DNA from: an uncultured Collinsella sp.
GTDB lineage: Bacteria; Actinomycetota; Coriobacteriia; Coriobacteriales; Coriobacteriaceae
Length of the DNA stretch: 64,000 bases
NCBI GenBank assembly: GCA_934654585.1
Contig: CAKUGF010000008.1
Coordinates: 1-64,000 of the forward strand
Direction of reading: 5' to 3'
Shown: positions 1-64,000 of the stretch, in pieces
Layout: each line of letters opens with the position of its first letter
How positions within the stretch are numbered: position 1 is the stretch's first letter
Position numbers and translations under genes: made by a program
Notes under the pieces: generated by a model
What the model was told of the DNA's origin: nothing
The model's database searches: none
The model's input: the letters and a program-made list of their open reading frames with translations, nothing else

Positions 1-357
1 GGTATGAACATCAAGCTCACCGATGCGGCTTACGACAAGATCGTGGCCGAGGGCACCGACCTCACCAACGGCGCACGCCCGCTGCGTCGTGCGATCCAAA
101 AGCTCATCGAGGACCCGCTGTCCGAGGAGCTTTTGGCCGGCGAGTGGGGCGAGGGCGATACCGTCCTGTGCGATGTGGCCGACGGCAAGTTTGTCTTCAG
201 TCGCGGCACGGGCGAAATCCCGGCGCCGCGTCCGGCGGGTACGCTCGGCGGCGATACCGCTCCGGCGGCACCGCACACCGGCAACGCCGCACCCGTAGGT
301 GGCGGCGTGAGCTCGGGCCCCGGCGGCATGATGCAAGCCGGCTCCGGCGCGTTGTAG
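1..357 (+). CDS. clpC: ClpC-type AAA+ unfoldase, C-terminal end (partial)
   Basis: This is the 3' end of a Clp ATPase gene that begins before the window; frame 1 is open from base 1. The visible 118 residues match the small C-terminal subdomain of the second AAA+ module of ClpC/ClpB, including the family signature NGARPLRRAIQKLIEDPLSE at about residues 23-42 of the fragment. ClpC unfolds proteins and feeds them to the ClpP protease in the cytoplasm. The end is a Gly/Ala/Pro-rich low-complexity tail of about 40 residues. A strong terminator follows. ClpC is favoured over ClpB by the neighbourhood, since clpC commonly sits near disA, ispD and ispF, but the fragment alone does not settle it. Confidence 0.85.
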   Translation, partial: GMNIKLTDAAYDKIVAEGTDLTNGARPLRRAIQKLIEDPLSEELLAGEWGEGDTVLCDVADGKFVFSRGTGEIPAPRPAGTLGGDTAPAAPHTGNAAPVGGGVSSGPGGMMQAGSGAL

Positions 358-382
358 GGATTGAACATAACCTTGCAAGATG

Positions 383-415
383 GGGGCGTTTCCGAAAGGG
401 AAGCGCCCCTATTTC
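383..415 (+). terminator. Intrinsic terminator after clpC
   Basis: GGGGCGTTTCC and GGGAAGCGCCCC form a stem with a short A-rich loop, followed by a T-rich stretch. It lies 25 bases after the clpC stop. Confidence 0.85.
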
Positions 416-420
416 TATGT

Positions 421-567
421 ATGGGCGTCGCCAATCGTATCGATGCCGATTACGTGGTGACAGAGGACAAAGCTCTCATTAAACATGCCAATGGCGTATG
501 CATTGACGTAGAGCAGGCGCTGAGGTTGGTTGGCGAGGCCAAAGACCCCTCTGTGCAGCCCATCTAG
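421..567 (+). pseudogene. Remnant of a PIN-domain toxin, C-terminal piece
   Basis: A 48-residue open frame begins at ATG 421 just after the clpC terminator. It contains NRIDADYVVTEDKALIKHAN, which looks like the last helix-strand unit of PIN-domain ribonucleases, where an Asp in D-x-V-T-x-D helps bind metal. The rest of a PIN domain (about 130 residues) is absent, and upstream in the same frame there is only the terminator hairpin. I read it as the decayed tail of a toxin gene. It could also be noise; no partner antitoxin is visible. Confidence 0.4.
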
Positions 568-715
568 CCTGCTTTATCTTGATAAAGTGGCGTTTCCTCG
601 CCGTTAGCCGATGATGCAAGGGCGCTCGGCGTTTTCGACTGGTTTATGCAAACGAAGTCTGGGAATATACAAGGCGCATGTCTTACTGTCTAACCAGTTG
701 CGCCAAGGAGGCACC

Positions 716-2173
716 ATGGACTACAAGATTACCGGCTACGAGCCCGCCCAGCTGTTCCATTTCTTTGAGGAGGTCAGCGCGATCCCCCGTGGGTCTGGCA
801 ACGAGAAGGGCATCAGCGATTTCCTGGTTGCGTTTGCCAAGGAGCGCGGCCTCGATGTGTACCAGGACGAGGTCTACAACGTTATCATTCGCAAGCCCGC
901 ATCTGCCGGTGCCGAGAATGCCCCGACCGTGATGCTGCAGGGCCACATCGATATGGTGTGCGACAAGTTGGGCTCCGTTGAGCACGACTTTACGACCGAT
1001 GGTATCGACCTGGTCGTCAAGGACGGCGTCCTCACCGCTAACGGTACCACTCTGGGCGCCGACAACGGTATCGCCGTCGCTCTGATGCTCACTGTTCTCG
1101 ATGACGATTCGATCGTTCACCCCGCCCTCGAGTGCGTATTCACCACCGACGAGGAGACTGGCCTGGTCGGTGCCGAGACGCTCGACAAGTCCCAGATTAG
1201 CGCCCGCACCATGATTAACCTTGACTCCGAGGAAGAGGGCGTTGCTACCGTCAGCTGCGCTGGCGGCGTCGTCGTTACCTACACCTGCCCGATCGCGCGC
1301 GAGCACAAGACCGGTAGCACCCTCACGCTCGACATCTCCGGCCTGCTGGGCGGTCACTCCGGCTCCGACATCAACCTGGAGCGCGGCAACGGCAACCTCA
1401 TCATGGCCCGTATCATCGACCGCCTGATGGTCGCCGGCGAGCCCGCCATCGTCAGCTTTAACGGCGGCACTAAGGACAACGCCATCAACCGTGAGTGCAA
1501 GGCTGTTCTGGTCTACGCCGACCACGCTGCCGCCGAGGCCGCGGCCCAGATCGCAAAGGGCATCATCACCGACGTCACTGCCGAGCTCGAGGTCTTCGAC
1601 CCCGGCTTTACCTGCACCGTCGAGATTGCCGACGACGCCGAGGTCGAGGCCATGGACCAGAAGTCCGCGCTTGCCCTCATCCGCGCCCTGCGTCTTGCCC
1701 CTAACGGCGTGATTCGCCGCAACGTCGCCACCGACGGCTCCGTCGAGGTTTCCTCCAACATCGGTGTGGTTGCCACTTCTGACGACGAGGTCAAGATCAT
1801 GCTGTCCCCGCGCTCTTCGATCACCTCGCTGCAGAACGAGTTCAAGGATCGTCTGCAGACGCTTGCCGATGTCCTGGGCTTCGACGCCAAGTTTGAGTTC
1901 GAGTATCCCGGCTGGAGCTATGCCGAGCATTCGCCGGTCCGCGACGTCTTTGTCGAGAGCTATCGCGAGCTCTTTGGCTCCGAGTTGCGCATTGAGTCCA
2001 TTCACGCCGGCCTTGAGTGCGGCCTGTTTGCCGAGGCCCTGCACGGTCTGGACGCCATCGCCGTGGGCCCGACGCTCTCCGACGTTCACACCCCGGACGA
2101 GAGCATGGAGCTCGCTTCTGCCGAGCGCTTCTACGAGCTGCTCATCGACGTTCTCAAGCGCCTCGCCGCGTAA
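716..2173 (+). CDS. pepD: Aminoacyl-histidine dipeptidase (PepD family, M20)
   Basis: The product (485 residues) is a cytosolic zinc dipeptidase of the PepD/Xaa-His type that cleaves dipeptides. M20 metal motifs are visible: QGHIDM at residues 75-80, GADNGIA at 114-120 and TTDEETGL at 143-150 with the catalytic Glu pair. The start at ATG 716 is chosen because AAGGAGG lies 5 bases upstream and the protein then begins MDYKITGYEPAQLF, the usual N-terminus; the frame is open further upstream to 611 but that part does not resemble the family. The length equals that of the E. coli enzyme. The gene stands alone between the PIN remnant and a strong terminator. Confidence 0.93.
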   Translation: MDYKITGYEPAQLFHFFEEVSAIPRGSGNEKGISDFLVAFAKERGLDVYQDEVYNVIIRKPASAGAENAPTVMLQGHIDMVCDKLGSVEHDFTTDGIDLVVKDGVLTANGTTLGADNGIAVALMLTVLDDDSIVHPALECVFTTDEETGLVGAETLDKSQISARTMINLDSEEEGVATVSCAGGVVVTYTCPIAREHKTGSTLTLDISGLLGGHSGSDINLERGNGNLIMARIIDRLMVAGEPAIVSFNGGTKDNAINRECKAVLVYADHAAAEAAAQIAKGIITDVTAELEVFDPGFTCTVEIADDAEVEAMDQKSALALIRALRLAPNGVIRRNVATDGSVEVSSNIGVVATSDDEVKIMLSPRSSITSLQNEFKDRLQTLADVLGFDAKFEFEYPGWSYAEHSPVRDVFVESYRELFGSELRIESIHAGLECGLFAEALHGLDAIAVGPTLSDVHTPDESMELASAERFYELLIDVLKRLAA

Positions 2174-2228
2174 AGGACACGCTAACGGCGATCCAAAACC
2201 TATGCTGTTGGATTGCAAATGACATTAC

Positions 2229-2277
2229 GAGAGGGGGCACCCGGTCTTTTGCGACGGGTGCCCCCTCTCTTTTGTTT
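2229..2277 (+). terminator. Intrinsic terminator after pepD
   Basis: GAGGGGGCACCCG pairs with CGGGTGCCCCCTC, followed by TCTTTTGTTT. It also separates pepD from the convergent hipBA operon. Confidence 0.9.
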
Positions 2278-2300
2278 GAGAAATGGGAAATTGCGGGCGT

Positions 2301-3605
2301 CTAGTCCATTTCTGCCCTGATGAGGTCGAGGGTCCGCTGGCAGTTTTCGCGGACAGGGCCGAGCATATGCTCGCGCAGGTCCGTCATGCCAGGCAGATCG
2401 GCGTATTCGTCCATGACCTCTTCCATGCAAATGGGCACCTCGTAGGCGAGGTCCATCATGGTCGCAAAGCAAAACTTCTCGGTTAGCCCGGCATCGACGA
2501 GTGCCGCTTCCAACGCGGGGTCGCCCATACCGTGATAGCGGCGGATGGCGTTAGGTCCGATGCGTCCCACGCGATTCTCGCCGCCAACGCTCATGGCAAG
2601 GCGCGCCCGGCGCCGTATGCGTTCGTACGCCAAACCCGACGCGACATCGTACATGGGTGCGAGCGCCGCATTTGTGCCTTTGCCTAGGATGAGCGAGTAG
2701 TTTTTGGCGTGCGCATCAGGCGCTCCGATAATGGCGTTATAGAACAACATATAGGTAAAGAGCACAAGATTCATGTGGTGGGGGACCGTGCTAATTAGTC
2801 GTTCTTGAATGTCTCGCGTTGTCGGCCCTCCATCGGCAGTGTATTTTTGGCTTGGTAATACACCGAGCGCCTGGCAAAAGTCTTCCTGATGCAGTCTTTC
2901 GATACTTCCGCTGGCATTGACCGTTCTGTCGTAGCGTTCAACGACGAGTGCGACTTCGTCTTCAAATATGCAATAGGAGACGTTGGCGGTCGGAATGCCA
3001 ACACGCTGAGCCGTTTTCATGCAGACGAATTCGTTTAAGGCCTGATGTTTGAACCCAACAACTCCATTTTTGAAGATATGGGTAGTGGGGGATGACCCCA
3101 GACATTCGCACCATTGGCCACCATGCCAAGCTAGTGCAAATTTGCCTTGGTTGCCACCCAGGGACCAGCTTTCGTTGGAACCCATCCATGTCTCACTTTC
3201 GTCGTCGCGAATTGCTTTAAGCTTATGGGCGATTTGAGAATTGGAAAGCGGGCGGTATTCCGAGACCCTGCCGCGGATGGCGTCTAATTGATCGGTTTGA
3301 CAAAACTGAACGGCGCCCGCGCAGTCAAGACCGATATGACGCAAGAGGGCGACGGGGTTGTTGGATGCAACGTCATACTCAGCGGCAATAGCGCGACGCT
3401 GCTCTTGGCTGTCGGGCAAAAGGCCAAATAGGAACGGTCGGACGATGTTGTGGCCATATGTGCGATTGGAAAGCGGCATTGTTAGCGATAGCGGTGCTCC
3501 GCAATAGGTTGGGGCGTATGTGAAGCTGCAGAGTCCTTGCTTGTCTTGCCGGAGTGTGCCGGCGATTTCGCCACAAATGAGGGTTGTAAGTTCCATCGCC
3601 GCCAT
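2301..3605 (-). CDS. hipA: HipA-family serine/threonine kinase toxin
   Basis: This 434-residue protein has the HipA kinase fold. SLGGNQGKFAL matches the nucleotide-binding loop of the family, NAIIGAPDAHAKNYSLI is the catalytic loop with Asp and Asn, and APMYDVASGL carries the metal-binding Asp. HipA toxins phosphorylate translation factors such as glutamyl-tRNA synthetase and cause growth arrest; the target here is unknown. The start codon follows the stop of the upstream hipB gene directly, so the two are translated as one operon. ATG 3596 (MELTTLICG) is an alternative start three codons in. All catalytic motifs look intact. Confidence 0.88.
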   Translation of the reverse strand: MAAMELTTLICGEIAGTLRQDKQGLCSFTYAPTYCGAPLSLTMPLSNRTYGHNIVRPFLFGLLPDSQEQRRAIAAEYDVASNNPVALLRHIGLDCAGAVQFCQTDQLDAIRGRVSEYRPLSNSQIAHKLKAIRDDESETWMGSNESWSLGGNQGKFALAWHGGQWCECLGSSPTTHIFKNGVVGFKHQALNEFVCMKTAQRVGIPTANVSYCIFEDEVALVVERYDRTVNASGSIERLHQEDFCQALGVLPSQKYTADGGPTTRDIQERLISTVPHHMNLVLFTYMLFYNAIIGAPDAHAKNYSLILGKGTNAALAPMYDVASGLAYERIRRRARLAMSVGGENRVGRIGPNAIRRYHGMGDPALEAALVDAGLTEKFCFATMMDLAYEVPICMEEVMDEYADLPGMTDLREHMLGPVRENCQRTLDLIRAEMD

Positions 3606-4037
3606 TTATTTCACAACCTTACAGCCAAAGGAGAGGTCCGAAGTGCCGGAAAGGCCTTGTTCGGCTGCAATTTGGGCCAGCAAGGCACCGTAGGAAGATG
3701 GCGTTCCTTGTCGAGGGGGCCGTCTGCCTGTGCTCGGCTTTGACAGGACATTTGAGTTCGCGATACGGAGGTCCGCTTCCGTCGCTGGCTGTTTGGCGGG
3801 CGATGTGATGGAGTCGTTATCGCTCTGAACAAAGAGTCCTATGCCGAGTGCGTTAAAGACAGCCAGCAGCTTGTCGAGCCGAATGCCGGTGGCGTCTCCC
3901 AGCTCGAGCGATGCGAGCAGGCGCTCCGAAACACCGGCTTTTTTAGCGAGGGCGGCACGGGTGATCCCCTGCGCCTCGCGCGCCTGGCGTACGTAGATTC
4001 CGGCTTGGCGCGGTGTTGTGATGGGAAGAGTATCCAT
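3606..4037 (-). CDS. hipB: HipB-like antitoxin, HTH XRE family
   Basis: The 143-residue product has an N-terminal XRE helix-turn-helix (about residues 10-70: RQAREAQGITRAALAKKAGV, then SERLLASLELGD and LDKLLAVFNALGIGL). It is expected to bind HipA and repress the operon. HipB antitoxins are usually 70-100 residues; here a further 60 residues form a low-complexity linker and a short conserved-looking tail (YGALLAQIAAEQGL) that may contact the kinase. The gene lies directly upstream of hipA with no gap, and a perfect 16-bp dyad sits 14 bases before its start. Confidence 0.88.
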   Translation of the reverse strand: MDTLPITTPRQAGIYVRQAREAQGITRAALAKKAGVSERLLASLELGDATGIRLDKLLAVFNALGIGLFVQSDNDSITSPAKQPATEADLRIANSNVLSKPSTGRRPPRQGTPSSYGALLAQIAAEQGLSGTSDLSFGCKVVK

Positions 4038-4050
4038 GGCGATATCCTAA

Positions 4051-4095
4051 CGTGCAGACTTTTGCAAATAAGTATGACATGCAAAAGTCTGCACG
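4051..4095. promoter_or_regulatory. hipBA operator: perfect 16-bp inverted repeat
   Basis: CGTGCAGACTTTTGCA at 4051-4066 is repeated in inverse at 4080-4095, with 13 bases between. It lies just upstream of hipB, where autoregulating HipB dimers normally bind. The assignment is by position and symmetry. Confidence 0.75.
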
Positions 4096-4129
4096 AAAAG
4101 GCCTCATGCAATACTCTGCATGAGGCCTT
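4096..4129 (-). terminator. Terminator of mntP, abutting the hipBA operator
   Basis: AAGGCCTCATGCA (4098-4110) pairs with TGCATGAGGCCTT (4117-4129). On the minus strand the stem is followed by TTTT, so it ends mntP transcription right at the edge of the hipBA operator. Confidence 0.8.
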
Positions 4130-4157
4130 GCCCAAACGTTTGGTTTTGAAGGGTGTC

Positions 4158-4736
4158 TTACAACATCAAAATCCCCAAGTGTTCCAGAAGAATCTTGAGG
4201 CCGATGAGGATGAGCACGACGCCGCCCACGATGGTGGCGGGTTTTTCGTAGCGCGCGCCGAAGGTGTGGCCGATCGCCACACCGGCGACGGAGAAGATAA
4301 AGGTTGTGACGCCGATGAGCGACACGGCGGGGACGATATCGACCGAGAGCGCGGCAAACGAGATGCCCACGGCCAGAGCGTCGATGGAAGTGGCGATGGC
4401 CAGGATTAGATATTCGCCCAGGTCGATCTTCTCGGCGTCCTTACCGTCGCCTTCGTCATCGTCCTCGGTAAATGCCTCCCACAGCATCTTGCCGCCGATG
4501 AAGGCGAGCAGGACAAAGGCGATCCAGTGGTCGATGGGGCCGATGATTCCCAGGAACTGACTGCCGAGTGCCCAGCCGATAACGGGCATGCCGGCCTGGA
4601 AGCCGCCAAAGAACAGGCCGAGCACCACGGCGACCTTAAGGTTGATCCTCTTCATGCCAAGGCCCTTGCAGATGGACACGGCAAAGGCGTCCATCGAAAG
4701 CCCGATGGCGAGCAGCACAAGCTCTGCGAGTCCCAT
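4158..4736 (-). CDS. mntP: Manganese efflux pump MntP
   Basis: The 192-residue membrane protein has six predicted hydrophobic segments and the MntP hallmarks: LSMDAFAVSICKGLG near the N-terminus and the internal repeat TSIDALAVGISFA around residue 115, each with the Asp needed for Mn transport. A charged Asp/Glu-rich loop (DDDEGDGKDAEKIDLGEY) lies between the two halves. MntP exports excess Mn2+ across the cytoplasmic membrane. GGAGGGAG lies just before the start. The upstream leader contains a yybP-ykoY riboswitch, which controls this family in many bacteria and supports the call. Confidence 0.95.
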   Translation of the reverse strand: MGLAELVLLAIGLSMDAFAVSICKGLGMKRINLKVAVVLGLFFGGFQAGMPVIGWALGSQFLGIIGPIDHWIAFVLLAFIGGKMLWEAFTEDDDEGDGKDAEKIDLGEYLILAIATSIDALAVGISFAALSVDIVPAVSLIGVTTFIFSVAGVAIGHTFGARYEKPATIVGGVVLILIGLKILLEHLGILML

Positions 4737-4792
4737 GGTTTGGCTCCCTCCTTGCGGGCGAACCCGCGTGTACCTCTAGTGGGGGGAGCAAC

Positions 4793-4930
4793 AAAAAAGA
4801 CCCGTGGCGTACGCGTTGCGCGCACAACCACGAGTCTCGTTCATTAAGGCAAGCCAGACCGTTTCGGCCAGTATGTTGACTTGCCGCGCTACCGGAGGCG
4901 AAACCGGTCACGCGACTACTCCCTCATTTA
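4793..4930 (-). promoter_or_regulatory. yybP-ykoY manganese riboswitch with terminator, upstream of mntP
   Basis: Read on the minus strand, the leader holds GGGAGTAG near 4920, a GTCAACATACTGGC segment near 4875-4890 and AATGAACGAGAC near 4835-4845, which resemble the conserved parts of the Mn2+-sensing yybP-ykoY aptamer. The 3' end is an intrinsic terminator: GACTCGTGG (4828-4836) pairs with CCACGGGTC (4799-4807), followed by TTTTTT. Mn2+ binding would favour readthrough into mntP. The aptamer limits are approximate. Confidence 0.85.
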
Positions 4931-4970
4931 TGTGAATCCCGATGCTACCACAAGACCAACCTTTTTGGCA

Positions 4971-5082
4971 GGGTAGTTAATTTGGGACGGGGCTCTTTTA
5001 GCTGCCCCGGTTGATAGTGCAAACGATTTGGCCGATTGACTGCCGGGGCAGCTAAAAGAGCCCCGTCCCAAATTAACTACCC
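4971..5082. repeat. Perfect 40-bp inverted repeat (40-32-40)
   Basis: The 40 bases 4971-5010 are repeated exactly in inverse at 5043-5082, separated by 32 bases. The arms include GACGGGGCTCTTTTAGCTGC. The element lies between the divergent mntP leader and disA. There is no U-tract typical of a terminator and no coding potential. Confidence 0.9.
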
Positions 5083-5189
5083 CGGATGTGTTCGCTCATT
5101 CTGTAAGCATCGGATTTCGCGGGCGCCGCGGGGACAAACCGTGAGAAACTATTTAGCGTTTATGGAGCGTATACGATGGGAGCGATGCC

Positions 5190-6257
5190 TTGGATAAGAA
5201 CGAGCTGCAAAAGCGTATGGAGCAGGCCATTCGCCTGACGGCACCTGGCCAGCCGATCCGCACCGCCCTCGACATGATCATTGCCGGTCACCTGGGCGCC
5301 CTTATCTGCGTCGGCGACACCGAAAACGTGCTCGCCGCCGGTAACGACGGCTTCCCGCTCAACATTTCGTTCACCTCGAACCGCCTGTTCGAGCTCTCCA
5401 AGATGGACGGCGCCATCGTCATCGATGGCGACCTCACCCAGATCCTGCGTGCCAACTTCCACCTCAACCCCGATCCCTCGCTCGCCACGAGCGAGACGGG
5501 TATGCGTCACCGCACCGCCGCTCGCATGTCGGTGCTCACCGACGCCATCGTGATCTCGGTCTCGGCCCGTCGTGCCGTCGTCAACGTGTACGTCCACGGC
5601 AAGAGCTACGAGATTCAGCCCGTCACCACCATCATGAGCTCGGTCAACCAGCTCGTCGCCACGCTCCAGACCACCCGCCAGTCGCTCGATCGCTCCCTGC
5701 TGCGCCTGACGGCCCTCGAGCTGGACGACTACGTCACGCTCGCCGACATCACCGGCATCTTCTCGAGCTTCGAGATTATGCAGCAGGCGAAGACCGAGCT
5801 TAAGGATTGCATCGTCAAGCTGGGCAACCAGGGCAAGCTCGTGCAGATGCAGCTCGAGCAGCTCGCAGGCTCCAGCATGGATACCGAGTACGACCTGATG
5901 ATCCGCGACTACGCGAGCGATTCTTCCGAAGCCAACGCCGAGAAGATCCGCGCCGAGCTCGCCCGCATGACGCCTAAGGACCTGTCCGACCCGCAGCACG
6001 TGGCGGCGGTTCTGGGCTACGACGATCTGGATGAGGACTCCGTCATGACGCCGCTGGGCCTGCGCACGCTCTCGCGCGTGTCCGTCGTGCGTGACGGCGT
6101 GGCCGAGAAGATCGTCGACGAGTACGGCTCGTTGCAGGAGCTCATGGACGACATCAGCGAGGACCCCGAGCGCCTGGGCGACTTTGGTGTCAACAACCCT
6201 GCCATTCTTGCGGATTCGCTGTACCGCATGAAGGGCACTAAACAGGGGAACGCATAA
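5190..6257 (+). CDS. disA: Diadenylate cyclase DisA
   Basis: The 355-residue protein makes the second messenger c-di-AMP from two ATP and scans DNA for branched structures. The N-terminal DAC domain shows the catalytic DGA at residues 73-75 and RHRTAAR at 106-112. A helical linker and a C-terminal helix-hairpin-helix-like DNA-binding region (about 290-345, with LRTLSRV and ILADSLYRMKG) follow. The start is TTG 5190, the only plausible in-frame start after the stop at 5154; its ribosome site (GGGAG) is weak. disA overlaps ispD by one base (TAATG), so the two are coupled. In related bacteria radA often precedes disA; it is absent here. Confidence 0.95.
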   Translation: MDKNELQKRMEQAIRLTAPGQPIRTALDMIIAGHLGALICVGDTENVLAAGNDGFPLNISFTSNRLFELSKMDGAIVIDGDLTQILRANFHLNPDPSLATSETGMRHRTAARMSVLTDAIVISVSARRAVVNVYVHGKSYEIQPVTTIMSSVNQLVATLQTTRQSLDRSLLRLTALELDDYVTLADITGIFSSFEIMQQAKTELKDCIVKLGNQGKLVQMQLEQLAGSSMDTEYDLMIRDYASDSSEANAEKIRAELARMTPKDLSDPQHVAAVLGYDDLDEDSVMTPLGLRTLSRVSVVRDGVAEKIVDEYGSLQELMDDISEDPERLGDFGVNNPAILADSLYRMKGTKQGNA

Positions 6258-6985
6258 TGGCGCCCGTATGCGCCGTGGTCGTTGCCGGCGGCAGCGGCCA
6301 GCGCTTTGGCAACCCCGGCGGCAAGCAGCTCGTCAACGTGGCGGGCCGTCCGCTTATGAGCTGGTCCATTCGCGCGTTCGATCGTAGCGACAGGGTCGGC
6401 CACATCGTTGTGGTTTGCCCTGCCGAGCGCCGCGCCGAGATGCGCCGCCTGGCCATCAGTCCGTTTGACTACGACACGCCCATCAGCTTTGCCGATGCCG
6501 GCGATACCCGTCAGGATTCCACCCGTGCGGGCGTGCATGCGGTGCCGGCGGGCTTTGAATACGTCGCCATCCACGACGGCGCCCGTCCGCTCATCACGAC
6601 CGAGGCCATCGACCATGCGATTGACGTGCTTGTGGGCGACCGCTCACTCGACGGTGTCGTGTGCGGCCAGCCTGCAATCGACACGCTCAAGATCGTCGAC
6701 GGCGATAACATCGTCGAGACGCCGCCGCGCGAGCTCTACTGGGCTGCGCAAACGCCGCAGATCTTTAGCGTCGACGCCATGAAGCGCGCCCACGCCGCCG
6801 CTATTGCCGAGGGCTTTATCGGTACCGACGATTCGTCGCTGGTCGAGCGCATGGGCGGGCGCGTCCGCTGCGTCCAGAGCCCGCGCGACAACCTTAAGGT
6901 GACGATGCCCGAGGACCTGCGTCCCGTAACCGCGATTCTGCTCGGCCGCATGGCCGAGGGAGAGGACCTTCCCCATGTTCAGTAA
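6257..6985 (+). CDS. ispD: 2-C-methyl-D-erythritol 4-phosphate cytidylyltransferase
   Basis: IspD joins CTP to methylerythritol phosphate, the third step of the MEP isoprenoid pathway. The 242-residue product has the nucleotide-binding start VVVAGGSGQRFG (residues 7-18), IHDGARPL (105-112) and the TDDSSLVE segment near the C-terminus. It overlaps disA by one base upstream and ispF by 11 bases downstream, so the three genes form one translationally coupled operon. Confidence 0.95.
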   Translation: MAPVCAVVVAGGSGQRFGNPGGKQLVNVAGRPLMSWSIRAFDRSDRVGHIVVVCPAERRAEMRRLAISPFDYDTPISFADAGDTRQDSTRAGVHAVPAGFEYVAIHDGARPLITTEAIDHAIDVLVGDRSLDGVVCGQPAIDTLKIVDGDNIVETPPRELYWAAQTPQIFSVDAMKRAHAAAIAEGFIGTDDSSLVERMGGRVRCVQSPRDNLKVTMPEDLRPVTAILLGRMAEGEDLPHVQ

Positions 6986-7469
6986 CCTGCGCATTGGCCA
7001 CGGCTACGACGTCCACCGTCTGGTGGAGGGGCGTCGATGTATCATCGGCGGGGTCGATATTCCCTACGAGCGCGGCCTGTTGGGCCACTCGGATGCCGAT
7101 GTGCTCGCGCATGCCCTGGCAGACGCCATTCTGGGCGCCTGCCGCGGGGGAGACATCGGTAAGTTGTTCCCCGACACCGATCCCGCCTATGAGGGCGCCG
7201 ATTCGATGGTGTTGCTTGCCCGCGTAATGGACTATGCGCGCGAGCTGGGCTTTGAGTTTGTCGATGCCGACTGCACCATCGCCTGCCAGCAGCCCAAGAT
7301 CACCCCGCACCGCGATGCCATGCGTGCCAACTTGGCCCATGCCCTGGGCGTCGACGTCGAAAACGTGGGCGTCGCCGCCACCACGACCGAAAAGCTCGGT
7401 TGGGAAGGCCAGGGCGAGGGAATTGGCGCCTGGGCCGTCTGCCTGCTACAGAAAACCGTTAAGGAGTAA
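6975..7469 (+). CDS. ispF: 2-C-methyl-D-erythritol 2,4-cyclodiphosphate synthase
   Basis: IspF cyclises CDP-methylerythritol phosphate in the MEP pathway and works as a trimer with zinc. The 164-residue product has GYDVHRL (residues 10-16, Asp12 and His14 as metal ligands), GHSDADVLAHA (37-47) and FPDTDPAY. It overlaps ispD by 11 bases; three bases separate it from cysS. Confidence 0.95.
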   Translation: MFSNLRIGHGYDVHRLVEGRRCIIGGVDIPYERGLLGHSDADVLAHALADAILGACRGGDIGKLFPDTDPAYEGADSMVLLARVMDYARELGFEFVDADCTIACQQPKITPHRDAMRANLAHALGVDVENVGVAATTTEKLGWEGQGEGIGAWAVCLLQKTVKE

Positions 7470-7472
7470 CGA

Positions 7473-8939
7473 ATGCGTATCTACAACAGCGCTACCCATA
7501 AAAAGGAAGAGTTCCAGCCCATCGAGTCCGGCAAGGTCCGCATGTACGTGTGCGGCCCCACGGTCTACGACAACATCCACATCGGTAACGCCCGCACGTT
7601 CATCAGCTTCGACGTGATCCGCCGCTGGCTCATCGCGAGCGGCTACGAGGTCACGTTTGCCCAGAACCTCACCGACGTCGACGACAAGATCATCAAGCGC
7701 GCCAACGAGCAGGGCAGAACGGCTGCCGAGGTCGCGACGGAGTTCTCCGACAAGTTCATCGGCGTCATGCGCGCCGCCAACGTGCTCGATCCCGATGTGC
7801 GCCCCCGCGCCACCAAGGAGATCGGCCCCATGATCGCCATGATCAAGACGCTTATCGAGCAGGGCCACGCTTACGCAGCCGATAACGGCGATGTGTACTT
7901 TGCCGTGCGCAGCGATCCCAACTATGGTCAGGTCTCGGGCCGCAACATCGACGACCTTATGGTTGGTGCGCGCATCGAGGAGAACGAGGACAAGAACGAC
8001 CCGCTCGACTTTGCCCTGTGGAAGGCCGCCAAGCCCGGCGAGCCCAGCTGGCCGAGCCCCTGGGGCGAAGGCCGTCCCGGTTGGCACACCGAGTGCGCCG
8101 CCATGGTGCATCGCTACCTGGGCACTCCGATCGACATCCACGGCGGCGGCTCCGACCTGGCCTTCCCGCATCACGAGAACGAGTGCGCCCAGGCCACTTG
8201 CGCCTGGCACCAGGGTTTCTCCAACACCTGGATGCACACGGGCATGCTGCTGGTCGACGGCGAGAAGATGTCCAAGTCGCTCGGCAACTTCTTTACGCTG
8301 GCCGAGGTGCTCGAGCAGCACTCCGCTGCCGCTCTGCGCCTGCTGATGCTGCAGACGAGCTATCGCTCGCCGCTCGATTTCTCCTGGGAGCGCCTGGAGG
8401 GTGCCGAGAACTCGCTCACGCGTATCGCCGGTACGGTCGAGAACCTGCGCTGGGCTGCGAATCACGCGACGGCCGCTGCCGATGATGCTGCTGCCGAGGC
8501 ATTTGCCGCCAAGGCCGCCGAGACCCGTGCCACCTTTAAGGAGTGTATGGACGACGACTTTAACACCGCCGGTGCCATGGGTGCCGTCTTTGGCTTTGTG
8601 ACCGAGTGCAACCAGTACCTGGAGCAGGCCGGCGACGCTGCCGACAAGGCTGCTGCCCTGGCCGCCGCCGACACGCTGGCCGAGCTGCTCGACACCTTTG
8701 GTGTTGAGCTTCCCGAGCCCAAGGTCGAGCTGCCGCTGGGCCTGCTGGGTGTTGCCGCCGGTCTGGTCGCCTACACGGGCGACGACGTGGACGAGGCCGC
8801 TGCCAAGATTCTCGAGGCCCGCGCCGAGGCCCGTGCCGCCAAGAACTGGGATCTGGCCGACGCCATCCGCGACCAGCTCAAGGACCTGGGGCTGACGATC
8901 GAGGACACTGCCGCCGGCACCCGTATCAAATCTCTCTAA
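7473..8939 (+). CDS. cysS: Cysteinyl-tRNA synthetase
   Basis: This 488-residue class I synthetase charges tRNA-Cys. Visible motifs are CGPTVYDNIHIGNAR (residues 27-41, with the HIGH motif and zinc Cys27), HTEC (Cys208) and FPHHENE (231-237) as zinc ligands, and KMSKS at 265-269. The C-terminal half is helical and Ala-rich and ends with the usual anticodon-binding domain. It completes the disA-ispD-ispF-cysS cluster and starts with AAGGAG 4-5 bases upstream. Confidence 0.96.
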   Translation: MRIYNSATHKKEEFQPIESGKVRMYVCGPTVYDNIHIGNARTFISFDVIRRWLIASGYEVTFAQNLTDVDDKIIKRANEQGRTAAEVATEFSDKFIGVMRAANVLDPDVRPRATKEIGPMIAMIKTLIEQGHAYAADNGDVYFAVRSDPNYGQVSGRNIDDLMVGARIEENEDKNDPLDFALWKAAKPGEPSWPSPWGEGRPGWHTECAAMVHRYLGTPIDIHGGGSDLAFPHHENECAQATCAWHQGFSNTWMHTGMLLVDGEKMSKSLGNFFTLAEVLEQHSAAALRLLMLQTSYRSPLDFSWERLEGAENSLTRIAGTVENLRWAANHATAAADDAAAEAFAAKAAETRATFKECMDDDFNTAGAMGAVFGFVTECNQYLEQAGDAADKAAALAAADTLAELLDTFGVELPEPKVELPLGLLGVAAGLVAYTGDDVDEAAAKILEARAEARAAKNWDLADAIRDQLKDLGLTIEDTAAGTRIKSL

Positions 8940-8944
8940 TCCCC

Positions 8945-9047
8945 GCGGGTTTCCCAAGCACCCGACCTTGCCGTTCAAACCGTCGCTCGCGTACTCAAGT
9001 ACGCGTCGCTCCTCTTTCACGGCAATCTCGGGCACTTGGAAAACCCG
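8945..9047. repeat. Large imperfect palindrome after cysS
   Basis: The first 27 bases and last 27 bases are inverse copies with about five mismatches. The centre holds the perfect dyad GCGTACTCAAGTACGC, flanked by GTCGCT on both sides in direct orientation. It sits directly before the terminator of cysS. It may be a transcript 3'-end stem or another member of the intergenic hairpin repeats of this genome. Confidence 0.65.
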
Positions 9048-9051
9048 TACC

Positions 9052-9091
9052 GACCGCCCGAATTAATATTCATGGGCGGTCGTTTATTTTG
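9052..9091 (+). terminator. Intrinsic terminator before rlmB
   Basis: GACCGCCC (9052-9059) pairs with GGGCGGTC (9074-9081), followed by GTTTATTTTG. Confidence 0.8.
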
Positions 9092-9125
9092 TTTCGTTTG
9101 ATAGTTGTATTTAGGAGGTCGCTTT

Positions 9126-10040
9126 ATGGCCGACAATCGCAAGCGTGCGCCTCGTGGTGGCAAACAGGCTGCTTCTGGCTCGCGTCCGATTCGCCGCAAC
9201 GACCGCGCTGTCACTCCCAAGGGCCAGCGCGAGCGCTCCCAGGCTGCACGTCAGCAGCGCGATCGCAACCGCGACAACGTTCAGGCCCCCAAGGGTGAGT
9301 TTATCGAAGGTCGCCGTGCTGCCGCCGAGGCGCTGCGCACCGGCTTTCCCGTCAAGTGCGCGCTCATTGCCGAGGGCGGGGAGCGCGATGCCGCTCTGTC
9401 TCGTCTGGTCGATGACCTTAACGCCGCGGGCGTACGTATCAAGTATGTGCCGCGCGCGCAGCTCGATGCGCTGTCGAGCCATGGCGCTCACCAGGGCATT
9501 GCACTCGAGGTGGGCACCTTCCCCTACGCAGATGTCGCCGACATTCTCGACCGTGCGGGCGACGGCCCGGCACTTGTCGTCGTGCTCGATCACGTGACCG
9601 ACGACGGTAACTTTGGCGCGATTGCGCGTTCTGCCGAGGTCGTGGGCGCGGCCGGTGTTGTCATCGCCAACAAACGCGCTGCCGGCGTGACCGTGGGCAG
9701 CTACAAGACCTCCGCCGGTGCTGTCATGCATCTGCCCATCGCGCAGGTTCCCAATATCGCCCGTGCACTCGACGACCTCAAGGCCGCCGGCTTTTGGGTG
9801 GGCGGCGCTTCCGAGCATGCCGAGGGCAGCTGCTGGGATGCTCCCTTCGAGGGTCGCGTGGCGCTCGTCATGGGTTCCGAGGGCGATGGCATCTCGCGTC
9901 TGGTGCTCGAGAAATGCGACTTTTTGACCAAGCTTCCCCAGCGCGGCATGACCGAGAGCCTCAACGTGGCTCAGGCAACGACGGCGCTGTGCTTTGAGTG
10001 GCTGCGCCGCAACGCCGGCGAGCTCATGGGGGAGGAGTAG
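9126..10040 (+). CDS. rlmB: 23S rRNA 2'-O-methyltransferase, SpoU family (RlmB-like)
   Basis: The 304-residue protein has a basic, disordered N-terminal extension of about 65 residues, then the RNA-binding substrate domain (EFIEGRRAAAEALRTGFPV) and the SPOUT methyltransferase domain with its three motifs: DHVTDDGNFGAIARSAE, VALVMGSEGDGISRL and SLNVAQATTALCFE. Members methylate a guanosine of 23S rRNA using S-adenosylmethionine. ATG 9126 is chosen because AGGAGG lies 8 bases upstream; the frame is open a little further up. Position after cysS and before yacP matches the order in many Gram-positives. The exact rRNA target is inferred from family and context. Confidence 0.9.
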   Translation: MADNRKRAPRGGKQAASGSRPIRRNDRAVTPKGQRERSQAARQQRDRNRDNVQAPKGEFIEGRRAAAEALRTGFPVKCALIAEGGERDAALSRLVDDLNAAGVRIKYVPRAQLDALSSHGAHQGIALEVGTFPYADVADILDRAGDGPALVVVLDHVTDDGNFGAIARSAEVVGAAGVVIANKRAAGVTVGSYKTSAGAVMHLPIAQVPNIARALDDLKAAGFWVGGASEHAEGSCWDAPFEGRVALVMGSEGDGISRLVLEKCDFLTKLPQRGMTESLNVAQATTALCFEWLRRNAGELMGEE

Positions 10041-10043
10041 CGC

Positions 10044-10721
10044 ATGTCCAAGAAGAACCGCGCCAAGTCCAAGGCCAAGCGCTTTGGCGAGGGCTCGGCC
10101 AAGCCGATCGTTTCGGCCGCGACCTATGGCGTGGGTGGCAATGCGTTTGCGCAGGCCATCGCCGACCCGGTCTCGACGGTGCACTCCAACAAGCCCGAGC
10201 TGTTGGTGGTCGACGGCTACAACGTGATCCACTGCACGCCGCGCTACGAAAAGCTCGTATACGACCATTCCGATGATCCGTATTCCAGCGACGTCCACGA
10301 TATAGCGCGCACCGCGCTCATCAATGACGTTGCGGCGTTTGCCCAAGGCCGCTACGAGGCCGTGATCGTCTTTGACGGCGCGGGAAACATTTCCAGTGAG
10401 CGTCCCAACCTGCCGGCCCGCGGCGTGCGAATCGAGTTCTCGCCGACGGGCGTTTCGGCAGATACCGTGGTGCAAAAGCTCTGCATCGAGGCGCGCGAGG
10501 AAGGCCGTGCGTGCTCCGTGGTGTCGAGCGACGGCACTATTCAAGCCGTCGTCATGGGCAAGGGTGTCACGCGTATCTCGAGCCGCATGCTGGTGGACGA
10601 GCTCAAGCAGATCGACAACGACGTGCACGAGGCCGAGGAGGCCCCCCAGATCAAGATGACCCTGGGCAGCCGCCTGAGCCCCGAGGCATTGGCCAAGCTC
10701 AAAGCCCTCCGCGGGAGGTAG
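10044..10721 (+). CDS. yacP: NYN-domain RNase of the YacP/Rae1 family
   Basis: The 225-residue protein has an N-terminal basic stretch, then a NYN domain beginning LLVVDGYNVIHCTPRYEKL, with acidic residues later at VIVFDGAGN and VVSSDGTIQ that would bind metal. Bacillus YacP (Rae1) is a ribosome-associated endoribonuclease; this protein is expected to act on RNA likewise. It follows rlmB by three bases, as in Firmicutes. The C-terminal end is a charged tail. Confidence 0.85.
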   Translation: MSKKNRAKSKAKRFGEGSAKPIVSAATYGVGGNAFAQAIADPVSTVHSNKPELLVVDGYNVIHCTPRYEKLVYDHSDDPYSSDVHDIARTALINDVAAFAQGRYEAVIVFDGAGNISSERPNLPARGVRIEFSPTGVSADTVVQKLCIEAREEGRACSVVSSDGTIQAVVMGKGVTRISSRMLVDELKQIDNDVHEAEEAPQIKMTLGSRLSPEALAKLKALRGR

Positions 10722-10722
10722 G

Positions 10723-10756
10723 GGAGTTGGCGGGGCGATGCTGCCTCGCTAACTCC
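10723..10756. terminator. Bidirectional hairpin between yacP and the HipA-like gene
   Basis: GGAGTTGGCGGGGC pairs with GCCTCGCTAACTCC over a 6-base loop. It overlaps the last codons of the convergent HipA-like gene, so one stem may serve both convergent transcripts. No long T-run is present. Confidence 0.5.
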
Positions 10757-12089
10757 ATTCAGCGATATCGATCATTCTCTCGAGGCGCCATGCTAGCGCC
10801 TCTTTTAGATAAGACAGTCTTGCTGTCAGGGCATCGTTTTTAGACAGAATCTCAATCGCCTCGTCGACAAAACCCTCGAGTTTGTTTCCATCGAACCAGC
10901 TCATATCCTCGACGAGCAACATCTGTTTGGCGGGGCTTGAATGAAACTGCGCGCTGGTAAAACTGTGTTCTCCTGCCCGAAGTTCCTCAAGAGATATGTT
11001 GCACCAGAGTGATGAGCCCGAATCGAAGATGGGAGCCGGTCTGCAGGCTAGTGTGTTGACGTTTCGTACGAGGCCAAAGTTTCGCCAATGTCGGTCGTAG
11101 TTGGCGAGGATGTCATCACATACGATCATGCGGTCGAGAGCGTCCTTGACGTCTGTCGCTCCGAGTTCCTCGCAGTTTGTCACATACCGTTCGTAGTCGG
11201 TCAGTCGTCCATCTGCATTTGCATGCTGGTTTACATAGAATGCGGGGACATACTCTTCTTCATCAGTTAAGAATACATCGCATGTGCTCAGGGCCGACGT
11301 GCCCGTGCCTTCGAGCGAATAGGGTATAAAATCGCAGGCGTTTAGGATGCGGCGGTAAAGCGCGGTTGCCACCAGTTCGTTATACGGTTCTTGGTTTAAA
11401 TGCGCTCCTGCCTTGTGGAGAACTCGATGTTTGCCTTCGCATGTCCAATACTTCTGAAGATTGCCGTCCGAGGTGTTGTCGGGCTTTGCGGCGGCTGTTT
11501 TACCCTCTGGGGCAAAGGGCGCAATGGTCAACGAGACGTCGTCAAAAGCATTATTGAAGAAGTTAATATCCTCCCACGCGAGACCGGAATCTTGGGGCCT
11601 AATCCAATACTGGTCGGATAGGGAGAGGCCGAGATTTCGCTGGACGAGTTCATCGGGAACGTCGACTGCGGCTTCTGCCAGCAGGGATGACAACCCAATG
11701 CGCGCGAGCGGGATGCCGCGGCCACGCCACCAAATACGGAAAGAATCGAGCGATATAGGACTATTGGGGCCAAATACTCCAATAGGGGCGTGGGCGTAAT
11801 CGATGTCGGTGCCGATGTGGGTGAAGTCTTTTCGTGATGTGCTGTAGACCAGTTGAGCGACTTCGTGTGTGCGGTTCATGAGGGTAAACGTGATTTCGCT
11901 CTTTCCATGGCCGCGACGGGGGCGTCCTCCCGTTTTGGTCACGGAGCGGAGTCGTGCGTTGACGCTGTCTTTGTCGATGAGCCACACACCAGAAGCCTTA
12001 CGTGCTTCAAGTGCTCCGTTTTTAATGAGCTCCTGAACTCTGCGCGGGGTGATGTCGAGCAACTCAGCAGCTTCCTTTGTGGTCAGCAT
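10749..12089 (-). CDS. HipA-like kinase with its own N-terminal HTH domain
   Basis: The 446-residue product starts with an excisionase/MerR-type helix-turn-helix (residues 1-50: TTKEAAELLDITPRRVQELI, then GVWLIDKDSV). The body has HipA-type kinase features: HRVLHKAGAHLNQEPYNELV with a Lys, CDDILANYDRHWRNFGLVRN as catalytic loop and APIFDSGSSLW as metal-binding loop. Fusing a DNA-binding domain to a HipA kinase would give one protein that both regulates its promoter and acts as the effector; that is inference. No separate hipB lies upstream. A perfect 22-bp dyad directly upstream is the likely binding site. Target and toxicity are unknown. Confidence 0.75.
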   Translation of the reverse strand: MLTTKEAAELLDITPRRVQELIKNGALEARKASGVWLIDKDSVNARLRSVTKTGGRPRRGHGKSEITFTLMNRTHEVAQLVYSTSRKDFTHIGTDIDYAHAPIGVFGPNSPISLDSFRIWWRGRGIPLARIGLSSLLAEAAVDVPDELVQRNLGLSLSDQYWIRPQDSGLAWEDINFFNNAFDDVSLTIAPFAPEGKTAAAKPDNTSDGNLQKYWTCEGKHRVLHKAGAHLNQEPYNELVATALYRRILNACDFIPYSLEGTGTSALSTCDVFLTDEEEYVPAFYVNQHANADGRLTDYERYVTNCEELGATDVKDALDRMIVCDDILANYDRHWRNFGLVRNVNTLACRPAPIFDSGSSLWCNISLEELRAGEHSFTSAQFHSSPAKQMLLVEDMSWFDGNKLEGFVDEAIEILSKNDALTARLSYLKEALAWRLERMIDIAEWS

Positions 12090-12099
12090 CGCGAAACCC

Positions 12100-12166
12100 T
12101 TCGTCAGAACGAATAGTTTTATCTATTCCATTGTAATTAAAACTATTCGTTCTGACGAATAGTTTT
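12100..12166. promoter_or_regulatory. Operator of the HTH-HipA gene: 22-bp inverted repeat plus a third half-site
   Basis: CGTCAGAACGAATAGTTTTA at 12102-12121 lies in the left arm (12100-12121), which is matched perfectly in inverse at 12138-12159, 16 bases apart. CGAATAGTTTT occurs once more at 12156-12166. The core half-site is therefore present three times immediately upstream of the start codon, as expected for autoregulation. Confidence 0.75.
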
Positions 12167-12314
12167 GAGATTGAGGACGAACTGGCTGAAATGAACGGGT
12201 TTGGCGCCAGATCGCTGCTGGATTTTGCATATTTGCATAACGCTGTGCAGGCCTGTTGCGCCTCGTTCTCAATTCCATTATTCTTAACTGGCTTCGCGCG
12301 AAAGCGCCAAGTGT

Positions 12315-12389
12315 GCCAGTGTGGCGCAACGGTAGCGCAACTGATTTGTAATCAGTGGGTTGCGGGTTCGATTCCTGTCACTGGCTCCA
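12315..12389 (+). tRNA. tRNA-Thr (UGU)
   Basis: GCCAGTG (12315-12321) pairs with CACTGGC (12379-12385); the CCA end is encoded. The anticodon arm ACTGA-TTTGTAA-TCAGT gives anticodon UGU. A terminator follows at once, so the gene is transcribed alone. Confidence 0.95.
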
Positions 12390-12398
12390 TGAGAGTTT

Positions 12399-12437
12399 CG
12401 GGCTCTGTTCCCTCGTGGGACAGGGCCCGTTTCTATT
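12399..12437 (+). terminator. Terminator after tRNA-Thr
   Basis: CGGGCTCTGTTCCC pairs with GGGACAGGGCCCG over a TCGT loop, followed by TTTCTATTTT. Confidence 0.85.
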
Positions 12438-12480
12438 TTGATGGATCATCGGGCTCAGCGTTCGTCTCATTCCTCAGTTT

Positions 12481-12537
12481 GTCTCGATCTGTAACACCAA
12501 GACGGGAAATTCGCTTCTAGCTGTTACAGATCGAGAC
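12481..12537. repeat. 57-bp inverted repeat, family A, copy 1
   Basis: GTCTCGATCTGTAACA at 12481-12496 is matched in inverse at 12522-12537 around a 25-base centre. It has the same geometry (16-25-16) as the copies near 15.1 and 25.5 kb. Confidence 0.9.
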
Positions 12538-12830
12538 GAAAGCCGGGACCCTCGGCAGTTCGTTAAATGGCGTTGCGCGCCATTCTCGTATTTACAGCAC
12601 GGCACTGACCGAATAATTGACATCCAAGAAGGGTGTTCTGAGCATCTCGGATTAGACTGATGGCTTAGGCTCTGATGGGATTTGATAATGCCGAGAGACT
12701 GTCGGCAACTCGTTGCTGGACGACGTATTAAGGGGCATGCCGGGATCCGATTGACGATTGGCTATGCAGGTGCTTTGTCTAAATCAAAAGAATCGGATGG
12801 GGCATCAAGCAAATCGAGAAGGACGGAACG
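12538..12830. other. Gap with no recognised gene
   Basis: No convincing gene, RNA or repeat is seen. A 48-codon open frame starts at 12688 and ends at the start of the next gene, but it resembles nothing I know and has no clear ribosome site. The promoter of the 12831 gene should lie here. Confidence 0.5.
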
Positions 12831-13331
12831 ATGAAACTATCGAATGAAGAACTCGATTCAGCCCTTGCCGAGGCGGGACTTGAACTTGCTCAGCCGTATG
12901 ACGAGAAAGGCAAGTATCGCAAGGACCAGTATCTATTTACACGTTGCACGACGTGCGGAACGCAGGCGCATTTCCGCCTCAAGTACATCTTGGACAAAAA
13001 CAGCATTGGCGATAAAGTATGTCGAGCCTGCTATTGGACGGGTTGGTATGCCGATTGTCGCGTGCTGAGGAACGAGGCGATTCAATCGCTGCTTTCCCAG
13101 GGCTATAACTATAACGATCTGGTCAAACAGGGTGTAATGGACGAAAGAACTGCCCTTCGCCTTTTCGAAGCTCGCGACCTTGTCGAAGAAAATGGCTACG
13201 AGCTTATCGACCTCATCTCAGGAAAACAGACTGGCGATGACCTGCTACTTGTGAAGTGCCACGCATGCGGAAGGCAGACAGTGGAGCGTCCCGGCGACGT
13301 TGTGTATGGGTGCACCTGCAAAGGGAGATGA
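12831..13331 (+). CDS. Uncharacterised zinc-ribbon protein
   Basis: I do not recognise the function. The 166-residue soluble protein has paired cysteines at residues 39/42, 64/67, 143/146 and 161/163, so it probably folds as two zinc ribbons or treble clefs flanking a helical middle (LVKQGVMDERTALRLFEARDLVEENG). AGAAGGACGG precedes the ATG. The next gene starts within about 40 bases, so the two are probably one operon. Codon use is less GC-rich than in the housekeeping genes around it, consistent with an acquired island. A nucleic-acid or protein-binding adaptor role is possible but unproven. Confidence 0.6.
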   Translation: MKLSNEELDSALAEAGLELAQPYDEKGKYRKDQYLFTRCTTCGTQAHFRLKYILDKNSIGDKVCRACYWTGWYADCRVLRNEAIQSLLSQGYNYNDLVKQGVMDERTALRLFEARDLVEENGYELIDLISGKQTGDDLLLVKCHACGRQTVERPGDVVYGCTCKGR

Positions 13332-13374
13332 CTTGAACCGGTACGGTGAGTGGAATGGCGAAAGGAATGGTTGG

Positions 13375-14091
13375 ATGGCTGTAAATCTCAAAAACGTTAA
13401 AGATACGGTAAACCTTGCGGTGGAGGTCCTGGGCGCTGCGGCTGCTGTCATTGAGGGCGCAAAGGAGCTCGGTGTCGATGTCGACGCCGTTGGCGGCGCC
13501 GTAAAGGATGCGGCAGGCGGCGCTGCTAACGGTGCGCGAGCCGTTGCCGATGGTATTGGTAAAGGGTTCGGCGCGGCAGCCGACGGCGTCGGCGCGGCAG
13601 TTGGCGCACTGGGCGGTGCTGCGAAAGCGCTTCAGGATTCAAGAGAAGCTGCCGAGGCTCGTAAGAGGATCAACGCTGCAAGGCAATCGATTTTTGAAGG
13701 TGCGTCGACGGTGATGCCCCTACACAAGTTTGTCTGTCAGCAGGACAAAGCTGCCGATGCTGCTTTTAACGGTTTCGATATGCCCGGCTGTTACCTTATC
13801 GCAAAGTATCAAAAGGGCGACCACGATAAGAACTACAGCGATTACCTGGGTATTTACGTGGGCTCGAGTGAGCACATGTCGGAAGATATCGTGTCCGTGC
13901 CTACGCGCTTGGGCGATCCGGATGTGTATGCCGACTACAAGTACCATCAAAATGTGATGCTGTTCGTGTTCCCCTGCGAGCTAAAAGACCTTGATGAACG
14001 TTGCGAACTCTTGCTGCGATCGTTTGAAGGCATGAGACTCTATAACGGTGCAGGAGTATCTGTCGAGAGAGTGGCTGATGAAGACCTATAA
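13375..14091 (+). CDS. Uncharacterised Gly/Ala-rich protein with a possible GIY-YIG-like domain
   Basis: The function is unknown. The first half (about residues 15-90) is a Gly/Ala-rich amphipathic stretch with repeats of the type GAVKDAAGG, GIGKGFGAAADG and GVGAAVGALGG, reminiscent of membrane-active or pore-lining segments. The second half (about 112-220) has GCYLIAKY at 138-145 and LGIYVGSS at 158-165, spaced like the GIY and YIG strands of GIY-YIG nucleases; the usual downstream Arg and Glu are not clear, so it may be degenerate or inactive. ATG 13375 has AAAGGA 8 bases upstream; TTG 13333 after AAGGGAG is an alternative start. The end overlaps the next gene by 14 bases. Confidence 0.5.
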   Translation: MAVNLKNVKDTVNLAVEVLGAAAAVIEGAKELGVDVDAVGGAVKDAAGGAANGARAVADGIGKGFGAAADGVGAAVGALGGAAKALQDSREAAEARKRINAARQSIFEGASTVMPLHKFVCQQDKAADAAFNGFDMPGCYLIAKYQKGDHDKNYSDYLGIYVGSSEHMSEDIVSVPTRLGDPDVYADYKYHQNVMLFVFPCELKDLDERCELLLRSFEGMRLYNGAGVSVERVADEDL

Positions 14092-15010
14092 CCTGGATAC
14101 CATCCAGAAGGTTCCCCTGCGCGAGGTGTGGCCGCATGAGGCCCATGACTTCACCAAGTGGCTGGCCGAGGACCAGAACCTCGCAACCCTCGGGCTTGCG
14201 GTTGGAATCGAGCTCGAGCTCATAGAGACTGAGTCGTCGGTCGGCTCGTTCAACGTGGACATCTACGCGCAGGAGTCCGGCACGGGCCGCAAGGTGATCA
14301 TCGAGAACCAGCTCGAGGACACCAACCACGACCACCTCGGCAAGGTGATCACGTATGCCGCCGGCAAGGACGCCGAGGTCGTTATCTGGGTCGTGGCGCG
14401 CGCACGCGACGAACACCGCCAGGCGATCGAGTGACTCAACCAGCACACCGACAGCGACTTCGGCTTTTTCCTGGTCGAGGTCGAGCTTTGGAGGATCGGG
14501 GAATCCCTGCCCGCCCCGCGCTTCAACGTGGTCGAGCAGCCGAACGAGTGGACCAAGACAGTGAGGCTCTCCGAGGGGCTCAGCGAGACCGAGAAGGTCA
14601 AGCTGGCGTACTGGACGACCTACCGCGAGGTGGCGGACGACCATCCGGAGTTCCTCAAGGAGTTCAGCCCGCAGAAGCCCAGCAAGGACCATTGGTCGAC
14701 GCTTCGCTTGGGGGTCTCGGCATACCATCTCGCCCTGCTCATCGATACGCACAAGGGCCGCACGGGCATCGAGCTGTACGTGGACGACGACAAGGAGATC
14801 GGGCACCGCGCCATCGCCAACAAGGGGGTCTTCGAGGAGCGCCTCGGGCTGACGGCGGCACCCTTCGATGCGAAAAAGGCCTCGGGACTGCGCTTCTACA
14901 AGGCGGGCCACCCCATCAAGGGCCACCAGGACGCATGGCCCCGGTATATCGAGGAGCAGCTCGGATGGGCCATCAAGATGAAAAAGATAATCGCGGAGAT
15001 CGGACTCTAA
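14078..15010 (+). pseudogene. DUF4268-like protein gene, interrupted by an in-frame TGA
   Basis: The frame from ATG 14078 encodes MKTYNLDTIQKVPLREVWPH and continues to 15010, except for one TGA at 14432-14434. The residue there should be Trp (TGG to TGA) between RQAIE and LNQHTDSDFGFF. The first part resembles a PD-(D/E)xK-like nuclease fold (VDIYAQ, then VIIENQLEDTNHDHLG); the second resembles the DUF4268 domain found in nuclease-like proteins of defence islands. The product would be about 310 residues if the stop were read through. It is most simply a fresh nonsense mutation in a gene acquired with its two neighbours; a sequencing error is possible. Confidence 0.7.
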
Positions 15011-15055
15011 GGAAAGTGTGGGACTGACTCTCTAATATCAGAAGAGAAGAGCTGA

Positions 15056-15272
15056 ATCTCAATCTGCAACACCAAGATCACCATTCGGCGTCTAACTGTT
15101 ACAGATTGAGATATAGAGCCGGACGCCCGGGGAATGTCTCGATTTGTAACACGAAGGAGCGGAAAACCGTTCTACCTGTTACAGATCGAGACGTAAGCTG
15201 GGGTCGCTGCGTAGTGTCTCGATCTGTAACAGATAGGTGAGAAAATGTTCTAAAACTGTTACAGATCGAGAC
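15056..15272. repeat. Array of three 57-bp inverted repeats, family A, period exactly 80 bp
   Basis: Units are 15056-15112, 15136-15192 and 15216-15272. Each is a 16-base arm, a 25-base centre and the inverse 16-base arm; 23 bases separate units. Unit one has ATCTCAATCTGcAACA where units two and three have GTCTCGAT(T/C)TGTAACA, and its right arm carries the matching changes. The centres differ but mostly end in CTAAC or CTACC. No coding function is apparent. Confidence 0.9.
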
Positions 15273-15324
15273 AAAGGTCGGAGCGGGTCCAGCTGTTCAC
15301 CTCGAGCGAGGATATTCAGACAGA

Positions 15325-15447
15325 CGAGCGTGGAAAATCTCCCGCCTGGGGAACGAGCGTGGATAATCTCCCACTTTGGCCTTGGAATCACGCCAAAAGT
15401 GGGAGATTATCCACGCTCGAATTCAAACGGGAGATATTCCACCCTCG
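15325..15447. repeat. 66-bp inverted repeat, family C, copy 1, with nested outer copies
   Basis: The 24 bases 15354-15377 (containing GTGGATAATCTCCCACTTT) recur in inverse at 15396-15419 around an 18-base centre. A degenerate copy of each arm lies outside: 15325-15353 and about 15418-15447, and a weaker one from about 15303. A second full copy of the 66-bp element lies at 41019-41084. From 15448 to 15661 I see nothing further. Confidence 0.85.
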
Positions 15448-15661
15448 ATATTGTCGGGAAAGCCCGATCTCGCCTTATATATAAGTACAAATGGGCCAGT
15501 ATCGAAGCATTGCCCGGCACGTTCACTCCATTACACCAAAGTGTTCCCTCGGGAAATGTCACCACGACATGCAAATCCTCTGCCCATTATATCCAAACTC
15601 AGCAAACCCGCAGGTCAGAGGTACATAGATACGCCCGGCACCGTGTATCTAGAGGTTTTCG

Positions 15662-15691
15662 TTGACAGCCCCCAAGGTCACATCGTATTAT
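15662..15691 (+). promoter_or_regulatory. Promoter of the tRNA-Tyr/Thr/Met-tuf unit
   Basis: TTGACA at 15662-15667 and TATTAT at 15686-15691 are 18 bases apart. The preceding bases GAGGTTTTCG are identical to those before the rpmG promoter, which suggests shared control of translation genes. Confidence 0.8.
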
Positions 15692-15753
15692 CTTTTTCGT
15701 TCGCGGGGGCGGCGGTCCAAAAGACCAAAGGACCTGCGGATACTTGAACGATT

Positions 15754-15835
15754 GGGAGTTTGCCCGAGTGGTTAATGGGGACGGGCTGTAAACCCGTTGG
15801 CTCTGCCTACATAGGTTCGAATCCTATAGCTCCCA
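15754..15835 (+). tRNA. tRNA-Tyr (GUA)
   Basis: This is a class II tRNA with a long variable arm. GGGAGTT pairs with AGCTCCC, and the anticodon loop CTGTAAA gives GUA. The CCA end is not encoded. Confidence 0.92.
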
Positions 15836-15845
15836 CCCGTCAAGT

Positions 15846-15921
15846 GCCTGTATAGCTCAGTCGGTAGAGCACTTCGTTGGTAACGAAGAGGTCACCAGTT
15901 CAAGTCTGGTTGCAGGCTCCA
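15846..15921 (+). tRNA. tRNA-Thr (GGU)
   Basis: GCCTGTA pairs with TGCAGGC, and the anticodon arm CTTCG-TTGGTAA-CGAAG gives GGU. CCA is encoded. Confidence 0.94.
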
Positions 15922-15924
15922 TCC

Positions 15925-16001
15925 GGCGGTGTAGCTCAGTTGGTTAGAGCACACGGTTCATACCCGTGGCGTCACTGGTTCGAATCCAGTCACCGCTACC
16001 A
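15925..16001 (+). tRNA. tRNA-Met (CAU), probably the elongator
   Basis: GGCGGTG pairs with CACCGCT, and the anticodon loop TTCATAC gives CAU. The closing G-U pair in place of the unpaired C-A of initiators points to elongator tRNA-Met. CCA is encoded. Confidence 0.9.
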
Positions 16002-16097
16002 TAGGTAACACGGTGGCTTCTCAATAGTATGTTGAGAGGCCACTATGGTATAAAGGCAAAGTCCCGTCCGGGGACGACCTGTTAAGAGGAGGGCTTT

Positions 16098-17288
16098 ATG
16101 GCCAAAGAGAAGTTTGAGCGCACTAAGCCGCATGTTAACATCGGCACCATTGGTCACGTCGACCACGGCAAGACCACGCTGACCGCTGCCATCACCAAGG
16201 TTCTCTCTGAGACCGAGGGCTGCAAGGCTGACTTCACTGCGTTCGAGAACATCGACAAGGCTCCCGAGGAGCGCGAGCGCGGCATTACGATCTCCGTTGC
16301 CCACGTTGAGTACGAGACCGCTGCCCGTCACTACGCTCACGTTGACTGCCCGGGCCACGCTGACTACGTCAAGAACATGATCTCCGGTGCTGCTCAGATG
16401 GACGGCGCTATCCTGGTCATCGCCGCTACCGACGGCCCCATGGCTCAGACCCGCGAGCACATCCTGCTCGCCCGTCAGGTCGGCGTTCCCTACATCGTCG
16501 TCTTCCTGAACAAGTGCGACATGGTCGACGATGACGAGCTCATCGACCTCGTCGAGATGGAGACCCGTGAGCTCCTCTCCGAGTACGATTTCCCCGGCGA
16601 CGATATCCCCGTCATCCGTGGTTCCGCTCTCGGCGCCCTCAACGGCGAGGAGAAGTGGATGGACGCCATCCGCGAGCTCATGAACTCTGTCGACGAGTAC
16701 ATCCCGACGCCCGCCCGTGACAACGACCTTCCCTTCCTGATGGCCGTTGAGGACGTTATGACCATCTCCGGCCGTGGTACTGTTGCTACCGGCCGTGTCG
16801 AGCGCGGTGAGCTCAAGCTCAACGAGCCCGTCGAGATCGTCGGCATCAAGGATACCCAGAACACCGTCGTTACCGGTATCGAGATGTTCCGTAAGTCCAT
16901 GGACTTCTGCGAGGCTGGCGACAACGTCGGTCTGCTGCTCCGCGGCATCAAGCGCGAGGACATCGAGCGCGGCCAGGTTCTCTGCAAGCCCGGTTCGGTT
17001 ACCCCGCACACCAAGTTCACCGGCGAGATCTACGTTCTGACCAAGGAGGAGGGCGGCCGTCACACCCCGTTCTTCGATGGTTATCGTCCTCAGTTCTACT
17101 TCCGTACCACCGACGTTACCGGTACGGTCAAGCTCCCCGAGGGCACCGAGATGGCTATGCCTGGTGACCACATCACCATCGAGGGCGACCTCATCCACCC
17201 GATCGCCATGGAGGAGGGCCTGCGCTTCGCTATCCGCGAGGGTGGCCACACCGTCGGTTCGGGCATCGTCTCCACGATCATTGAGTAA
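16098..17288 (+). CDS. tuf: Elongation factor Tu
   Basis: EF-Tu brings aminoacyl-tRNA to the ribosome with GTP. The 396-residue protein has all G-motifs: GHVDHGKTT (P-loop near residue 18), DCPGHADY (near 80) and NKCDMVDD (near 135), followed by the two beta-barrel domains. AAGAGGAGGG precedes ATG 16098. It follows three tRNA genes from a strong promoter, an arrangement common in bacteria, and ends at a strong terminator. Confidence 0.98.
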
Positions 17289-17315
17289 ATTAGCTCTCTG
17301 ATATAGCTGACTTAG

Positions 17316-17352
17316 AGAACCCGGCACTTATTTGGGTGCCGGGTTCTTTTCT
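17316..17352 (+). terminator. Terminator after tuf
   Basis: AGAACCCGGCAC (17316-17327) pairs with GTGCCGGGTTCT (17336-17347), followed by TTTCT. Confidence 0.92.
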
Positions 17353-17492
17353 GCAATGGATGTCGAGCCATTGCTGGTGCTGTGAGGGTCGATAGCGGTC
17401 CTGGTCGCACCGTCGATTAGCTCTCGATGGCTTCATTGATGTGTTCCAAATATGAATGGATCCACCGAGAACCAATTGACTCGAGGTTTTCG

Positions 17493-17522
17493 TTGACAGC
17501 ACTTACGTAGAGCTGATAAAGT
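17493..17522 (+). promoter_or_regulatory. Promoter of rpmG-trnW-secE-nusG
   Basis: TTGACA (17493-17498) and TAAAGT (17517-17522) are 18 bases apart. The upstream GAGGTTTTCG matches that of the tRNA-tuf promoter. Confidence 0.7.
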
Positions 17523-17567
17523 ACCAACTCGTGCCCGTACGGGGCGGAAATGAAAGGTTCAGGATAC

Positions 17568-17717
17568 ATGCGTACTCTAGTTACTCTTGCGTGCACTGAG
17601 TGCAAGCGCCGCAACTATACGACCACCAAGAACAAGTCTACTATGCCTGATCGTATGGAGATCAAGAAGTATTGCCCCTGGTGCCGTCACCACACGCTGC
17701 ACAAAGAGACTCGCTAG
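17568..17717 (+). CDS. rpmG: 50S ribosomal protein L33
   Basis: This 49-residue protein, [20 protein letters not shown] at its start, is a zinc-binding (C+) form of L33, with CTEC at residues 9-12 and CPWC at 36-39. It sits on the large ribosomal subunit. An AAAGG-type site lies upstream. It precedes tRNA-Trp and secE, the usual actinobacterial order. Confidence 0.96.
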
Positions 17718-17730
17718 TCTCTAGTCACAT

Positions 17731-17806
17731 ACGCCAGTAGTTCAATTGGTAGAGCATCGGTCTCCAAAACCGAGTGTTGAGGGTTCGAGTCCTTCCTGGC
17801 GTGCCA
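17731..17806 (+). tRNA. tRNA-Trp (CCA)
   Basis: ACGCCAG (17731-17737) pairs with CTGGCGT (17796-17802), and the anticodon loop CTCCAAA gives CCA. The 3' CCA is encoded. It lies between rpmG and secE. Confidence 0.95.
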
Positions 17807-17882
17807 GTCATTATTCCGTAAGCTCCCACAAGGGGGCTTACGGTTTACTCATGTATAAGCGCATTGCGCGGAGGTAACCCAA

Positions 17883-18221
17883 ATGGCCAACAAGAAGAAC
17901 AAGAAGAAGGCTCAGCAGCCGGCACCTGCCAACAACGCTGCCGCCAACTCCAAGGTTGAGGCCAAGAAGGCCGTTGCCAAGAAGAACGAGAAGGCTGCGA
18001 AGTCCAAGAAGAATGAGAAGCCTGGTTTCTTCGCCCGCACCAAGAAGTATTTCGCTTCGGTGAAGTCCGAGATGAAGCGTGTCACGTGGCCCGATAAGAA
18101 GGAGCTCGTGAACTACTCGGTCGTCGTTTGCGCTTCTCTTATCGTCGTCGGCGTCGTCATCGCTCTGCTCGATGCTGGCTTTGGCGAGGCTCTTGCTCTG
18201 TTTTCTGGATTGAGGGGCTAA
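17883..18221 (+). CDS. secE: Preprotein translocase subunit SecE
   Basis: SecE is the small clamp subunit of the SecYEG channel. The 112-residue protein has a long Lys/Ala-rich N-terminal extension (about 45 residues), the conserved SVKSEMKRVTWPDKKELV segment and one C-terminal transmembrane helix. Actinobacterial SecE proteins often carry such basic extensions. GGAGG lies 7 bases upstream, and nusG follows after three bases. Confidence 0.95.
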   Translation: MANKKNKKKAQQPAPANNAAANSKVEAKKAVAKKNEKAAKSKKNEKPGFFARTKKYFASVKSEMKRVTWPDKKELVNYSVVVCASLIVVGVVIALLDAGFGEALALFSGLRG

Positions 18222-18224
18222 ACC

Positions 18225-18761
18225 ATGTCTAAGCGTTGGTACGTCGTTCACACTTACTCTGGATACGAGAACCGCGTTAAGTCCGATCTCGAGCACCGCA
18301 TCGAGACCATGGGCATGCAAGACCGTATCTTTGATATCGAGATTCCTATGGAGCGCGTCACCGAGATTAAAGAGGGTGGCAAGCGCGAGACCAAGGATTC
18401 CAAGATCTTCCCGGGTTATGTCCTGGTCCGCATGGAGATGGATGACGATGCATGGACGTGTGTTCGCAACACGCCCGGCGTCACCGGTTTCCTGGGCGGC
18501 AACGGCAAGCCCGCTCCGCTTTCTCGCGACGAGTACAACAAGATGACTCGTCGTCCCGGTAAGGGCGATTCGCCCAAGCGCACCTCGGTTGATATCCAGG
18601 TCGGCACGTCCGTCCGCGTCACCGATGGCCCGCTTACCGACTTTGATGGCAAGGTCTCCGAGGTTAACACCGAGGCTGGCAAGCTCAAGGTCACGCTGAT
18701 GATTTTTGGCCGCGAGACGCCGGTCGAGCTTGACTTTAACCAGGTCGCTGTCATCGCTTAA
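18225..18761 (+). CDS. nusG: Transcription termination/antitermination factor NusG
   Basis: NusG binds RNA polymerase and links it to Rho or the ribosome. The 178-residue protein has the NGN domain (RWYVVHTYSGYENRVKSDLE at residues 4-23, then FPGYVLVRME) and the C-terminal KOW domain (VRVTDGPLTDFDGKVSEVN). The start overlaps no other gene and lies 3 bases after secE. Confidence 0.97.
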   Translation: MSKRWYVVHTYSGYENRVKSDLEHRIETMGMQDRIFDIEIPMERVTEIKEGGKRETKDSKIFPGYVLVRMEMDDDAWTCVRNTPGVTGFLGGNGKPAPLSRDEYNKMTRRPGKGDSPKRTSVDIQVGTSVRVTDGPLTDFDGKVSEVNTEAGKLKVTLMIFGRETPVELDFNQVAVIA

Positions 18762-18881
18762 GTTTTCGTCCGTTCGCGCGAGCGTGCTTCTTCTGTGACT
18801 GCTCATCTCAGGAGTGCTTCTAACACGTGCGTGCTTACGATATAGCAAGTACTTCACACTCGTGATTCGAAAGGAATGACC

Positions 18882-19310
18882 ATGGCTGAGAAGAAGGTTG
18901 CCAACGTCATTAAGCTCCAGATTCCTGCTGGTGCCGCTAACCCCGCTCCTCCCGTCGGCCCCGCCCTGGGCGCTGCTGGCGTGAACATCATGCAGTTCTG
19001 CCAGGCCTTTAACGCCGAGACGCAGGACAAGAAGGGCGACATCATCCCCGTTGAGATCTCTGTCTACGAGGATAAGTCCTTCTCCTTCATCACCAAGACC
19101 CCGCCGGCGGCTCACCTCATCAAGAAGGAGCTGAACCTCAAGTCTGGTTCCGCTAAGCCCCAGGCCGACAAGGTCGGTCAGCTCTCCCAGGAGCAGCTCA
19201 CCAAGATCGCCGAGATCAAGATGCCGGACCTCAATGCCAACGACATTGACGCCGCCAAGAAGATCATCGCCGGTACCGCCCGCTCCATGGGCGTCACCAT
19301 CGCTGAGTAG
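18882..19310 (+). CDS. rplK: 50S ribosomal protein L11
   Basis: L11 forms the GTPase-associated stalk base of the large subunit. The 142-residue protein shows [20 protein letters not shown] near the N-terminus and the C-terminal RNA-binding domain ending [13 protein letters not shown] 18882 is preferred over ATG 18876 because AAAGGA is then 6 bases away and the N-terminus reads MAEKKVANV. Confidence 0.97.
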
Positions 19311-19328
19311 CGATTTCTTTAGGTAATG

Positions 19329-19360
19329 ACGGGTGCTCCAGCCGGGGCGCCCGTTATATG
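19329..19360 (+). terminator. Weak hairpin between rplK and rplA
   Basis: ACGGGTGC pairs with GCGCCCGT, followed by TATATG. The T-tract is poor, so it may only attenuate, or it may be part of an RNA leader for rplA. Confidence 0.45.
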
Positions 19361-19427
19361 TGTGCAATAGGGCACACGATACGATGTGGGAGGGCTCACG
19401 CCCGTTTAACCACAGGAGGTAATGCAC

Positions 19428-20135
19428 ATGGCTAAGCATGGTAAGAGCTATAAGGCCGCTGCCGAGAAGATCGACCGCGCCACGCTCCACACCCCCCTTC
19501 AGGCTGCCAAGCTCGTCAAGGAGCTCGACACCGCCAAGTTCGACGAGACCGTCGAGGTCCACTTCCGTCTGGGCATCGATACTCGTAAGGCTGACCAGAA
19601 CATCCGTGGTTCCATCTCCCTGCCCCACGGCACCGGCAAGACCGTTCGTGTTGCCGTCTTCGCCGAGGGCGAGAAGGCCCGCGAGGCCGAGGCTGCCGGC
19701 GCCGACATCATCGGCTCCGACGAACTCGTCGCCCAGATCCAGAAGGGCGAGATCAACTTCGACGCCGCTATCGCTACGCCGAACATGATGGCCAAGGTTG
19801 GCCGCATCGGTAAGATCCTTGGTCCCCGTGGCCTCATGCCGAACCCCAAGCTCGGCACCGTGACCATGGACGTCGCCAAGATGGTCTCCGAGCTCAAGGC
19901 TGGCCGCGTTGAGTACCGCGCCGACCGTTATGGCATCTGCCACGTGCCCCTGGGCAAGAAGTCCTTCTCTGAGCAGCAGCTCGTCGAGAACTACGCTGCC
20001 CTGTACACCGAGATCCTGCGCGTCAAGCCCTCTTCTGCTAAGGGTAAGTACGTCAAGTCCATCTCCGTGTCTTCCACCATGGGCCCTGGCGTCAAGGTCG
20101 ATCCCGCTGTCCAGCGTGACTTCCTGGCTGAGTAA
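19428..20135 (+). CDS. rplA: 50S ribosomal protein L1
   Basis: L1 binds 23S rRNA at the E-site stalk and in many bacteria represses its own operon. The 235-residue protein has the [14 protein letters not shown] and [19 protein letters not shown] segments typical of L1. ATG 19428 is chosen over ATG 19422 because AGGAGG is 8 bases upstream. Unusually, rplJ-rplL do not follow; they lie about 35 kb away. Confidence 0.97.
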
Positions 20136-20171
20136 CTGTTAGTTACTGCCTGAGCAAAGCAAGCATTGCTA

Positions 20172-20211
20172 AAGAAACCCGGTTCTGCCTCGTGCAGGAC
20201 CGGGTTTCTTG
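20172..20211 (+). terminator. Terminator after rplA
   Basis: AAGAAACCCGGTTCTGC pairs with GTGCAGGACCGGGTTTCTT, a strong stem with T residues at its 3' foot. Confidence 0.9.
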
Positions 20212-20222
20212 CTATCGCGCCA

Positions 20223-20267
20223 CCAAAACCACCACAAAGGGGACAGGCACCTTTGTGGTGGTTTTGG
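20223..20267. repeat. 45-bp inverted repeat, family D, copy 1
   Basis: CCAAAACCACCACAAAGG is matched in inverse around the 9-base centre GGACAGGCA. Related copies are at 25673, 28400 and 31416. Confidence 0.9.
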
Positions 20268-20350
20268 TCCAAATGTTCGCCAGATATAGTTTCGTCTGTG
20301 TTACACTTTAGCGCGATGTAGTGAATACCCGAGGCCGAGAGGAGCCGAAC

Positions 20351-20410
20351 ATGTTCAAGAACACGCAACAGCTCCTAGGCCTAGCGCTACTAGATGGGAT
20401 AGCGCGCTAG
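20351..20410 (+). CDS. leuL: leu leader peptide, five Leu codons in 19 residues
   Basis: The short frame encodes MFKNTQQLLGLALLDGIAR. Five of its 19 codons are Leu, four of them the CTA codon, which is rare in this GC-rich DNA. GAGAGGAG lies 7 bases before the ATG. Downstream are three mutually exclusive hairpins ahead of leuA. Ribosome stalling at Leu codons when charged tRNA-Leu is scarce would favour the antiterminator. The peptide itself has no other expected function. Confidence 0.88.
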   Translation: MFKNTQQLLGLALLDGIAR

Positions 20411-20497
20411 GGTTGTAATCTCGCTATAACGATAAGTTGTACCCGGGTGCGCTATCGTCCGCCGCTTTTGGGCGTGATGAGCGACACGGGTATTTTT
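20380..20497 (+). promoter_or_regulatory. leuA transcription attenuator
   Basis: Three alternative stems are visible. Stem 1:2 pairs CCTAGCGC (20380-20387, within the Leu codons) with GCGCTAGG (20404-20411). Stem 2:3 pairs GATAGCGC (20398-20405) with GCGCTATC (20449-20456), both 8 of 8. Stem 3:4 pairs TACCCGGGTGCGCT (20440-20453) with AGCGACACGGGTA (20480-20492), followed by TTTTT. Stem 2:3 uses bases of both others, so it acts as antiterminator. Confidence 0.85.
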
Positions 20498-20561
20498 CTA
20501 TCTTGGGGCACTCCATCTCTCCTGAAAGCCATCTGTATCTCAGGCCTATCAGGAGGAAATC

Positions 20562-22097
20562 ATGAGCCGTAAAATCGCAATCTTTGACACCACTCTGCGC
20601 GACGGAGAGCAGTCTCCCGGCGCCAGCATGAATACCGAGGAAAAGCTCGTTATCGCTCGCCAGCTCGTGCGCATGAACGTGGACGTTATCGAGGCGGGCT
20701 TTCCGATCTCGAGCCCCGGTGATTTTCGCTCGGTGCAGGAGATCGGCAAGATTGCGGGCGACCGTTGTACGATATGCGGCCTCACCCGTGCGGTGGACAG
20801 GGACATCGAAGTAGCCGCAGAAGCCCTCAAAACGGCTCAGAGGCCCCGTATCCACACCGGTCTGGGTGTGAGCCCCAGCCATCTGCGCGACAAGCTCCAT
20901 ATGACCGAGGACGAGGCTATTGAGCGCGCCATCCACGCCGTGAAGCATGCTCGCAAGTTTGTTGACGACGTTGAGTTTTATGCCGAGGACGCGGGTCGCT
21001 CCGATCAGGACTTCCTCGTTCGCATTATCGAAGCGGCGGTCAAGGCCGGCGCCACGGTCGTGAACATTCCCGACACCACGGGCTACAACATGCCCTGGGA
21101 GTTTGGCGCCCGCATTCGTGACCTGCGCGAGCGCGTTGCCGGTATCGAAGATGTCACGATCTCGGTCCACACCCATAACGACCTGGGCATGGCCACCGCG
21201 CTTGCGCTCGAGGCCGTTCGCAACGGCGCGACGCAGATTGAGTGCACGATCAACGGCCTGGGCGAGCGCGCGGGCAACACGGCGCTCGAAGAAGTCGTGA
21301 TGGCCATGAAGATGCACGAGCAGGATCTGGACGCACACACCGACATCGTGACGACCGAGCTCACGCGCGCCTCCAAACTCGTCAGCTCTATTACCGGCAT
21401 CAACGTGCAGCCCAACAAGTCCATCGTGGGCGCCAACGCTTTTGCCCACAGCTCGGGCATCCATCAGGACGGCGTGCTCAAGGCGCGTGATACCTACGAG
21501 ATCATCGATCCCAAAGACGTGGGCGCCGCCGGTTCCGAGATTATCCTTTCGGCGCGCTCGGGTCACGCGGCGCTGCGCCATCGCCTCGCCGAGCTGGGTT
21601 ATACCTTTGGCGACGAGGAGTTCGAGGCCATTTACCAGCGCTTCCTGGAGATTGCCGACCAAAAGAAGGAAGTCTTTGACGAGGATCTGGAGTCGATGAT
21701 CCAGGAGCGTCAGCGCGAGGTCAAGGCGATCTACGCGCTCGATGCGCTTCAGGTTTCCTGCGGCGACCCGCTCATTCCCACGGCCACGGCGACCATTACG
21801 GACGAGGAGGGCGAGACCCACGTGGTGTGCTCAACGGGCGCCGGCCCGGTCGACGCGGCGTATAAGGCGGTCGATAAGGCAATTTCTGCCCATGGCGAGC
21901 TGACGGAGTTTAACGTCAAGGCCATCACGCGCGGCATCGATGCCATCGGCGAGGTAACGGTGCGTATTACCGCCGAGGACGGCAATATCTACACCGGGCG
22001 CGGCGCGGACACCGACATTATCGTGAGCTCGGCCAAGGCTTACATCAACGCCATCAACCGCATGATCCAGACCAATCGCTCCAAGGCGGGCAAGTAA
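20562..22097 (+). CDS. leuA: 2-isopropylmalate synthase
   Basis: LeuA condenses acetyl-CoA with 2-oxoisovalerate, the first committed step of leucine synthesis, in the cytoplasm. The 511-residue protein begins with [16 protein letters not shown] (residues 7-22), has the HTHNDLGMA metal site near residue 205 and NGLGERAGN, and ends in the allosteric LeuA dimer domain that senses leucine. AGGAGG precedes the ATG. The upstream attenuator adds control by leucine supply. Length and motifs fit the bacterial long form. Confidence 0.96.
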
Positions 22098-22139
22098 CGA
22101 TATCCGGCAGGGCGCAAGCCCGCATGAGAGGGGAATCAC

Positions 22140-23405
22140 ATGGCACGTTCCATGACCGTAGCAGAAAAGATTTTGGCAGCACACGCGGGTTTGGATGAGG
22201 TCAAGCCGGGCCAGCTGGTCGAATGCGACCTGGACATTGTGCTCGCCAACGACATTACCGCGCCTATCGCGATCGACGTCTTTCGCGAGCTGGGTGCGAC
22301 CGAGGTGTTCGATCGCGATCGCATTTGTCTGGTGCCCGACCACTATGCGCCCAACAAAGACATCAAGAGCGCCGAGCAGACCAAAAAGATGCGCGATTTT
22401 GCGCACGAGCAGCATGTGACGCATTACTACGAGCAGGGGTGCGCAGGCATCGAGCATGCCCTGCTGCCCGAGCGCGGCGTGGTAGTGCCGGGCGACCTGA
22501 TCATCGGTGCCGATTCGCATACCTGCACCTATGGCGCGCTGGGTGCGTTCTCGACGGGCGTGGGCTCGACGGATGCCGGTGTGGGCATTGCGACGGGTCG
22601 CGCGTGGTTTAAGGTGCCGCCGACGATTCGCTTTGAGATTAACGGCGAGCTCGCGGACGGCGCCACGGCCAAGGACATCATCTTGCACATCATCGGCATA
22701 ATCGGCGTGGACGGGGCTCTCTACCAGGCTATGGAGTTTGCCGGTAGCACCATCGAGGGCCTTTCGATGGAAGGCCGTATGACCATTTCGAATATGGCGA
22801 TCGAGGCGGGCGGCAAGGCCGGCATTATCGAGGTCGATGACGTCGCGCGCGCCTGGCTCAAGGGTCGTTGTGAGCGCGAGTACGTGGAGTATCATGCCGA
22901 TTCGGATGCCGAGTATGCTGAGGTCATTACCATCGACGCCGCCGACATTAAGCCGTGCGTGTCGTGGCCGCATCTGCCGAGCAACACCCATCCGGTGAGT
23001 GAGAGCCGCCATATCACGATTGACCAGGCGGTCATCGGTTCGTGCACCAATGGCCGCATCGAGGACATGCGTGCGGCTGCCGAGGTCATGCGCGGCCATA
23101 AGGTTGCCGACGGCGTGCGCTGCATCGTGATTCCGGCGACGCAGGCGGTCTTCCGTCAGTGCATGCAGGAGGGCCTGACCGACATCTTCCTGGAGGCCAA
23201 CTGCGTGTTCTCTACGCCCACGTGCGGTCCGTGCCTGGGTGGTTATATGGGCATCCTGGCGGCGGGGGAGCGGTGTGTCTCCACGACCAACCGAAACTTT
23301 GTCGGGCGCATGGGCGACCCCACGTCCGAGGTCTATCTGGCCTCGCCGGCTGTTGCTGCGGCTTCTGCCGTGGCGGGGCATATCTGCTTGCCGTCTGACC
23401 TGTAA
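22140..23405 (+). CDS. leuC: 3-isopropylmalate dehydratase, large subunit
   Basis: With LeuD this aconitase-like enzyme isomerises 2- to 3-isopropylmalate using a 4Fe-4S cluster. The 421-residue protein has GADSHTCTYGALG (near residue 122), IGSCTNGRIEDM (near 297) and TPTCGPCLGGYMG (near 359), which supply the three cluster cysteines. The length fits the shorter LeuC type. GAGAGGGGA lies upstream. The gap to leuD is almost 400 bases and is filled with hairpin repeats. Confidence 0.95.
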   Translation: MARSMTVAEKILAAHAGLDEVKPGQLVECDLDIVLANDITAPIAIDVFRELGATEVFDRDRICLVPDHYAPNKDIKSAEQTKKMRDFAHEQHVTHYYEQGCAGIEHALLPERGVVVPGDLIIGADSHTCTYGALGAFSTGVGSTDAGVGIATGRAWFKVPPTIRFEINGELADGATAKDIILHIIGIIGVDGALYQAMEFAGSTIEGLSMEGRMTISNMAIEAGGKAGIIEVDDVARAWLKGRCEREYVEYHADSDAEYAEVITIDAADIKPCVSWPHLPSNTHPVSESRHITIDQAVIGSCTNGRIEDMRAAAEVMRGHKVADGVRCIVIPATQAVFRQCMQEGLTDIFLEANCVFSTPTCGPCLGGYMGILAAGERCVSTTNRNFVGRMGDPTSEVYLASPAVAAASAVAGHICLPSDL

Positions 23406-23439
23406 GGGCTACGGGGCCCTTCGACCTTTGCTCGCTACT

Positions 23440-23500
23440 GCGGACAGTCCTGGCTCGCACGGAGGCCACATTAAGTGGCCTCCGGCTCGTGCGGAACTCG
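23440..23500 (-). repeat. TTAAT-loop hairpin element, family G, copy 1
   Basis: On the minus strand GCACGAGCC, GGAGGCCAC, TTAAT, GTGGCCTCC and GTGCGAGCC follow in order: a 9-bp stem with a 5-base loop, extended by GCAC/GTGC with a one-sided bulge. The flanks read GAGTTCC and AGGACTGTCC, as in the copies at 23687 and 54514. It starts about 40 bases after leuC. Confidence 0.85.
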
Positions 23501-23664
23501 CGGCGGACGAAATACCCAAGACCCTGCTGCGATGAGGTCTGACATGACATGTTCGCCACGGTAGGGGCTGCAGTACTGCCGAGTGGGGCCAGATGGACCC
23601 GCGCCGTGGAAAGGTCTTATCTGATATTGAAGCATGAGCTTTTTTGTAGTCGAAACGAGAACGA

Positions 23665-23770
23665 GGGATTTGATATTTGCTTGCGTTGAGTTCCGCACGA
23701 GCCGGAGAGCACTTAATGTGCTCTCCGTGCGAGCAGGACTGTCCGAATAAGCAAGTAAATATCAAATCCC
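23665..23770 (+). repeat. TTAAT-loop hairpin element, family G, copy 2, inside a second inverted repeat
   Basis: The inner part is GCACGAGCC, GGAGAGCAC, TTAAT, GTGCTCTCC, GTGCGAGC. Compared with copy 1 two stem pairs differ and both strands changed together. Outside, GGGATTTGATATTTGCTTGC (23665-23684) is matched 19 of 20 in inverse at 23751-23770. Copies 1 and 2 face each other across about 190 bases in which I see no gene. Confidence 0.85.
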
Positions 23771-23799
23771 CCACATCCCATTTTTGAACGGAGAACGAT

Positions 23800-24312
23800 A
23801 TGAACTTTGAAGGATCGGTTTTTAAGTACGGTCGTGACGTCGACACGGATGTGATTATTCCGGCTCGTTATCTCAACTCGTCGGATCATGCGCACCTGGC
23901 TGCTCATGCGATGGAGGACATTGATCCCGCGTTTGCCAGTACGGTGAAGCCTGGTGACATCATTGTGGCTGAAGAGAACTTTGGTTGTGGTTCTTCGCGT
24001 GAGCATGCTCCGGTTGCTATTAAGGCTGCGGGAGTGTCGTGCGTCATTGCTAAGAGCTTCGCTCGTATTTTCTATCGCAATGCCATTAATGTGGGTCTGC
24101 CCATTATGGAGTGCCCTGAGGCCGTCGATGCGATTCGTGCTGGCGACATCGTGAAGGTCGATACCGAAGCTGGCGTTATCACAAATGGGCGCACCGGCGA
24201 GACCTTTACGGCTGAGCCGTTTCCGCCGTTTATTGCCGAGATTATCGAGGCTGGTGGCCTGGTCGCGCGCACGCGTGCCAAGATTGCTGCGGCAAAGGCT
24301 CAGGAGGCGTAG
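23800..24312 (+). CDS. leuD: 3-isopropylmalate dehydratase, small subunit
   Basis: LeuD supplies the swivelling substrate-binding domain of the isomerase. The 170-residue protein has [19 protein letters not shown] near the N-terminus and [13 protein letters not shown] (residues 57-69), which contacts substrate. AACGGAGAA precedes the ATG. The length matches the short LeuD type that pairs with a 420-residue LeuC. It lies seven bases before leuB. Confidence 0.95.
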
Positions 24313-24318
24313 GCGATT

Positions 24319-25491
24319 ATGACGGTCAAGTTGGAAAATCCGTTTGCAAGCGGGCCGAGTAGCGAGAGCTGGAGCTGCAACGTGAAGAAGAACTATAAGA
24401 TTTGCTGCCTTCCGGGTGACGGCATTGGGCCCGAGGTTATTGCCGAGGGCAAGAAAGTGCTGGCTGCCGTGGGAAAGCGTGCTGGCGTCGAGTTTGCCTT
24501 CGAAGACCATCTAATCGGCGGCGCGGCGATTGATGCGTGTGGTGATCCGTTGCCTACCGAAACTCTTGCGGCGGCGAAGGCGTCTGACGCGGTGTTGCTG
24601 GCATCCGTAGGTGGCCCTAAGTGGGATTCGACTGATCCGACGGCTCCGCGTCCCGAACAAGGCCTGCTGCGCATCCGCAAGGAGCTCGGCCTCTATACCA
24701 ACCTTCGTCCCGTCAAGATCTACGATGCACTGGCCGGCGCGTCGACGCTTCGCCCCGAGATCATCAAGGGCGTTGACATGGTGCTCGTCCGCGAACTCAC
24801 CGGTGGTATTTACTTTGGCAAGCACGAGCGCTTCTACGATGAGAGCGGTGCGGGCGCCAGCGGTACTGCCGGCCAGCGCGCGGTCGACGTGATGGAGTAC
24901 CGCGAGTACGAGATCGAGCGCATTGCTCGTCGGGCGTTCGAAGCGGCTCGCAAGCGTCGCGGTAAGGTGACGAGCGTGGATAAGCGCAACGTGCTGGAGA
25001 CGAGCCGCATGTGGCGCGAGATCGTGCATCGCGTGCATGATGGGGAGTACTCCGATGTGCAGCTCGAGGACCTGCTCGTCGACAACGCCGCCATGCAACT
25101 CATCAACCGACCGGCGGACTTTGACGTCGTGGTGACGGAGAACATGTTCGGCGATATCTTGTCCGACGAGGCGGCGCAGATTACGGGCTCACTCGGCATG
25201 CTCGCCTCTGCCTCGCTGGGCGATGGCGTGTCGCTGTTCGAGCCGAGCGCCGGCAGCGCGCCCGATATCGCGGGGCTCGGCATCGCCAACCCGCTCGCGC
25301 AGATTCTCTCCGCGGCAATGTTGCTCACCTATGCGCTCGACATGGGCGAGCAGGCGGCTTGGATTGAAAATGCCGTGGCACGTGTGCTCGACGAAGGCTG
25401 GCGCACCCGCGACATCGCCGATGCCAACACCCCGGCCGACAAAATCCTCGGCACCGCGGCAATGGGAGACAAGGTCGTCGCCGCGCTGTAG
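24319..25491 (+). CDS. leuB: 3-isopropylmalate dehydrogenase
   Basis: LeuB oxidises and decarboxylates 3-isopropylmalate with NAD and Mg2+. Motifs are ICCLPGDGIGPEV, VRELTGGIYFGK, ENMFGDILSDEAA and the NAD site GSAPDIAGLGIANP. As called the protein is 390 residues, about 25 longer than usual, with a serine-rich N-terminal extension. ATG 24319 has AGGAGG 11 bases upstream (inside the leuD end); GTG 24382 would give the usual length and has GGAG 7 bases before it. The start is therefore uncertain. The leu cluster ends here. Confidence 0.93.
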   Translation: MTVKLENPFASGPSSESWSCNVKKNYKICCLPGDGIGPEVIAEGKKVLAAVGKRAGVEFAFEDHLIGGAAIDACGDPLPTETLAAAKASDAVLLASVGGPKWDSTDPTAPRPEQGLLRIRKELGLYTNLRPVKIYDALAGASTLRPEIIKGVDMVLVRELTGGIYFGKHERFYDESGAGASGTAGQRAVDVMEYREYEIERIARRAFEAARKRRGKVTSVDKRNVLETSRMWREIVHRVHDGEYSDVQLEDLLVDNAAMQLINRPADFDVVVTENMFGDILSDEAAQITGSLGMLASASLGDGVSLFEPSAGSAPDIAGLGIANPLAQILSAAMLLTYALDMGEQAAWIENAVARVLDEGWRTRDIADANTPADKILGTAAMGDKVVAAL

Positions 25492-25506
25492 TGCTTGCCG
25501 TCAAAC

Positions 25507-25643
25507 ATCTCAATCTGTAACATCTGGACGGCAAAAAAGCTCCTAACTGTTACAGATTGAGATTTTCGGTTTCGTTATCGTGGTTAATCTCGATCTGTAA
25601 CATCTAGCCGAGTATTTGGGCTCTAACTGTTACAGATTGAGAC
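25507..25643. repeat. Two 57-bp inverted repeats, family A, period 80 bp
   Basis: Units are 25507-25563 and 25587-25643, again 16-25-16 with a 23-base gap. The first has ATCTCAATCTGTAACA with a perfect inverse arm; the second has mixed G/A variants. Both centres end in CTCCTAAC or CTCTAAC. Confidence 0.9.
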
Positions 25644-25672
25644 AAACCGGCAGAACGGCCTGGGCAAGCCGG

Positions 25673-25717
25673 TCAAAACCACCACAAAGGTGCCTGTCCC
25701 CTTTGTGGTGGTTTTGG
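25673..25717. repeat. 45-bp inverted repeat, family D, copy 2
   Basis: CAAAACCACCACAAAGG is matched in inverse around TGCCTGTCC. It lies between the convergent ends of leuB and the metallophosphoesterase gene, where it could end both transcripts. Confidence 0.88.
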
Positions 25718-25721
25718 CTTG

Positions 25722-26432
25722 TTACCAGGGAGTCTTGCCGAATGAGGACTCGATGGCGTCGTGGCGTTTGAGCTCGCGGCGCATGGTTTGCGAGTTGAGC
25801 CAGGCTGCTTGCCAGCCGCGGATGGGGTAGCGCGTCTCGTCGAGTTCAAACTGCGTATAGCCGCAGGCATTGATAATCGTCGTTCCGCATGCGTGCTGCC
25901 GCTCGCGCTGGAAATCGCAACCGTAGCATTGGTGCACATGCCCGTGCACCATGTAGTCGGCCCCCCAGGACTCAAGCGCCGTGTTAAAGCATTCGAACCC
26001 TCGATGTGGCAGATCGTCCAGATCGCCCATGCCGGCGGCGGGGGCGTGGGTAAGCAGGATGTCGCAGCCGCCGACCATCCTGACTTTGCGGGAAAGCTTA
26101 CGCACGCGCTTGGCCATCTCGCGCTCGGTGTACATGTTGGCCCCGTCGCGATAACGCATGGACCCGCCAAGGCCCGCAATGCGAATCCCTCGGTACGTGT
26201 ACACGCTGTCTTCCACGCAGATGCATCCTCCCGGCGCATGGCGTGCGTAACGATCGTCGTGGTTGCCGCGTACGTAGATGAGCGGTTTGTTGATGACGGT
26301 GACCAAAAACTCAAGATAGTCTGGGTCCAGGTCGCCGGCGGACAAAATCAGGTCGACACCCTCAAAGCGCTCCTTGCGAAAGCACTCCCAAAGGCATCGC
26401 TCTTCGGTATCGGCTATGGCAAGGATCTTCAT
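25722..26432 (-). CDS. Calcineurin-like metallophosphoesterase
   Basis: The 236-residue cytosolic protein has the full metallophosphoesterase motif set: ADTEE near residue 7, SAGDLDPDY (31-39), VRGNHDDRY (54-62), LLTHAPAAG (near 128) and HGHVHQCYG (near 163). The first motif reads D-T-E where D-x-H is usual, so the metal site is slightly altered. Its start overlaps the stop of the upstream BMP-domain gene by four bases, so the two proteins are co-translated. The substrate (nucleotide, phosphodiester or protein) is unknown. Confidence 0.85.
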   Translation of the reverse strand: MKILAIADTEERCLWECFRKERFEGVDLILSAGDLDPDYLEFLVTVINKPLIYVRGNHDDRYARHAPGGCICVEDSVYTYRGIRIAGLGGSMRYRDGANMYTEREMAKRVRKLSRKVRMVGGCDILLTHAPAAGMGDLDDLPHRGFECFNTALESWGADYMVHGHVHQCYGCDFQRERQHACGTTIINACGYTQFELDETRYPIRGWQAAWLNSQTMRRELKRHDAIESSFGKTPW

Positions 26433-28345
26433 AGGGCGGTGACTCCCGGCTCGTCGTCGAGCTGCGGAATGGTGCCCACCACGTTGTCGGCCAGCCAGTC
26501 CATCTCGACGATCTGCGTACTCGGCAGCGGGGGGAAGCCCTCGATCTGCACCACTCCGTCTTGGCTGTGGAGCTCGCCGCCAAAGGGGTTGATGGAGCCC
26601 TCGACGATGCCGTTGCGGAGCAGTTGGACGAGCTTGCGCGTCTGATAGGGCAGGCCCGGAGCGTAGCGAATATCGATGACGCCCGAGTTCATGCCGTACC
26701 AGTAGTTGACGGCGCGCACTTGGTTGTCATCGCTGGTTTCGTCCCACGTACCGTGCAGTAGGCTGCGCACGATGAGCTCGTAGTAGCGGCCCCAATTCCA
26801 TACCGGCATGGCGATGCCGGCGACCTTGCCGTCGACCATGCGGTGGAGTCCGTAGGCCGTGGGGTCCACCAGCGACTTTGACATGTCGGCGCCGGTCATG
26901 ACGCTCACGCCCTCGCGGCACATGGCCTCGGCAAGACCGCCGGCGGGCACATCGCCCCAGGTGAGGATTACCTGGGCACGCGGGTCGAGCAGCGATGCGC
27001 CAATGGCAAAGGCGTTAATCTCGCTGAGCGCGCCGGATGCGAAGACCGACGCATGGTAGCCGATACGGTGGTTATCCGCCATGCTGGCGGCGAGGGCGCC
27101 CAGCAGGAATTTGGCCTCGTACATCTTGCCAAAATACGAGCGGACGCTTTGATGGGGGAGGCCAATGGAACAGTTGAGGAACCGTACCTGGGGATACTCG
27201 ACGGCTGCCCTGAGCGTGTATTCCATCAGGCGGTGCGAAGTCGAGAAGATTACCTTGGCCCCATGTTTGACGGCGGTCTCCACGGCGGCGTAGAACACGT
27301 CCGGATCGTGGCAGTCCTCGAATGCCTCGGTACGCACGATGCCGCCAAAGTGCTCGTCGAGATACTGGCGCCCTTGATCGTGCAGGCTGTCCCAGCTCGA
27401 TGTAGCGCAGGGAAATTCGTGGATGAAGGCGATGCGCAGAGGATTGGCCGCCGAGTAGACGGTCTTGCCCATAAAGAAGTTGAGGACGCCGGAGGTCGAC
27501 TTGGCGGGCGCCTCTTCCTCATCGACGTTCGGTGCTTCGACAAGATCGACCTTGTCCTCGTCGCTTTTGCCGGCAATGACCAACTCGCGCCAAATCTTGC
27601 ACAGGCGGTTTACGACGATATCGGTCGGCGTATCCAGCAGACGGTCCTGGTTGTACACGTTGAGATAGACGAGCATGGCGTCGGCGGGCGTAATGTCCAG
27701 ATGGTCGCCGCCGGCGCGAAGGTAGGCGCGCTTAAAGAGTAAGAAGGTATGGCGCAGGTAGTCGACCTTTTTCTGCGGCCACTTTTCGACGAGGTCTTGG
27801 CCGAGCATTTTGGCGAGCGTTTCGTAGCTCCCCTCGCGCGAGAACTCAATCTCGTATAGGGGGCAGACGTACCAAAATGCGCAAAACTCGCCGTAGAGGC
27901 GGCTTTCAACGGAATCCCATTTACCGGGATAGAGACGGGTGACCTTGGCCGAGACCGTCGGGGCGTCCAGGAATTTGAGGACACTGACGCGCTTGTTGCC
28001 CTCTTGGACGTAGAACCGGTGCATGAACTCAGTGACGATGATGGGGTCGCGATAGCCCTCGGTCACCTGAATGTCGTAGAGGTTGGACCACTTGCGGGCA
28101 AACTCGGTGTTAAACGGCAGCAGGGGCATAAAGTTGCACGAAAAGGCAGACTGGCGGCCCTTGGTAACCGTGCCGACGACCATCTCGAGCGGAATGTCCC
28201 TCAGGCCGATGTTCTCTCGTTGACCACAGGGGAGCTGAGCCACAAGGCTATCGAGGTCCGTAAGATACGGATGCTCACTTTGGCTGATGGCGCGACGACG
28301 TCCCTGCTCGCCGCGCTTGCGTGCTTGACGATAGGCCTCTTCCAT
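26429..28345 (-). CDS. ParB-like domain fused to a BMP/PnrA-type ligand-binding domain
   Basis: The 638-residue protein has no signal peptide or lipobox. Residues about 45-140 resemble a ParB/sulfiredoxin fold (IGLRDIPLEMVVGT, then FYVQEGNKRVSVLKFL). A helical middle part follows, and residues about 305-600 resemble the BMP/PnrA family of nucleoside-binding proteins (RIAFIHEF, KVIFSTSHRLMEYTL, NHRIGYHASVFASG, WGDVPAGGL). PnrA proteins are normally lipoproteins outside the cell, so a cytosolic version joined to a ParB-like domain suggests an intracellular nucleoside sensor or nucleotide-handling enzyme; this is inference. It is coupled to the phosphoesterase. Confidence 0.7.
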   Translation of the reverse strand: MEEAYRQARKRGEQGRRRAISQSEHPYLTDLDSLVAQLPCGQRENIGLRDIPLEMVVGTVTKGRQSAFSCNFMPLLPFNTEFARKWSNLYDIQVTEGYRDPIIVTEFMHRFYVQEGNKRVSVLKFLDAPTVSAKVTRLYPGKWDSVESRLYGEFCAFWYVCPLYEIEFSREGSYETLAKMLGQDLVEKWPQKKVDYLRHTFLLFKRAYLRAGGDHLDITPADAMLVYLNVYNQDRLLDTPTDIVVNRLCKIWRELVIAGKSDEDKVDLVEAPNVDEEEAPAKSTSGVLNFFMGKTVYSAANPLRIAFIHEFPCATSSWDSLHDQGRQYLDEHFGGIVRTEAFEDCHDPDVFYAAVETAVKHGAKVIFSTSHRLMEYTLRAAVEYPQVRFLNCSIGLPHQSVRSYFGKMYEAKFLLGALAASMADNHRIGYHASVFASGALSEINAFAIGASLLDPRAQVILTWGDVPAGGLAEAMCREGVSVMTGADMSKSLVDPTAYGLHRMVDGKVAGIAMPVWNWGRYYELIVRSLLHGTWDETSDDNQVRAVNYWYGMNSGVIDIRYAPGLPYQTRKLVQLLRNGIVEGSINPFGGELHSQDGVVQIEGFPPLPSTQIVEMDWLADNVVGTIPQLDDEPGVTAL

Positions 28346-28399
28346 GGATTCGCTCCTTTAGTCGTTTAAACAACGATATAAACCATGGTACCACGATGC

Positions 28400-28438
28400 G
28401 AAACCACCATAAAGGTGCCTGTCCCCTTTGTGGCAGGT
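28400..28438. repeat. Family D inverted repeat, copy 3 (degenerate)
   Basis: AAACCACCATAAAGG and CCTTTGTGGCAGGTT flank TGCCTGTCC. The right arm runs into the stop codon of the MscS gene. Mismatches make it the weakest copy. Confidence 0.75.
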
Positions 28439-29205
28439 TAGGCGATGATGGGGGCGATGGCGCGGATGCAGGCGTCGGCTGCCGTAAAGGTGGTGCTGTC
28501 GTCGCTGACGATAAAGATGATCTTGCCCTTGATGCCAAAGTCGCCGATCTCGCTAAAGAGCACGTAGGGGTCCTTGTCAAAGCCTGAGATGGGCGAGACG
28601 GCTGCCTTGGTGGCGCTTGTGAGTTCGTCTGCCAGCGCATCGAGCGAAGCCCACTTAGACGTGTCCTTTACGGCAACGGGCACGGCCACGCGCCCAAAGG
28701 GCATCAGGTGCACGAGCGTGTTCTTGGAGATGTTTGAGTTGGGGACGATGATGGTCTGCCCGCAGGCGTCCTCGATGGTGGTATGGCGCCAGGTGATGTC
28801 TTGGACCACGCCCGATACGCCGCCGACCTCGATATTGTCGCCGGGCTTGATGATGCCCATAAAGGTCACCTGCATACCGCCGATGAGGTTCGAAAGCGTG
28901 TCCTGAAAGCCGAGCGAGATGGCGATGCCGCCGACGCCAAGAGCGGCGACGAGGGCGTTTGCATTAATGCCAAAGCAGTTGTCGAGGATAAAACTGCCGC
29001 CGATCATCCAGATGACGGCGCGCGCGATGTTGATGAAGATGCTCGATGCAGGGAGCGGGTTGTCGTCGCGGTTGAGCAGATGGTGCAGGGTCTTGGACGC
29101 GACTTTGGCGGCAACGGCAGTGCCCAAGGCCAAGATGCCGGCCCAGATGATGTTGTGGACCCATCGCTGCGCAAAGAAATGAAGAATCGGCTCAAACAAT
29201 TCCAT
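28438..29205 (-). CDS. Small-conductance mechanosensitive channel, MscS family
   Basis: The 255-residue membrane protein should open under osmotic shock to release solutes. It has about three N-terminal transmembrane helices, the pore-lining helix with Gly/Ala spacing (ALVAALGVGGIAISLGFQD), then the cytosolic beta domain (IKPGDNIEVGGVSGVVQDIT, then IIVPNSNISKN) and a C-terminal vestibule domain. The length is close to a minimal MscS. AGGAGG precedes the start. Confidence 0.9.
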   Translation of the reverse strand: MELFEPILHFFAQRWVHNIIWAGILALGTAVAAKVASKTLHHLLNRDDNPLPASSIFINIARAVIWMIGGSFILDNCFGINANALVAALGVGGIAISLGFQDTLSNLIGGMQVTFMGIIKPGDNIEVGGVSGVVQDITWRHTTIEDACGQTIIVPNSNISKNTLVHLMPFGRVAVPVAVKDTSKWASLDALADELTSATKAAVSPISGFDKDPYVLFSEIGDFGIKGKIIFIVSDDSTTFTAADACIRAIAPIIA

Positions 29206-29247
29206 GTAGGGAAACCTCCTAATGATCGTCCAACCATGATACCCACC

Positions 29248-29280
29248 AAAAAGCCCGTCCGATCACATTCGGGCGGGCTT
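29248..29280 (-). terminator. Terminator of the 5'-nucleotidase gene
   Basis: AAGCCCGTCCG pairs with CGGGCGGGCTT; on the minus strand it is followed by TTTTT. Confidence 0.88.
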
Positions 29281-29333
29281 CTGTGCTCGATATAAGGTTT
29301 GCGAGGTGTGGGCAGCGAGGCCCGGCGTCTGGA

Positions 29334-31352
29334 TTAGCGGCGGCGTTTCCAGATGATGCCGAGGACGATGATGACGATGCCGCCGATGAGGCATGCGCCG
29401 ACCATGGCCAGCGTGCGGTCTCCCGTTGCGGCGAGCTTGCCGGTCGTCTTCTTGGTGATGACCGTCGTTGCCGTCTTAGACGAGGGTTCGGGCGTCGGGA
29501 CCGGCGTGGGCGCGGGGTTTTCGGCGGAGCCAAAGCTGATGGTGCCCGCGAGCGAGGCCATCTTGCTCTCCCAGTCGTTTTGGCTGATCAGTGTCCTCAG
29601 CGCTGCTTCGCACGTGCCCCACTCGGTGTGCTTGGCAGCGTTTGCGAAGGTGGGGAAGTCAGCCGTATTGGTGATGATGTAGTTGTTGGTGGCGACGGTA
29701 TAGGTCTTGGCGGGGTCGAGCGCGGTGCCGTCCTTGGTAAGCGTGGCGCTCACGATGCGCTTGCCCTCGGGCTGCATCCAGTCGATTGTCACGTTGACGC
29801 CGCCGAAGGAAAGGACGCTGCCGGAGTCATTGGGCATCTTGTACTCGTCTTGCGCCTCCTGCTCGGTGTGGCCCTCTGCCACATAGGCTTGTTGCAGCTC
29901 GTAGATGTCGTTGCATTTGTTACTGATCTCCAGCGAGTGCTCAAGTGCGGCGAGGAAGTCCGCACCGGTCATGGTCCAAGTCTCGACGGTGTTGCCGTAG
30001 GGCGAGATGGCGATGACGTTGCCGGCGGTCACGTCTCCCGCCGCGATGCCGCCGCGGATGCCACCCGCGTTTTCGATGGCAAGGTCCGCGCCCGTCAGGT
30101 TAAGATAGGAGCCACAGATCACGTGGCCGATGGTCTGCTCCTTGGTGGTGTCTCCCGCTTTGCTGGGGCGGAAATCGGTAGTGCGCACCATTTCCCAGCC
30201 GTGCGTACCCTCGGCATTCTCGCCGTAGAAATAGTTAGTGGCGGATGTGCCGAGGACCTTGTTCGATTCCTTTTTAAAGGCCTCGTCGAGCGGCTTGATC
30301 TTGTTGCGGACGCCTTCAAGGCAGCTTTTGTAGTCGGAGCCCTTGTTCGGGTCGGCCAAAAGGTCGCTGACGTCCTTGGCGGTGTAGAGCTTCTCGATGC
30401 TTTCGTCTGCGGGTAGCGTAATCTCGTCATCGTCGGTTGCCTCGGTGCCCTTGGTGTTGTACCCATAGGGGATGGAAAGCAGTCCCACCTCGGCAAAGGC
30501 GCTGCCGGCCTCGACGACGCGGACCGGCTTGCCATCGGCGCCCGTTACGTTTTCATCCAGGTTGATGTGCTCGTGGCCTGCGATCAGGGCATCGAGGCCT
30601 TTGAGCTGCGCGGCAAAGGTCTTGGCGTTGAGCGTATGCGCGATGCAGACAACAACATCGCAGCCTTGGTCCTCGCGCAGTCGCTTGGCCTCGGCATTGA
30701 TGGCGCCGGCGGCACTCGAGAAGCTGGTGCCCGTGACCAGGTCCGCGCGCAGCGAGGAACCCAACGACTCGTCCATAGCGCCCACGACGCCGACTTTGAT
30801 CTGGTAGTTAAACGTTGAGGTGCCCTCGTTGTCCTTCCAGGTGCGGCTGAGCGTCCTGGTGATGCTTGAGCTCCATACGCCGTTCGAGGACGTTGCGTTT
30901 GCGCAGAGCATGGCGAAGGGCGAGCTGGTGGTGCTATAGCCGGTCATGGTACGAAGCTTGTCCGCACCATAGCTCCAGTCATGGTTACCCGGTGTGGTCG
31001 CGTCGTAACCGTCAGCATAGAAGGTGTCCATGAGCTCGGCGATGCTCTTGCCCTCGCTCATGGTGGCAAAGGATTGCCCGTGGAAGGTGTCGCCCGCGTC
31101 GAGCAAAAGATCGGGGGCGTTGCTCTGGGCGCTATAGAGGACTGCCAGTCCGTCGAAGCCGACAGTACCGGTGCCCTTGCTTGCGTCGTAGTCGTACTTG
31201 TAGCTGCCGTGGATATCGTTGGTGTGCATCACGGTCACGTTGCCGTTGATTGTCTGGGGCAGATCGCCCGCAAGGGCGAGGCTGGGTGCGCCAGTGAGCA
31301 CGCCGGCAAGCAGCGCGGCGGTTAACGCAAGGCGGGGGAGGAGTCTTTTCAT
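29334..31352 (-). CDS. Secreted, wall-anchored 5'-nucleotidase / cyclic phosphodiesterase
   Basis: The 672-residue exported protein starts at ATG 31352, with AAGGAG upstream; the frame is open to 31409 but the signal peptide begins at MKRLLPRLAL, cleaved near ALA-GD. Metal motifs HTNDIHGSY (near 41), LLDAGDTFHG, TPGNHDWSYG and LIAGHEHINL define the N-terminal phosphoesterase domain. The C-terminal 5'-nucleotidase domain includes ENAGGIRGGI. A Thr/Pro linker leads to LAATGD (about residues 640-645), a hydrophobic helix and KRRR, the layout of a sortase substrate; LAxTG is the class E motif. It would release phosphate and nucleosides from extracellular nucleotides. Confidence 0.92.
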   Translation of the reverse strand: MKRLLPRLALTAALLAGVLTGAPSLALAGDLPQTINGNVTVMHTNDIHGSYKYDYDASKGTGTVGFDGLAVLYSAQSNAPDLLLDAGDTFHGQSFATMSEGKSIAELMDTFYADGYDATTPGNHDWSYGADKLRTMTGYSTTSSPFAMLCANATSSNGVWSSSITRTLSRTWKDNEGTSTFNYQIKVGVVGAMDESLGSSLRADLVTGTSFSSAAGAINAEAKRLREDQGCDVVVCIAHTLNAKTFAAQLKGLDALIAGHEHINLDENVTGADGKPVRVVEAGSAFAEVGLLSIPYGYNTKGTEATDDDEITLPADESIEKLYTAKDVSDLLADPNKGSDYKSCLEGVRNKIKPLDEAFKKESNKVLGTSATNYFYGENAEGTHGWEMVRTTDFRPSKAGDTTKEQTIGHVICGSYLNLTGADLAIENAGGIRGGIAAGDVTAGNVIAISPYGNTVETWTMTGADFLAALEHSLEISNKCNDIYELQQAYVAEGHTEQEAQDEYKMPNDSGSVLSFGGVNVTIDWMQPEGKRIVSATLTKDGTALDPAKTYTVATNNYIITNTADFPTFANAAKHTEWGTCEAALRTLISQNDWESKMASLAGTISFGSAENPAPTPVPTPEPSSKTATTVITKKTTGKLAATGDRTLAMVGACLIGGIVIIVLGIIWKRRR

Positions 31353-31415
31353 GGCAGTCTCCTTAGTCCTTAACCAGAATGCCTGGTTGAATATCGCCAA
31401 TATCGACATGATATG

Positions 31416-31511
31416 CCAAAACCACCACGAAAGTGCCTGTCCCCTTCGTGGTGGTTTTGACGTTTGCGCAGATAAAACCTGCCAAAATAAACCTGTCCCT
31501 TTTTGGCAGGT
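31416..31511. repeat. Family D inverted repeat, copy 4, and a neighbouring hairpin
   Basis: Copy 4 (31416-31460) has CACGAAAG/CTTCGTG where other copies have CACAAAGG/CCTTTGTG; the A-T to G-C change is paired. At 31477-31511, ACCTGCCAAAA and TTTTGGCAGGT form a second hairpin that also has CCTGTCC in its loop. It ends next to the stop codon of the ABC ATPase gene and may be its terminator. Confidence 0.82.
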
Positions 31512-31512
31512 G

Positions 31513-32307
31513 TTAGCTCAGCAGCATGCGGTCGTTGGCGAGCTCGCCGCCCGAGACCTCCTCGAACTTCTGGAGTAGGTCGGCCACGGTGAGCGACTTC
31601 TTCTCGTCGCCCGCCACGTCGTAGATCACATGGCCCTCGTGCATCATGATCAGACGGTTGCCCAGACGGATGGCGTCGTTCATGTTGTGCGTGACCATTA
31701 GCGTGGTCAGGTGGTTCTCGTCGACGATCTCCTCGGTCAGGTTGAGCACCTTAGAGGCCGTCTTGGGGTCGAGGGCCGCGGTGTGCTCGTCGAGCAGCAG
31801 CAGACGCGGCTTGGTGAGCGTGGCCATGAGCAGGGTGAGCGCCTGACGCTGACCCCCCGACAGCAGGCCGACCTTGGCGTTGAGGCGCGTGTCCAGACCG
31901 AGGTCCAGGCGCTTGAGCAGCTCAACGTACTCGTCCTTCTCTGCCTTGGTGACGCCCCACGAAAGACCGCGACGCTGACCGCGACGCTTGGCGAGGGCCA
32001 GGTTCTCGGCAATCTGCATGTCCGCCGCGGTGCCGCGCATGGGATCCTGGAACACACGGCCCAGGTACTTGGCGCGCTGCGACTCGCTCAGACGCGAGAT
32101 ATCGTTGCCGTCGAGCTCGATAACGCCCGAATCGAGCGGATACACGCCGGCGATCATGTTGAGTAGGGTGGACTTGCCGGCGCCGTTGCCGCCAATCACC
32201 GTTACAAAGTCGCCGTCGTTGAGGGTAAGGTCGACACCGGTGAGCGCGCGCTTCTCGGTGACGGTACCCTTGTTAAAGGTCTTCTTGACGTGCGAGAGCT
32301 TAAGCAT
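31513..32307 (-). CDS. ABC transporter ATP-binding protein
   Basis: The 264-residue ATPase powers the adjacent permease. Walker A GGNGAGKST (near residue 38), the signature LSGGQRQAL, Walker B LLLLDEHTAALD and the switch His in MVTHNM are intact. It starts MLKLSHVKKTF at ATG 32307, eight bases inside the end of the permease gene; the open frame further upstream overlaps that gene and is not used. The Glu-His after Walker B (DEHTAALD) is typical of the TrpX/ABC_sub_bind class of importers. Confidence 0.92.
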   Translation of the reverse strand: MLKLSHVKKTFNKGTVTEKRALTGVDLTLNDGDFVTVIGGNGAGKSTLLNMIAGVYPLDSGVIELDGNDISRLSESQRAKYLGRVFQDPMRGTAADMQIAENLALAKRRGQRRGLSWGVTKAEKDEYVELLKRLDLGLDTRLNAKVGLLSGGQRQALTLLMATLTKPRLLLLDEHTAALDPKTASKVLNLTEEIVDENHLTTLMVTHNMNDAIRLGNRLIMMHEGHVIYDVAGDEKKSLTVADLLQKFEEVSGGELANDRMLLS

Positions 32308-33223
32308 CTGCCTCATCTCCCTTCGTGTAGGAGCTGCGGAGTTTGTAGCGCTCCCAGACCACGGGGACGCACAGGGCCACGGCGACAATCACGGCGGAGA
32401 GCAGCTTCATGTCGTTGGCGTCCATGCCCAGTTGCAGCACGATGGCGCGGATGAGGAAGTAAACCACGGAGCCAAAGACGGCAGAGGCCAGACGGACGGA
32501 GAACTGCGTCAGGCCGCCGGGCAGCAGACGACCGAGCACCTCGCCGATGACGATGGCAGCAAGGCCGATGACGATGGCGCCGGTGCCCATGCCAATGTCA
32601 GCGTACTTCTGGCTCTGGCAGATGAGCGCGCCGGCAAGGCCGATGAGGGCGTTGGAGAGCACGAGGGCGATCATCTTGGTGGTGTTGGTGTTAACGCCCA
32701 GGGCGCGAATCATGTACTCGTTGTTGCCGGTGGCACGCAGCGCCGAGCCGATCTCGGTGCCAAAGAACCAGTACAGGATGGCAACGATCGCCACGGCCAA
32801 AATGATGCCCAGGATAATGGCAACGGTGGACTGCGGTAGGCCGGTCATGTTGCTGACGGACGAGAAGATGGTGCCCTTGGCAAGGATGGGCGTGTTGGAC
32901 TTGCCCATGATGCGCAGGTTGATGGACCACAGACTGATCTGCGTAAGAATTCCGGCGAGGATCGCGGGGATCTCGAAGACCGTGGTTAGGATGCCCGTGA
33001 CGGCGCCCGCGATGGCGCCGGCGCACATACCGGCCAAAACAGCGAGCAGCGGGTCGACGTTATTGTTGACGATGAGCACGGCGCAGACGCAGCCGCCGAG
33101 GGCAAAGCTGCCGTCGCAAGTCATATCGGGGATGTCGAGCAGGCGGAACGTGATAAACACGCCAAGCACCATAATGCCCCAGAGGACGCCCTGCGAAACG
33201 GCGCCCTGCAATGCAATGAGCAT
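32300..33223 (-). CDS. ABC transporter permease (TrpXYZ-like)
   Basis: This 307-residue membrane protein has about eight to nine hydrophobic segments. LLDIPDMTCDGSFALGG near residue 28 and the ALRATGNNEYMIRALGVN loop near 185 are typical of branched-chain/TrpY-type permeases. With the ATPase and lipoprotein it forms a complete importer. By family the ligand may be an aromatic amino acid or a related small molecule; the sequence does not decide. Confidence 0.9.
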   Translation of the reverse strand: MLIALQGAVSQGVLWGIMVLGVFITFRLLDIPDMTCDGSFALGGCVCAVLIVNNNVDPLLAVLAGMCAGAIAGAVTGILTTVFEIPAILAGILTQISLWSINLRIMGKSNTPILAKGTIFSSVSNMTGLPQSTVAIILGIILAVAIVAILYWFFGTEIGSALRATGNNEYMIRALGVNTNTTKMIALVLSNALIGLAGALICQSQKYADIGMGTGAIVIGLAAIVIGEVLGRLLPGGLTQFSVRLASAVFGSVVYFLIRAIVLQLGMDANDMKLLSAVIVAVALCVPVVWERYKLRSSYTKGDEADA

Positions 33224-33327
33224 GCTTCATACCTCCTAGAATTGGGTGGACACGTGAGTCACCATGATAGCGGTAACCATGCATAAAAGAGTTGCGGACA
33301 GACGTTTTGTCTCATCCGAAACAAGCA

Positions 33328-33356
33328 GGGCGAACGCCGGTCTTTGGCGTTCGCCC
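33328..33356 (-). terminator. Stem-loop between the lipoprotein and permease genes
   Basis: GGGCGAACGCC pairs with GGCGTTCGCCC; on the minus strand TGCTTGTTTC follows. It lies inside the presumed operon, so it could give more binding protein than permease by partial termination. Confidence 0.6.
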
Positions 33357-33427
33357 CTGTGGCTCAGATATTGAATAACACAGCAACGGCGCGAGCACGG
33401 GCTCTAGACGCATCGCCGCGCATGCCG

Positions 33428-34408
33428 CTACTCGTCCAGAGCGGAGAGGTCGATGCCCAGCGCCTCGGCCATCTCGTCGTTCTTGACGACGACCAGGTCC
33501 TTGCTCGAGAGGTGCTTGATAGCCATATCCTCGGGCTTGGCCTCGCCCTTCAGGATCTTGACGGCCATCTCGCCCGCAGCGTAGCCCAGGTCCTCGTAGT
33601 TGATGGAGAGGGTGAACAGGCCGCCGGCCATGCACATGCCTTCCTCGCCGGTCACGAAGGGAAGCTTGTTCTCCTTGCAGATCTGGCCGACCTGCGAGGC
33701 GCCCGCGGCGATGGTGTTGTCGGTGGGCGAGTACAGCGCATCGACCTTGCCCACGGCAGACTCGACGACGGACTGGATCTCGTTGGAGCTCGAGACGGTG
33801 AAGTCGGTGTACTCGAGGCCCAGCTTGTCGAGCTCCTTCTTGGCGGCCTTGATCTGGACGTCGGAGTTGGACTCGGCGGTGCAGTAGAGCAGGCCGACCT
33901 TCTTAACGTCGGGCAGGACCTTCTGCATCATCTCGAGCTGCTCGGCGACCGGGGTGAGATCGGAAGCGCCCGTGACGTTGGTGCCGGGCTTGTCGTTGTC
34001 CTGGACCAGGCCGGAAGCGGCGTAGTCGGTGATGGCGCAGCCAACGATGGGGATGTCAGCGGTGGCGCCGGCGGCAGCCTGCGCGGCGGGCGTAGCGATG
34101 GCATAGATCAGGTCGACGCCGTCGCCTACGAACTTGTCGGCAATGGACTTACACGTGGACTGGTCGTTCTGGGCGTTCTTCTGGTCGATCTTGACCTTGA
34201 GGCCGCTCTCCTTGATGGCCTTGACAAAGCCGTCGTTGGCGGCATCGAGTGCGGAGTGCTCGGTGAGCTGCAGAACGCCGACGGTGTAGTCGGAACCGGC
34301 GGCAGCGGAGCCGGAACCAGAGTTGCCGCCGCATCCGGCGAGCGGAGCGAGCGCGAGCAGGCCAGCGGAGACAAGAAGGCTCCTGCGGCTGATGGTGATG
34401 TCCTTCAT
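33428..34408 (-). CDS. ABC transporter substrate-binding lipoprotein (ABC_sub_bind family)
   Basis: The 326-residue protein has a signal peptide with an Arg pair (ISRRSLLVSAGLL) and the lipobox LAGC with Cys26 as lipid anchor, then a Gly/Ser linker. The mature part has two lobes of the TrpX/ABC_sub_bind type (VGVLQLTEHSALD, VDLIYAIATPAAQ, KKVGLLYCTAESNS, YSPTDNTIAAG). It captures ligand outside the membrane for the permease/ATPase encoded next. The promoter 64 bases upstream is clear. Confidence 0.9.
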   Translation of the reverse strand: MKDITISRRSLLVSAGLLALAPLAGCGGNSGSGSAAAGSDYTVGVLQLTEHSALDAANDGFVKAIKESGLKVKIDQKNAQNDQSTCKSIADKFVGDGVDLIYAIATPAAQAAAGATADIPIVGCAITDYAASGLVQDNDKPGTNVTGASDLTPVAEQLEMMQKVLPDVKKVGLLYCTAESNSDVQIKAAKKELDKLGLEYTDFTVSSSNEIQSVVESAVGKVDALYSPTDNTIAAGASQVGQICKENKLPFVTGEEGMCMAGGLFTLSINYEDLGYAAGEMAVKILKGEAKPEDMAIKHLSSKDLVVVKNDEMAEALGIDLSALDE

Positions 34409-34471
34409 ATCATTACCCCCAGTATAAAAATGGCTGGAAACACTGCACTGGGAAAAAGTGCAAGTGGAACT

Positions 34472-34499
34472 ATAGTAACGCGGATGTCCATTTTTACAA
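34472..34499 (-). promoter_or_regulatory. Promoter of the ABC importer operon
   Basis: On the minus strand TTGTAA and TACTAT are 16 bases apart, followed by a short GCACT/AGTGC dyad in the leader. Confidence 0.6.
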
Positions 34500-34564
34500 C
34501 ATCTGGGCGGGTTATTTAATAGGGAATTGCGCGGACGGCGGAATCGGCCGATGGACGGTGGCGG

Positions 34565-35353
34565 TTAGGCGGCGGGCGCGGGCCGCTCGCCCTCGTCCAG
34601 GGCGGCGAAGAGCTTTTTGCCGTCGAGTAGGCGCGTGCAGACGTTCCTCATGCGGCTGACCTCTACGGTGCGTAGGGTGTCATCGATGACCCGGTCGTCG
34701 TGGACGGTGCCCAGCAGATATGAGATCCCATCTCGCTGCCTGATGGCAAACGGCTGTATGGTCATCCGAATTGCCTCGTCCGCGCCGTGCGGCCCGATGC
34801 CCAAGAGGTCAAAACTCACAGAAGTACCTTGGTCTATAGCCTGCTCGATAAGCTCGCAGGCGTCGATGCGCGTAGCGGGCGGCTTGGCGCCTTTGGCGGG
34901 TGCGTTGGAGATGACCGGTGCCGGCTCGGGCGCATTGAGGTAGCCGCGAACGTCGACACTCGCCATGTCGACAAGGTGCCTGGCCATGCGCTTTCTGATC
35001 GCGACAGGCGTGGAGCGGTTTCGCATGACCATGCCGTGCAGACGAACGATCTCCTCGTCCGTGAGCGGGCGAGTGAGCAGGCGGTAGCCCACGCCGCGCT
35101 TGTATTCGATTTCGTATCCGGCGCGGCGTAGTGCGGAAATGGCGGTATAGATACTGCGGCGTGCTGCCGAGATGGGCATCTGGGCGGGGTTATCGGGATG
35201 GGCGAGATGCTCGGCCAGCTCATCGGGAAGCAGGGCCTTGTCCTCGCCGGTGTGGTCGCTTAGGACCTGCAGGATTCGCACGGCGCGATAAGCGGCAAGC
35301 GAAGCGGCTCCCCTGGTGGTTGCCCCGTAGTTTTCAACAGCGATTTCGGTCAT
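34565..35353 (-). CDS. WYL-domain transcriptional regulator
   Basis: The 262-residue protein has an N-terminal winged helix (about residues 15-95: SLAAYRAVRILQVLSDHTGE, then RRSIYTAISALRRAGYEIEY) and a C-terminal WYL-like ligand domain (QPFAIRQRDGISYLLGTVHD). The WYL triplet itself is altered to IRQ/ISYLLG. It probably represses or activates genes in response to a small ligand or nucleic acid. ATG 35353 (MTEIAVENYG) is chosen; the longer open frame upstream runs over the asnS terminator. Its target may be the ABC operon downstream. Confidence 0.78.
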   Translation of the reverse strand: MTEIAVENYGATTRGAASLAAYRAVRILQVLSDHTGEDKALLPDELAEHLAHPDNPAQMPISAARRSIYTAISALRRAGYEIEYKRGVGYRLLTRPLTDEEIVRLHGMVMRNRSTPVAIRKRMARHLVDMASVDVRGYLNAPEPAPVISNAPAKGAKPPATRIDACELIEQAIDQGTSVSFDLLGIGPHGADEAIRMTIQPFAIRQRDGISYLLGTVHDDRVIDDTLRTVEVSRMRNVCTRLLDGKKLFAALDEGERPAPAA

Positions 35354-35530
35354 GGCGCCCACATCCTTTCCGTTCCCGGGCGATGGCGGCTTTGAGCCTA
35401 GGGTGTCGCGTCCGACCGAGAACGCCTGACGTCTTGGACGGTCGGTCTGAGCCGGCGAACGGCGGGTCGAGTTTTCAACAGCCCTGTCCAACTGACCAAA
35501 AGCTTGCCAAAAGCTTGACGGATGCTGTTG

Positions 35531-35565
35531 AAAAAAGCGCCCCTCGGCTGTTGCCGAGAGGCGCT
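35531..35565 (-). terminator. Terminator of asnS
   Basis: AGCGCCCCTCGGC pairs with GCCGAGAGGCGCT over a TGTT loop, followed on the minus strand by TTTTTT. Confidence 0.92.
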
Positions 35566-35602
35566 GGCGCGGTGCGGTGCAGCACACGAGGAAGTGCGGC
35601 GA

Positions 35603-37006
35603 TTAGAAATCGGCGTTGCCCACGGTGCGGGGATGCGGCAGGACGTCGCGGATGTTGCCCACGCCCGTCAGGTACATGACCAGGCGCTCGAAGCCCAGGC
35701 CGTAGCCGGCGTGCTTGCAGGAGCCGTAGCGGCGCAGGTCCAGATAGTACTTGTACTGCTCGGGGGCCATGCCCAGGTCCTTGATGCGACCCTCGAGCAG
35801 ATCCAGGCGCTCCTCGCGCTGGGAGCCGCCGATGATCTCGCCGATGCCCGGCACCAGGCAGTCGGCGGCGGCGACGGTCTTGCCGTCGTCGTTCATGCGC
35901 ATGTAGAAGGCCTTGATCTCGGCAGGGTAGTCGGTCACGAAGGTCGGGCGCTTAAAGTGCTCCTCGGTCAGGAAGCGCTCGTGCTCGGTCTGCAGGTCGA
36001 TGCCCCAGCTGACGGGGTAGTCAAACTTGTGGCCGGCGGCGACGGCCTGCTCCAGGATCTCGACTGCCTCGGTGTAGGTGACGCGGGCAAAGTCGGAGTT
36101 TGCCACGTGGTTCAGCCGCTCGATGAGACCCTTGTCCACAAACTTGTTGAGCATGTTGAGCTCGTCGGGGCAGGTGGCCATGACGTCCTTGAGCACGTAC
36201 TTGAGCATGGCCTCGGCGTTATCCATGTAGTCGTTGAGGTCGGCGAAGGCCATCTCGGGCTCGATCATCCAAAACTCGGCGGCATGGCGCGTGGTGTTGG
36301 AGTTCTCGGCGCGGAAGGTGGGACCAAAGGTGTACACGTCGCCAAAGGCCATGGCGAAGTTCTCGGCGTTGAGCTGGCCGGATACGGTAAGGCTCGCGTG
36401 CTTGCCAAAGAAGTCCTGGCTCCAGTCGACCTCGCCGGCCTCGGTGAGAGGCGGGTTTTTGGGGTCGAGCGTGGTCACGCGGAACATCTCGCCGGCACCC
36501 TCGCAGTCACTCGTGGTGATGATGGGGGTGTTGACGTAGACAAAGCCCTGCTCCTGGAAGAAGCGGTGGATGGCAGCCGCGGCGACGGAGCGAATACGGA
36601 ACACGGCACGGAAGAGGTTGGTGCGCGGGCGCAGGTGCTGCTGGGTGCGCAGGAACTCGACGGTGGCGCGCTTCTTCTGCAGCGGGTAGTCCGGAGCGCT
36701 CGTGCCCTCGACCACGATGGAGGCGGCAGTGAGCTCGAAGGGCTGGGGAGCGTCGGGCGTCAGCTTGACGGTGCCGGTGCAGATGAGGGCGGCCGAGACG
36801 TTTTGGTGGGCGATCTCGTCGTAGTTGTCGAGTGCCTCGCGGTTCATGACGACCTGCAGGTCGCGGAAGCAGCTGCCGTCGTTGAGCGTAACGAAGCCAA
36901 AGTTCTTCATGTCGCGGACGGACTTGACCCAGCCGGCGACGGTGACGGTCTGGCCGCCGAGCGACTCGGCATCGGCATAGAGCTGCGCGATTTTGGTGCG
37001 GTTCAC
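35603..37006 (-). CDS. asnS: Asparaginyl-tRNA synthetase
   Basis: This class IIb synthetase charges tRNA-Asn. The 467-residue protein has the OB-fold anticodon domain ([20 protein letters not shown]), motif 2 ([20 protein letters not shown]) and motif 3 ([15 protein letters not shown]). GTG 37006 is preferred because GGGAGG is 4-5 bases upstream and the length equals that of E. coli AsnS; ATG 37018 would add four residues. Its presence means Asn-tRNA is made directly. Confidence 0.94.
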
Positions 37007-37142
37007 GTATCCTCCCATAACGGTTGTACGGATTATTTCCAAACAGTTAACCATTCTAACCCGCGAGCGGGGGCGTAGCAAAACGGCAGACGCGATGTAT
37101 GGGCGTGGCGTGGGCGCCGTGCGGGTGCGGGCTTTACGTTGT

Positions 37143-39062
37143 CTAGTGCCCGCAGATGGCTTGGCGGATGAGGGCTGCGTAGGTGTCGATTCCCGCCTGG
37201 GTGAGGTGCGTGCCGTCGTCGACGAGGTATTCGCTGTGGCCCTCGGAGGCGCCGTTCCAGTCGATGACGCCGGCGTTGTCGTTTTGGGCGCACACATCGC
37301 GGATCGTCTGGTTGTTGCGGTCCTGCAGCTCGAGCGGCACGCGCACGGTCACAAAGTAGATGGGCTTGCCGCCCACGGCATTGATCACGTCTTGCACCTG
37401 CTGCGGGTCGCGGATCAGTCCGTTAGTGCCAAGCGCACAGATGACCACGCTCGGGTCGTAGTTGGCGCTGTCCTGTGCATAGACATCCTGGAAGGTGTAG
37501 AACTGGCGGCTCACCACGCCGTCGATGTACGCGTTGGGAAGCGCGGCCTGAATACCGGACTGTGCGCCCGCAGTGACCGAGTCGCCGATCATCAGCACGC
37601 GGGCATCGCAGGTTCCGGTCGCCTCGTCGTAGGCAAAGCTCTTCCAGTCCAAGTTCTTGGGAACCTTTTCGGCGATGGGACCCTCTTTGGGCTTTTGCTG
37701 AGCGGCGTCGCTGGGCTGAGCGTTTTGGTCGGATGTTGCCTTGGCATCCTTATCGCTGTCGCTGCTGTCCATGGGCGAGGCGGCATTCTGGGCAAGCTCG
37801 GGACGGAGCTGCTCGGCGCGGGCGGTGGCGATGCCCGTCCAGTCGAGCGGTGCGAAGGCGAGTGCGAGGGCGCATGCAGCGCCAAGTGCGGGAAGTGCCA
37901 TGGCGGGCGAAAGGACGCGCTTCTTTGCCGTGTCATTCTGCTGGGCCGGCTTGCGTGACCAGGGGCGTTCGACCAAACGATAGAAGACCTCGGCCACCGC
38001 AAGGATCATCACAAGCTGTAGCGCCTGCTCCCACCAGGCGATGCGAGTGGTGCGGGTTGCGGGGTTCATGAGAAGCAACAGGGGATAATGCACCAGATAG
38101 ATCGAGAACGAGCGCTGTCCCAGCCAGATAAGCGGCTTGACCGACAGCAGGCGGCGCACGACGCATTCCGTGTTCTGCGCACAGATGATAAGGAGCCCGG
38201 TGAGCAGGGCGAGCAGCAAAAAGCCGCCGCGGTAGAGCAGAGGGTTCTCGCCGGTCAGCGTGAACGCGCCGGCCACAACGGCAACGAGCCACACGATGGA
38301 GACTACGTTAACCTTCGAGATACCCTTGCTGGTGCCGGGGGTGGGGATGTTGCCGCTCAGTATCTCGCGCAGACGCGGCGCGGCGATGGCGGCCAAGGCT
38401 CCGCACAAAAGCTCGGCGGCGCGGGCGTCGGTTCCGTAGTAGACGCGCGATGTGTCAGCGGCGGGGTTAAACATGAGGGCCATCGCCGCCGCCGATGCGA
38501 GCGCGAGCGTGACCGTGACGCCGATGGCGGTGTTGCGCGAGCGGGTCTTGCTACAGAGCACCATAAGGATGAGCGGCCATACCAGATAGAACTGCATAGT
38601 GACGCCGCAGAACCACAAATGCGTGAGCGGCGAGGGGAGTCCCGCGGCGGCAAAATACGAGACGTTGCGGAAGATGTAGAACCAGTTGCTCAAAAAGAGC
38701 GCCGACGGCAGGGCGTCCTGCTGCACCTTAGGGAGTAGGCTCGGGGCCGCGATGTAGGTGACGACGGCGGCAAGCGCGATGGTCACAAGAATCGGCGGCA
38801 TCATGCGCGCAATGCGGCGGGTGAGGTAGCGCGGATACGAGAACCCGTCGCGCGCCGTTGCTCGCATAATGCTTTTGGTGGCGAGATAGCCACTCAGCGT
38901 AAAGAAGAGTGTAACGCCCAAAAAACCGCCGGTCAGGCGGCTGGGGCGAAGGTGATATAGGACGACGCCGGTGATGGCGAGGGCGCGAAACCCGTCGAGT
39001 GCGGCGATGCGTTGGCTGCGTTGAGACGCTGCGTGTGCGGCGCCCGTGGGTGTGTTTTGCAT
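37143..39062 (-). CDS. OatA-type acyltransferase with extracellular SGNH domain
   Basis: The 639-residue protein has an N-terminal acyltransferase-3 domain with about ten transmembrane helices ([33 protein letters not shown]), an Ala/Ser/Lys linker of about 60 residues, and a C-terminal SGNH hydrolase domain: [17 protein letters not shown] with the catalytic Ser, ICALGTNG, and [10 protein letters not shown] with Asp and His. Such proteins O-acetylate peptidoglycan or other surface sugars and give lysozyme resistance. ATG 39062 has GGAGG upstream. The substrate is inferred from the family. Confidence 0.88.
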
Positions 39063-39203
39063 CGATCTTTCCTCCAATGTCGACCTAGCAGTCTAGCGCT
39101 CTGCGCGGACAAAGGAAGGGGGTTCGCATGGTTGAACAACACGCCGATGGGCGATGCCTCGCCATGCAAAAGCCGCACCTGCGCTGATGCTTAGCTGCCT
39201 ATG

Positions 39204-39217
39204 TAGAAACGTTTCAG
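39204..39217. promoter_or_regulatory. LacI-type palindrome, downstream side of the PTS IIA gene
   Basis: GAAACGTTTC at 39206-39215 is a perfect 10-bp palindrome of the kind bound by LacI/CcpA-family repressors. It lies about 90 bases beyond the 3' end of the IIA gene and about 145 bases before the acyltransferase start. Confidence 0.5.
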
Positions 39218-39297
39218 AATCTCTTCATAAGCAAAAACAACAACACAGACGCGGCAAAGATGCGCAGGGGGTTGACCCTTTGTGCGACGGTGCTCGG

Positions 39298-39861
39298 CTA
39301 CTTGGTCTTGGCCACCAACAGCGGATCGCCGAGCTTGACGAGCGGGTTGCCGCCAAGAAGCGTGCCAGATTCGCCGACGTGGTCGATGCTCTTGAGGCGG
39401 TCGAGCTCAGAGATGATGACGGTCACGATGTCCTCGTGACCGGCGGCCTTGATAGCGTCGCGGTCGAAGCTGATGAGCGGCTGGCCTGCCTTGACCGTGT
39501 CGCCCATCTCGACAAAGCGGGCAAAACCCTTGCCGTTCATTTCCACGGTGCCCAGGCCGACGTGGATGAACACGCGCAGGCCGTCCTCGGTAATCATGCC
39601 GATGGAGTGGTTGGTGACGGTGGTGGCGCCGATGCGGCCGTTAGCGGGGGCGTAAATGGTGTCGGTAATGGGTTCGATGCCATAGCCCTGGCCGAGCATG
39701 CCCGAGGCGATGGTCTCGTCGGGAATCTCGTCCAGATTGACGAGCACGCCGTTGACGGGGGCGTAGATGACGCCTTCGCGGGTGGCGAAGCTTGCTGCGG
39801 GCGGAACGGATGCCTCGCCCGTCGAGGTGAAGGTGGACTTAAGCGAATCGAGCAGACCCAT
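39298..39861 (-). CDS. crr: PTS glucose-type IIA protein
   Basis: The 187-residue single-domain protein carries phosphate from HPr to a sugar permease. It has the IIA-Glc core: GVIYAPVNGVLVNLDEIPDE, TNHSIGM with the supporting His and VFIHVGLGTVEM with the phosphorylated His. ATG 39861 has GGAGG upstream; the frame is open to 39942 but without a better start. No IIB or IIC gene lies nearby, so it probably serves a distant permease and may also act as a regulator. Palindromes GAAACGTTTC lie on both sides of the gene. Confidence 0.9.
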   Translation of the reverse strand: MGLLDSLKSTFTSTGEASVPPAASFATREGVIYAPVNGVLVNLDEIPDETIASGMLGQGYGIEPITDTIYAPANGRIGATTVTNHSIGMITEDGLRVFIHVGLGTVEMNGKGFARFVEMGDTVKAGQPLISFDRDAIKAAGHEDIVTVIISELDRLKSIDHVGESGTLLGGNPLVKLGDPLLVAKTK

Positions 39862-39906
39862 AGTTGCCTCCAACTTAAATAGGCGCATATCGCGCGCTTG
39901 GTTTGC

Positions 39907-39920
39907 CGGAAACGTTTCGT
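39907..39920. promoter_or_regulatory. LacI-type palindrome upstream of the PTS IIA gene
   Basis: GAAACGTTTC at 39909-39918 lies about 50 bases upstream of the IIA start, in promoter position. It is identical to the palindrome about 700 bases away on the other side of the gene. Confidence 0.6.
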
Positions 39921-40104
39921 ATGCGTTTCGCGGCTTGGTCAACGCCCCTATTCTACGCTGCCCAACGATACCTCTGAACTGGGATTATGTGATATATCAG
40001 TTGAAGGGAAACTTATTGCTGGAGTGTTTCTGCGTCCTGCGCCCAACTGGGGTACGCTAAGGTGCGAAAAATGAGTGCGCATAATCTGCGCGAAGGGAGC
40101 ACAT

Positions 40105-41007
40105 ATGATTGTCGAGAATCACGCGCTGTGGGGCGAGGAGCCGACCGAGGAATATCCGGCGACGTTTACCTATTTGGGTGCCGAGCCGCTGCCCGATAAG
40201 CCCAATGGCCGCCGCCCGGCCGTGATCATCTGCGGCGGAGGCGGGTTTACGCACATCGCTCCGCATGAGCAGGATCCCGTGGCGTTTGCATTTTTGGATC
40301 ACGGCTACCAGGCTTTTGTGCTCAATTATGTGACGAGCGCCACGGGCGATGTGAGTTTTCCGCACCCGCAGGCTGATCTCGCCAAGATGGTCGCCACGGT
40401 TCGCGCCAACGCCGATGACTGGCATGTCGACCCCAAGCGCGTGTGCGTCGTGGGCTTCTCGGCGGGTGGCATGATCTGCGCCTCGTTGGCAACGCAGTGG
40501 AAGACCGGCCCCTTCGCGGGCCTTGCCGGGGCGCGTCCGGAGGATATTCGCCCCGATGCCGTGGTTCTGGGCTATCCGCTGCTCGACCTTGCCTATGTGC
40601 GCGACATGCAGACGCGCGACCCGCGCATCGACCTGCGCGTGCCCAAAACCGGCGGCAAGACGGGGCGCGATTTGCTCAACGACTATCTGTCGATGGTGAC
40701 GGGCGGCGAGGCGACCGACGAACATTTGGCTGACATTTGTCCTACCACGCACGTCTCGCGTCAGGTGCCCCCGACCTTTGTGTGGGGCGTTTCGGACGAC
40801 AAGACGGCGCCGATCGCGCAGGTCTATCCGTTTGCACAGCGCATGGCCGAGGAAGGCGTCGCCTGCGAGATGCACGTCTTTGACCAGGGCGGCCACGGCC
40901 TTTCGCTCGGCAACGCCAACACCGCGGTCGACAACGAGGACAAGCAAGTGGCAGTCCGTCCCTGGATCCGCCTGGCCTTCCGCTTCTTAGGCCGCCACGG
41001 CTTCTAG
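40105..41007 (+). CDS. Alpha/beta-hydrolase esterase
   Basis: The 300-residue cytosolic hydrolase has the oxyanion loop VIICGGGGFTHIAPHEQDP, the nucleophile elbow VVGFSAGGM with Ser, Asp in VSDDKTAP and His in DQGGHGLSLG. It resembles BD-FAE/acetyl-xylan-esterase-like enzymes that deacetylate sugars or other small esters. ATG 40105 follows AAGGGAG. It is divergent from the IIA gene, so both may respond to the palindromic operator between them; that link is inference. Confidence 0.85.
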   Translation: MIVENHALWGEEPTEEYPATFTYLGAEPLPDKPNGRRPAVIICGGGGFTHIAPHEQDPVAFAFLDHGYQAFVLNYVTSATGDVSFPHPQADLAKMVATVRANADDWHVDPKRVCVVGFSAGGMICASLATQWKTGPFAGLAGARPEDIRPDAVVLGYPLLDLAYVRDMQTRDPRIDLRVPKTGGKTGRDLLNDYLSMVTGGEATDEHLADICPTTHVSRQVPPTFVWGVSDDKTAPIAQVYPFAQRMAEEGVACEMHVFDQGGHGLSLGNANTAVDNEDKQVAVRPWIRLAFRFLGRHGF

Positions 41008-41018
41008 CTCGCGCAGCG

Positions 41019-41084
41019 CGAGGGTGGATAATCTCCCGTTTTTGGCCTGCTATTCGACTAAAAGTGGGAGATTATCCACTCTCG
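41019..41084. repeat. 66-bp inverted repeat, family C, copy 2
   Basis: It has the same 24-18-24 geometry as the copy at 15354 and shares GTGGATAATCTCCC and its inverse. It begins 12 bases after the esterase stop. A partial arm (AAATCCACTCTCG) follows at 41101. Confidence 0.88.
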
Positions 41085-41121
41085 TGAGGCGAACGTCCGA
41101 AAATCCACTCTCGTCGCCTTC

Positions 41122-41772
41122 CTACCAAACGGTGAACTGGGCGTTCTCCGTATTCCAATGGACATCGCGAACATAGTCTCGTACGCCCGTCGCATCTCGT
41201 GCTTCGAACAACTCAAGAATATGAGCATGTTCGTTGTTGGCTTTATTGAGCAGTTTACAAGCCGTCTCTTGGTCGACAGTCTCGTAATCGCGCTTGATAA
41301 AGCAGCGCTCGAGCTGCGAAATCATGTCGCGCAGACGGTCATTGCCGCAGCGGTTGAAGTACGTCAGATGAAAGTCTCGCTGAATATCGTCGTACTTACG
41401 GATGAGACCGCCTTGGATCGCGAGATCCATAGAGCCGACGAGAAATTTCAGCTGCGTAATGTCATCGTCGGTTAGGTTCGGACAGGAGAGATATGCGGCC
41501 TGCCCGTCGAGCGGCCCCATAATCTCAAAGACTTCAACGGCGTTTTGCTGATCGAACCCACGGACGCGGAATCCGCGGCGGGGGAGATTGTCCAGATAGC
41601 CGTCGCTTGCGAGCTGGATGAGCGCCTCGCGAACCGGCGTGCGCGACACGCCCATGGCATCGCAGATCGCTTGCTCGCTCAGCCGGTCGCCGGCGGACAA
41701 CTCGCCGGCGTCAATACGGCTCGAAATATAGTCGTATACGTGGTCCTTCAGGGGCCTTCTGAGCGTTTCCAT
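41122..41772 (-). CDS. GntR-family regulator, FCD subfamily
   Basis: The 216-residue protein has a winged helix (residues 8-72: DHVYDYISSRIDAGELSAGD, then MGVSRTPVREALIQLASDGY) and a C-terminal all-helical FCD ligand domain (about 80-200). FCD regulators sense organic or amino acids through a metal site. It is divergent from the DDAH-like hydrolase and the antiporter, with a TTGTATACAA palindrome between them, so it probably regulates those genes. Confidence 0.88.
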   Translation of the reverse strand: METLRRPLKDHVYDYISSRIDAGELSAGDRLSEQAICDAMGVSRTPVREALIQLASDGYLDNLPRRGFRVRGFDQQNAVEVFEIMGPLDGQAAYLSCPNLTDDDITQLKFLVGSMDLAIQGGLIRKYDDIQRDFHLTYFNRCGNDRLRDMISQLERCFIKRDYETVDQETACKLLNKANNEHAHILELFEARDATGVRDYVRDVHWNTENAQFTVW

Positions 41773-41919
41773 GAGCTTATGTTCCTTAACTGTATTTTTC
41801 TAAGATTTAATACGTTTCGCTTGAATAGCTCAGTTGAAGTATAGAACGACCAGCTAAATCGTGCTACTTTGCGCCAATAAGCAAGAATACGCTTACCGAA
41901 GAATATCTACCGTTCATGA

Positions 41920-41937
41920 TTGTATACAATATACAAA
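41920..41937. promoter_or_regulatory. Likely operator for the GntR regulator
   Basis: TTGTATACAATATACAA contains the perfect palindrome TTGTATACAA and a second overlapping half. FCD-type GntR proteins bind TNGTNNNACNA-like sites. It lies in the AT-rich region between the two divergent genes. Confidence 0.6.
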
Positions 41938-42027
41938 ACAGGAAAACCGCCCTAAGATAAAGCCATCGAAAGGAAGGCGGGCGCGAAGAAGTCCCGCTCT
42001 CTGCTAAGAGATCCAAGGAGGATCATC

Positions 42028-42804
42028 ATGACCAAGTTCAGCCACGTCATCATCCGCCGTCCCGGCAAGTCCCTGAGCAATGGCATCACGAGCGCCCCCG
42101 AGCTTGGCCAGCCCATCTACGAGCGCGCCATCGAGGAGCACTACGATTACGAGCATGCGCTCGAGCAGTGCGGCGTGGATGTCTCGGTGCTGCCGGCACT
42201 CGAGCAGTATCCCGACAGCTGCTTTGTCGAGGACCCCGCCGTTATCACTCGCTGCGGCGCCATCATTACCAACCCCGGCGCCGATAGCCGCAACGGCGAG
42301 AAGGACGAGATCGAGCCGGCTGTCCGTCGCTTCTTTGACGATGAGCACGTCAAGCACATCGTTTCTCCGGGCACGCTCGATGGCGGCGACGTCATGATGG
42401 TCGGTGACCATTTCTACGTCGGTCGCTCCGCTCGCACCAACGAAGAGGGCATCCGCCAGTTCTGCGAGATTCTCGAGGGCTGGGGCCTCGAGGGCTCCGA
42501 GGTTCCGCTGGAGGAGGTCCTGCACCTCAAGACGGGCGTCAACTACATCGAGGACAACAACATGCTCGTCTCTGGTGAGTTCATCGATAAGCCCGACTTT
42601 GCCCAGTACAACAAGATCGTCGTGCCTGAGGACGAGGCTTACGGCGCCAACTGCATCTGGGTCAACGGTACGGTCATCGTTGCCGAGGGCTATCCGACCG
42701 TGCTCAAGGCCGTGCAGGATCTGGGCTACAAGACGCTCGTCGTCGACACCTCCGAGTATCGCAAGGTCGACGGCGGCCTCTCTTGCCTGTCACTGCGCTT
42801 CTAA
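42028..42804 (+). CDS. Dimethylargininase/arginine deiminase-like amidinohydrolase
   Basis: The 258-residue enzyme belongs to the DDAH branch of the guanidino-modifying superfamily. It shows CFVEDPA (residues 65-71), TLDGGDVMMVG (near 117), LHLKTGVNYIEDN with the catalytic His, and the nucleophile Cys253 in GGLSCLSLRF. It would hydrolyse methylated arginine, arginine or a similar guanidine compound to citrulline-like products. AAGGAGGA precedes the ATG. The antiporter downstream may exchange substrate and product. The exact substrate is not decided by sequence. Confidence 0.86.
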   Translation: MTKFSHVIIRRPGKSLSNGITSAPELGQPIYERAIEEHYDYEHALEQCGVDVSVLPALEQYPDSCFVEDPAVITRCGAIITNPGADSRNGEKDEIEPAVRRFFDDEHVKHIVSPGTLDGGDVMMVGDHFYVGRSARTNEEGIRQFCEILEGWGLEGSEVPLEEVLHLKTGVNYIEDNNMLVSGEFIDKPDFAQYNKIVVPEDEAYGANCIWVNGTVIVAEGYPTVLKAVQDLGYKTLVVDTSEYRKVDGGLSCLSLRF

Positions 42805-42840
42805 CGCGATAGCTGTAACGGTCTGATGATCGCTTGACCG

Positions 42841-42878
42841 ATGGCCCGGCACCCGATTCGGGACGTCCGGGCCATCTT
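42841..42878 (+). terminator. Terminator between the DDAH-like gene and the antiporter
   Basis: ATGGCCCGG pairs with CCGGGCCAT, followed by CTTTC. A partial terminator would lower antiporter expression relative to the hydrolase. Confidence 0.65.
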
Positions 42879-42913
42879 TCGCTCGATCACATGATGAAGG
42901 GGGTGCACATACA

Positions 42914-44377
42914 ATGGCCTCTAAAGCTCAAAACGACGAGATTATCGACCCTAATGGCCTCGATCTCTTTCGTCTGACCATGATGGTCATTACTGCCAGT
43001 ATTTGTGGCGGTATCTTTTCGCTTGCCGGCGATATGGCAGCAGGCGGGGCAAATACCGGTGCGGTTATCGTCTCGTGGGGAATTTGCTTTATTGGCGTCT
43101 TTGCGCTGATGATGGTGTTCAACGGTTTGTCTCAGGCCCGTCCCGACCTGACCGGCGGCATCTATGCATACGCTGCGGCCGGTTTTGGCGATTACATTGG
43201 ATTCAACTCCGCCTGGGGCTACTGGATCAGCGCATGTCTTTCCAACGTGAGCTTTGCGCTCTTGTTGTTTAGCGCGCTGGGTTATTTCTTCCCTGCGTTT
43301 GGCGCGGGTAACAACCTGCTTTCCATCGTCTGTGCCAGCGTGTTTTTGTGGTTCCTTACCGCCCTTGTGCTTCGTGGCGTTAAGGAGGCTGCGGGCATTA
43401 ACACGATCGTCACGTTGGCGAAACTGGTGCCGCTGGGACTCTTCGTGCTGAGCATTGTGCTCCTGGGCAAGTTCGACGTCGATATCTTTATGGACAACTT
43501 CTGGGGAGAGCCGGCTGGTCCTGGGTTTGGCGAGCAAGTCGTCTCGACCATGATCGCCCTTGTCTGGGTCTTCACGGGCATCGAGGGTGCTGTTGTTATC
43601 TCGGGTCGCGCAAAGTACGTGCGTGACGTCGGCCGCTCGACGGCGCTCGGATTTGCGGCTGTGTTCACGCTGTATCTGATTATCTCGATGCTGTCGCTCG
43701 GCATTATGCCGCGCGAGGAGATGGCGCAGCTCGCAACGCCCTCCATGGCGGGAATTCTCGAGTGCGCAATCGGTCCAGTTGGCGCTGCCATCGTAAACCT
43801 TGGCGTTATCCTTTCGCTGGTTGGCGCACTGCTGGGCTATGTCATCATTGCGTCCGAGACGCCGTTCGAGGCGGCGCGCCAGGGATCCTTCCCTCTGGCG
43901 TTTGCCAAGACGAACAAGCACGACGCCCCGGTGGTGACGGTCCTCGTGAGCTCCGGCATCACGCAGCTCTTCTTGATTGTTTCGTATGTGGCGGCGAGCA
44001 CCTACCAGTTCTTCTATAGCTGCGCAGTCAATACGATCCTAGTTCCGTACGTGTGCTCGGCAGCCTATTACATGGTGATTGGCTGGAAGAACGAGCATCT
44101 GGACGGGCCGCATGCGCCAAGCGTCGGCAAGGCGCGCTTCTTCGGCACGCTCGGCTTCATCTACACATTGTTCCTGGTGTGGTCGACGGGTCTCCAGGGC
44201 GTTATGATCACGACGATCCTTTTTGCTCCGGCCATTCCCGTTTATATGCTGGGCGAGCGAGGCCGCGGTAAGCCGGTACTTCCGCACCTGCACGACAAGC
44301 TGATCGCAGCGGTGGTCATTGTTGTGGCAATCATTTCGCTGTATCTGCACTTTGCCGGCATTGCGCCGATTGTCTAA
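42914..44377 (+). CDS. APC-family amino-acid antiporter (basic amino acid type)
   Basis: The 487-residue membrane protein has about 12 to 13 transmembrane helices and the APC features TASICGGIFSLAGDMA in helix 1 and GIEGAVVISGRAK in helix 6. It resembles ArcD/LysI-type exchangers of arginine, ornithine, lysine or citrulline. Together with the upstream amidinohydrolase it suggests uptake of an arginine-like compound and export of the product. AAGGGGGTG lies upstream of the ATG. Confidence 0.88.
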   Translation: MASKAQNDEIIDPNGLDLFRLTMMVITASICGGIFSLAGDMAAGGANTGAVIVSWGICFIGVFALMMVFNGLSQARPDLTGGIYAYAAAGFGDYIGFNSAWGYWISACLSNVSFALLLFSALGYFFPAFGAGNNLLSIVCASVFLWFLTALVLRGVKEAAGINTIVTLAKLVPLGLFVLSIVLLGKFDVDIFMDNFWGEPAGPGFGEQVVSTMIALVWVFTGIEGAVVISGRAKYVRDVGRSTALGFAAVFTLYLIISMLSLGIMPREEMAQLATPSMAGILECAIGPVGAAIVNLGVILSLVGALLGYVIIASETPFEAARQGSFPLAFAKTNKHDAPVVTVLVSSGITQLFLIVSYVAASTYQFFYSCAVNTILVPYVCSAAYYMVIGWKNEHLDGPHAPSVGKARFFGTLGFIYTLFLVWSTGLQGVMITTILFAPAIPVYMLGERGRGKPVLPHLHDKLIAAVVIVVAIISLYLHFAGIAPIV

Positions 44378-44490
44378 GGCTATGGCGAGTTTCATTGCTT
44401 GGTAAGCCGGCGGGCATCGCGTATCGGTGCTGTTCGGTAATCCATAACTGACGTGGGCCTCAATAACGTGCCTTTGGGAGTGCCCGCCAA

Positions 44491-44530
44491 GCCCGCGCAG
44501 GTAACATTTTGTCGCCAGCGCGGGCATTTT
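44491..44530 (+). terminator. Terminator after the antiporter gene
   Basis: GCCCGCGC (44491-44498) pairs with GCGCGGGC (44518-44525), followed by ATTTT. Confidence 0.8.
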
Positions 44531-44543
44531 CCCAGCCCTCATT

Positions 44544-44610
44544 AGTTGCGGTGAAATAGTTCTTGTTTTTGCTGGCTGAAGCCCCAAGCAGGAACTATTC
44601 CACCGCAACT
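44544..44610. repeat. 67-bp inverted repeat, family B, copy 1
   Basis: The 22-base arms (AGTTGCGGTG... and the inverse, with two weak positions) surround a 23-base centre ending GAAGCCCCAAG. The second copy at 50399 has the same lengths and a similar centre. Confidence 0.9.
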
Positions 44611-44629
44611 TTGTTTTTGATGCCCGGCC

Positions 44630-44890
44630 CGGAAACCGCATCCCAGTTTTGTCCTTCAAGGTGGGACGCAGTTTCCGGAAGAGGCCTGCTTGGGAAACTG
44701 TGTCCCAGTTTGAGTGCGGATTCCGGGATATGGTTTCCGGAACAGGCCTGTTTGGGAAACATCCCGTTTCGAGCTCAAATTCTGGGTCGTAGTTTCCCCG
44801 AGGGGTCCCGTTGGGAAACTGCGACCCGGTTCGAGCTTTAATAGCGGGACGTGCTTTCCGCAAGGGCACCGTTTGGGAAACCGCGTCCCG
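44630..44890. repeat. Array of 48-bp inverted repeats, family F, array 1
   Basis: Units start at 44630, 44692, 44754, 44813 and a partial one at 44875, so the period is 62 bases (59 once, through a 3-base deletion). Each unit is an arm of about 16 bases such as CGGAAACTGCGTCCCA, a centre of about 16 and the inverse arm ending TTTCCG. The 14-base gaps are partly palindromic, e.g. AACAGGCCTGTT. Bases 44630-44881 are identical to 46262-46513. Confidence 0.92.
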
Positions 44891-44940
44891 GATCCACCGG
44901 GGACGGAGGAGAGCGGATCGTTTTGAGTGGCGGCAGGCTG

Positions 44941-46149
44941 CTATTTCAGCGTAATGCAGGATGCGAGGAGGTTGCAGTACGTTTCTCCCGTGAAATCATA
45001 ATTGATCCCAAGCGGGCGGTATCCATCCTGAACATATCCCCAGTAAGGCCCGCCGGACAGCACTACAGTCTTGCCCGATGACGTCTTTCCAATCGTCTTT
45101 GAGAAGGCGGTCTCTGCGCCGCGCGGCGATCCATCGGTTGCGTATACCGTAAAGTTCGCTTTCGAGGCAACATCTTGCGCTTTAACGTCATTGGCGGTAA
45201 GGGTGTCGGACGTCGTTTCGAATTCCAGCCAATCCATGGGGAACCAGTCGGGGAGGACCATCGTAAAGAAGTCGGTCTCAAACGTCCTTGCCCGCTTTGC
45301 CTCTTCGGCCTTCTTCGCCTCTTCTTCCGCCTGGCGCCTTGCCTCCTCCTCGGCCTGCTTAGCCGCAACAGCGTCGTCGCGGCGCTTGGCCGCGGCGGTC
45401 GCGAGTGCCTCGGCGTCAATGTTGAAGCCGGCCTTTTTGGCCCCCTTGTCCTCCTCGGCGTACTTCTTCGCCGCGGCTATCTGGTCGTCGGTCACCTCGG
45501 CCGCCTCGACCGGCTCTAGTGCCACGTCGCCCGCGTCGACGGCCTTCTTCCCGTCTGCCTTCTCGCCCAGCTTGATGCTGAGCTTCTCGTCGGGGACGGC
45601 GTAGACCGTGCCGTCGGCCGCGATGGGGGAGGCGGCGACCTCCACCTTGTAGCTGCCGCGGCGGAGCTCGACGCCCTCGCCGTCGCTGTCCACGTAGCGC
45701 ACGGCGTCGACCTTCTCGCCGCGCTCCTCCTTGCCCGTGATGTGAACCGGCAGCCTGCTCGCGCCGGCCGAGGTGTCCCAGCCCTGGGCCGAGACGCTGA
45801 AGCGCACGGCGTGCTTGGCCGCGAGCGCCTCCTGCTCTGCCGCCTCCCGTGCCTGCTCGGGGGCGTAGACGCCGAAGTAGTAGCCGGCGCCGCCTCCCGC
45901 GGCGAGCAGCGCGGCCACGACGGCGGCGATCACGAGGGGCTTCTTCGAGCACTTGGCCTTGGCCGGCGCCGGCGCAGCCTCATTGGCTGGTGCGTTTATG
46001 CCCACGGCCGGCATCTCGTCCGTTGGGGCCGCTGCGCCGTCAGGCTGCGCTTCGACTGGGGCTTCATATTCGGCGGCGACGGGCTCTCCGCACACGGGGC
46101 AGAACTTGGCCCCGTCCTCGATTTTCGATCCGCAATTTCGGCAGAACAT
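44941..46149 (-). CDS. Zinc-ribbon single-pass membrane protein, unknown function
   Basis: The 402-residue protein starts with a zinc ribbon (MFCRNCGSKIEDGAKFCPVC, two CxxC pairs), a Pro/Ala-rich linker, one transmembrane helix (about residues 71-92, LVIAAVVAALLAAGGGAGYY) and a large outer part. The outer part has a beta-rich domain (about 110-200), a charged coiled coil of Ala/Glu/Lys/Arg heptads (about 230-290) and a C-terminal domain beginning TFETDFFTMVLPDWFP. The layout of a cytosolic ribbon, one helix and an outer sensor suggests stress or envelope sensing. The gene lies alone between two identical repeat arrays. Confidence 0.7.
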   Translation of the reverse strand: MFCRNCGSKIEDGAKFCPVCGEPVAAEYEAPVEAQPDGAAAPTDEMPAVGINAPANEAAPAPAKAKCSKKPLVIAAVVAALLAAGGGAGYYFGVYAPEQAREAAEQEALAAKHAVRFSVSAQGWDTSAGASRLPVHITGKEERGEKVDAVRYVDSDGEGVELRRGSYKVEVAASPIAADGTVYAVPDEKLSIKLGEKADGKKAVDAGDVALEPVEAAEVTDDQIAAAKKYAEEDKGAKKAGFNIDAEALATAAAKRRDDAVAAKQAEEEARRQAEEEAKKAEEAKRARTFETDFFTMVLPDWFPMDWLEFETTSDTLTANDVKAQDVASKANFTVYATDGSPRGAETAFSKTIGKTSSGKTVVLSGGPYWGYVQDGYRPLGINYDFTGETYCNLLASCITLK

Positions 46150-46261
46150 GGATTCTCCCCTCGACCGGCACCCGCGCGAAGGCCGGGCGCATTTCCTTCC
46201 GTCCTCATGCTAAGGGCGAACGCTCGCCCGTTGTTGCGCAACATTGCCGGACTTCTTGCCT

Positions 46262-46513
46262 CGGAAACCGCATCCCAGTTTTGTCCTTCAAGGTGGGACG
46301 CAGTTTCCGGAAGAGGCCTGCTTGGGAAACTGTGTCCCAGTTTGAGTGCGGATTCCGGGATATGGTTTCCGGAACAGGCCTGTTTGGGAAACATCCCGTT
46401 TCGAGCTCAAATTCTGGGTCGTAGTTTCCCCGAGGGGTCCCGTTGGGAAACTGCGACCCGGTTCGAGCTTTAATAGCGGGACGTGCTTTCCGCAAGGGCA
46501 CCGTTTGGGAAAC
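46262..46513. repeat. Family F array 2, perfect 252-bp copy of array 1
   Basis: All 252 bases match 44630-44881 in the same orientation, 1632 bases apart. The sequences outside the match differ at once on both sides. Confidence 0.95.
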
Positions 46514-46584
46514 TGCGCCCCGGAACCCTTCTGCCGGATTGCTTTGGTGCAACGCAACCTGTCCCCCTTGCACCAATATGGCAA

Positions 46585-46655
46585 TTGAACGTCGCCCTGC
46601 GTTCGCGCTATCATGCATGGATGCAATTGGTTAGCCATGGCAAACGGTTAGCCAA
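46585..46655 (+). promoter_or_regulatory. feoB promoter with a DtxR/IdeR-like operator
   Basis: TTGAAC (46585-46590) and TATCAT (46609-46614) are 18 bases apart. Just downstream TTGGTTAGCC (46627) and GGTTAGCCAA (46646) resemble the GGTTAGCC-type half-sites of iron-dependent DtxR/IdeR repressors. Iron repression of feoB is therefore likely. Confidence 0.55.
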
Positions 46656-46704
46656 GGTAAACATGTATGCAACGCCCTGTGGGCGCCGGGGGAGGAACAC
46701 GGAC

Positions 46705-49065
46705 GTGAGACTCGATACACTCGAGATTGGAAAGGACGCCGTTGTCGCATCGGTGACATCGGACGACCAAGCACTCCGACAACATATTTTGGACATGGGC
46801 CTAACGCCGGGCACCGAGGTCACCATGATGAAGTACGCCCCCATGGGCGACCCGCTCGAGATCCGCCTGCGTGGTTACGAGCTGACGCTGCGCAAGGACG
46901 ACGCCGCGCGCATCGAGCTCGTGGATGTACACGACACCGACACCGGCCCGCGCGTTAACGCCGCAATCGGCACGACGGAGCACCCGGCACTGGGCGAGGG
47001 GACGTATTCGCCCCGTGCTGCTAAGACGGCCGTGCCCGAGGGCGCGCCGCTGCATTTTGCCCTCGCCGGTAACCAAAATTGTGGCAAGACCACGCTGTTC
47101 AACCAGCTGACGGGCTCCAACCAGCATGTCGGCAACTTTCCCGGCGTGACGGTCGACCGCAAGGACGGCACCATCCGCAATCACCCCGAGGCGAGCGTCA
47201 CCGACCTTCCCGGTATCTACTCGCTGTCGCCGTACACGGGCGAAGAGATCGTCAGCCGCCAATTCATCCTTGACGAAAACCCCGACGCTATCATCGACAT
47301 CATCGACGCTACCAACATCGAGCGCAATCTGTACTTGACGCTGCAGCTCATGGAGCTCGACCGCCCCATGGTCATCGCGCTCAACATGATGGACGAGGTG
47401 ACGGCCAACGGCGGTGCTGTCGACGTCAACCTGCTCGAGAGCCTGCTGGGTGTGCCGGTCGTGCCCATTAGCGCCGCGCGCAACGAGGGCATCGGCGAGC
47501 TCGTGGAGCATGCCCTGCATGTGGCACGCTTTCGCGAACGTCCCGGTCGCCTGGACTTCTGCGCGCCCGATGGTCCGGATGGCGGCGCACTGCACCGCTG
47601 CATCCACGGCATCGCCAACCTGATCGAGGACCACGCCGTAACGGCCCGCATTCCGGTTCGCTTTGCCGCAACCAAATTGGTTGAGGGCGACGAGCTGGTA
47701 ACCGAAGCGCTTCACCTGGACCGCAACGAGCTCGATGCTATCGAGCACATCATCACCCAGATGGAGGGCGAGGCCGGCACCGATCGCCTGTCCGCGCTGG
47801 CCGACATGCGTTTTAGCTTTATCGGCGACGTGTGCGGGCACTGCGTCGTCAAGCCGCACGAAAGCCGCGAACACGTGCGCTCCGTCAAAATCGACCGCAT
47901 CCTGACCGGTCGCTATACGGCCATTCCGGCGTTCCTGGTGATCATGGGCTTGGTTTTTTGGCTGACGTTTGGCGTGATTGGTGCGGCACTACAAGGTCTT
48001 ATGGAGGACGGTGTCGCTGCCGTCATCGCCTCGGCTGACGCGGGCCTCAAGGCGTTCGGCACCAACGACGTGGTGCGCTCGCTCGCCGTCGATGGCGTTC
48101 TCACGGGCGTGGGCAGCGTGCTGACCTTCCTGCCGATCATCGTCGTGCTCTTCTTGTTCCTCTCCATTTTGGAAGACTCCGGCTACATGGCACGCGTTGC
48201 CTTTGTTATGGATAAGGTCCTGCGTCGTTTTGGTCTGTCTGGCCGAAGCTTTGTGCCGATGCTCGTCGGCTTTGGCTGCACCGTGCCGGCCATTATGTCG
48301 ACGCGCACGCTGCCGTCCGAGCACGACCGCAAGATGACGGTCATGCTCACACCGTTTATGAGCTGCTCGGCCAAGTTGCCGGTCTACGGCCTGCTATGCG
48401 GGGCGTTTTTCCCGCAGGCGACAGTTCCCGCCATGGTCTCGCTCTATCTGATTGGCATTGCGGTCGGTTGCATCGCGGCTTTGGTGCTCAACCGCACGGC
48501 ATTTAAGGGCGACCCGGTGCCGTTTATCATGGAGCTTCCCAACTATCGCCTGCCAAGCGTCAAGACGACGGTGATGCTGGCATGGGATAAGGCCAAGGAC
48601 TTTATTACCAAGGCCTTTACCATTATCTTTGCCGCTACGGTGGTCATCTGGTTCCTGCAGACGTTCGATATCCGCTTTAATGTGGTCGCCGATCAGTCAC
48701 AGAGTCTGCTTGCCGGTCTGGGTAGCATCATCGCGCCGGTGCTGGCGCCGCTCGGCTTCGGTGACTGGCGCGCCTCGACGGCGCTCGTCACCGGACTTAT
48801 CGCCAAGGAGAGCGTCATCTCGACCCTCACGGTGCTTTTGGGCGCAACGTCGCCCGCGGTGCTGTCAACTATGTTTTCGCCGTTTACCGCTTACGTGTTT
48901 CTGGTCTTTACGCTGCTGTACCCGCCCTGTGTGGCGTCCATCGGCGCCGTCAAGAGCGAGCTGGGCGCGCGCTACGCCGTTGCCGTGTTCGCGTTTCAGG
49001 TGACGGTCGCCTGGATCGTGGCGTTTGTCGTGCATTCGGCGGGCATATTGCTGGGGTTGGCTTAG
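46705..49065 (+). CDS. feoB: Ferrous iron transporter, FeoA-FeoB fusion
   Basis: The 786-residue protein joins a FeoA SH3-like domain (residues 1-75: RLDTLEIGKDAVVASV, then DMGLTPGTEVTMMKYAPMGD) to FeoB. The G domain has GNQNCGKTTLFNQLTG, DLPGIYSLSP and NMMDE; the membrane part has two Gate motifs (RVAFVMDKVLRRFGLSGRSF and GFGDWRASTALVTGLIAKES). It imports Fe2+ across the inner membrane. GTG 46705 is chosen because it follows GGGGGAGG and starts the FeoA fold; ATG 46663 is an alternative. A separate feoA is not present. Confidence 0.94.
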   Translation: MRLDTLEIGKDAVVASVTSDDQALRQHILDMGLTPGTEVTMMKYAPMGDPLEIRLRGYELTLRKDDAARIELVDVHDTDTGPRVNAAIGTTEHPALGEGTYSPRAAKTAVPEGAPLHFALAGNQNCGKTTLFNQLTGSNQHVGNFPGVTVDRKDGTIRNHPEASVTDLPGIYSLSPYTGEEIVSRQFILDENPDAIIDIIDATNIERNLYLTLQLMELDRPMVIALNMMDEVTANGGAVDVNLLESLLGVPVVPISAARNEGIGELVEHALHVARFRERPGRLDFCAPDGPDGGALHRCIHGIANLIEDHAVTARIPVRFAATKLVEGDELVTEALHLDRNELDAIEHIITQMEGEAGTDRLSALADMRFSFIGDVCGHCVVKPHESREHVRSVKIDRILTGRYTAIPAFLVIMGLVFWLTFGVIGAALQGLMEDGVAAVIASADAGLKAFGTNDVVRSLAVDGVLTGVGSVLTFLPIIVVLFLFLSILEDSGYMARVAFVMDKVLRRFGLSGRSFVPMLVGFGCTVPAIMSTRTLPSEHDRKMTVMLTPFMSCSAKLPVYGLLCGAFFPQATVPAMVSLYLIGIAVGCIAALVLNRTAFKGDPVPFIMELPNYRLPSVKTTVMLAWDKAKDFITKAFTIIFAATVVIWFLQTFDIRFNVVADQSQSLLAGLGSIIAPVLAPLGFGDWRASTALVTGLIAKESVISTLTVLLGATSPAVLSTMFSPFTAYVFLVFTLLYPPCVASIGAVKSELGARYAVAVFAFQVTVAWIVAFVVHSAGILLGLA

Positions 49066-49107
49066 CTATTTATTGACGGCGCAACCCCTGTGTATTGAGT
49101 TGATTGC

Positions 49108-49140
49108 GGTCCCGCATCTGTTGCTGACGGATGCGGGACC
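49108..49140 (+). terminator. Hairpin after feoB
   Basis: GGTCCCGCATC pairs with GATGCGGGACC over about ten bases. The following T-tract is short. A TATAAT-like -10 box for the next gene lies at 49148-49153. Confidence 0.65.
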
Positions 49141-49186
49141 GTTGCTATATAATCGCCTCCGCTCAAAATGATTGGAGACGTTATAT

Positions 49187-50383
49187 ATGAGTCAGGCAAG
49201 GCAAGACGGCATCACGCTTAAGCAGTGGCTCCCGCTTATCGGGCTCGCCTGTTGCGCGTTCGTATTCAACACGTCGGAGTTCATGCCCATTGGCCTTCTG
49301 ACTGATATTGCCGCGTCGTTCTCGCTCACCGAGGCCCAGGCCGGCATCATGATCTCGGTCTATGCCTGGGGCGTCATGCTGCTGTCGTTGCCGCTCATGG
49401 TGTTCGCTTCGCGCTTTGAGTTCAAGCGGATGCTGCTGGGCGTGCTTGCCGTGTTCTCGCTGGGCCAGTTCCTGTCCGCCGTGGCGCCGACTTATCCCAT
49501 CCTGGTCTGCGCGCGCCTGGTGGTCGCTTGCGCACATGCCGTGTTCTGGTCGGTCGCCTCGATCATGGCGTCGCGTCTGGTTGACACTCGCCACGGGGCG
49601 CTCGCCATCAGCATGATCGCCACGGGCTCGTCCATCGCGCAGATCTTTGGCTTGCCGATCGGCCGCGCCATCGGGCTGGCCGTGGGCTGGCGCATGACGT
49701 TTGCCGCGGTCGGGGCCTTCTCTGCCGCCGCGGTGGTGTACCAAGCCGCGGTGTTCCCGGCTATGCCGGCGGGCGAGCGCTTTACCGTCAAACAGCTGCC
49801 CGAGCTGCTCAAGAACCCGTTCCTGATCGCGCTCTACGCGGTCACGGTGTTCATGGCGACCGGCTACTACGCGGGTTACAGCTATATCGAGCCCTTCTTG
49901 GCACAGGTCGCGCACGTCGATGCGGGCGCCATCACCATGACACTGACGGCGTTTGGCTGCTCTGGTCTGCTCGGAAGCTGGCTGTTTGGCCGCCTGTTCG
50001 ATGGACATCGCTTCCCGTTCTTGGCTATCACGCTCTCCGGCGTGCCTGTGGCCCTGCTGCTCATGGGTCCGGTTGCACCGTCGCTCGTCGCCGTTCTCGC
50101 TGTTTGCGCGCTATGGGGCTGCTGCTCCACGGCCTTTAACGTGGCGTTTCAGGCCGAGCTCATCAAGTACACGCCGGCAGACTCGTCGGCCGTCGCCATG
50201 TCGATCTTCTCGGGCCTGTTCAATCTGGGTATCGGCACGGGCACCGCAATCGGTGGCGCCGTGGTTTCGGGTCCCGGTATCGCTTGGATTGGCTTCGCGG
50301 GCGGGGCGATTACCGTCGTGGGCGTCATCCTCGCCATCACCGTACTGTTCCCAGCCATACGCCGCGCCAAGCCCGTCGCCTAA
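49187..50383 (+). CDS. MFS exporter, DHA1 family (SotB/AraJ-like)
   Basis: The 398-residue protein has 12 predicted transmembrane helices. NTSEFMPIGLLTDIAASF in helix 1 and ARLVVACAHAVFWSVAS in helix 4 are typical of the sugar-efflux/arabinose-efflux group of drug:H+ antiporters; the linker carries GERFTVKQLPELLKNP. It probably exports sugars or toxic metabolites. ATG 49187 is preferred to ATG 49172 because GGAG then lies 9 bases upstream. Confidence 0.88.
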   Translation: MSQARQDGITLKQWLPLIGLACCAFVFNTSEFMPIGLLTDIAASFSLTEAQAGIMISVYAWGVMLLSLPLMVFASRFEFKRMLLGVLAVFSLGQFLSAVAPTYPILVCARLVVACAHAVFWSVASIMASRLVDTRHGALAISMIATGSSIAQIFGLPIGRAIGLAVGWRMTFAAVGAFSAAAVVYQAAVFPAMPAGERFTVKQLPELLKNPFLIALYAVTVFMATGYYAGYSYIEPFLAQVAHVDAGAITMTLTAFGCSGLLGSWLFGRLFDGHRFPFLAITLSGVPVALLLMGPVAPSLVAVLAVCALWGCCSTAFNVAFQAELIKYTPADSSAVAMSIFSGLFNLGIGTGTAIGGAVVSGPGIAWIGFAGGAITVVGVILAITVLFPAIRRAKPVA

Positions 50384-50398
50384 TCGCGTCCCCTTATC

Positions 50399-50465
50399 AG
50401 TTGCGGTGGAATAGTTCCTGTTTAAGGCCTCTGAAGGCCCAAGCAGGAACTATTCCACCGCAACT
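50399..50465. repeat. 67-bp inverted repeat, family B, copy 2
   Basis: Perfect 22-base arms surround a 23-base centre that includes CTGAAGGCCCAAG. It starts 16 bases after the MFS stop. Confidence 0.92.
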
Positions 50466-50536
50466 TATTTTGGGGAAGAGGATACAAGCCGGGCATACAA
50501 TGGATGGCGTTGTGTTGCGCTTACCGGGAGGTTGCT

Positions 50537-51913
50537 ATGTGGGCATACGAGACGACGTTCTATCAGATTTATCCGTTGGGCTTTTGCGGAGCTCCGCGCG
50601 AGAATGCCGCGCCCGTTGCCGAGGATGAGCTCGCCCAGGCCACCGATGCCGCCGTCAACCCCGATGCCCCCATCATGAAGATCGCCCGCTGGGCTGACTA
50701 CCTGCAGAATCTCGGCGTTGGCGCCGTGCTCATCAACCCGCCGCTCGAGTCTGACAGCCACGGCTACGACACGCGCAGCCTGCGCCATATCGACCGCCGC
50801 CTGGGTGGCGATGCCGACTTTGCCGCCGTGTGCGAGACGCTGCATGCCCATGGCATCCGCGTGGTGCTCGACGCCGTCTTTAACCACGTGGGCCGCGGCT
50901 TTTGGGCCTTCCGCGATGTGCAGGAGCGCAAATGGGATTCGCCGTACAAGGATTGGTTCCACATCAGCTTTGACGGTGACTCGTGCTACGGCGACGGCTT
51001 TTGGTACGAGGGCTGGGAGGGCCATTTTGAGCTTGTGAAGCTCAACCTGCAAAATCCCGCCGTGGTCGATTACCTGCTTGAGTCCGTGCGTCGCTGGGCC
51101 GAGGTCTTTGGCGTCGACGGCCTGCGTCTGGACGTTGCCTATATGCTCGACCGCGACTTTATGCGCCGCCTGCACGCTTTTACCCACGAGCTCAAGCCCG
51201 ACTTTGTGCTGATCGGCGAGACACTCCACGGCGACTACAATCAGATCGTCAACGACGAGATGCTCGATTCCTGCACCAACTACGAGTGCTACAAGGGCCT
51301 GTATTCCAGCTTTAACTCGGTCAACATGTTCGAGATTGCCCACTCGCTGCATCGCCAGTTTGGCGGCGACCCGTGGTGCATTTATCGCGGCAAGCATCTG
51401 CTGTCGTTTGTCGACAACCACGACGTGCCGCGCCTGGCGAGCATTCTCACCGACAAGTCCTGCCTGCGCCCTGCCTATGGCATGCTCTTTGGCATGCCGG
51501 GCATCCCGTGCGTCTACTATGGCAGCGAGTGGGGGATTGCCGGCGAAAAGGGCGGCCCCGATGGCGACTGGGCGCTGCGCCCCGCGCTCGACGAGCCCGC
51601 ACCCAACGAGCTGACGGCGTTTATCACGCAGCTCGCGCGCCTTCGCTCGGCCGACGACACGGCGACCCGTGCTCTCAACTACGGTGCCTATCGCAACGTG
51701 GTGATTCAGAACAAGCAGCTGCTGTTCGAGCGCGCCTGCGACGACGCGACGGTGCTCGTGGCGGTGAACGCCGTAAATGAGCCCTACACCTTTGGCGCCG
51801 GCGAGTTCAACGGGTCCTTTGTCGACCTGCTTGCAGACGGTGCGCCCATGGTCGAGCTGTCGGGCACGCTTGAGCTTGCACCCTACGAGGTGCGCTATCT
51901 GCTGAGGGCCTAG
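50537..51913 (+). CDS. GH13 alpha-amylase-family enzyme
   Basis: The 458-residue cytosolic enzyme has the four GH13 regions: DAVFNH (112-117), GLRLDVA (195-201, nucleophile Asp199), IGETLHGD (acid/base Glu228) and FVDNHD (291-296). It begins WAYETTFYQIYPLGFCGAP and ends with a short beta domain. There is no signal peptide. It resembles small maltogenic or cyclomaltodextrinase-type enzymes lacking the N-terminal domain, acting on imported maltodextrins; specificity is uncertain. GGGAGG precedes ATG 50537. The glycosylase gene follows by three bases. Confidence 0.9.
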   Translation: MWAYETTFYQIYPLGFCGAPRENAAPVAEDELAQATDAAVNPDAPIMKIARWADYLQNLGVGAVLINPPLESDSHGYDTRSLRHIDRRLGGDADFAAVCETLHAHGIRVVLDAVFNHVGRGFWAFRDVQERKWDSPYKDWFHISFDGDSCYGDGFWYEGWEGHFELVKLNLQNPAVVDYLLESVRRWAEVFGVDGLRLDVAYMLDRDFMRRLHAFTHELKPDFVLIGETLHGDYNQIVNDEMLDSCTNYECYKGLYSSFNSVNMFEIAHSLHRQFGGDPWCIYRGKHLLSFVDNHDVPRLASILTDKSCLRPAYGMLFGMPGIPCVYYGSEWGIAGEKGGPDGDWALRPALDEPAPNELTAFITQLARLRSADDTATRALNYGAYRNVVIQNKQLLFERACDDATVLVAVNAVNEPYTFGAGEFNGSFVDLLADGAPMVELSGTLELAPYEVRYLLRA

Positions 51914-51916
51914 CTC

Positions 51917-52480
51917 GTGACCACGCCGGATGAGGGATATCAGCATATTGAGCATGGGTTTGACCCCGTGTTTGACGAGCGCTCGCGCGTACTGGTGCTG
52001 GGCTCGTTTCCCTCGGTGCTTTCGCGCGCCAATGCCTTTTATTACGGCAACCCTCAGAATCGCTTTTGGCGCGTGATGGCCGCGTGCCTCGGTGTGTCCG
52101 TGCCGCCCAACGAGGGCGATCCTTTGGCAAGCGGTGAGCTCGCGACGCTCGATGCCTCGATAGCCGCCAAGCGGGCCATGCTGCTGAACGGCGGCGTGGC
52201 CCTGTGGGATGTGATTGAGAGCTGTGACATTAAAGGCTCGAGCGATGCCAGCATTCGCAACGTTGTGCCGGCACATATCGAGCGCATTGCCGGCGCCGCG
52301 CCGATCGAGGTCGTTGTTTGCAACGGCGGCACGGCCGGACGGCTCTACAAGCGCTATCTGCAAGAGCGGACGGGGCTGCCCGCCATCGTCCTGCCCTCGA
52401 CAAGTCCTGCCAATGCCGCCTGGCGCCTAGAGCGTCTTGTTGAGCGTTGGCACGAGGCCGTCGACTGGGCAGTTCGTTAA
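51917..52480 (+). CDS. DNA-deoxyinosine (hypoxanthine) glycosylase, UDG superfamily
   Basis: The 187-residue protein belongs to uracil-DNA-glycosylase family 6 by pattern: HGFDPVFDERSRVLVLGSFP near the start, YYGNPQNRFWRVM (42-54) and the late STSPANA loop. Family 6 enzymes remove hypoxanthine from deaminated adenine in DNA. The start is GTG 51917, three bases after the amylase gene, so the pair is co-transcribed although the functions differ. Confidence 0.85.
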   Translation: MTTPDEGYQHIEHGFDPVFDERSRVLVLGSFPSVLSRANAFYYGNPQNRFWRVMAACLGVSVPPNEGDPLASGELATLDASIAAKRAMLLNGGVALWDVIESCDIKGSSDASIRNVVPAHIERIAGAAPIEVVVCNGGTAGRLYKRYLQERTGLPAIVLPSTSPANAAWRLERLVERWHEAVDWAVR

Positions 52481-52481
52481 T

Positions 52482-53153
52482 TTAGATATTTGATTGAGCG
52501 CGGCTGCCGAGGTGTCTGATGACGGCATGCCAGATTGGTGCAGGCACGACTGGCGTGGCGCAAGCCGTGCCATCGTCCGTGATGTCCTCGGCATTGCCGC
52601 CGCCAAGTCGTTGCGCATGCTCAATCGAGCAGCCCATGCGAATGGCGCCCACCAGCTTGTCCATGGCTTCGGAAAGCGGCCGGCGCAAGAGGCCCATGCG
52701 CGGGGAGCGGCGAAGCGCCTCGATGCCGCTGCCACTACAGACGATAACGCCACCGCACCACGACAGATCGCGAAGGTCGCACGCCGCTCGCAGCCGCTCG
52801 ACGAGCCCGCGTGCTCGCTCGGGGCCACTAACGTCAGCCTGGACGACGACATAGGTGCGCGTTCCTGCGCCACCAAAGCGATCAAATGCCTGTTCAATGG
52901 CTGCCATCGCTGCATCATCAAGTACATCCTCGACGGCGAGCACAATGCCATCGGCGGTATCGGCCGCGCTATCGTCATCATTCGCCCCCAAATCAACCGG
53001 GCAGGGGAGCGCGGTGCCGGAAAGCTGAGCATATGCCGCGATGGCATCCTGCAAGTCCCAAAGCAAAAACTCAAGATCGGCGCTATTGGGAATGCTGATA
53101 TACGCGATGGTTTGCAGAGTTTTTGGTACATCGCCGCGCGCGGTCGTCTCCAT
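52482..53153 (-). CDS. Uncharacterised protein, possibly flavodoxin-like
   Basis: I do not recognise this 223-residue soluble protein with confidence. It has alternating strands and helices (TIAYISIPNSADLEFLLWDL; RTYVVVQADVSGPERARGLV; DLSWCGGVIVCSGSGIEALR), which suggests a Rossmann/flavodoxin-like fold related to NADPH-dependent FMN reductases, but the P-loop-like FMN signature is missing. The gene is convergent with the glycosylase, one base between their stops, and divergent from the aminotransferase. Confidence 0.5.
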   Translation of the reverse strand: METTARGDVPKTLQTIAYISIPNSADLEFLLWDLQDAIAAYAQLSGTALPCPVDLGANDDDSAADTADGIVLAVEDVLDDAAMAAIEQAFDRFGGAGTRTYVVVQADVSGPERARGLVERLRAACDLRDLSWCGGVIVCSGSGIEALRRSPRMGLLRRPLSEAMDKLVGAIRMGCSIEHAQRLGGGNAEDITDDGTACATPVVPAPIWHAVIRHLGSRAQSNI

Positions 53154-53246
53154 GCCATTTCCTTTCCGGTTGGTTTCCGTTTAGGTTACACCGTCTGGTG
53201 GCGCCCCGCCGCGCTATCCTAGTGCAACCCTTACGAAAGGAATGCC

Positions 53247-54383
53247 ATGCGTCTGCCCATGAACACCTCGCTTGCCACGCTCAAGCCTTCCGGCATCCGC
53301 CGAATCAATGCGCTTGCCGCACAGCATCCGGGATGCATTGCGCTTGCGCTTGGTGAGCCCGATTTTCCCACGCCCGACGTGATCAGCGCCGAGGTGACCG
53401 TCTCGCTCGACCGCGGCGACACGCACTATCCGCCCAACAACGGCCGTCCCGCCCTGCGCGAGGCACTGTCCAAATATATGGGTGACGCGGGCCTTGCGTT
53501 TTCGGCCGACGAGGTCATCCTGACCGACGGTGCGACCGAGGCTCTGTCGGCAACATTCATGGCTATGCTCAACCCCGGCGACGAGGTCATCATCCCCACG
53601 CCGGCCTTTGGCCTGTACGAGAGCATCGTCGTGGCCAACCACGCCAAGGCAGTCTTTTTGGATACGGAACCTGCGCAATTCCAGATCGATGAGGAAGCAC
53701 TGCGCGCTTGCGTAACGCCGGCGACCAAGGCCATTGTCATCTGCTCGCCCAACAACCCCACGGGCTGCATTCTCAACGCAGCGTCACTCGACGCCGTGGC
53801 GCGCGTGGCAGAGCAAGCGGGCATCTACGTAGTCTGCGACGACGTCTACAACCGTCTCGTCTATGTGGACGGCTACGAGCGCTTTGCCCAGCGACACCCG
53901 GAGCTGCGCGAGCAGACGGTAATTATCGAGAGCTTCTCCAAGCCCTGGGCCATGACGGGCTGGCGCCTGGGCTGGCTCGCAGCCGCGGCCCCCGTCATCG
54001 CCGAGATTGCCAAAGCCCACCAATACTTAGTGTCGAGCGCCGTCTCCTTCGAAATGGACGCAGCAGCCCGAGCCCTCACCGTCGACCCAACCCCCATGCT
54101 CGAAGTCTACCGAGCCCGCCGCAAACGAGTCCTCGCAGCCTTAGACGCCATGGGCTTGGACGTAGTAGAACCCGCAGGAGCCTTCTACACTTTCCCGAGC
54201 ATCAAAAAGTTCGGCCTAACAAGCGAGGATTTCTGTATCAAAGCCATCAAAGAAGCCAACGTAGCCCTAGTCCCCGGAAACTGCTTCGGCACCGAAAACC
54301 ACATCCGCCTAAGCTACTGCGTTTCCGACAAAGACCTGGACGAAGGCCTCCGCCGCCTGTCCACCTTCGTCTCAACTCTATAG
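53247..54383 (+). CDS. PLP-dependent aminotransferase, class I/II
   Basis: The 378-residue enzyme is of fold type I: ALGEPDFPTPD (35-45), YPPNNGRPALREA (61-73), SPNNPTG (167-173), CDDVYNRLVY and the PLP lysine Lys232 in ESFSKPWAMTGWRLGW; RLSYC near the end holds the substrate Arg. It is an aspartate/aromatic-type aminotransferase of unknown specificity. GAAAGGAATGCC precedes the ATG. From about base 54010 to the stop the codon choice changes sharply to A-ending and CTA/CGA codons, unlike the first two thirds. Confidence 0.88.
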   Translation: MRLPMNTSLATLKPSGIRRINALAAQHPGCIALALGEPDFPTPDVISAEVTVSLDRGDTHYPPNNGRPALREALSKYMGDAGLAFSADEVILTDGATEALSATFMAMLNPGDEVIIPTPAFGLYESIVVANHAKAVFLDTEPAQFQIDEEALRACVTPATKAIVICSPNNPTGCILNAASLDAVARVAEQAGIYVVCDDVYNRLVYVDGYERFAQRHPELREQTVIIESFSKPWAMTGWRLGWLAAAAPVIAEIAKAHQYLVSSAVSFEMDAAARALTVDPTPMLEVYRARRKRVLAALDAMGLDVVEPAGAFYTFPSIKKFGLTSEDFCIKAIKEANVALVPGNCFGTENHIRLSYCVSDKDLDEGLRRLSTFVSTL

Positions 54384-54433
54384 CCATCAGGGACCCAACC
54401 CATCAGCCCACCGACCTAAGCATTATGAGTGGG

Positions 54434-54656
54434 GGCGTCGCTCAACGGAAACCCTGGCTGCCCCAAAGTCAACACAGGTCGCGCCGCCAGAGGCCGGGCG
54501 CAAGCTTTTCGTAGATTCCGCACGAGCCGAAGAGCACTTAATGTGCTCTTCGTGCGAGCCCAGGACCTGACCGAGCGAAAAGCTTGCGCCCGGCCTCTGG
54601 CGGCGCGACCGAGATGGTGGAATTGTGTGCAGCCAGGGTTTCCGTTGACCGACGCC
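54434..54656. repeat. 223-bp nested palindrome with a family G hairpin at its core (copy 3)
   Basis: Outer arms of 28 bases (54434-54461 and 54629-54656, one mismatch) contain CAACGGAAACCCTGGCTGC. Middle arms of 33 bases (54478-54510 and 54577-54609) are perfect. The core is GCACGAGCC, GAAGAGCAC, TTAAT, GTGCTCTTC, GTGCGAGCC, matching copies 1 and 2 near 23.5 kb. The right outer arm contains the -35 box of the rplJ promoter. Confidence 0.92.
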
Positions 54657-54675
54657 GGGGTCCCCGCCATAATAC
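54645..54675 (+). promoter_or_regulatory. Likely rplJ-rplL promoter
   Basis: TTGACC (54645-54650) and TAATAC (54670-54675) are 19 bases apart. The -35 element lies in the end of the nested palindrome. Confidence 0.55.
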
Positions 54676-54689
54676 TTTCGGTTCACGCA

Positions 54690-54826
54690 CGAATCCGCTG
54701 CCAGAGACAGCCGGCGCAAACGGGCTTTGCCCGCGAGCTTAATGGGACATCCCGCCAGCCGAGGTGGTCGAGTAGATATGTCTTCTCGCCCCCGTCGCTC
54801 ATGCAGCGCGGGGGCTTTCTTTTTGG
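54690..54826 (+). promoter_or_regulatory. Ribosomal protein L10 leader with attenuator
   Basis: The leader upstream of rplJ has the GC-rich pairs and GAGACAGCCGGCG-type segments expected of the L10(L12)4-binding leader RNA, which folds like the 23S rRNA stalk site. It ends in a clear terminator: GCCCCCG pairs with CGGGGGC around 54788-54816, followed by TTTCTTTTT. Excess L10-L12 complex would stop transcription before rplJ. Confidence 0.75.
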
Positions 54827-54889
54827 ACATGCCCCCGTCACGTCCTTGTGGCGGACCGTGCCCGGAAAGAATTCGAGGAGGTGTAATTC

Positions 54890-55411
54890 ATGCCCCAGCA
54901 GTACAAAATCGACAAGGTTGCAGAGATCGAGTCCCGTATCGCCGAGAACGCCGGTCTGTTCGTCGTCAACTACAACGGTCTGACGGTTAAGCAGGCTCAG
55001 GAGCTGCGTCATCAGCTTCGCGAGTGCGGCGCCGAGATGAAGGTCTACAAGAACAACCTGGTCAAGATCGCTCTCAAGAACCAGGAGCAGCCCGAGCTCG
55101 ACGAGATTCTCGCCGGCCCCGTCGCTTATGTGTTCTACGAGACCGAGCCGGTCGAGGCCGCTAAGGCCCTTAAGGACTTCTCTGCTAAGTCCAAGGGCGT
55201 CCTTGAGATCAAGGGCGGTATCTCCGACGGCAAGGCCGTTTCCGCTGATGATGTTAAGGCTATCGCCGAGCTGCCCACCAAGGATCAGCTTCTCGGCCAG
55301 ATTGCCGGTCTCATCTCCGGTTTCGCTCGCGACATCGCTGTCTGCGTCAACGGCGTTTCCTCTGGTCTCGCTCGTTCGATCCAGCAGGTCTCCGAGCAGA
55401 AGGCAGCCTAG
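54890..55411 (+). CDS. rplJ: 50S ribosomal protein L10
   Basis: L10 anchors L7/L12 dimers on the large subunit. The 173-residue protein has the N-terminal rRNA-binding domain (FVVNYNGLTVKQAQELRHQL; YKNNLVKIALKN) and a C-terminal helix for L12 binding. AGGAGG lies 8-9 bases before ATG 54890. Together with rplL and the leader it forms a self-contained operon. Confidence 0.97.
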   Translation: MPQQYKIDKVAEIESRIAENAGLFVVNYNGLTVKQAQELRHQLRECGAEMKVYKNNLVKIALKNQEQPELDEILAGPVAYVFYETEPVEAAKALKDFSAKSKGVLEIKGGISDGKAVSADDVKAIAELPTKDQLLGQIAGLISGFARDIAVCVNGVSSGLARSIQQVSEQKAA

Positions 55412-55513
55412 TCGCTGTTTTCACCCGCGGCGGCAACGCCGCACCCCTGGCGCATTCGCGCCGTGTTTTAACTGATCTCCGTGCATTCGCACGGAAACCG
55501 AAAGGACTTAGAA

Positions 55514-55891
55514 ATGGCTAAGCTTACCACCGATGAGATCATCGATGCTCTTAAGGAAATGACCCTTCTCGAGGCTTCCGAGCTCGTCAAGGCTATCGAG
55601 GACACCTTCGGCGTTTCCGCCGCTGCTCCTGCCGCCGTTGTCGCCGCTCCCGCTGCTGGCGCTGCTGAGGCCGAGGAGAAGACCGAGTTTGACGTCGTGC
55701 TCGAGGGCTTCGGCGACAACAAGATCCAGGTCATCAAGGCCGTCCGTGAGCTCACCAACCTTGGCCTGAAGGAGGCCAAGGAGGTCGTCGAGGGCGCTCC
55801 CAAGGCTGTTCTCGAGGGTGCCAAGAAGGAGGACGCCGAGGCTGCCAAGGAGAAGCTCGAGGCTGCTGGCGCTGCTGTCACCCTCAAGTAA
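55514..55891 (+). CDS. rplL: 50S ribosomal protein L7/L12
   Basis: The 125-residue stalk protein has the N-terminal dimer domain ([20 protein letters not shown]), an Ala/Pro hinge and the C-terminal factor-binding domain ([18 protein letters not shown]). ATG 55514 follows GAAAGGA; the open frame starts at 55481 but lacks family features there. Confidence 0.97.
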
Positions 55892-55918
55892 TCAGGCTTT
55901 CTCGCCAGATTTCTTTGC

Positions 55919-55951
55919 AGACGGGGTTCGCGTTGCGAGCCCCGTCTTTTT
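55919..55951 (+). terminator. Terminator after rplL
   Basis: GACGGGG pairs with CCCCGTC around a 13-base loop, followed by TTTTTT. It separates rplJL from galU and rpoBC. Confidence 0.9.
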
Positions 55952-56204
55952 TGTTGCGACCCCTCTATTTCGCTCGCTCGGCATGTAAATTGCCGTCGTT
56001 AGCGTCGCTTTGGGGCCGATACCGTTGGGCGATAAAATTGCACCATTCGTGCAATAATTTGCGTTGACCTGCTGAAGAATTGCGTTTGCCTTACGGCTGC
56101 GCCTGCTCCCGGCGGTAAGATACTTCGGTATCGCAATTTGGTCTGCGGCCGCCGTGCCGCACGCACAGGGCGCATGCGCGCCTGCGAAAGGATCCTTGAA
56201 TAAC

Positions 56205-57113
56205 ATGAAGGCAATCATCCCCGCCGCCGGTCTGGGCACGCGTTTTCTGCCTGGCACCAAGTGCACGCCTAAAGAGATGCTGCCGGTCCTCGACAAGCCG
56301 GTCATCCAGTATGTCGTTGAGGAGGCACTCGACCCCGAGGAGGTCGACGACGCCATTATCGTTACCTCTCCCGGTAAGCCTGAGCTGCTGAGCTACTTCC
56401 AGCCCGATCGTTCGCTCGAGAACCTGCTGCGCGAGCGCGGCAAGGATGCTTACGCCGACGCCGTTGCCCACGCGGGCGGCATGCCGGTCGACTTCCGCTA
56501 TCAGTACGAGCCCAAGGGCCTTGGTCACGCCATTCGCTCTGCCGCCGACGCGGTGGCAGGGGAGAACTTCCTGGTTCTTCTGGGCGACTACGTTGTGCCT
56601 AACCGCGACATCTGCGACAAGATGCTCGCCGTTTCCAAGGAGCACGGCGGCGCTTCCGTTATCGCCGTTGCCGCGTGCTCTCCCGAGGAAGTCAGCCGCT
56701 ACGGCGTTATCGCCGGCGAGCGCGTTGGTGCCCTCGAGGGCGCTGAGGACGTTGCCGACGACGAACCCGGTGCCGTTTGGCGCATCGGCGGTCTGGTCGA
56801 GAAGCCCGCTCCCGAGGCGGCTCCGTCCAACCTGTACATCGTCGGTCGCTACCTGCTGAGCCCGCTGGTCATGGACCTGCTGGCCGATCAGCAGGCCGGC
56901 AAGGGCGGCGAGATCCAGCTCACCGACGCCATGGCCCGTTCGCTCGACCGCGAGGCCATGTACGCTGTCGTCATCGACCCGCTGTCGGGCTACGATACCG
57001 GTACCCCGTCTGGCTGGATGGCCACTAACGCCCTCATGGCCGCAAGCGATCCACGCTTTGCCGACGCCTTCTGGGATGCCATCGACGAGCGCGGCGGCTT
57101 GATGCGCAAGTAA
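56205..57113 (+). CDS. galU: UTP-glucose-1-phosphate uridylyltransferase
   Basis: GalU makes UDP-glucose from UTP and glucose 1-phosphate for cell-surface sugars. The 302-residue protein starts MKAIIPAAGLGTRFLPGTKC with the nucleotide-binding loop, and has KEMLPVLDKPVIQYVVEEAL, EPKGLGHAI and FLVLLGDYVVP. ATG 56205 gives the usual start; TTG 56196 with AAAGGA close by is an alternative three codons upstream. It lies unusually between rplL and rpoB. Confidence 0.94.
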   Translation: MKAIIPAAGLGTRFLPGTKCTPKEMLPVLDKPVIQYVVEEALDPEEVDDAIIVTSPGKPELLSYFQPDRSLENLLRERGKDAYADAVAHAGGMPVDFRYQYEPKGLGHAIRSAADAVAGENFLVLLGDYVVPNRDICDKMLAVSKEHGGASVIAVAACSPEEVSRYGVIAGERVGALEGAEDVADDEPGAVWRIGGLVEKPAPEAAPSNLYIVGRYLLSPLVMDLLADQQAGKGGEIQLTDAMARSLDREAMYAVVIDPLSGYDTGTPSGWMATNALMAASDPRFADAFWDAIDERGGLMRK

Positions 57114-57133
57114 ACCATCGGGCGTCGATATCT

Positions 57134-57167
57134 ACGGGTGCGGACTTCGGTCTGCACCCGTTTTTTA
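57134..57167 (+). terminator. Terminator after galU
   Basis: ACGGGTGC pairs with GCACCCGT over a short loop, followed by TTTTTT. Confidence 0.92.
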
Positions 57168-57187
57168 TGCGTGCTGCGACTTTGCTC

Positions 57188-57420
57188 CGGAAAGCGCGTC
57201 CCACTCTTTGGTTGAATTCCGGGATGCGCTTTCCGGTTGGGGCCCTAGCGGAAAGTACATCCCGGAATGCTGGTTCAAACTGGGATGCAGTTTCCCCGAC
57301 GGGGCTGTTCCGGAAAGTGCGACCCGGAATTTCGGCTCAGAACGGGATACAGTTTCCCAAACAGGGCTCAAACGGAAACTGCGTCCCAGTCTGAGGCCTC
57401 AAAACGGGATGCAGTTTCCG
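57188..57420. repeat. Array of four 48-bp inverted repeats, family F, array 3
   Basis: Units are 57188-57235, 57249-57296, 57311-57358 and 57373-57420: exactly 48 bases each, with gaps of 13, 14 and 14. Arms vary (AGCGCGTCCC, AGTACATCCC, AGTGCGACCC, ACTGCGTCCC) and the inverse arms change with them in part. It fills the space between the galU terminator and the rpoB promoter. Confidence 0.92.
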
Positions 57421-57581
57421 TCTGATCAACCCACGCTCCCATTTCGCCGTTCGACGGCCTGCGCCCTCAACTTCGTTCACAGAAAATATATGAACAGATG
57501 TTCGATGTACATAGATCTACCTGCGCATACTCTATAGAAAAACTTTGCTACTCCAAAAACTCAATCGCGTCAAGGCTTTTC

Positions 57582-57609
57582 TTGCTCAACGGTCGGTACC
57601 TGATAAACT
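57582..57609 (+). promoter_or_regulatory. Likely rpoB promoter
   Basis: TTGCTC (57582-57587) and TAAACT (57604-57609) are 16 bases apart; the -10 region TGATAAACT resembles that of the rpmG promoter. Confidence 0.45.
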
Positions 57610-57682
57610 ATTAGGTTGCGATAACTGGCGAAGCTATGCCTCGCCAATCCACCGAGCATTTCCGTGAAGGAGGAAAAACCTG

Positions 57683-61174
<3,492 letters not shown>

Positions 61175-61180
61175 TTGACT

Positions 61181-64000
<2,820 letters not shown>

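What the first reader, a model, noticed from the sequence alone, without database searches (positions are those of the whole stretch)
15056..15272. Array of alternating-orientation 16-bp repeats with an exact 80-bp period
Three 57-bp inverted repeats are spaced exactly 80 bp apart, and two more at 25507 and 25587 show the same 80-bp step; a single copy lies at 12481. Every unit is 16-25-16 and every gap is 23 bases. Seen differently, a 16-bp motif alternates in orientation with spacers of 25 and 23 bases. Arm variants GTCTCGAT and ATCTCAAT keep pairing. Fixed spacing with variable spacers suggests a DNA-binding scaffold, a structured RNA array or a hairpin-copying mobile element, not random palindromes.
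Basis: seen in the sequence. Interest (0 to 1): 0.8.

Follow-up and report, generated by a model that had tools for sequence, protein, structure and literature searches.

The report
Fixed-pitch alternating DNA-site arrays in Collinsella
Collinsella aerofaciens and its close relatives carry arrays of a 16-bp DNA word, placed between genes, that flips direction every 40 bp with almost base-pair precision; they look like docking rails for a DNA-binding protein rather than RNA hairpins.

Summary
They belong to a family of 51-129 half-sites per genome in 22 of 43 held Collinsella genomes; the other 21 have 0-3. The seven carriers sampled form one rpoB clade.

In loci chosen by single half-sites, half-sites lie 40 bp apart inside a unit in 169 of 172 and 40 or 41 bp apart between units in 106 of 106. 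Orthologous arrays differ by whole units.

The hairpin reading fails: in 407 units the arms vary independently (pairing 0.8924, shuffled 0.8918) and the loop avoids symmetry. A second family in the same genomes, pitch 32/29-30, behaves alike.

Best explanation: a double-stranded DNA scaffold for an oligomeric protein, laid out like E. coli BIMEs but lacking REP hairpins. One candidate partner is a RAYT-like protein in 21 of 22 carriers: intact, under purifying selection, yet without its catalytic HUH motif in 10 of 20 copies. It has no arrays beside it and was not found in one carrier. Function is inferred.

The parts
12481..12537 (.). single 57-bp unit: half-site + (12481-12496), 25-bp core, half-site - (12522-12537)
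15056..15112 (.). unit 1 of a three-unit array
15113..15135 (.). 23-bp inter-unit gap
15136..15192 (.). unit 2 of the array
15193..15215 (.). 23-bp inter-unit gap
15216..15272 (.). unit 3 of the array
25507..25563 (.). unit 1 of a two-unit array between convergent genes (Iso_dh-family gene ending at 25491; metallophosphatase-family gene 25722-26432 on the minus strand)
25564..25586 (.). 23-bp inter-unit gap
25587..25643 (.). unit 2; its arms mismatch at the outermost pair (A against C)

Best explanation
These are arrays of double-stranded protein-binding half-sites (consensus RTCTCRATCTGTAACA followed after one base by CTAG), placed in alternating orientation every 40-41 bp. Each inverted pair encloses a directional core (CTAG, a G+C-rich stretch, an A/T tract of three or more, a G+C-rich stretch, CTAG), and short A/T runs flank the arms. 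SHOWN: the geometry, the independence of the two arms, fewer length changes than in the flanks, restriction to the C. aerofaciens group among genomes held, placement between genes, gain or loss in whole 80-bp units. INFERRED: an oligomeric, sequence-specific DNA-binding protein of that group docks on successive half-sites about four helical turns apart and bends or wraps the DNA, so that the arrays act as architectural elements at transcription-unit boundaries. The protein is not identified; a RAYT-like Y1 protein that often lacks its catalytic motif is one candidate.
For: Spacing, loci picked by single half-sites only: 40 bp inside units in 169 of 172 (39 twice, in G001 and G019; 35 once, in the imported copy of non-carrier G022), 40 (66) or 41 (40) between units, 106 of 106. 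Enlarged set: 408 of 414 and 262 of 268, but the 120 added loci were picked by a pattern that demands one 40-bp unit, so this set is biased towards 40. Set aside as a weak chance site lying across a real one: 7 distances of 8; 13 of 8 and 20 same-strand of 32. Orthologous arrays of equal unit number (154 non-independent pairs): similar substitution in flanks and arrays (10.0%, 9.3%), at least one indel in 240 bp of flank in 126 pairs, array length change in 25. Arms: 407 unique units, Watson-Crick pairing 0.8924 against 0.8918 shuffled, z 0.24; with G-T 0.9370 against 0.9363, z 0.64; A against C in 100 of 404 at pair 6/52 and 116 of 402 at pair 1/57 (107.5 and 103.2 expected from the margins). 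Loop symmetry avoided, z -16.9, z -8.2 after orienting 307 units. Central triplet TTT 157, AAA 150 of 407. The same test does find paired inner bases in another family of these genomes (z +5.5, 24 units). Second family GGAAACTGCRTCCC: pitch 32 in 111 of 115, 29-30 in 91 of 92, arms z -0.47. Context: 25 convergent, 24 divergent, 18 co-directional of 67 placed; all called gaps of at least 80 bp give 49/60/130. Candidate partner: see full report.
Against: No binding protein is shown and there is no biochemistry. On 110 units the pair-counting tool gives a small excess of standard pairs (93.3% against 93.0%, 54 of 500 shuffles as high; covariation score 34 of 500; further pair types 19 of 500). 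Counting alignment gaps instead of net length, arrays have only half the indels per substitution of the flanks (0.052 against 0.103; in the 77 more diverged pairs 124 gaps against 191); I take many of these as alignment gaps that cancel, since 129 of 154 pairs have equal length, but did not prove it. Off-centre pairing in the core (i+j = 56 and 60) is above chance and only partly explained. About 27.5 bits over 16 positions (sum over, raised by the search) is more than an ordinary regulator site needs, so copying may also maintain the arms. Ori-proximal bias is weak (p 0.04, 0.07, 0.11 in three syntenic genomes; the G059 length was taken as 2.33 Mb, the true value is 2.306). 80 bp is 7.6 turns at 10.5 bp per turn. 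ParB paralogues do not track the arrays. The RAYT-like candidate was not found in carrier G007.
Confidence: 0.62

Rival explanations
1. REPIN/BIME-type mobile hairpins copied by a RAYT (Y1 tyrosine transposase): the 57-bp unit is recognised as a single-stranded hairpin and spread by the transposase, arrays being BIME-like tandem products.
For: Architecture is close: REPINs have two invariant 16-bp ends, inverted, with a spacer of set length (PMC3116915, passages); BIMEs are regularly spaced REPs in alternating orientation (PMC2817692, passages). A RAYT-like protein is present at 68% identity or more in 21 of 22 carriers and in none of 21 others, where the best match is 42%. Its annotated-length frame of 266-270 codons is open in 20 of 20 readable copies and the G028 copy at a contig edge matches without stops; sum dN/sum dS is 0.26 over 186 pairs. 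It has a Y1 domain and weak C-terminal helix-turn-helix matches below cut-off.
Against: Compensatory changes are common in REPINs; 407 units here show none. The half-site has no fold of its own and no outer GTAG tag. The HUH motif (catalytic in this family; that is recalled) is lost in 10 of 20 readable copies: HVR in six, xVD in four; those genomes keep as many half-sites (means 90.5 and 116.2 against 98.7 where HUH is kept; with counts). No half-site with up to 2 mismatches, of this or the second family, in the 21 loci read (99 kb). No strong hairpin within 500 bp of 15 of 16 copies (L085 the exception; the other five not scanned). Not found in carrier G007. Co-occurrence is confounded, as the carriers sampled form one clade.
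Confidence: 0.2
2. Miniature inverted-repeat elements whose arms are terminal inverted repeats for a DDE-type transposase, amplified in tandem.
For: Two high-information inverted arms around a shorter core; arms independent, as expected for transposase-binding ends; intergenic location.
Against: The inter-unit gap is as length-constrained as the core (106 of 106 at 40-41), which a transposing 57-bp unit does not explain. Many positions are shared between species (16 ortholog groups among 75 arrays). No dedicated search for a parent element or for target-site duplications was run.
Confidence: 0.1
3. Structured RNA array or transcription terminators: the units act as hairpins in mRNA 3' ends.
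For: Each window unit can fold to a stem of up to 16 bp (-21 to -33 kcal/mol on either strand); many arrays follow gene ends; marginal excess of pairing on 110 units.
Against: No arm covariation; A against C mismatches as common as chance; positions 58-60 after the stem are A more often than T and no terminator call falls in the arrays at 12481 and 15056 (25507 not scanned); 24 of 67 placed arrays lie between divergent genes; RNA hairpins would not need a fixed 23-24-bp linker; no Rfam match.
Confidence: 0.05

Closest known systems
BIMEs (bacterial interspersed mosaic elements) of enterobacteria
   Same: Extragenic, clustered, alternating orientation, regular spacing, length differs between strains; BIMEs bind gyrase, IHF or Pol I (PMC2817692, passages).
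   Different: BIME modules are REP palindromes, each a hairpin; here the module is a non-palindromic 16-bp half-site. Core and gap sequences vary widely between units but are nearly fixed in length. No IHF or gyrase site was tested.
REPINs (REP doublets forming hairpins)
   Same: Two conserved 16-bp ends in inverted orientation with a less conserved spacer of set length (PMC3116915, passages).
   Different: No compensatory changes; no REP palindrome inside the end; not found beside the co-occurring RAYT-like gene; mostly tandem arrays with fixed gaps rather than dispersed doublets.
GTAG- and CGTC-tagged REPs and TIRs of tyrosine transposases
   Same: Short intergenic palindromic repeats in genomes with Y1 transposases (PMC3733652, passages).
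   Different: No GTAG or CGTC tag at the unit edge; CTAG lies inside, next to the arm. The paper's main text does not name Collinsella (0 occurrences).
Collinsella-1 RNA motif
   Same: Name only; same genus.
   Different: No Rfam family reached gathering score in the window apart from tRNAs; at E up to 5 only miRNA families, by chance, over 12400-15400. One held paper names the motif (PMC2864571, search listing only).

Membership tests
REPIN / REP-RAYT system | inverted 16-mer ends with set spacing, extragenic | tested here: met
REPIN / REP-RAYT system | hairpin under selection: compensatory changes between the arms | tested here: not met
   marginal excess on 110 units
REPIN / REP-RAYT system | REP palindrome with GTAG-type tag within each end | tested here: not met
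   half-site folds to nothing; consensus
REPIN / REP-RAYT system | cognate RAYT gene flanked by the repeat | tested here: not met
   no half-site with up to 2 mismatches in 21 loci of the co-occurring clade; among 60 Y1 loci of several clades, 2 have one weak site
REPIN / REP-RAYT system | intact RAYT gene in genomes that keep the repeat | tested here: met
   20 of 20 readable copies open, 21 of 22 carriers
REPIN / REP-RAYT system | catalytic HUH motif kept in that RAYT | tested here: not met
   lost in 10 of 20 readable copies
BIME | regularly spaced repeats in alternating orientation, unit number variable | tested here: met
BIME | modules are REP palindromes | tested here: not met
BIME | bound by IHF, gyrase or DNA polymerase I | not testable with these tools
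   needs biochemistry
Rfam structured RNA | match to a curated family at gathering score | tested here: not met
   permissive search of 12400-15400
intrinsic terminator | G+C-rich stem followed by a T run | tested here: not met
   (12300-15800 scanned)
MITE of a DDE transposase | ends shared with a full-length element; target-site duplication | not tested
   no dedicated search

The most novel reading that the evidence does not exclude
C. aerofaciens has evolved a class of chromosomal rails: several families of non-palindromic half-sites, each repeated in alternating orientation at its own near-integral helical pitch (about 4 turns for TCTCRATCTGTAACA, about 3 for GGAAACTGCRTCCC), on which oligomeric proteins of that group wrap DNA at transcription-unit boundaries. 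One such protein may be a RAYT-family transposase that has shed its catalytic HUH motif and been kept for DNA binding, turning a hairpin-copying enzyme into an architectural factor.
Probability: 0.25. Interest if true: 0.85.

Novelty: new variant of a known kind. Interest (0 to 1): 0.58.

Why it matters
C. aerofaciens is a common human gut commensal (recalled), and each carrier genome holds roughly 25 to 65 of these units (half the counts). Repeats of this shape are usually taken for hairpins; a simple test on hundreds of copies says that here the hairpin is a by-product and the DNA spacing is what is kept. If a protein rides on the arrays, this is a compact natural system for studying how site orientation and base-pair-exact spacing organise a bacterial chromosome. 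The same test could be applied to other repeats now filed as REP, BIME or MITE.

Tried and rejected
A claim of my own that fell: one search reports in-frame stops in 6 of 21 RAYT-like matches, and I first took those genes for broken. On checking, all these stops lie upstream of the annotated start (one search gives 813 bp), and the gene is open in 20 of 20 readable copies.

RNA structure: Rfam, arm covariation. Off-centre inner pairing (i+j = 56, 60) is significant before and after orienting; I read it mostly as the imprint of a directional core seen in both orientations, but orienting does not remove it.

Loop inversion: the unoriented comparison suggested many, mostly loci read on opposite strands; in oriented orthologous pairs 0 of 346 unit comparisons were inverted, 294 same orientation. 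One likely true inversion remains, L133 against L039.

Chromosome position: ori-proximal trend not convincing. Tract orientation in G059 does not follow the replichore (left T 15, A 8; right T 11, A 7).

ParB paralogue: one strong ParB in 42 of 43 genomes, further weak matches in carriers and non-carriers alike.

Mobile vehicles: 0 viral contigs with an exact unit, no phage record, one plasmid-collection record, a 900-kb C. aerofaciens replicon with housekeeping genes.

Literature: the four 15-mer forms occur in no held paper. Collinsella with palindromic repeat (33 papers, 20 listed), Coriobacteri with REPIN (1), C. aerofaciens with repetitive extragenic (1), Collinsella with intergenic and inverted repeat (1): nothing relevant by listing. 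A BIME search found no paper.

Rows dropped: arrays with fewer than two sites and eight chance-hit or remnant loci; units with a weak site lying across them (window 15216 is therefore not in the 163- and 407-unit sets, but is in alignment A1); exact repeats counted once. A1 took 110 of 136 units available (135 plus window 15216). The rpoB tree used 27 of 30 genomes asked, outgroup included: G024 and G028 had no match, G014 a fragment.

Full report
CHECK. The 15-mer core of the arm occurs 12 times in the window against 0.20 expected. Counted as 15-mers, successive half-sites in an array start exactly 40 bp apart, alternating in strand.

DISTRIBUTION. The window's own assembly is not held. The nearest held genome, G001, has 51 forward and 51 reverse half-sites at up to 2 mismatches, the reversed-pattern control 1 and 4. 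With one mismatch, 22 of 43 genomes of the genus have 51 to 129 half-sites and 21 have 0 to 3; the control gave one hit in all 43. In the first survey, 23 genomes outside the genus had at most 2 each. Contig lengths identify G001 with C. aerofaciens 1001095H_141210_H8. In an rpoB tree of 27 genomes the 7 carriers sampled form one clade, support 1.0. So co-occurrence with any gene of that clade says little.

GEOMETRY. In loci picked by single half-sites (window, G001, G015, G019, and one or two loci from other genomes): 84 arrays or lone sites, 169 of 172 units at 40 bp, gaps 40 (66) or 41 (40) and nothing else. Of the three exceptions, two are 39 bp in carriers G001 and G019 and one is 35 bp in non-carrier G022. 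With 120 named loci added the figures are 408 of 414 and 262 of 268, but those loci were found with a pattern that demands a 40-bp unit. Arrays have 1 to 5 units, one has 8, of 164 (printed before that script failed). Orthologous arrays keep place and distance to neighbouring genes but differ by whole units: of 335 orthologous pairs 154 have equal number and 181 differ by one to six. For the 154, substitution is 10.0% in flanks and 9.3% in arrays; 126 pairs show a flank indel and 25 an array length change. By alignment gaps the contrast is only twofold (0.103 against 0.052 per substitution). Pairs are not independent. I read this as selection on length.

NOT A SELECTED HAIRPIN. In 163 unique units the variable arm positions are independent: pair 6/52 counts 45, 43, 32, 42 (Fisher p 0.35), pair 1/57 p 1.0. 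In 407 units Watson-Crick pairing in the arms is 0.8924 against 0.8918 shuffled, z 0.24; pair 1/57 departs from independence in the wrong direction for pairing (odds ratio 0.56, p 0.009), pair 6/52 p 0.16. With G-T counted, z 0.64. The structure-pair tool on 110 units sees a slight excess (93.3% against 93.0%, 54 of 500; covariation 34 of 500), the main result against me here. The loop is less symmetric than its columns predict (z -16.9; z -8.2 after orienting 307 units by their tract). The same test on another palindrome family of these genomes (TTGCGGTGAAAT) finds inner covariation, z +5.5 in 24 units, so it can see structure.

ANATOMY. Short A/T runs flank the arms (-2 to 0, 58 to 60). Inside, away from each arm, come one free base, CTAG, a G+C-rich stretch and a central A or T run; the central three bases are TTT in 157 and AAA in 150 of 407. 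Oriented by the T run the core is directional, roughly CTAGA-CCCG-TTT-GCCG-CTAG. This suggests bending or wrapping by protein, an inference: A/T runs sit 30 and about 20 bp apart, but 80 bp is 7.6 turns at 10.5.

CONTEXT. With a home-made gene caller that misses genes (it missed those nearest the 12481 unit), 67 arrays could be placed between two genes: 25 convergent, 24 divergent, 18 co-directional; 8 more could not be classified. Orthologous arrays are counted more than once. All called gaps of at least 80 bp in the same loci give 49, 60, 130. Named neighbours in the densest cluster, from one annotated strain, include glutamate synthase, a heavy-metal P-type ATPase and an amidohydrolase. Hence placement at transcription-unit boundaries and no obvious regulon.

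A SECOND FAMILY. GGAAACTGCRTCCC has 17 to 48 half-sites in all 22 carriers and 0 to 3 in the other 21; the reversed control gives 0 to 10. Its pitch is 32 inside units (111 of 115) and 29-30 between (91 of 92); arms z -0.47 in 111 units. Other inverted families have their own fixed distance: 51 (24 of 26), 42 (10 of 11), 59 and 27 (3 and 11).

IMPORTED COPIES. Of seven non-carriers with any hit, six were read (G062 was not). G009 and G018 hold chance sites. Four hold units in DNA close to carriers: G014 (intact unit; 96% over 265 bp), G022 (5-bp deletion in one core, second unit truncated; 92% over 1,323 bp), G029 and G031 (one 40-bp unit each, arm changes). Decay outside the group fits a missing trans-acting factor, but n is 4 and one is intact.

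RAYT-LIKE PROTEIN. Y1 transposases are common in the genus and beyond (37 of 58 genomes). One clade is in 21 of 22 carriers at 68% identity or more and in no non-carrier above 42%; it was not found in carrier G007. RefSeq annotates it as a transposase of 813 bp; my longer frame of about 340 codons includes upstream sequence, and the stops listed lie there. The gene is open in 20 of 20 readable copies, the G028 copy at a contig edge matches without stops, and sum dN/sum dS is 0.26 over 186 pairs. Yet HUH has become HVR in six and xVD in four of the 20, with dN/dS still 0.40 and 0.30 in those groups against 0.22 where HUH is kept. In the other Y1 clades read, with one exception (L119), every protein in which the script located the motif region keeps H-x-H. 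Half-site numbers do not fall with HUH loss. No array of either family lies in the 21 loci read. A protein kept without its catalytic motif is a candidate DNA-binding partner, no more: the carriers sampled are one clade, and G007 has arrays without it.

LITERATURE. REPINs: two invariant 16-bp ends, spacer length and hairpin capacity kept, compensatory changes common (PMC3116915, passages). BIMEs: regularly spaced REPs in alternating orientation (PMC2817692, passages). The arrays share the layout and fail the hairpin, tag and RAYT-flank criteria. No held paper contains the four 15-mer forms.

VERDICT. Real, strongly non-random, restricted to one group among the genomes held, and best read as a dsDNA scaffold for a protein. 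The protein and the function are not shown.

Noticed in passing
44631-44889, 46263-46521, 57189-57419: Second alternating-site family, GGAAACTGCRTCCC, with a 62-bp period; the copies at 44630-44895 and 46262-46527 are a 266-bp direct duplication (99% identical).
   Followed up: partly
15330-15442 and 41024-41079: Third family, GTGGATAATCTCCC: inverted sites 42 bp apart, with same-direction sites 28-29 bp further out at the first place.
   Followed up: partly
44536-44616 and 50391-50471: Palindrome family AGTTGCGGTGRAATA with compensating inner bases; 24 of 26 units have a fixed 51-bp distance.
   Followed up: partly
20224-20266, 25674-25716, 28399-28441, 31417-31459: 43-bp palindromes with GGTGCCTGTCCCC-type cores, one directly beside the 25507 array; they resemble RAYT-associated repeats (recalled, not tested).
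   Followed up: no
12538-15055: A 2.5-kb stretch of ORFs, one matching the first third of candidate defence family PDC-S11 (E 3.7e-60), lies between the single unit at 12481 and the array at 15056, near tRNA genes; it may have been inserted into or beside an ancestral array.
   Followed up: partly
10749-12089: 446-aa minus-strand ORF with an HTH_17 match (E 1.7e-10), a HipA_C match below cut-off and PDC-M03A hits, beside a tRNA gene.
   Followed up: no
L133:2699-2755 against L039:1540-1596: The 25-bp core is exactly inverted between orthologous units whose gaps keep their orientation.
   Followed up: partly
fetched carrier loci: A TTTTGAGGAATA family with inverted sites 59 and 27 bp apart (86-bp period).
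   Followed up: no
L075, L077-L080, L082, L083, L085, L086, L396: RAYT-like proteins that keep an open frame and dN/dS below 1 while the HUH motif is lost (HVR or xVD).
   Followed up: partly
NZ_OY725717.1 (899,693 bp): Record labelled a C. aerofaciens plasmid carries glutamate synthase, Suf and other housekeeping genes, so it is probably a chromosome piece.
   Followed up: no
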